From a virus: a stretch of DNA of 23,653 bases. The position numbers and the translations under genes were made by a program. The DNA is taken from the IMG/VR virus record IMGVR_UViG_3300006736_000093, positions 1 to 23,653 of that record, one strand, 5' to 3'. Each line of letters starts with the position of its first letter. Position 1 is the first letter of the stretch. Positions 1 to 23,653 of this stretch are shown in pieces. Below the pieces are notes generated by a model, which was given only the letters and a program-made list of their open reading frames with translations, had not been told where the DNA came from and made no database searches.

Positions 1-25
1 TAAGTTGTGATCTAGTAATTTTCAT
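1..25 (-). CDS. 5' end of a small phage protein (partial), paralogue of the next gene upstream
   Basis: An ATG at 25-23 opens a frame that begins MKITRSQL and runs off the left edge. It closely matches the start of the neighbouring 81-aa protein (MKITKKEL), which ends 8 bp upstream, so I read it as the beginning of a tandem paralogue. There is a GAGG upstream but at an overlong distance of about 13 nt, so the ribosome binding site is poor and translation may be coupled to the preceding gene. Only eight codons are visible. No function can be given. Confidence 0.45.
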
Positions 26-33
26 ATCGTTAC

Positions 34-279
34 TTAAACCTCGTCAACGAGTTGTCTAATTTGATCCAAATAGTTTTGCGCAACCCTTCCGTCTGGCATG
101 CCAAGACTTTTGTTCATTTTAGCTTGGTCGACTAGTTCAATTATTTTCTTAATTTTTGCAACCGGAGTGAGAGGTGCCGACATCGGCGGAGTTGTTTCTC
201 CAGTTGTGAGGTCATGCATCATCAACTCATCGAGTGATTCTTTAATCATTTGTTTGAGTTCTTTTTTTGTTATTTTCAT
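34..279 (-). CDS. small hypothetical phage protein (81 aa)
   Basis: The 81-aa product has a lysine/glutamate-rich, probably helical N-terminus (MKITKKELKQMIKESLDE), a Pro/Thr-rich linker near residues 26-40 and a second probable helix at residues 42-81. The ATG at 279 is preceded by AAGGAG at 7 nt, a strong ribosome binding site that fixes the start. It lies 46 bp downstream of the nucleotidyltransferase-like gene, in the transcription unit that starts near 3117. The MKIT-type N-terminus recurs in the next gene at the left edge, which suggests a small paralogous family. From memory this type of N-terminus is common in marine phage proteins, but I do not know a function. Confidence 0.75.
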   Translation of the reverse strand: MKITKKELKQMIKESLDELMMHDLTTGETTPPMSAPLTPVAKIKKIIELVDQAKMNKSLGMPDGRVAQNYLDQIRQLVDEV

Positions 280-325
280 ACGTCAAACTCCTTCATACAT
301 AATTAGTCACATTAAATCAAAAAGC

Positions 326-1222
326 TCATACATTATCTTCGCCAATTGGATTCCATTCGTGGTAGTCAAACAACGCTTTTGATGGCCTTTTCATACCTTT
401 TCTCATTTCTGAGCCCATATATTCGCAATAATCTTCCCAATTGTCAATTTTGAAATACCAGTCAACTTCTGCGTCCAGAGCGTTATCCAAGTTCAAAGAG
501 TTGAAAACTTTTTCTATGGGAAAATTTCTGGCGGACCATCGTTCTTCCACCGGGAGCAGCTTTTCTGTCATGCCTTCGCCCGGCACGTATCTTCCAGTGC
601 CGTCCTTTCTCAATTCTTTTCTAAACCTCTTGAAATCTTCGGCATCAAACGTAAACCCTAAATATTCACCATCTTTGACTGTTGTTTCTAAAAATGATAA
701 AACAAAGGGCTTTTTACTTGAAATAGACTCTCTGTGAGATCTCAAAATTTCTGGTGGATATACTCCATACGGAAAAGCTGTATAATATTTGTCTGGGGTC
801 ACATATGTACTTATTTTTTTACATATACTGTAAGCTACGAGAGCACCATAGAGAACGCTCCATCCCAGACAATCTCTTTTATCTCTATCCTTTGGGTGAA
901 CTGGAACATAATAAATTGGAATCTGTTTTCTCGTTTCTGACGGTCTCGGGTCCATGTTTCTACCTAGCCAAACTGGATCTTCAATCATTTCACCAATCCT
1001 ATATCGAATTAATGGTTGCATATCATCGTGACACACGATCCATATCGTCTCGCATCCAGCATATGCACATTCAACAACTGCTCTTTCCACAGCAAGATAA
1101 TCAGGAGCGATGGGCGTACAGGAGTCATGCCAAGGAAAATTAAAGTCTAATTTTTGACCAGCGATAGGCACTATTCCGGCTAAATGAAAAGAAGCCTGTA
1201 TACCTGTCCCACTTTCAATCAT
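326..1222 (-). CDS. putative nucleotidyltransferase-like phage protein (298 aa)
   Basis: The N-terminal half has the look of a GT-A-fold NTP transferase: a hydrophobic strand then VPIAGQ (residues 18-23), a segment LAVERAVVECAYAGC (about 43-57) resembling the helix after the nucleotide loop, and the strand TIWIVCHDD. A later stretch RDCLGWSVLYGALVAY recalls the LGxAhAv region of these enzymes. The canonical GGxGxR loop is not intact, so activity cannot be assumed. The C-terminal third is charged and unrecognised. The ATG overlaps the stop of the upstream 304-aa gene by 8 bp (ATGATTGA), so the two are translationally coupled and probably work together. It could instead be a non-enzymatic structural relative. 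The fold call is inference from pattern only. Confidence 0.5.
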   Translation of the reverse strand: MIESGTGIQASFHLAGIVPIAGQKLDFNFPWHDSCTPIAPDYLAVERAVVECAYAGCETIWIVCHDDMQPLIRYRIGEMIEDPVWLGRNMDPRPSETRKQIPIYYVPVHPKDRDKRDCLGWSVLYGALVAYSICKKISTYVTPDKYYTAFPYGVYPPEILRSHRESISSKKPFVLSFLETTVKDGEYLGFTFDAEDFKRFRKELRKDGTGRYVPGEGMTEKLLPVEERWSARNFPIEKVFNSLNLDNALDAEVDWYFKIDNWEDYCEYMGSEMRKGMKRPSKALFDYHEWNPIGEDNV

Positions 1223-2129
1223 TTAAAGAATTTCTCACCTTATTTAAGAAACCATGGCTACTGTCAGACTGTTCATAAATCTCTCTTTCCTGTCTGTAAT
1301 CAAAAGTGAGAAAATTTGTGTCTCCGTGTAAACTTTTCCCACATAATCGCACTTCTCTGTGCGAGGGTTCAATTTTTATTGAATAGTACGCATATTTGTT
1401 GGGATCGTCATGTCTCTTCCCATTTCTGGCGCCTTTTATCCCAGCCTCCCTCATCAAGCTTAATATTTTAAATTTAGCATACGTATCAGAATATTCAAAA
1501 TTATCAATCTGCTTTTTTGTCAAATAGGAGACCGCAACGAGATCTTTCCTTTTGTCATTTTCGCCACCTCCAACCCTCTCGGAAGGATAGAAATAAATCT
1601 CTTTTATGAATTCATCCCCAGTTTCCAAATAATCATAATTATGTTTCATGCCGGAGCGAACGTTAACCCAATCAACGACCTTATATCTGCTGTCTTCTTT
1701 AAATGAATCAAAACCAGATATGTTTTCTGTATCAAAAATTCTCAACTTGTTAAATTTGATTCTCACCATTCTAGAATTACTTGTAGTGACCTTAAGTAAG
1801 TTGTCTTCTTCTATCCTAATGGAAAAAACTTTATCCGCTAGGGGTATCAATCCCGCTAATGACAAATAAAAAACTAATTTTTCCCACACCTCTAGTTTTG
1901 AAGCCCCAACAGTTTTAACACCATTTGGAGCCTCTAGTTCGTACTCATCGATTTCAGTTATATATTTTTCTAAGCAAGAGCCTTTTTCAAAAAATTCAAA
2001 AAAATAAGGTTTTTTAACACTGTTTAGTATTATCGACTTTTCATTTAAATAAGAGTAACTCACAGCCTCCAGACTATTTCCAATTACCAATTCGTCAATT
2101 TCGTATATATGGCGATTTAAATCATTCAC
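1215..2129 (-). CDS. conserved-looking hypothetical protein (304 aa), partner of the nucleotidyltransferase-like gene
   Basis: I do not recognise this protein with certainty. Residues 9-35 (around DELVIGNSLEAVSYSY and the strand SIIL) resemble the first beta-alpha-beta unit of a Rossmann/FAD-type fold, but the glycine-rich loop is incomplete. The rest is mixed alpha/beta with many acidic and lysine residues, no membrane segment and no metal motif. The start is GTG, within GTGAATGA, so it overlaps the stop of the upstream transglycosylase by 8 bp. The ribosome binding site is poor, which points to translational coupling. No in-frame ATG occurs until about residue 117, so GTG is needed. It is also coupled by 8 bp to the gene downstream, making a tight pair. 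Confidence 0.7.
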   Translation of the reverse strand: MNDLNRHIYEIDELVIGNSLEAVSYSYLNEKSIILNSVKKPYFFEFFEKGSCLEKYITEIDEYELEAPNGVKTVGASKLEVWEKLVFYLSLAGLIPLADKVFSIRIEEDNLLKVTTSNSRMVRIKFNKLRIFDTENISGFDSFKEDSRYKVVDWVNVRSGMKHNYDYLETGDEFIKEIYFYPSERVGGGENDKRKDLVAVSYLTKKQIDNFEYSDTYAKFKILSLMREAGIKGARNGKRHDDPNKYAYYSIKIEPSHREVRLCGKSLHGDTNFLTFDYRQEREIYEQSDSSHGFLNKVRNSLND

Positions 2130-2610
2130 GATTCATACAGCCAGGAATCGTTTCATCCCGGATGTTTCTAGAATAATCGACTACTTTTTTGGCATATGCT
2201 ATGCCTCTTTTGTTCGCATTCTTTCCTGAACAACGATAGCCGGCATTATATGCGCAAAGTCCTTTTAAAACATTTCCTCTGCCGTATGTATTGATCCAAT
2301 AACTCAATATCTGGCCACCTTTTCTGATTGCCAGTTTTGGCCTCCTTTTCAGCATTCTACACCCAACGTATCCGAACTTTCTAGAAAATTTTGGGATCAC
2401 TTGAGTGAGGCCGCAAGCGCCGGATCTACTTTTAGCTCTTGGGCTCCAGCGGCTTTCAACATGTATCAAAGCAGTTAGAATGATTGGATCTAAATGGTAT
2501 TGCTCAGAAACTTCAATAACAGTTTCCATATGTGTGCAGGCGAAGTCAGCATTTGGCATGCCAATTGATAGAATAGCGGCGCAAATTATTTCAGCGTAAG
2601 TCATAATCAT
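2122..2610 (-). CDS. lytic transglycosylase, SLT (Slt70-like) domain
   Basis: The 162-aa protein belongs to the goose-lysozyme-like SLT family that cleaves the MurNAc-GlcNAc bond of peptidoglycan. The family motifs are in order: the catalytic glutamate E52 in HVESRWSP, GLTQ at 67-70 (usual GLMQ), and AYNAG at 120-124. Residues 3-24 are hydrophobic (MTYAEIICAAILSIG...) and may be a weak signal or anchor, though there is little N-terminal positive charge. Five or more cysteines suggest disulfides after export. The ATG overlaps the GroES-like stop (ATGA). A second ATG two codons on is an equally good start. It could serve in host lysis or as a virion muralytic protein. The early/middle position among non-structural genes favours neither, and no holin is seen nearby. 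Confidence 0.88.
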   Translation of the reverse strand: MIMTYAEIICAAILSIGMPNADFACTHMETVIEVSEQYHLDPIILTALIHVESRWSPRAKSRSGACGLTQVIPKFSRKFGYVGCRMLKRRPKLAIRKGGQILSYWINTYGRGNVLKGLCAYNAGYRCSGKNANKRGIAYAKKVVDYSRNIRDETIPGCMNRE

Positions 2611-2882
2611 TTGTTATATACCACCCCGCATATATGATTTTCCAAAACAATTGAAAAACTTTGCTCGCCCACATTGATGTCTTGAATCAAGTGCGTAGGA
2701 ACGACAACCTTTTCTCCCTTTCTGGCTAATACAGAACTGTCCGGACTTGTAGCCAATACACGAGCAAGCGTGTACTCCTCAGTTTTCTTATACCCGGCGG
2801 GCAAAAGGACTTTCGTTTCATCCTCTTCGTCTTTTTCTATCTTTTCGACCAATATGTGTCTATTTCTTGGTTCAAACTTCAT
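2607..2882 (-). CDS. GroES-like co-chaperonin (gp31-like)
   Basis: The 91-aa product has the size and beta-barrel pattern of GroES: an N-terminal strand (residues 8-16, RHILVEKIE), a charged mobile-loop region followed by KVLLPAG (about 24-30), a strand with ARVLATSPD, then GEKVVVP near residues 56-62 (the GDxV-like turn of GroES) and a final strand VLENHICGVV. Family members cap GroEL. T4 gp31 replaces host GroES to fold the large capsid protein. The ATG at 2882 overlaps the upstream stop by 4 bp. The gene sits between a 75-aa unknown and the transglycosylase. Sequence identity to GroES is low, so the call rests on length and pattern. Confidence 0.72.
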   Translation of the reverse strand: MKFEPRNRHILVEKIEKDEEDETKVLLPAGYKKTEEYTLARVLATSPDSSVLARKGEKVVVPTHLIQDINVGEQSFSIVLENHICGVVYNK

Positions 2883-3106
2883 GCTACTTCCTCCAAAAGA
2901 TTTTTATAAGTTTCGTATTGTTCTGGTGTAAAAAAATTCCAGTACCTTCTTTCGCATCTCTTACAAAAGAATTCGGTCCCAACTGATCCATCAACTGATT
3001 TTCTGATTTGGCCTCCTGGTTCCCATGTGTGTTTTTTCAATTTAGTTATCGAGCCATCACAAAGCTCATTTGCTTCTTTTTCTGGTAGTAAATAATTAAG
3101 TTTCAT
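2879..3106 (-). CDS. small hypothetical protein with one CxxC knuckle (75 aa)
   Basis: This is the first gene of the transcription unit driven by the consensus promoter at 3152-3124. It contains a single CxxC (FFCKRCERRYW, about residues 47-57) with a histidine further upstream, so a metal site is possible but not complete. The C-terminus is a short helix-like segment. The ATG has an AAGGAG Shine-Dalgarno at 3117-3112, 5 nt before the start, inside a predicted leader of only about 11 nt. It overlaps the GroES-like gene by 4 bp. I do not recognise a family. Confidence 0.75.
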   Translation of the reverse strand: MKLNYLLPEKEANELCDGSITKLKKHTWEPGGQIRKSVDGSVGTEFFCKRCERRYWNFFTPEQYETYKNLLEEVA

Positions 3107-3123
3107 TTTAACTCCTTTTGTTT

Positions 3124-3152
3124 ATTATAGTAACTAATCATGTTATTGTCAA
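3124..3152 (-). promoter_or_regulatory. sigma70 promoter, perfect consensus
   Basis: Reading the minus strand, TTGACA (3152-3147) is followed by 17 bp and TATAAT (3129-3124). Both hexamers are exact consensus with optimal spacing. Predicted start is near 3117, only about 11 nt ahead of the ATG at 3106, so the leader is little more than the AAGGAG. The TGA inside the -35 is also the stop codon of the ribonucleotide reductase gene. Confidence 0.88.
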
Positions 3153-5578
3153 CCACATTTTGCATAACCGCAAGATTCACAAGTCACGCAACCATCCTGG
3201 TATATTAAACCTTCACTTTCGCACGCCTCGCATGCTTTATCGCTTGCCACGTGTTCACCATTCTGAATATAGTTTTTAAGAATTCTTGCAATGCATTTTG
3301 AGAAGCTAAACATATCGCTGTCTCGATCTTTATGAAGCTGTTCAACAAGAAAGCTTGGCTTAGAACCATGGCGCAGAGCAAGAGAAATCATTCTTGTGAA
3401 AGCAGAATTTGTAGGATTGTCAAATACTGTTACAACACCTTTAATAAAGATGGCATCTTCTCCTTCTCCAACCTGCAGATCGTACCTATTATTTCTGGTT
3501 TTGAAACTATGTTTTGTCAAGATTCCTCGATTATGCTTTTTTGGGATTTCGATCAAATTTGAAAGACCCCCCAATACTTCATAAGGTTTGTTATCATACA
3601 GTCCAATAAGAATTGTCCATTTTTCACCCTGGATTGTAGTATGGTGTATGTCACACGAAAGCTCATCTGGTCGCTTGGGGGCTCCATTCTGTGGGAAACG
3701 ATCGTCTAAGTTGTTTGTCACCAAAACGCCAGTTCTACTTCCATCCACGTATACTGTAATACCTTTTAATCCTTTTTTCCAGCCTTCAAAATATAGTTGA
3801 CCAACAACACTAGGTTCAGTGCCTTTTGGAAGATTAATCGTTGAACTAATCGAATGATCAATACTTTTTTGAATTGCTGCCTGAACATCTATTCTTTTGG
3901 GCCAATCAATCTGATTGCTCTCTACAAAGAAATCAGGAATCTCTTCTGTTTTCATCAAATACATATATTCCTGCAAATTATGATGAAACACGTCATATTC
4001 TAGCCACTTGTCTCCAAGTTCATCAACGAAAGCCGGGACGATATCGCCCTCGTTATGAGAGAGTTTTCGTCTCCTAGTATAAGAATTCCTGAATACTGGT
4101 TCTATACCCGAACTTGTCTGAGACATGATAGAAACTGAGCCTGTCGGAGCATTTGTAAGAATAGAAATATTACGCCTTCCAAATCTAGAAATTTTTTCCT
4201 GCAAAATTTTTGGCAATCTCGAAATATAGGAATTCGATTTTTCTTTTTCCCAGTCAAACACTGGAAATGCGCCGCGTTCCTTTGCGAGATCAACGCTCTC
4301 GTTATATGCGGCATCTCTCAAAGTCTCATAAATTTTTTCTATCACACTCAAAGCTTCATCAGAATCATAACGAAGATTCAAACAAGCAATTGCGTCTGCT
4401 AGTCCATGAGTTCCGAGACCGGTCCTTCTTCCGTTTTGGCAAGCTTTAAGAAGATTCTTCCATAGCGCCTTCTCGTCTCTTGTGTCGCATACCTTTATAA
4501 TGTTCTCAAGCTTTTCAATTTCAAGCTCCACCAAGTCATCTGATAATCTCATGGCCCTGGCCGCCACTTCAGACAATTTATTGAAATCAAATTTTGGATT
4601 TTTAAATGGATTTTTCACCAAATTCTTAAGATTTATTGATATTAAGCGACAGCTATCGTAAGCGGAAAGAGGAATTTCTCCACAAGGGTTGGTCGTAACC
4701 GTTTTAAAACCAACATCAGCATAATTCTCAGCAGGAAGGTTGTTAACAATATTATCCCACATCATTAATCCTGGTTCAGCAGTCTTTGTTGCCGATTCAA
4801 CGATGAGGCTCCATAAATCCTCCGCCTGGATCTCTTTTGTAATAGTCGGCTTGTTAGAATCAACAGGAAATTGCAAAGTAAACGTCTGCTTATTTTCAAC
4901 GGCCTCCATAAAACTATCACTTATTTTAACTGAAACATTCGCACCTGTAACCTTTGTCAAATCATTCTTCATGGATACAAATTGTTCAATATCTGGGTGG
5001 TTCACGTCCATCGTAATCATCAGCGCACCGCGTCTTCCGTTTTGTCCAATCATGCGACAAACATAAGAGTAAAAGTCAGCAAAAGACCATGCCCCAGTTG
5101 TGGTCCCGGCGGAGTTGTTAACAGAGGCATTTTCTGGACGTAAACCAGAAATGTCGAGGCCGACGCCACAACGTCGCTTGAACAAATTAGCAAGATGCTT
5201 TCCAGAATCAACAATTGAAGAAATATTATCTTTCGGAGAATCCACAACAACACAGTTGGACAAAGACACATTAACATAATCGTTTCCAATCCCCATCATA
5301 GGAGATCCCTGCGGTACGACGTATTTAAAATTCTTCAACAGGGCATATATCTCATCCATAGACATAGCCCTTTTTCCTCCAAATTTTTTCTCCATTCTGG
5401 CAAATTCTGATGCTAGTCGCTTATGCATGTCGTCTGGAGTTTTCTCGACCAACTCGCCTTTTTTATTTTTTAAGGCATATTTGGTCATCCAAACATTCGC
5501 AGCTAGTTGATCTCCGTCAAAATATTTTAAAGTGGCCTGCTCAACTTCTTTTTTAGTGTTGTCACTTACTTCTGTCAC
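3149..5578 (-). CDS. nrdJ: class II (adenosylcobalamin-dependent) ribonucleoside-diphosphate/triphosphate reductase
   Basis: The 809-aa enzyme reduces ribonucleotides to deoxyribonucleotides. NPCGE (297-301) carries the thiyl-radical cysteine C299. C109 (in LSNC) and C310 are placed as the redox pair: the spacing C299-C310 equals that of the known class II enzymes. NAPTGSVS, about residue 480, is the phosphate-binding motif. The C-terminus holds a cysteine-rich tail (C783, C786, C797, C800, C803, C808) typical of NrdJ, containing the re-reducing thiols. No NrdB-type radical subunit gene is present in the window, in keeping with class II. The start is GTG at 5578: an AAGGAG sits 7 nt upstream (5591-5586) inside the last codons of the helicase gene, giving a 17-bp overlap. 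A B12-using or B12-acquiring host is implied. Confidence 0.93.
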   Translation of the reverse strand: MTEVSDNTKKEVEQATLKYFDGDQLAANVWMTKYALKNKKGELVEKTPDDMHKRLASEFARMEKKFGGKRAMSMDEIYALLKNFKYVVPQGSPMMGIGNDYVNVSLSNCVVVDSPKDNISSIVDSGKHLANLFKRRCGVGLDISGLRPENASVNNSAGTTTGAWSFADFYSYVCRMIGQNGRRGALMITMDVNHPDIEQFVSMKNDLTKVTGANVSVKISDSFMEAVENKQTFTLQFPVDSNKPTITKEIQAEDLWSLIVESATKTAEPGLMMWDNIVNNLPAENYADVGFKTVTTNPCGEIPLSAYDSCRLISINLKNLVKNPFKNPKFDFNKLSEVAARAMRLSDDLVELEIEKLENIIKVCDTRDEKALWKNLLKACQNGRRTGLGTHGLADAIACLNLRYDSDEALSVIEKIYETLRDAAYNESVDLAKERGAFPVFDWEKEKSNSYISRLPKILQEKISRFGRRNISILTNAPTGSVSIMSQTSSGIEPVFRNSYTRRRKLSHNEGDIVPAFVDELGDKWLEYDVFHHNLQEYMYLMKTEEIPDFFVESNQIDWPKRIDVQAAIQKSIDHSISSTINLPKGTEPSVVGQLYFEGWKKGLKGITVYVDGSRTGVLVTNNLDDRFPQNGAPKRPDELSCDIHHTTIQGEKWTILIGLYDNKPYEVLGGLSNLIEIPKKHNRGILTKHSFKTRNNRYDLQVGEGEDAIFIKGVVTVFDNPTNSAFTRMISLALRHGSKPSFLVEQLHKDRDSDMFSFSKCIARILKNYIQNGEHVASDKACEACESEGLIYQDGCVTCESCGYAKCG

Positions 5579-6938
5579 TTTTAAACTCCTTATATTTTTC
5601 TTTTAACAATTCCGCCTGCTCCTTGGCGGACTTGGTAATAATATCGTTAACTGTTTCTCCTGTTGGATCAAGCACTTCAATTTTAACGTTCGACGTATCC
5701 ATCAACAATGGATAAACTAGTCCATCGGGACCAAATCTGTTCTTTGCAATAAACATTCTTCCCGTGTTTACATTCTTGTCGTCAATCGTCCTCGAAACTG
5801 AAAATATAAGATCTGCAACAAAACATTTATTAAACGCCTCAGAGATAGATTCCATTGTTATTACTTCAGCATTCAATCCAGACCTATTAGTTTGTGAGGC
5901 TGTCCAAACCGGACAATTGTTTTTTTGAGCTATCGCTCTTAGCTCTTCATAAATAGATTCTAATTCCATTCTTTTCTCTTTACGAATAACATTTGGTTTC
6001 AGAAGATCTCCATAGTCAACAAGAATCATGTCTACTTTAAAATCTCGTTGTCTTAGTTTTTCAAGATGAGTTTCTATAGTTCTTGTGGATGCAGACTTTG
6101 TTGGATATTCTTTAACAATAAGACCTCCTTCGAGATCTTGAACATTTTCATAAATGTGTTCTTTAAACGTGAACAAATCCCTAAGAGGCACTCCAGTTAT
6201 GCAACTGTCGTATCTTGATGCTACCACAGTATCAGCTAATTCTAAAGTATAATGTACCACATTTTTCCCATTTTTTATAGCTTGCGCGCCTAAATGGACT
6301 AAAACCATGGATTTACCAGCTCCCGTGGGAGCTATAACAACTCCAAGCTCTCCTTTACCCAAACCACCCTTGGAGAGATTATCAATATGATTCCACCCTG
6401 TCGACACAGGGTTTCTTGCTTTGATCTCAAACCTTTTTTCGAAATCTTTCAGATAATCATAGCCAAAATTGTTGTCACATCCTAATTTAAGTGCATCATT
6501 AATAGTACATGCAATCTCATCAAATGATGAATTTTTAAGAAGTCCAACACTCTTGAGCATGGCTTCTTTCAGCACTTGTTTTTTACAGAAGTCAAGAGCA
6601 GTGTCTTTAATATATTCTTCGCCTTCGACCTCCATGTCAGACTTATAAATTCTGGAAAAATAATCTCTTACTTGTTTTTGTATGGCGTCATTTTCGTCAT
6701 CCAATTCAGAACGCACAAGCGTCAACATTGTTCGAGTTGTCGGATGAACTTTATATTTCTCTCGATATTCAAAAACTTTCTGAATAAACACTCGAAGATA
6801 TTTTAACTCCAAGAACTGGGTGTCAAGAACTTCTTCAATCTGATCACAAAACATCCTGTCTTTCAGGATCAATTGGCACAATTTCTCTTGGAAATCCTTG
6901 CCATATTTTGAAAAATCTGCTCTCTCTTCTCTTACCAT
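5562..6938 (-). CDS. replicative DNA helicase, DnaB/gp41-like (SF4)
   Basis: The 458-aa protein is close in length to T4 gp41 and should form the hexameric helicase that unwinds the fork 5' to 3'. The N-terminal part (about 1-150) is helical. The RecA-like ATPase core begins near 178. Walker A is APTGAGKS (203-210, K209), the catalytic glutamate is E233 in TLE, Walker B is ILVDYGD with D308, and SQTNR (348-352) is motif H3 with the sensor glutamine. The ATG at 6938 has AAGG 5 nt upstream, just beyond the tRNA 3' end, so the helicase is co-transcribed with tRNA-Ile. No primase is seen in the window. Confidence 0.92.
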   Translation of the reverse strand: MVREERADFSKYGKDFQEKLCQLILKDRMFCDQIEEVLDTQFLELKYLRVFIQKVFEYREKYKVHPTTRTMLTLVRSELDDENDAIQKQVRDYFSRIYKSDMEVEGEEYIKDTALDFCKKQVLKEAMLKSVGLLKNSSFDEIACTINDALKLGCDNNFGYDYLKDFEKRFEIKARNPVSTGWNHIDNLSKGGLGKGELGVVIAPTGAGKSMVLVHLGAQAIKNGKNVVHYTLELADTVVASRYDSCITGVPLRDLFTFKEHIYENVQDLEGGLIVKEYPTKSASTRTIETHLEKLRQRDFKVDMILVDYGDLLKPNVIRKEKRMELESIYEELRAIAQKNNCPVWTASQTNRSGLNAEVITMESISEAFNKCFVADLIFSVSRTIDDKNVNTGRMFIAKNRFGPDGLVYPLLMDTSNVKIEVLDPTGETVNDIITKSAKEQAELLKEKYKEFKSDRSK

Positions 6939-6955
6939 AATAACCTTTTTCTAAG

Positions 6956-7029
6956 TACGCTCGCCTGGACTTGAACCAGGGACTTCCACCTTATAAGAGT
7001 GGCGTTCTAACCTACTGAACTACGAGCGT
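6956..7029 (-). tRNA. tRNA-Ile(UAU)
   Basis: The 74-nt cloverleaf folds cleanly. The acceptor ACGCTCG pairs with CGAGCGT in seven pairs, followed by discriminator A. The D stem is GTTC/GAAC, the anticodon stem CCACT/GGTGG closes the loop CTTATAA, the variable loop is AAGTC and the T arm is CCTGG/CCAGG with loop TTCAAGT. The anticodon TAT (6995-6993) reads AUA. No CCA is encoded (the next bases are CTT), so the host must add it. Pair 1-72 is A-U rather than the usual G-C. The gene sits between a tiny ORF and the helicase in the unit started near 7208. Confidence 0.92.
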
Positions 7030-7034
7030 GAATA

Positions 7035-7208
7035 TTAACTATAAAAATATTTTATATCATAGTTATACATCTTCTTAATTTTTTTAACGACTGCTTTTGC
7101 AATCATCCTTCTAGAAATTTCTGAGGAGATATTTGTTGAATAACTGTTAAAATCTTCAAGTATTTCAATTATAATTTTCTCCATCTCTCTATCTTTATCG
7201 TGAATCAT
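7035..7208 (-). CDS. very small hypothetical protein (57 aa or fewer), possibly leaderless
   Basis: The frame is open back to 7262, but the promoter at 7243-7215 lies inside that extension, so transcripts cannot encode the longer form. The first ATG, at 7208, coincides with the predicted transcription start and would be leaderless. A second ATG at 7184 has only a weak GAGAG directly ahead. The product is charged and helical-looking (residues MEKIIIEILEDFN then SEISRRMIAKAVVKKIKKMY) and ends 5 bp before the tRNA. No family is recognised. It may be a leader sequence rather than a functional gene. Confidence 0.45.
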   Translation of the reverse strand: MIHDKDREMEKIIIEILEDFNSYSTNISSEISRRMIAKAVVKKIKKMYNYDIKYFYS

Positions 7209-7214
7209 TATTCT

Positions 7215-7243
7215 AATATACACTAATCTTCTTTCTTTGTCAA
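7215..7243 (-). promoter_or_regulatory. sigma70 promoter for tRNA-Ile, helicase and RNR
   Basis: On the minus strand TTGACA (7243-7238), 17 bp, TATATT (7220-7215). The predicted start is near 7208. It lies in the last codons of the methyltransferase gene, whose TAG stop falls in the spacer. It would express the small ORF, the tRNA, the helicase and the reductase independently of the nuclease/methyltransferase cassette. Confidence 0.82.
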
Positions 7244-8113
7244 GTTCATTCTTTCCATGCACTTGTCATAATATTTTTTATCTAATTCACATCCGATAAA
7301 GTTTCTTCCTGTGTTGTTCGCGGCCATGGCAGTTGTCCCAGAACCAAGAAAACAATCCAAAACAGTGTCACCCTTGTTTGAATGTTTGGTGACTAACTCC
7401 TCAAACAAAGGCAGACTCTTCTGAGTTGGATGACATCTATCTTTTCCCGAATGAATTGGATACTGGTACATGCCGTTATCATACGAACTGTTGAAAGTAG
7501 GCTTTTCTTTCTTAACTCCAAGAAGAGCTATTTCCCTACAATTTGTAAGATAATTAAGGCTGCTATTGCGAGGCTGCGGGTTTGTTTTTATCCACTCAAC
7601 AAATCTCAGTTGTTTGAAGTTGGTTCCTTCCATTTTCTCCTTCAGGTAAGATATCTTCCAGAGATCGAAGAATATAATACAAGTTCCGCTATTCTTAAGA
7701 ACGCGATAAAATTGCTCAACAAACAAATCCAATTGTTCCATGGAAAAATCAGAATCCCAAGAGCCAAAGTCAGTTTGAACAGCATATTTTTTGCCGTAAA
7801 TGCTTCCGTACTTTAGATAATCTTGTTTTAGTTTTTCTAGTTGCTTACTACGTAAATCCTCCGGCACATTGCCGGCTTCAAACCATCGTTCCCACTCTTC
7901 AGCAGACTTATAGTTGCCCCACTCTTTTTCGGTTTTTACATCGACCGAGCCAGACTTATTTTGTTGATTTACATGTTTGACCCATTTATCCATACCTGAT
8001 TCTTTAGAGGTTATGTATGGAGGGTCAATTAGAACGAGGTCTATAGAGTTGTCTGGAATATCTAATAAAAACTCAAGTCCTTCTTTGTTGTGTATTTCAA
8101 TATTATTCTGCAA
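7223..8113 (-). CDS. site-specific DNA methyltransferase, beta class (N6-adenine or N4-cytosine)
   Basis: The 296-aa enzyme transfers a methyl group from SAM to an exocyclic amine of DNA. The catalytic motif DPPY is at 30-33, after SIDLVLI. The SAM-binding FLGSG (255-259) comes at the C-terminal end, followed by the ribose-contacting glutamate E276. This order defines the beta class. The middle part (about 60-200) should carry target recognition. The start appears to be TTG at 8113 with a poor ribosome binding site. No ATG occurs before residue 41, past the catalytic motif, so translation probably depends on coupling with the nuclease gene, which it overlaps by 11 bp. Target sequence is unknown. 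DPPY more often goes with N6-adenine activity. Confidence 0.9.
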   Translation of the reverse strand: MQNNIEIHNKEGLEFLLDIPDNSIDLVLIDPPYITSKESGMDKWVKHVNQQNKSGSVDVKTEKEWGNYKSAEEWERWFEAGNVPEDLRSKQLEKLKQDYLKYGSIYGKKYAVQTDFGSWDSDFSMEQLDLFVEQFYRVLKNSGTCIIFFDLWKISYLKEKMEGTNFKQLRFVEWIKTNPQPRNSSLNYLTNCREIALLGVKKEKPTFNSSYDNGMYQYPIHSGKDRCHPTQKSLPLFEELVTKHSNKGDTVLDCFLGSGTTAMAANNTGRNFIGCELDKKYYDKCMERMNLTKKED

Positions 8114-9560
8114 CTTGACGACTCACGACTTCTTCTTGTTTTTGAAAATCAAAATGTGGTTCATTATCCTTAGAACCCTTCTTTCTATTTTCTTTCGTAG
8201 TCATAAGTTCAGCATTTTCTATGGTTGTTTCACCGCCGTTAGCAACAGATATTCTATGGTCAGTTTCGTACTTGCCTCCCTTATAAAGATCAAGTATGTC
8301 AATAACATCTCCGTCTCTAGTTTTTCCACCTTGAAGGTTCCACAGTCTAAGCTTGTCTTTGAATGTAAAGCTATCCTTGCTGGTTCGAATCTTTGGTTTT
8401 TCACTTAGCGCGCCATTGTTAATAAGCTTTTCTTTCTCTTTATACAGATGGCTGCCGAAAAGCACCGCGGTTTTCCTATAAAATTTTTGATCACCATAAG
8501 TCGTAGTCCAATGAATATAAGACTTTTCTTCTTTCTCTTTTTCTATAACAGTTTCAGCATATGCATTATACTCTGCATTCTTCGCTAGGAACCATTCCAT
8601 GAATTCCTCATAATCGTCGATTTGTAGACCATACTCATCAACGAGGTAAATGACGTCACAGAGATTATGCCACAGGCCGGTTTTTATTTGGTTTTTATTC
8701 AGTACCGCATCCCTACATTTTTTCACCTCTTTTAAAATATTTCTAACAGTTTTTTGTGTATTTGAATCGACACTGTTATTTTCTTTGTAATAATCATCTA
8801 AGGCTTTTTTCATAAGGCTGGTATCAAAGCTTTTGTCATGTTTGATACAGAGCTGTGCTGTCATTTGTTCATGAGTTCTTCTATCGTAGCTAGTAAGTTT
8901 TTTGAATACAAATAGAAAACCATCTCTAATGGTTGACACATTCGAAATCTCTCTAATAGTTGCCGTTAAGTCAGTTGATCTTGCTTGCCTCCACTCTTGA
9001 TCGTTTAGCGGTACTGCCCTATTCACGTTCCTAAATTCATCACACATGTCGACTTTAGAAATTTTTCTTAGTTCAAGTTTTGTTACTTGCTGGAAGTGGC
9101 GAACATGGTATTGCTGTTGCGCATCAAGATCTTTGAAATGTTTTTTATGTAGCTTGCTTCGAGTATGCGCATCCGGAATAAGCGCTGGAATTTTTCCTTC
9201 CACAAACCCATAGATCGCGCTAGCGGTATTGTTACCATCAATGCTAATCTCCTCATAGCCCTCATTAAGAACTCCTTGAAAATATTCGATATCTTCCTGA
9301 GATTTCTGTGCAATGGCCCACTGGAGACAATCTGCTACGCGGGCGACAATGATTCTTGTGCCAATCGCCTTGCCAGCGATAAGATTACCAATAAATTCTG
9401 AACTCTGCTTTTTGCCCCAACCTGATCCGTTATCAAGACCTCCATATCTTTGAAAAGACCCATCCAAAAACGTTTTTAGATATTGTTCAATAATCTGTTC
9501 TATGCTTCGCTGATTTGAATCTGTGTCATAAGAATCCTTACTGGTTATTTCATATCCCAT
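8103..9560 (-). CDS. DUF262-like/HNH nuclease (GmrSD-type or related)
   Basis: The 485-aa protein has two recognisable ends. Near the N-terminus, a QR pair (37-38) and IDGNN (107-111) match the QR and DGQ-type motifs of DUF262, the ParB-like NTP-binding domain of GmrS and related restriction proteins. The arginine that normally ends DGQQR is replaced by threonine. At the C-terminus, TDHRISVANGG (433-443), N449 and N458 with K461 form an HNH nuclease core. The middle is helical and unassigned. In known DUF262 nucleases NTP binding or hydrolysis gates DNA cleavage. The ATG at 9560 has an AAGGAG 12 nt upstream, rather far. It is the first gene of its own unit and overlaps the methyltransferase, which suggests a nuclease/modification pair. 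Confidence 0.8.
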   Translation of the reverse strand: MGYEITSKDSYDTDSNQRSIEQIIEQYLKTFLDGSFQRYGGLDNGSGWGKKQSSEFIGNLIAGKAIGTRIIVARVADCLQWAIAQKSQEDIEYFQGVLNEGYEEISIDGNNTASAIYGFVEGKIPALIPDAHTRSKLHKKHFKDLDAQQQYHVRHFQQVTKLELRKISKVDMCDEFRNVNRAVPLNDQEWRQARSTDLTATIREISNVSTIRDGFLFVFKKLTSYDRRTHEQMTAQLCIKHDKSFDTSLMKKALDDYYKENNSVDSNTQKTVRNILKEVKKCRDAVLNKNQIKTGLWHNLCDVIYLVDEYGLQIDDYEEFMEWFLAKNAEYNAYAETVIEKEKEEKSYIHWTTTYGDQKFYRKTAVLFGSHLYKEKEKLINNGALSEKPKIRTSKDSFTFKDKLRLWNLQGGKTRDGDVIDILDLYKGGKYETDHRISVANGGETTIENAELMTTKENRKKGSKDNEPHFDFQKQEEVVSRQVAE

Positions 9561-9594
9561 GTTTGGTAAATTCTCCTTTTATTTTATATTACCT

Positions 9595-9623
9595 ATCATA
9601 CATCATTTTTTACTTGTTGTCAA
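9595..9623 (-). promoter_or_regulatory. sigma70 promoter of the DUF262-HNH/methyltransferase cassette
   Basis: On the minus strand TTGACA (9623-9618), 17 bp, TATGAT (9600-9595). The predicted start is near 9588, leaving a leader of about 28 nt. The FEN stop codon (9605-9603) lies in the spacer, so the promoter is squeezed into the end of the preceding gene. Confidence 0.84.
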
Positions 9624-10574
9624 GCAAAATCTTTTCATTGTTGCAAACATTTCTGACCAATCGTATGCACCGATGCCATCTTCAATCATCAGTCCAATGC
9701 ATTGAGTTTTATTTAGCTCTGGTGTCATCTCCTGAATTGCGTACTTAATCTTTTGACTAGCCTGTACTGAAATTAGTGGAGTATACAACTGCATCATTTT
9801 ATAATTTCTCTGTATTTTCTTCTCTCCGCTCAAAATATTATGATGAACTTTTAGAGGCTTCTCCACTGATTCACAAGCTTCAAAAAGTGTCTGGATCTCA
9901 TGCGGATTAGCCTCTGAGAGGAACGGAAACCGCTTAGCAACGGTCTTTAATCCTGCTCCCCCAACACCGTCTAGATTGTCGCTCTTATCGCCGCAAATGG
10001 CCCTTGCAAGGGCGAAGTTGTTAGGGTGTATACCAAACGTCTCAACTAGTCTTTTGACGTTTATGAACTCAACTTGGACCGGCCTGTAGACTACAGTTTT
10101 ATCGTTGCAGAGTTGATAAAAATCCTTATCACTAGAGATAATAACTTTTTGAGCATCCTTGAAATGAGGCATTTGAGCAACATAGCTAATGATGTCATCT
10201 GCTTCTATTTGTTCAATCATGATCTGAGAAACTGGCAGACAATTGAGATATGCAATCAGTCTCTGCTGTTGCCATATCTTATTATTCCGTTCCTCTTCCT
10301 CGGACATGATTCGCACATTCCTATTAAGACGAATAGGCTTTCTGCCGGCTTTATAGCCCTTGTGCATCGTTTTTCTTTTTCTACTTCCGTCAGGGCCATC
10401 CCAGCAGATCACAATATGATCCGGTTTCATCTCTCTGCAATATTTCTGCAGTGATTTAAGAAACCCGAAGGCTCCTCCAATGGGTTCTCCATTGAGGGCG
10501 ATTGACGGGTTGGATATATAAGCTCTCAAATAAATATTGAGTGCATCAATTACTAATACTCTTTTCAAAACCAC
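9603..10574 (-). CDS. 5'-3' exonuclease / flap endonuclease (T4 RNase H, T5 exonuclease family)
   Basis: The 323-aa enzyme should remove RNA primers and 5' flaps. Metal ligands of the family are all visible: D10 (VLVIDALN), D59 (CWDGP), the E124/D126/D127 cluster (EQIEADD), D149 and D151 (SSDKD), and D196/D199 in GDKSDN, followed by the helix-hairpin-helix GVGGAGLKTV (203-212). Start choice is open: GTG at 10574 directly abuts AAGAAGG, while TTG two codons later has AAGG 5 nt before it. Either overlaps the upstream 98-aa gene. It closes the recombination/replication unit begun at the ssb promoter. Confidence 0.93.
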   Translation of the reverse strand: MVLKRVLVIDALNIYLRAYISNPSIALNGEPIGGAFGFLKSLQKYCREMKPDHIVICWDGPDGSRKRKTMHKGYKAGRKPIRLNRNVRIMSEEEERNNKIWQQQRLIAYLNCLPVSQIMIEQIEADDIISYVAQMPHFKDAQKVIISSDKDFYQLCNDKTVVYRPVQVEFINVKRLVETFGIHPNNFALARAICGDKSDNLDGVGGAGLKTVAKRFPFLSEANPHEIQTLFEACESVEKPLKVHHNILSGEKKIQRNYKMMQLYTPLISVQASQKIKYAIQEMTPELNKTQCIGLMIEDGIGAYDWSEMFATMKRFCLTTSKK

Positions 10575-10861
10575 CTTCTTTTGGGATAAAGTTTTTGAAT
10601 TGCATCCATGCAGTCGCCCAATAAGCGTTGATAATATTTTTCGTCTTTAATTTCTGAGATTGGAGGGCTCCAAGATAATTTAAGTTTTTTCCTGCCTGCT
10701 TTGAGGGTTTGCCTCTCATTGCAGTCAAAGATTGGACTTGGAAGTTCTTTATTTATAAGTGTAAATTTCATCTTCGGAAAACATTCTTTTAGGTCGTTCA
10801 AAAATCGCTCTTCCAGATCACAATTGGAATCACAATTTATAACATTCAATAGTGCCGTCAT
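10565..10861 (-). CDS. hypothetical protein (98 aa)
   Basis: I do not recognise the family. The product has four cysteines (two in the first 15 residues, in NCDSNC), a basic stretch AGRKKLKLSW near 55-64 and a helical C-terminus ending in KLYPKRRWF. No signal or membrane segment is apparent. The ATG at 10861 overlaps the deaminase gene by 32 bp and the nearest AAGGA is about 14 nt away, so the true start may be internal (for example the ATG at residue 31). It overlaps the FEN gene by 10 bp. Its place between two DNA-metabolism genes suggests a replication accessory role, but nothing in the sequence shows one. Confidence 0.65.
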   Translation of the reverse strand: MTALLNVINCDSNCDLEERFLNDLKECFPKMKFTLINKELPSPIFDCNERQTLKAGRKKLKLSWSPPISEIKDEKYYQRLLGDCMDAIQKLYPKRRWF

Positions 10862-11237
10862 TTGTAGTATAATATATCCTTTTTATTCCAACATGTTTTA
10901 GAGCTGTCTCACACATAGTGCAAGGTTTGCTCATTTTGAATTCTCCTGCTTTATCTACTCTTACAACGTAAATATCTGTCCCTTGTGTTGTAGTTCGATC
11001 TAAATTAAGTACTGCTGCCAGTTCAGCATGCAGCGTCGATATTCCTTTGTCTCTCTCGCGAAATCTTTTTCCGAAAGACGAATAGGACCATTTATTGTGA
11101 GCGGCATTTATGATGTTTCCTCCCTTTACCAAGACGGCACCATGATTTGGACGACGATGGTCGCCCTGTTGAGCCATTCTCTTTGCAACCGACAAATAAC
11201 GTTTAGTCTTATTGGACATGTTCGTACCCTGCATCAT
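10830..11237 (-). CDS. dCMP deaminase-like zinc cytidylate deaminase
   Basis: The 135-aa protein carries the deaminase signature: HAE at 70-72 (zinc ligand H70, proton-shuttling E72) and PCTMC at 105-109 (zinc ligands C106 and C109), followed by the strand KRIYYTT. Phage members convert dCMP to dUMP, feeding thymidylate synthesis. No thymidylate synthase lies in the window. The length is short for a full allosteric dCMP deaminase (T4 Cd is about 190 aa), so the substrate could be another cytosine or guanine compound. The first ATG (11237) overlaps the lipoprotein stop as ATGA. A second ATG at 11219 has AGGG 7 nt upstream and is a strong alternative start. Confidence 0.85.
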   Translation of the reverse strand: MMQGTNMSNKTKRYLSVAKRMAQQGDHRRPNHGAVLVKGGNIINAAHNKWSYSSFGKRFRERDKGISTLHAELAAVLNLDRTTTQGTDIYVVRVDKAGEFKMSKPCTMCETALKHVGIKRIYYTTNDGTIECYKL

Positions 11238-11566
11238 CGCGGCCGCGTAAGACGCGGACGATGATGATGATGCGCGCGAATTTTGTGGCCTCGGCGGTTG
11301 CGGCGCGGCCGGGCAATCTGCCGGCGGTATCTCCAGCTACGACGAAACTTTCCGTAAAATGGAAAATAGTAAACCGTAGAATATGTACGTCGATAGTTGG
11401 CCACCCTGGTACAAAGAACAACATCCTCATACCACACCTTATCTGGTCCGTCAAACCCCTCAACATATTCTACTTCGCAGTACCGCTGTGGAGGATGAGT
11501 CTCCTCCACTTGCGCAGCACAGCTAACACTAAAAAATAGTGGCAAAAGAAAAATGATGTTTTTCAT
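11234..11566 (-). CDS. small exported, probably lipid-anchored protein with Arg/His-rich tail (110 aa)
   Basis: The N-terminus MKNIIFLLPLFFSVSC is a Sec signal ending in a lipobox-like SVSC, with C16 as the candidate lipidated cysteine. The residue at -3 is serine, which is not typical, so ordinary cleavage after CAA is also possible. Two further cysteines (C30, C52) could form a disulfide. From about residue 55 the chain becomes strongly basic, with runs of RR pairs and HHHH before an RPRLTRPR end. The start at 11566 is fixed by AAAGGAG 5 nt upstream; a longer frame from 11602 would read through that ribosome binding site. The tail region is much more GC-rich than its surroundings. No family is recognised. 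An envelope or superinfection-exclusion role is a guess from topology. Confidence 0.75.
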   Translation of the reverse strand: MKNIIFLLPLFFSVSCAAQVEETHPPQRYCEVEYVEGFDGPDKVWYEDVVLCTRVANYRRTYSTVYYFPFYGKFRRSWRYRRQIARPRRNRRGHKIRAHHHHRPRLTRPR

Positions 11567-11601
11567 TTTTACTCCTTTTGTTAAAAAAAATGATTCTTTC
11601 A

Positions 11602-12720
11602 TTATTCTTCCTCTTGTTCTATGTCATAAAAATCTGATGCTTCGCCTTGACGTTTATCAAATTTAAGGATGACCTCTTCATCCATTATATTTAATACTCT
11701 ATCACGAAACTTCTCATTTGTCAACATGTTTTTCCATTTTGATGGCTGAAACTTTTCTTCCGTGCCATCTTTATATTGAAGCGAATACCATGCTCCACTT
11801 TGTTTAAGGTGTTCTGAAGCCTTGATTGCTTCGAACCAACTCTCTTCGTCCTGAATACCGATATTATCTCCCCATAAAATTTTAAAACTTGCCTGTCGGC
11901 CTTGAGTTCCAAAGCGGCTTTTTTTCAAAGTAGCCTTGACCTCTGACCCCACCCTAAACCCTCTTTCATCGAGGACAAAGCTGGCCTTTGACTTTCTACC
12001 CGTGAGCCAAACGCGGAGAGAGTACGCGTAGATCATGGCTTTTCCACCGGGTGTCATATAAGGTTCAACCATTGCCTCAGAGGGGCTTCTAGTGATGTTT
12101 GTCTTAAGTTGATTAAGAACTAGAAATGTAGACTGACTATTCGCAATCGGAACAGTTAGCTTGGACATTCCCTTGGCGAGTATGCGGGCTTTCACCGCCA
12201 TTGAAGAGAGAGGGTTAAAATCGCCTTCGACATCACTAACGGATGGGGTCAGAGCAAGACTGTCCCAAATGAAGAGCATACGATTGTCATTATTAGCGAG
12301 AAGATCTTCAATTGTTTCAAGCACGAACTCAACGCTTTGTGCTTGAATATAAAGCAGATTCTCTAGGTCGCAACCGGTTCTTTCTAAAAATGTCGGATCA
12401 ATTGCTGACTCAGAATCAAAATAGATTACGTCAATACCCATATTCTGAGCGTTAGCTGCAATCTGAGCAGCCATGTACGACTTACCCGTTGATTCTAATC
12501 CAGCAATTTCAACAACTTTTCCAATTGGAATACCGGTGAGCTTTCCACGACAAACGATGGAATCCAACCAACGAGATCCGGTTGGAATCCAATCCTTCAC
12601 TTCTGTTGGATTACTATTAGTTAAATCGTGTGCAACAGACATACCAGCCTTCTTATTAATAAGGCTGCGCATGTCCGACATAGAAAGTTTACCTGCTTTA
12701 TTTTTTGCTTTTCTCGCCAT
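11602..12720 (-). CDS. UvsX/RecA-like recombinase
   Basis: The 372-aa protein should form ATP-dependent filaments on single-stranded DNA and carry out strand exchange, as T4 UvsX (391 aa) does. Walker A is GLESTGKS (74-81), the catalytic glutamate is E104 in FDSESAID, and Walker B ends at D153 (MLFIWDS). The segment VLNQLKTN (about 203-210) fits the glutamine switch before loop L2, and MTPGGKAM follows it. The acidic tail ends in EQEEE. The ATG at 12720 has AGGA 7 nt upstream. It follows the FKBP-like gene by 37 bp in the ssb unit. No UvsY-like loader was recognised. Confidence 0.95.
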   Translation of the reverse strand: MARKAKNKAGKLSMSDMRSLINKKAGMSVAHDLTNSNPTEVKDWIPTGSRWLDSIVCRGKLTGIPIGKVVEIAGLESTGKSYMAAQIAANAQNMGIDVIYFDSESAIDPTFLERTGCDLENLLYIQAQSVEFVLETIEDLLANNDNRMLFIWDSLALTPSVSDVEGDFNPLSSMAVKARILAKGMSKLTVPIANSQSTFLVLNQLKTNITRSPSEAMVEPYMTPGGKAMIYAYSLRVWLTGRKSKASFVLDERGFRVGSEVKATLKKSRFGTQGRQASFKILWGDNIGIQDEESWFEAIKASEHLKQSGAWYSLQYKDGTEEKFQPSKWKNMLTNEKFRDRVLNIMDEEVILKFDKRQGEASDFYDIEQEEE

Positions 12721-12757
12721 AATTAAATCCTATTACTCTCCTTCTGGGACTGATTTC

Positions 12758-13261
12758 TCATTTTTTATTGCTAATGCTCAGAAGTTCAATCTCGAAGTTC
12801 AAACTCTTCCCAGCTAGAGGGTGATTAAAATCCAGAACAACAGAGTCCTGTTCAACTGAATCAATTTTTGCCATAACTGGTTGCCCCTGTGGATCATGAC
12901 CCTGTACGAGAAGCCCTTCTTGAAGTTTAAAATCCGGAGGAAACGACGATTGCGGCACAGCTTGAACTGCCTCGGGGTTGACGTTCCCATAAGCTTCCTC
13001 TGGGGATAATTTAACGTTTTTTACTTCGCCAATCTTCATTCCCGCCAGAGCCGAATCAAAACCTGGAAGCAGCTGCCCTGAGCCAACCTCGAAGGACAAA
13101 GCCTCATCACGTGTTCGCGAACTATCGAATTCGGTTCCATCATCAAGAGTTCCTACGTAATGTACACTTACCGTTTCTCCACCTTTTACCTTTTTGCTCC
13201 TTGTTTTTTTCATTTTTGTTTTTTTACTTTTTTCGCTCTTCACATCATCTTTTGTACTCAT
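12758..13261 (-). CDS. FKBP/SlyD-type peptidyl-prolyl cis-trans isomerase
   Basis: The 167-aa protein catalyses proline isomerisation and, in SlyD relatives, binds unfolded chains through an inserted flap. After a lysine-rich leader (residues 1-27 with eleven Lys and one Arg) comes the FKBP core: VSVHYVGTLDDGTEFDSS (about 32-49), FEVGSGQLLPGFDSALAGM and the flap-type segment after AYGN. DFNHPLAGKSLNFEIEL near the end is a SlyD hallmark. ATG 13261 has AAGGA 9 nt upstream. The gene lies between ssb and uvsX. An FKBP is uncommon in phages. The basic leader could bind nucleic acid or an acidic partner such as the SSB tail, which is inference. Confidence 0.9.
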   Translation of the reverse strand: MSTKDDVKSEKSKKTKMKKTRSKKVKGGETVSVHYVGTLDDGTEFDSSRTRDEALSFEVGSGQLLPGFDSALAGMKIGEVKNVKLSPEEAYGNVNPEAVQAVPQSSFPPDFKLQEGLLVQGHDPQGQPVMAKIDSVEQDSVVLDFNHPLAGKSLNFEIELLSISNKK

Positions 13262-13289
13262 TATATTATATCCTTTTGTGTTTTAGTTT

Positions 13290-13313
13290 GAGGCACCTGT
13301 AACCCCGTGCCTC
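13290..13313 (-). other. intergenic RNA hairpin between ssb and the FKBP gene
   Basis: On the minus strand GAGGCAC and GTGCCTC form a perfect 7-bp stem around the 10-nt loop GGGGTTACAG. No T-run follows, so it is not a standard intrinsic terminator. It lies in the 72-bp gap, about 10 nt ahead of the FKBP ribosome binding site. ACCC just upstream could pair with GGGT in the loop. It may act in mRNA processing, stability or control of FKBP translation. Confidence 0.5.
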
Positions 13314-13333
13314 CCTGCGGGTGAGAGAGAACT

Positions 13334-14071
13334 TTACGAAAGAAGCTCACTGAAAGCTTTATCTACCGAATCTCCCGATTCGGTGTTATACTTCTCTACA
13401 TCAGAAGAGTTATCGTCAACATTGCCCGATAAATATTCATCGAGAATGGTTTCAACGTCTCCCGGTGTTTTACGCTCAAAAAGCGAGTCAAGATCCGGAA
13501 TTGTATCCAGCCATTCAGCACATTGTGATTCTTCCTCACAAAGTGGCGAAGGGCGACGGCGCGGAGTAATCTCCGTTTGAGGGAAGGACGCTCCTGCAGG
13601 CTTTCCATAACGAATCACCAGATCAGTTCCAGTTTCATGATCTGTGATATCGCCATATTCAGGATTGAGGACAAGATTAAGTAGCTTCTCATAAGCCATC
13701 TTGCCAAACCCCCAAATACGCACACCTTTATCTTCTTCGCCACGTACTACCACGGGAGCGAAGAAACGCTGGCGCGCTGACAAAGACTTTGCCATCTTAA
13801 TACTCTCTTCCGTTCCCTCCTTATAGAGTTTGCGAACAAAATTATCGAGTGCATCGTCTTCTCCAAAGTTCTTTTTTGGACTCAAGAACCCGGGAGCGTT
13901 TCCGACGTTGTAGTGAAACCAATAATCCTTGAAAGGATCCCCATCTGGAGTAGGAACGATGCGAATCGTTGTCTCTCCATCTTGAGGGCGCCAGAAGTTC
14001 TCCCGGCCGCCACCGTTTTTATTATCTAGTTCGCTGCGTCGTGAACGCATTTTTTCCATATCAATACCCAT
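13334..14071 (-). CDS. single-stranded DNA-binding protein, T4 gp32-like
   Basis: The 245-aa protein has the gp32 layout. A basic, polar N-terminal arm (about 1-22) fits cooperative binding. The OB-fold core carries FWRPQDGETTIRIVPTPDG (26-44) and FAPVVVRGEEDKGVRIWGFGKMAYEKLL (about 104-131). An acidic, serine-rich tail ends in DKAFSELLS and should bind partner proteins. The zinc site of T4 gp32 (His plus three Cys) is degenerate: at the expected places are S64, D73 and D76, with H53 kept. ATG 14071 has AAGGAG 7 nt upstream. It is the first gene of its unit, behind a promoter and a leader hairpin. Confidence 0.9.
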   Translation of the reverse strand: MGIDMEKMRSRRSELDNKNGGGRENFWRPQDGETTIRIVPTPDGDPFKDYWFHYNVGNAPGFLSPKKNFGEDDALDNFVRKLYKEGTEESIKMAKSLSARQRFFAPVVVRGEEDKGVRIWGFGKMAYEKLLNLVLNPEYGDITDHETGTDLVIRYGKPAGASFPQTEITPRRRPSPLCEEESQCAEWLDTIPDLDSLFERKTPGDVETILDEYLSGNVDDNSSDVEKYNTESGDSVDKAFSELLS

Positions 14072-14097
14072 TAATTTCTCCTTTTGTTGAGTAAAGT

Positions 14098-14121
14098 CAG
14101 AATGACCAATTTCTCATTCTG
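14098..14121 (-). promoter_or_regulatory. hairpin at the predicted 5' end of the ssb mRNA
   Basis: On the minus strand CAGAATGA and TCATTCTG form a perfect 8-bp stem (14121-14114 with 14105-14098) around the 8-nt loop GAAATTGG. The predicted transcription start is near 14123, so the RNA would begin almost directly with this hairpin. It ends about 13 nt before the AAGGAG of ssb. T4 gp32 represses its own translation by binding a folded 5' leader element. A similar role here is inference; 5'-end stabilisation is the alternative. Confidence 0.6.
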
Positions 14122-14129
14122 CTATATTC

Positions 14130-14158
14130 ATAGTAACACAATGAATTCTGTTTGTCAA
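14130..14158 (-). promoter_or_regulatory. sigma70 promoter (extended -10) of the ssb-FKBP-uvsX unit
   Basis: On the minus strand TTGACA (14158-14153), 17 bp, TACTAT (14135-14130), with TG-T just ahead of the -10 (extended -10). Predicted start is near 14123. The TGA within the -35 is the stop codon of the tubulin-like gene. Confidence 0.85.
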
Positions 14159-14997
14159 GTGTTTTTTTCACTTTTTTGTCGTTGAATTTCTGATGTGTGG
14201 CTAACCACATATACATAATTTTTTACATAATCTGTTGCAAAAATTCCGTAGCCAACTTTTAAATCACTTTTAACTTGTTCTCTGATTTTTTTAAACAAAT
14301 CTCCCTCTTCCTCAAGTTTACTTTTGTTTATTGCATAATAATACATTATTTCTTCTGTTTCGTCAAGGGGAAAAAATAATTTTTTTTCACCATCATCAAT
14401 GTCCATGATTCCAATAGTGGAAATTCTGTTAATATTGCGCGGGGGTGCCAAAGTGCTAGTTACGGGATTAATATGATTATAAACATTAATCATATGCATC
14501 GTAGAAACAATCATCTCATTTAATCGTTCATGATATCCAATTATTGACACGTTCCCTAGATGTCGCTCAATTTCAGGGTTGCTCACTAAATAAATTCTTT
14601 TAAAAACTCCGGATCTGGTATACTCCTGTAGAATATTGAAAGTGGCCCATTCGTGAGATACACTTGCCGCAGGGAGAAGTTCAACCTCTGGCCTAATATA
14701 AAGAATGTTTATATCACAATGTTTTATAGTCTCCAAAACTCTAAGAGAAGCTGCGGAAATGGCTCCGGCGCCGCCGATAACAAAAAGCACCTCCCCCTGA
14801 ACATCCTTAAAGAAATTACTCATATTCGGGCAATTCTCTTCATATTTTTCTGGATCTTCTTGTCGTGGCATCTTATATACGTTGTCTCGATCAACCTCTA
14901 TATCTGTGTCAATCTTATAAATTTTATACTGACTATATTTAGAAAATTTATCAGCAATGTTACAGCCAGCATTACCCAAGCCGATTACGGTTTCCAT
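14155..14997 (-). CDS. divergent FtsZ/tubulin-superfamily protein
   Basis: The 280-aa protein aligns in pattern with the FtsZ/tubulin GTPase domain. VIGLGNAGCNIADKF (4-18) corresponds to the first glycine loop, IDTD (29-32) to NTD, FVIGGAGAISAAS (72-84) to the GGGTGTG signature loop, and ILYIRPE (98-104) to the strand before the T5 loop. A helix and strand with VFKRIYLVSNPEI fit the vDTLIVIPN region, and FATDYVKNYVYVVSHTS (253-269) fits the C-terminal sheet. The signature loop is altered (GGAGAIS), and the T7 loop NxDxxD that triggers GTP hydrolysis in a filament is not seen: the matching place reads NPVTST (177-182). It may therefore not polymerise as FtsZ does. The start forms TAATG with the polymerase stop. 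The fold assignment is inference. Confidence 0.6.
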   Translation of the reverse strand: METVIGLGNAGCNIADKFSKYSQYKIYKIDTDIEVDRDNVYKMPRQEDPEKYEENCPNMSNFFKDVQGEVLFVIGGAGAISAASLRVLETIKHCDINILYIRPEVELLPAASVSHEWATFNILQEYTRSGVFKRIYLVSNPEIERHLGNVSIIGYHERLNEMIVSTMHMINVYNHINPVTSTLAPPRNINRISTIGIMDIDDGEKKLFFPLDETEEIMYYYAINKSKLEEEGDLFKKIREQVKSDLKVGYGIFATDYVKNYVYVVSHTSEIQRQKSEKNT

Positions 14998-16193
14998 TAT
15001 ACAAGCTCCTTAAGATCGCCAAAGTTTTTACCAGTTTTGACACCAGTTTTAAACTTGCCAAATCTCGTGTTAGAAAATTCGCTTATGATATCTTTCATGA
15101 GATGTTTATCGTCCGCATGTAAATCAACAACTATGCTGTCGTGTACGCAAAAAGCGATATTCGATTTCTTGTTGTCTAGCATATCATAAATTTTAATCAT
15201 TTTTTGTAAAATAAGGTCAGCGCATGTGCTTTGAATAATATAATTCAACGCATGGTGTTTATCCGCCTCGATCTCTCTGTTAAAACAAGTCCTAACTGTT
15301 GTCCCATCCCAATAATCATTTAAAACTTTATCTTTATCATACATCTTCCTCAATATTTCCTCATTGGGATGTTTCTTTGAATTGTAAAGCCATGCAAAAA
15401 TAGAATTTTTAACTTCTTGTCGCGATAGAACCTTGTTCCCAGATAAAACTCTTCTATTCCACTCATGTATGTCCATATTTATTTGATTCCTATCTGATAA
15501 CGCCAACAAGGTTCTCAACTCTGCTCCGTTATAATCCAGTTCGACAAATAAATTATTATTTGGCTTGATGATGGAGCGATATCTTTTTGGAAAAGTAAGA
15601 ATCGGAAAACTGTATTTTTTTGTCGTAAGTCTTCCAGTCTTTGTGCCAAAAATATCATATTTTATATATGGTGAAATACTATTGATTTTCTTTTTCCATT
15701 GCCTGGCCTTATGTTCCGATAGAAATGGCTTAAGCTCATCAATGTCTATATTAAGCTTTTGCTGATTTACGTCCTCGATCACTTTTGTTAATGAGGTCAG
15801 GAATCTCAGATTTTTTGGCGGCAAAAAATTTTCAAACACGTGTTTTGTGATCTTATTTTTTACTCCACAAAATTCTAATAAAAACCTCTCCGGCACCAAA
15901 TCATAGAAGCAATTGTCGTCCATGGATACTTTAGAAAGATGAAAGGATCTTATAAAAGCTTTTAACTTATTGTTTATTTTGTTCCAATCTTCTTTTATAT
16001 TTGGGGGACAAACATCATCAAGAGATTTGCCACCACACTGCAAATAGCCGTATCCAATTTCTCTATCCCGGAGAAAAGGCGCGTAATCCCATGTTTGATT
16101 AATTCCCTTAGGAAGTTCATCATTGAAGTGAAGATCTCCGTCATAATATACCCCTATACATTTATGTTTGTTATCCAATGTTTGAAATAACAT
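14997..16193 (-). CDS. short family A DNA polymerase
   Basis: The 398-aa protein has the palm and fingers of Pol I. Numbering from the ATG plus one, TGRL (187-190) is the template-contact motif, motif A is LDYNGAELR with D221 and E226, DIH (242-244) matches the Pol I DIH motif, motif B (O-helix) is R259-K263-F268-Y271, QST (322-324) follows, and motif C is CVHDS with D353. Pol I has HDE there, so the conserved glutamate is serine. A full Klenow fragment is about 600 aa. No 3'-5' exonuclease motifs are visible in the first 130 residues. ATG 16193 has AAGG 7 nt upstream; a longer frame would start at TTG 16196. It is coupled to the tubulin-like gene. Confidence 0.85.
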   Translation of the reverse strand: MLFQTLDNKHKCIGVYYDGDLHFNDELPKGINQTWDYAPFLRDREIGYGYLQCGGKSLDDVCPPNIKEDWNKINNKLKAFIRSFHLSKVSMDDNCFYDLVPERFLLEFCGVKNKITKHVFENFLPPKNLRFLTSLTKVIEDVNQQKLNIDIDELKPFLSEHKARQWKKKINSISPYIKYDIFGTKTGRLTTKKYSFPILTFPKRYRSIIKPNNNLFVELDYNGAELRTLLALSDRNQINMDIHEWNRRVLSGNKVLSRQEVKNSIFAWLYNSKKHPNEEILRKMYDKDKVLNDYWDGTTVRTCFNREIEADKHHALNYIIQSTCADLILQKMIKIYDMLDNKKSNIAFCVHDSIVVDLHADDKHLMKDIISEFSNTRFGKFKTGVKTGKNFGDLKELV

Positions 16194-16205
16194 CAACCAA
16201 CCTTG

Positions 16206-17735
16206 TTAATATCCGCTGTTGTCGCCCATGTAAGCAGTCCCGGCAAATGAGCCGGCAAAGACCCCAGAGGCCAATTGCTGTTGTGCAACACTAAGTCCAG
16301 TTGCCTCTCCTTCTCCTTCTCTTGGTTTTTCATAAACAACTTTTTTAGTCTCGTTATTAATATAACACAACGCTCTCCCATTGTCAAGATTATTTTTATC
16401 ATAATATTTAAATATCTTTTTCAAGCGTCTCATTTTTTGTTTGTGCGCGCCCTTTGTCCAAGCAATTCTTTCTTCAAATGAACGTAACTCAAAATAGATT
16501 TGTAGCCAACTAAAATCTGTAATTTTAGTGAACTCTTCATGTATCTGAGATAGAAGAGTTCTCTCGATTGTGTTACGTGATAATTTTTCAACAACTTGTT
16601 GGTCTTTGCTGATACACCCTTTGAGATAAAAAGTGTCAACTGTCGGATACGTGTCAACAAGCTGATTATATATGAGCAATAAAGTTGATTTAAGACTCTG
16701 AATGTCAGTCATATGGGCCTTATCATAATATTCACTTAGAAAGTGTTCGACACTTTCGGGATATGTAAAAGATTTATATCTAGCCCCAGAAATTGTAGTT
16801 GTAATTTTGGTGCCGTCAGGCATGTAGACCTCTTTTTTGGTCCAGGTATCTTCTTTTTGCTTGTCGTTTCCTTCCCATTTAAGATAAACTGTCTCGTCCC
16901 TATAGGTTTCTTGTCTATAACAATTCTCCGTCAAAGGATCTTGAGCTTCAGTTACCGTGGAAGCATTACTAGCGTTATCGATATCTGATTTTTTCCAATA
17001 ATGCTGCATGTTGGGAGAAGTTAAATTTGCTACAAGGCGCCATGGGGCGTTTTCGTCGACTAAAAATCCATATTTTCTTGCCGCGTTTTTATAAAACTTG
17101 AAATTTGAGTCACTCATCCACTGATATTTGTCCTCATCTTTATCATGGTTCCTTAATCCTAATTCAATCATCAGACCACTAACAAGAGGCGTACATTGGT
17201 TGGATTTAATCATCGCAGTTCTCGTTATCGGATATCTACTGCTAAACATTTTGGCAAAATCCATAAAATTCTTTAGAAAACTTGCGAAGTCAACAATCTC
17301 TGAATTTACTTTATTGCGTTCGCCAACGTAAACGTTAACAAATGCGCTAGCGATGCCAAGGATATGACTCCTGTAGTGCATATCAATATCTTCAAAAGCC
17401 CTTTTAGGTTTTAGATCTCTTATCAAGCCATCTTCATCTATTCTACCAAGAGCATCAGCCTTCCGGAAATAATTTCTTAAATCATTGAAAGCCCTAGTCA
17501 CAAAATCAACTGCTAAAAATATTCCATCTCCTCGGGCGGTCCGGAGCTGTGATAACAAATTTTCTCTTGACGCTTTAGAAAGATAAATTGAATTTTGTTT
17601 TATATCGATCCTTCCATAGTGCTGCCTTTCATACCATAGGTCTATTGGCTTTGGCGTGTGTCCTCCGGCATAGCTAAAAACAGGATATCCTGCTTCTTTA
17701 TATATTTTCCTATCATGGTATTTTGAGTAAGTCAT
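16206..17735 (-). CDS. hypothetical protein of the structural block (509 aa)
   Basis: I do not recognise this protein. It is rich in aromatic and basic residues, with no signal or membrane segment, a probable helical middle, and a small-residue tail (SVAQQQLASGVFAGSFAGTAY) rich in Ala and Gly. It lies 5 bp after the 994-aa hub-like gene, whose last codons contain its ribosome binding site (AGGAG, 11 nt before ATG 17735). Operon position after tape measure and hub genes makes a virion or baseplate role likely. Its 3' end carries the promoter for the polymerase gene, so it marks the border between late and replication genes. Confidence 0.75.
   Translation of the reverse strand: MTYSKYHDRKIYKEAGYPVFSYAGGHTPKPIDLWYERQHYGRIDIKQNSIYLSKASRENLLSQLRTARGDGIFLAVDFVTRAFNDLRNYFRKADALGRIDEDGLIRDLKPKRAFEDIDMHYRSHILGIASAFVNVYVGERNKVNSEIVDFASFLKNFMDFAKMFSSRYPITRTAMIKSNQCTPLVSGLMIELGLRNHDKDEDKYQWMSDSNFKFYKNAARKYGFLVDENAPWRLVANLTSPNMQHYWKKSDIDNASNASTVTEAQDPLTENCYRQETYRDETVYLKWEGNDKQKEDTWTKKEVYMPDGTKITTTISGARYKSFTYPESVEHFLSEYYDKAHMTDIQSLKSTLLLIYNQLVDTYPTVDTFYLKGCISKDQQVVEKLSRNTIERTLLSQIHEEFTKITDFSWLQIYFELRSFEERIAWTKGAHKQKMRRLKKIFKYYDKNNLDNGRALCYINNETKKVVYEKPREGEGEATGLSVAQQQLASGVFAGSFAGTAYMGDNSGY
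16359..16387 (-). promoter_or_regulatory. sigma70 promoter (extended -10) for the polymerase/tubulin-like unit
   Basis: On the minus strand TTGACA (16387-16382), 17 bp, TATATT (16364-16359), with TG-T directly ahead of the -10. Predicted start is near 16352, inside the coding sequence of the 509-aa gene, giving a leader of about 160 nt before the polymerase ATG at 16193. It separates structural from replication genes. Confidence 0.78.
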
Positions 17736-17740
17736 CTTTA

Positions 17741-20725
17741 TTATTCTCCTGAGGTGGCCATAGTATCTTCCAGAATTCCGCTAGCGTCACCAAATGACTG
17801 TTCTGATGTTTGCTCCGTTATCGATAGTGACTGAACAGGTGGGGTTTCATAACCACCTCCAATAGGAGCCTCCCATCTGCCTTCAAGTTTCGTGGTCCAC
17901 TCTAGGGCTCCACCAAAAGAAGAAACCTGATTACTTGTTTTCACTATGAAAAAATAACCTCCTAGGCCAAGTTGTTGCGCCTGTCCTTGAGTTACATGAG
18001 ACCATGGGAAGCGGAGATATATGTACTTGCCGGGCCTAAGATCTGTATTACCATACAAAGTCAAATTACAATGATATGGTTCACTAAGTTGTTCCATGTT
18101 GCTCAGTATGCCCGCTTTCTCCGCCTTTGCTTCAAGGAAAAACGGCTGATCAGCCCTACTGAAATCAGCTGATAGGACCGGAGTTCCTTCTTGCCCCAAA
18201 ACAATATGACAAATGCCTTTTCGCGCGTCCGCGTCTTTATCGCCCTTAAGCCAGCCTACCGATGGTTCAGATGCATAAATAAACATTACGTCACCTTCAA
18301 GAGTTTGAATAGTGGCCGGTTTTCGGCTCTCATATACCGCGAGGACCCCAAGCATCGCGTTGGCCGTGGCTGTGTCCACATCGGGAAGAAGATAATAACT
18401 AGTATCTTCGCCGGCCCCGGCTCGAACAAAAGCAAATTTACTGCTATTTGGCAAAGTAATGTAGTCAATTGACATTCTAGACTTATTAGCTGGAGAACCT
18501 GGGGTCTTACATTTGTTTGTTAGTGCGCCTTTAACAAGATAATAAAGCATATCTTTGAGGAATGCTTTGAATGAACGAGTTTCCTTTAAGTTTTTTACAA
18601 ACTTTTCCATTATAAACTCATTCCACAAATCTAGAGAGATTGGAATGTCTGCTATGTTTACTGTTTGTTTCATCCCTGTGCCAGGGTTAACGAATTCTAT
18701 ATCTCCCAGGAGTATTTTAACACTACCTTCCGGATTTTTAGTACTTGACCAAAAATCAAGACCTAACTTGGCGCGTTTACCATCGGAAACCAAAAAATCT
18801 AATGTCGCATCTAACAAGTCTCCAAGATAAACCCAATGTAAGAGATGCCACTTTCTTTCGCCCGGGCCCGGGAGAAGATTAGGATCTCCAAACCCCTTGG
18901 CGCCTTCCTTTTTTGACGCGCCTTCCATCGTATTTTTAACTGCCTTTTCCACCTCGCGAGTGTACTTTTTTCTATGTACGGTGGAAGAGCCTTGTTTTCC
19001 GCCAGACACCAACTCAGCGTTTTTTAAAATGTTATTAAGTGTCGCTGCACCCACGGCTATATTTTGTTGCTGACGACTATCTTTTTCCAGTTTACGAGTA
19101 GCGTCCACTTTACTCGCAAGAGTTTCCTCGGTATCAGTGCCTGCTGCTGCTTGATCTCTTTTACTTGTTAAGTCCTTTTTTGCGCCTTCGGAAAGTGTCG
19201 GCTGTCGTTGGGATCTTCCAGTTTGCCATTCATTAAGGCCTCTCAAATCTAATTTATAAGTGTATATCAGACCTTTACTTTGTAGTTTCCTTACCCACAT
19301 ACTATATGCATCGGCCAAACGTTGCTCTTGTGTCGCCCCGTGTGCAGTCGCGAAAGTATGATGCGCTCTATCTTTTTTAAGATGCTCGAGCATCTCTTCG
19401 GCTTGTCGTTTTTTCATCTCCTCGGTCGCTCCGCCACCGCCGAAACCACTTTTAATGTCGCTCGAGGGGCCAATGTTGTCTAACACATGGGCGCGCATGT
19501 CTTTTTCCAATTCTTTAGTACGCCACTCGGCATAAGCTGCTTGCCTTGCACCTTTATCCCCGGGAGCCATGGCTTCGGCGCCGACTCCATGTCCTGATTC
19601 GCGGAATGCCGCGCCCTTCATGGCCTTGTCGACGTTTGCGTGGCCTCCTTCGCGGGTTTTAACACTGTGCATGAGGTTTTCATATTCAGTCGGGAAGTTG
19701 TTTTCCATCTTCTCTAAGTCTGATTTTATTTTTTCATAATTTGCTTTCTTTTCTGGAGTGTTGTACAAATTATTCCTAGCAAGGGTTGCCTGGGAAGCTT
19801 CTAAGTTTTCCTGCATCCTATCAAGCTCTTCTTGAGTAACAGGATCAATAGAATGCGCAAGAACATTTGCGCCTTTCGTCAAGAGTTGTTGTTCTACAGC
19901 TCCATTATATTCAATGGTCATTTCGAACCCGCCAACAGAGGATTCAAGCAACGGCTTAATAGAATGAAATTTTGTTGTCAAGAAAAAAAGCACCTTTGAG
20001 CCGCCGATTGCATCACGAATCTTTTTGGCGTGCTTCTTTAAATTTGGTATTATAGATTTTCCCGCGAACTTTATGTCTTTCAAGGAATGAATAATTCTTT
20101 CTATTGACGGAGGGTTATACCCGATTTCAACTCTTATTCTAAATGCTTGCGGATCCCAGGTTTTGTGGGAGCCTTTTGGTCTTCTAATCAAATCGGCAAA
20201 ACTATACGTTCCTTGTCCAGAACTTCTTTCTTTGAAGAGAGCGTCCATGGATTCAAAATACATGTTTAATTGACAATTAATGTAATAATCAACCTCTACC
20301 GGATTGGTGCCCAAATAATCATACGAAAAGGATCTCAAGGAGACTCCTAAATTTGGTCTATTAGGTTCTGCAATATTACTGAAATCATTAAATGGAAGCA
20401 AAATTTTCTTTTTGCTGCTCCGCATAACTTTGAATATTTTTACGTATGGCTTCAAATCGGCAAATATTGATTTAGGGACTCTTTCTAGTAAAGTACAGCC
20501 ACCGGGGCTCGCAGTTAATCTATTAAAAAACAACGTGGAGGCATTGTCAGCCACAGCTGTTGACTTGAGCATTCCAAAATGCTGATAATCTTTTGCGATC
20601 TTTTCGCCTTTCATTTTTGTGAAATGATCAATACCTTCCACAAGAATACACTGATCTAAATACGCAGGCCCTTTAGTCTTTGCGTCCTGATTAGCTGCGG
20701 AACTATTTGGATTATCACCTGCCAT
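17741..20725 (-). CDS. probable baseplate hub / tail protein (994 aa)
   Basis: The C-terminal part, about residues 885-960, resembles the end of gp27/gpD/XkdQ-type hub proteins: LTLYGNTDLRPGKYIYLRF, then GGYFFIVKTSNQV and an EWTTKLEGRWE strand. The N-terminal part (about 1-280) is a folded alpha/beta region. Between them, about 285-485, is a highly charged, Gln/Lys/Glu-rich, likely coiled-coil insert. The order tape measure, small proteins including LysM, then this gene matches hub genes in contractile tails. Usual hub proteins are 300-400 aa, so this one is enlarged. ATG 20725 has AGGTAGG ahead of it and lies 6 bp after the LysM-like gene. The hub call is inference from context and one segment. 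Confidence 0.6.
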   Translation of the reverse strand: MAGDNPNSSAANQDAKTKGPAYLDQCILVEGIDHFTKMKGEKIAKDYQHFGMLKSTAVADNASTLFFNRLTASPGGCTLLERVPKSIFADLKPYVKIFKVMRSSKKKILLPFNDFSNIAEPNRPNLGVSLRSFSYDYLGTNPVEVDYYINCQLNMYFESMDALFKERSSGQGTYSFADLIRRPKGSHKTWDPQAFRIRVEIGYNPPSIERIIHSLKDIKFAGKSIIPNLKKHAKKIRDAIGGSKVLFFLTTKFHSIKPLLESSVGGFEMTIEYNGAVEQQLLTKGANVLAHSIDPVTQEELDRMQENLEASQATLARNNLYNTPEKKANYEKIKSDLEKMENNFPTEYENLMHSVKTREGGHANVDKAMKGAAFRESGHGVGAEAMAPGDKGARQAAYAEWRTKELEKDMRAHVLDNIGPSSDIKSGFGGGGATEEMKKRQAEEMLEHLKKDRAHHTFATAHGATQEQRLADAYSMWVRKLQSKGLIYTYKLDLRGLNEWQTGRSQRQPTLSEGAKKDLTSKRDQAAAGTDTEETLASKVDATRKLEKDSRQQQNIAVGAATLNNILKNAELVSGGKQGSSTVHRKKYTREVEKAVKNTMEGASKKEGAKGFGDPNLLPGPGERKWHLLHWVYLGDLLDATLDFLVSDGKRAKLGLDFWSSTKNPEGSVKILLGDIEFVNPGTGMKQTVNIADIPISLDLWNEFIMEKFVKNLKETRSFKAFLKDMLYYLVKGALTNKCKTPGSPANKSRMSIDYITLPNSSKFAFVRAGAGEDTSYYLLPDVDTATANAMLGVLAVYESRKPATIQTLEGDVMFIYASEPSVGWLKGDKDADARKGICHIVLGQEGTPVLSADFSRADQPFFLEAKAEKAGILSNMEQLSEPYHCNLTLYGNTDLRPGKYIYLRFPWSHVTQGQAQQLGLGGYFFIVKTSNQVSSFGGALEWTTKLEGRWEAPIGGGYETPPVQSLSITEQTSEQSFGDASGILEDTMATSGE

Positions 20726-20731
20726 TTTTTC

Positions 20732-21073
20732 CTACCTAAAATACGTAATTAAATCATCTATCGGAAATGGAATATTTATCGTATCTCCAAGCTCCAAATC
20801 AGTCTCTAAAGGTGTTTGATTAAACCATGGAATTATCCACCAATAATCTACTGTGTCATAGTAACGATATGAAAGTTTATAAAATCTATCTCCAAGTGTC
20901 CAAAGATGAGTCACGACTCTAATGTCCGACAACTCATCGAGTGTGGGATAGTTGATAACGGGTGTTCTATATTGGGTAATCGCTTTAACCTTCCGAGAAG
21001 AAAGTTGTTCCCCATAAACTGAACTGTTGCCGTTTCTAAAGGTCCCTCTTAAATCGTATCTTTTATATGCCAT
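20732..21073 (-). CDS. LysM/gp53-like baseplate wedge protein (113 aa)
   Basis: The C-terminal half reads like the LysM-type domain of T4 gp53 and XkdP: LWTLGDRFYKLSYRYY, DYWWIIPWFNQ, then a leucine-rich turn and DTINIPFP. Such small proteins join wedge and hub in contractile tails. The frame opens at a TTG (21094), but the ATG at 21073 is preceded by GGGGA 7 nt upstream and gives MAYKRYDLRG, a better start. It lies between the 270-aa tail protein and the 994-aa hub-like gene. Confidence 0.78.
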   Translation of the reverse strand: MAYKRYDLRGTFRNGNSSVYGEQLSSRKVKAITQYRTPVINYPTLDELSDIRVVTHLWTLGDRFYKLSYRYYDTVDYWWIIPWFNQTPLETDLELGDTINIPFPIDDLITYFR

Positions 21074-21086
21074 TTCTAATCCCCAT

Positions 21087-21899
21087 TTATCCAATTCCTA
21101 TTGATTTGGCTGTCATTTTTCCCAGGTCCTTACCTACCTGTCCCACGGTTTTGAGGCCTTTCCGAACTGCTTTGCCGGGATTATGTAGCCATGTTTCATC
21201 CGGTGAGGTTCCGTATGGAAAATGTTTGTTTGAGAATTTTCGATTTTCCCAGCCCGGGGTCTTCTCGTGAACTGGATAAAATGTGAACCCAGCAGTTATC
21301 GCTTGTGGATACACAGACGTCGATCCCGATTTGGCTCGTTTGCCGCTTTTTCTCGCTCTTTCTTGTGCATCAGAAAAGAATCCGTCGTCCATAACCAGAT
21401 CATATTGAAAATCTTGTACATATCCTAAAAGCCCAGAGGTGGCAGCAGAAGCCCATGAACCACCATCGCCAATTAAATTTAACATTCTTATTCTAAATAT
21501 TGGTGAGCCGCCGACTTTTGGAGCATAATGCTTAAACCCTCCACTTTTAGTTGATACCTGCTCACCGTAAAGCATACGACTAAACAAAGAAACATTTCCT
21601 AAATTCTGTTTTGCCTCTGCGATATCATATGCTGGAATCGTCCATGCAAGATTAATAGATCTAATAGTGCTTTTCCATTTCCTCAAAGGTTCCGGGTGCA
21701 TAACGAAATACTGCTCGTCATATGATGTCGCAAAACTTTCTTTAAAAGTTGTTAAAAAGGCTTTGAACTGGACTGATTTTCCGGAATTGATGTGAAATAT
21801 TTCAATCTTACAATTACCTGCTTTTGCTATAGCATCTGTTTCCACCTGCCCGCCACGTCTGTTGGCGATTCTGTTTTTCAACCATGATGACATTCCCAT
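21087..21899 (-). CDS. probable tail or baseplate structural protein (270 aa)
   Basis: I do not recognise a named family. The middle holds many beta-type segments, for example CKIEIFHINSG, FKAFLTTFKESF and RKWKSTIRSINLAWTIP, followed by a glycine-rich zone. The end is basic with KAVRKGLKTVGQVGKDLGK. It follows the tape measure gene and precedes the LysM-like gene, where phages place tube-capping or hub-adaptor proteins. The ATG at 21899 shares its A with the tape-measure stop (TAATG) and has a G-run upstream, so I prefer it to the GTG at 21914. The ATG at 21893 is also possible. Confidence 0.72.
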   Translation of the reverse strand: MGMSSWLKNRIANRRGGQVETDAIAKAGNCKIEIFHINSGKSVQFKAFLTTFKESFATSYDEQYFVMHPEPLRKWKSTIRSINLAWTIPAYDIAEAKQNLGNVSLFSRMLYGEQVSTKSGGFKHYAPKVGGSPIFRIRMLNLIGDGGSWASAATSGLLGYVQDFQYDLVMDDGFFSDAQERARKSGKRAKSGSTSVYPQAITAGFTFYPVHEKTPGWENRKFSNKHFPYGTSPDETWLHNPGKAVRKGLKTVGQVGKDLGKMTAKSIGIG

Positions 21900-23653
21900 T
21901 ATGATACCCCCCACTTCATTTCTTTATCAGCTTTCGCATCATAACCCTCAATAAAGCCTCTCAGCATATTGCCTTCTACATGAATTATAACTGGGCGTTT
22001 GTTCGATGTCGTCGCCGCTGTGGTTGTCGCATCAGACAATCCTGTAACTGCTTGCAATAAATCACCCATTCCAGTAAAGGCGCCTGCACCAGCGGATGCG
22101 GCGGAGTATTCATTAGCAGCTTGAACTATCTGCCGAACCCTTTCCACGTGTGAGGACTCAATCTTTGTTGAAGTTGCTAGCAACTTATGTACGCCTCCTG
22201 GTGCTCCGTCTTCGCCGGCCGCGCCAGCTCCGCCTGAAGCCATCTCTACGTCGGCCATTCCCTTGCCTGCTTCATAACTGACATCTCCCACTATCTTTAA
22301 TTTCGGCGCAGCTGCATTAGCTTGCTCAGCTATGCTACTAAGAGCTTTTGGCATCTTATCGCCAATAACATCCATGAGAGTGGAGCCAACAGAGGTGTCT
22401 TTAAATTTGCCTATAATAGAACCTACTACGTCCGCGACAAATGAAAGGGGAGATATAATAGCTAACGCTGCAGATTTAACTGCATTTAAGGCCGCTGGAA
22501 ATGTTTTTCCAATTACATCCATGAAAGTAGATCCAACATCATCTCTAGTGAACTGCTCTATAAGCTTCATTAACACATATACAAGGCCGCCGACAGCTAA
22601 AATTATTCCACCGGTGGCAATATTAAAACCAATAAAACTAGTTGTCAGCGCGCCGGTAGCGGCGGTGGCGACACCTGTTGCGCCAGCTTGGGCTCCCATA
22701 GCTACGGCAGTGCCGGCGGCGCCGTGTGCAGTTTTAGCTTGAAGTGCATTCAAGATTCCCAGCTGTACATTCTGCGAAGCTGTTGCCGTCTGCCAAGCGC
22801 CAAATGCAAGAACTAATTTCACACCTATAGCTAACGACAAAATTGCCATCCCAACCCATGGTTCAGCAGCCAAGAAATCAATAACCGCTCGAAAAGCTTC
22901 TATAAGAGGCGACATACTCACAGCAAGACTAATAACAGCATTTTGTAAGTTTTCAAACATGGTAGTGGCCTTCTTTGCCATCTCTGCCATATCTTCCTGT
23001 GCTTTTTTGTTTGCTTCCGCCTTCTCTTGAGCAGCATCGAAGCCGCCTAAAGACTGTCCGAAGAAAGCAGCTGCTTCACTCATATTAGAAATACCCACCG
23101 AAGCAGCCAGAGACTTCTGTTCATATCTACTAAGCTGATCAAACTGAATTCCAGCGTTCGCAACAGATTCTAGAACTGCTCTGTTTCTTTCGGACTCCGT
23201 TTTATATACCATGTCAAGACTATTCAGGTATGGTCCGCCCAAAATACCATTTAATCGACCCACTGCATCCGCTGCGCTGGCAAACGTATCAAACTGCGCG
23301 GCGAGGCCCAATAAACTGCCCATGGACAATCCTGTCGCAGCTGCTTGAGCTTCCAACGCCTTGAACTCGTCTGTCATTTTGTCGCCATAAACAGCAATTA
23401 CACTTGAGGCCGCTTTAAAGTCTTGCATACCTTTTGTGACTGAAATATTCAGCCCTTGAAAATAGCCGGTCAAATCCGCGATTGTGTCTTCGGCCTGCTC
23501 GCCAGTTTGCCCCATGACTATGTTCAACGTGTTCATAATCTCGGTGGTATCAGCAACCGAAACGCCCGCCTGTGCCATTGTAGCTGTAAACTCTACCATG
23601 CTTTCTCGAGCGCTAGCGGACGCGGTTCTGAACATAACTGTATTATTAAGTAA
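21899..23653 (-). CDS. tail tape measure protein (partial, 5' end beyond the window)
   Basis: The frame is open to the right edge with no stop upstream of the first ATG at 23635, so the gene continues outside the window. At least 584 codons are present. The sequence is rich in Ala, Gly, Met and Ser, with helical repeats near the start of the visible part (SARESMVEFTATMAQAGVSV) as in TP901-like tape measure proteins, and three or so hydrophobic segments in the middle (for example AILSLAIGVKLVLAFGAW and ATGGIILAVGGLVYVLM). Such segments are typical of tape measures that set tail length and help DNA entry. A repeat of VGST-(F/L)-MDVIG occurs twice. It is coupled by TAATG to the next gene. Confidence 0.9.
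   Translation of the reverse strand, partial: LLNNTVMFRTASASARESMVEFTATMAQAGVSVADTTEIMNTLNIVMGQTGEQAEDTIADLTGYFQGLNISVTKGMQDFKAASSVIAVYGDKMTDEFKALEAQAAATGLSMGSLLGLAAQFDTFASAADAVGRLNGILGGPYLNSLDMVYKTESERNRAVLESVANAGIQFDQLSRYEQKSLAASVGISNMSEAAAFFGQSLGGFDAAQEKAEANKKAQEDMAEMAKKATTMFENLQNAVISLAVSMSPLIEAFRAVIDFLAAEPWVGMAILSLAIGVKLVLAFGAWQTATASQNVQLGILNALQAKTAHGAAGTAVAMGAQAGATGVATAATGALTTSFIGFNIATGGIILAVGGLVYVLMKLIEQFTRDDVGSTFMDVIGKTFPAALNAVKSAALAIISPLSFVADVVGSIIGKFKDTSVGSTLMDVIGDKMPKALSSIAEQANAAAPKLKIVGDVSYEAGKGMADVEMASGGAGAAGEDGAPGGVHKLLATSTKIESSHVERVRQIVQAANEYSAASAGAGAFTGMGDLLQAVTGLSDATTTAATTSNKRPVIIHVEGNMLRGFIEGYDAKADKEMKWGVS
22361..22537 (-). repeat. imperfect direct repeat inside the tape measure gene
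   Basis: Bases 22361-22390 and 22508-22537 match at 25 of 30 positions and encode VGSTLMDVIG and VGSTFMDVIG. The units are 147 bp apart, 49 codons, so the duplication is in frame and spans a hydrophobic segment. Confidence 0.75.

Follow-up and report, generated by a model that had tools for sequence, protein, structure and literature searches.

A predicted tubulin/FtsZ-fold protein without the T4 and T7 GTPase motifs is encoded between polA and ssb in uncultured T4-like phages

Most tubulins known from phages and bacteria hydrolyse GTP and assemble into filaments. The locus described here raises the question of what a protein of this fold does when it lacks the motifs of the GTPase and is encoded within a phage DNA replication operon. 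The locus lies in a fragment of an IMG/VR virus record, and the whole stretch of 23,653 nucleotides (23.7 kb) that was analysed is referred to as the window. An earlier note on this DNA described the product of one open frame, assigned here to a family named A1 (Table 1), as a degenerate FtsZ/tubulin-like protein coupled to a DNA polymerase. A large family of such proteins appears to be without the GTPase and the filament interface, strongly selected, and fixed between the genes of the polymerase and the single-strand DNA-binding protein (SSB). The fold may therefore have been put to a new use in the replication of phage DNA. The reading favoured here, with a probability of about 50%, is that A1 acts as a non-hydrolysing, probably nucleotide-binding tubulin-fold replication accessory made together with the polymerase PolA.

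Table 1. Position of A1, its translation signals and the associated replication genes in the window
Feature	Position	Strand	Basis
Degenerate tubulin/FtsZ-fold protein A1, 280 aa	14155..14997	-	ORF with ATG start, model, fold match, alignment
TAATG overlap of PolA stop and A1 start, one base common to both	14995..14999	-	Sequence
AAGGAG, likely ribosome-binding site within the polA 3′ end	15006..15011	-	8 nt upstream of ATG
Short family-A DNA polymerase (399 aa), constant partner of A1	14997..16196	-	Pfam PF00476, E 6.9e-16
gp32-like single-strand DNA-binding protein, constant neighbour downstream of A1	13334..14071	-	phrog_1192, E 2.7e-24
UvsX/RecA-like recombinase, A1 operon	11602..12720	-	Profile matches, neighbour survey
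5′-3′ exonuclease, A1 operon	9603..10574	-	Pfam PF02739, E 1.2e-28
DnaB-like helicase, A1 operon	5562..6938	-	phrog_19, E 3.4e-69

The AlphaFold2 model of A1, built from 42 family members, has a pLDDT of 92.5 and a pTM of 0.91. The order of its strands and helices resembles FtsZ through helix H7, and the N-terminal nucleotide domain, H7 and the C-terminal activation domain are all present in the predicted structure. In the Foldseek comparison with the PDB, the model matched Staphylococcus aureus FtsZ (E 1.7e-12), Bacillus cereus TubZ (4.6e-12) and CetZ (1.2e-11), and the fold match spans both domains together with the connecting H7. All 50 listed matches were FtsZ, TubZ or CetZ, mostly with a query TM of about 0.65–0.71. 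The fold-library search proposed in the earlier note thus bears out its assignment, with FtsZ as the top match, and the plain Rossmann fold that the note had set against it does not appear among the listed matches. Among viral models, the best match was A0A6J5RW92 (BFVD; TMq 0.78, E 2.6e-13), annotated as FtsZ of an uncultured Caudovirales phage, which differs from A1 in its length of 452 aa and shares 15% identity with it; PhuZ-like proteins scored lower.

The sequence signal is marginal. Pfam, PHROGs, NCBIfam and the PDB searched by sequence returned nothing usable for the window A1 protein, and some of its relatives have weak PHROG matches, themselves without an attached function. The Pfam Tubulin model PF00091 gave no match for the window protein and matched 3 of the 42 members, at best with an E-value of 0.1, which does not reach the cut-off. 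The profile-profile alignment (hhalign) of A1 with A2, an intact FtsZ-like family considered below, has an E-value of 0.035, compared with 0.08–0.36 for seven control families, and its 85 columns run colinearly from T1 to T4. Since these signals are marginal, the superfamily assignment rests on the predicted fold, by which A1 is a member of the tubulin/FtsZ superfamily.

The sequence blocks that had been described as following the order of FtsZ are all located in A1. In the window protein, these are the T1 loop GLGNAGCN (6–13), YKIDTD (27–32), GGAGAIS at the T4 position (75–81), RPE (102–104), H7 (155–173) and the C-terminal sheet. Conservation was computed over 118 distinct homologues. The T1 loop GLGxAGC(N), D30, N140 of T6 and N160 of H7 are near invariant; the entropy is 0.19 bits at N140, 0.17 at N160 and 0.53 in T1, compared with 2.53 at the T7 position and a core mean of 1.74. 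Neither the T4 signature GGGTG nor the T7 motif NxDxxD, in place of which the window protein reads NPVTST, occurs in any of the 118 sequences, and none of the positions 174–191 is conserved as acidic. In the model, no helix lies between H7, which ends at 173, and the strand 192–198, so H8 is missing, whereas the model of the intact A2 has a helix (250–257) at this place. The T7 loop of A2, SPIQTFDSKDL, has an entropy of 0.46. The degenerate signature and T7 loops noticed in the window copy are therefore not peculiar to it, and the loss is family-wide.

The nucleotide pocket may remain in A1, because the T1 glycines and the asparagines of T6 and H7 are near invariant in the alignment. An FtsZ active site is complete once the adjacent subunit contributes its T7 loop (PMC4603965). 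By analogy, A1, with T7 and H8 absent, is expected to be incapable of ordinary GTP hydrolysis and of lengthening a normal protofilament. The other invariant or near-invariant residues are Y24, Q124, Y126, R128, S129, H168, N171, R191, T194, Y219, T255 and Y257. Those from Y24 to R191 in this list should, judging by topology, cluster on the face that carries T7 in FtsZ, because the ends of H5 and H7 sit opposite the nucleotide, at the place of T7. This putative cluster is proposed to form a remodelled binding surface that may contact PolA.

A1 is a new family in the tubulin fold, in which T4 and T7, two of the defining features of the GTPases, are lost. It shares with bacterial FtsZ (S. aureus and M. 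jannaschii; PDB 3vo8, 7ojd, 1fsz) the two-domain fold with H7, the strand order, the T1 glycine loop and the asparagine/aspartate positions of T6 and H7, but differs by the absence of GGGTG in T4, NxDxxD in T7 and H8, by its shorter chain and by its place in a phage replication operon. The PhuZ/TubZ proteins of phiKZ-like jumbo phages are likewise phage-encoded tubulin folds; however, they form polymers and hydrolyse GTP by means of a catalytic aspartate in T7 (PMC3678025), which A1 lacks, they match its model with a TMq of about 0.52–0.59, and they belong to another phage lineage. Identification of A1 as PhuZ/TubZ was rejected on the missing aspartate and on contigs of about 203 kb at most with a gp23-type capsid. 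An example of the reverse pattern is FtsZl1, a divergent member of the superfamily suspected not to form normal filaments (Makarova and Koonin 2010; PMC2875224). It keeps GGGTG[ST]G, has no recognisable T6-H7 and adjoins vWA-domain genes in cells (PMC2875224), whereas A1 has lost GGGTG[ST]G, keeps T6-H7 and stands in a polA-ssb rather than a vWA context, so this identification was rejected as well. In the open literature searched, no description of phage FtsZ-like proteins without T7 was found.

The first IMG/VR scan gave 54 relatives of A1, and the profile-based scan extended the family to at least 579 matching stretches. In the 25 pairs whose dS could be used, dN/dS has a median of 0.083; with a ratio of about 0.08, the family is under strong purifying selection and is not decaying. 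This ratio and the conservation of T1, D30, N140 and N160 place the features of A1 well outside what chance would produce. The T4-type gp23 capsid protein was found in 12 of 12 large contigs. Its closest counterparts in isolates are those of Flavobacterium phage immuto and Microcystis phage Mel-JY01, which are about 48% identical to it along part of their length. In INPHARED (50,697 phage records), tblastn gave no significant match for the A1 protein or for a hand-made approximate consensus of the family, and likewise none for the window PolA and a 994-aa structural protein. In GTDB genomes, no A1 relative was present among 408 pattern matches. For the recombinase of the operon, identity to phage-record proteins among the matches listed does not exceed about 32%. 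By their sequences, the carriers of A1 form an uncultured branch of T4-like phages, since they encode the gp23 capsid and are only distantly related to isolates. They are probably marine, judging from the accompanying relatives rather than from sample metadata. The T4 sliding clamp model PF02916 had no match in the 12 contigs, but it may miss divergent clamps, so this is not taken as absence of a clamp.

The neighbourhood of A1 was surveyed in 130 loci, where a recognised gene is one of 22 gene families of the window, and small unrecognised genes can stand between recognised neighbours. Where the contig extends, the first recognised neighbour upstream is the family-A polA in 116 of 116 loci and the first one downstream is ssb in 121 of 121. 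Beyond ssb follow the recombinase, the 5′-3′ exonuclease, the helicase and often ribonucleotide reductase. In roughly two-thirds of the loci, polA and A1 lie −13 to +5 nt apart, which means that the genes overlap or touch, and GGAG stands ahead of A1 in many relatives as it does in the window. Because the first loci had been picked by A1, a search with PolA as bait was run as a check. It gave 69 new PolA loci, of which 68 have A1 downstream; in the remaining one, the contig ends. The TAATG join to the polymerase, to which the earlier note had drawn attention, is present, and the link is much stronger than this one junction.

The linkage has a limit within the polymerases. Among 22 contigs picked for A2, a close PolA (E < 1e-150) is present in seven, which are the same seven that carry A1, and in the remaining ones PolA is distant or was not detected. 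Flavobacterium phage immuto (L318, 1346–2318), the closest cultured phage that shares the operon, has two small hypothetical genes between polA and ssb. Together with the bait search, these results tie A1 firmly to one clade of PolA and not to PolA generally; as the slot in immuto holds no A1, phages whose PolA is more distant can do without the protein. A divergent A1 hidden next to polA in the contigs with a distant polymerase was considered and rejected, as the ORFs there look unrelated, and the 428-aa gene directly upstream of ssb in Microcystis phage Mel-JY01 was rejected as not tubulin-like by eye.

The mechanism proposed for A1 as a replication accessory is that of a pseudo-FtsZ, in which the T1 loop and the base-contact asparagines are kept while GGGTG, the T7 residues and H8 are lost. 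Such a protein would bind nucleotide without hydrolysis and without formation of FtsZ-type protofilaments. Coupled translation would yield it together with the short PolA, and it could then serve as an accessory subunit of the polymerase or as a scaffold organising the phage replisome with SSB, presumably through a physical link to PolA or SSB. The unbroken polA-ssb linkage favours replication over division, and A1 shows the strict genetic linkage with the polymerase that belongs to the polymerase accessory class. As a counterpoint, one operon can mean common timing rather than contact. The more specific version, in which the replisome has gained a tubulin-fold protein as its own subunit or organiser, bound to the short PolA via the rebuilt T7 face, is offered tentatively. 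To our knowledge, no polymerase accessory factor of the tubulin family was known before, and if A1 acts in replication, the tubulin fold gains a role outside the cytoskeleton.

The main rival to the replication role is inhibition of the host FtsZ. In this scenario, A1 docks on host FtsZ by one face, caps or poisons the filament and halts the Z-ring during phage replication, which would make it a new type of division inhibitor. Phage inhibitors of FtsZ exist, e.g., lambda Kil (PMC3961180). The fold match of A1 is to FtsZ itself, and the bottom face required for filament extension is absent from the modelled protein. The scenario is nevertheless doubtful, as A1 always occupies the slot between polA and ssb, which would not be typical of a gene for host takeover, both its length and its core show strong conservation, and the T3 loop of FtsZ has no obvious counterpart in it.

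It is unlikely that A1 is a nucleotide-binding enzyme or a dNTP/GTP sensor, with its site at the conserved polar cluster and a function tied to nucleotide supply. Such an activity would account for the invariant polar residues Q124, R128, S129, H168, N171, Y219, T255 and Y257 and would suit an operon with ribonucleotide reductase and dCMP deaminase. These nucleotide genes, however, vary between the loci (23 and 27 of 130, respectively, many loci being incomplete), whereas A1 is constant, and we know of no catalytic tubulin-fold enzyme besides the GTPases.

A further candidate partner is the intact protein A2. Contigs G001 (165.9 kb, the nearest to the window among large contigs) and G002 encode, apart from A1, proteins of 364 and 346 aa, respectively, with GVGGGGGK, GGGGGTGS and DSKD. 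By sequence, FtsZ structures are recovered with the A2 profile (E 2.6e-9), the A2 model resembles phage FtsZ (E 8e-22), and tblastn of the protein against INPHARED gave no significant match. A2 and A1 both occur in this broad group of uncultured T4-like phages, but A2 differs in its intact T1, T4 and T7 (DxKD), its length of 346–364 aa and its genome location. Some phages thus own one intact and one degenerate tubulin-fold protein, and A1 was found in 7 of 26 contigs picked for A2, which would allow A1 to copolymerise with A2 or to cap it. A2 was found in 2 of 29 A1 contigs and was undetected in the other 27, including contigs of 155–190 kb. Because only this minority encodes A2, A1 normally works without it and an obligate copolymer is unlikely; an intact FtsZ partner in all A1 phages was rejected as a general rule. 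The copolymer role suggested in the earlier note is accordingly disfavoured in general, despite the existing pairs, and copolymerisation or capping is improbable as the function of A1; the other two roles suggested there, a nucleotide sensor and an inhibitor of host FtsZ, keep a somewhat higher probability. Finally, it is highly improbable that A1 is a mis-modelled Rossmann-type protein or a decaying relic, since, for all the marginal support from sequence profiles alone, both domains and H7 are matched, the 50 listed PDB matches are all superfamily members and the dN/dS rules out decay.

Several minor observations concern A2 and the genes around A1. The A2 family (GGGGGTGS, T7 DxKD) includes L127:1027-2121(-), L128:988-2028(-) and 80 loci, L131–L210, on contigs of uncultured T4-like phages that reach 281 kb. 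In L131, A2 lies between an unassigned 237-aa ORF and other unassigned ORFs, one with a weak tape-measure match, and aminotransferase and sugar-epimerase genes are near it. The window PolA, with its roughly 399 aa, leaves no room for a 3′-5′ exonuclease domain; motif A of the family-A polymerase reads DYN/DFN..E.R, and motif C is often HDS rather than HDE where the VHD pattern is seen. A gene for an FKBP-type prolyl isomerase (12758–13261) lies within the replication operon between ssb and uvsX, and is present in 18 of 130 related loci. At 7223–9560 of the window, an N6/N4 DNA methyltransferase stands beside a protein of 485 aa whose C-terminal stretch is HNH-like (TDHRISVANGGETTIENAELM). As these genes are rare (4 and 2 of 130 related loci, respectively), the pair is probably a mobile restriction-modification-type insert between the helicase and the exonuclease.
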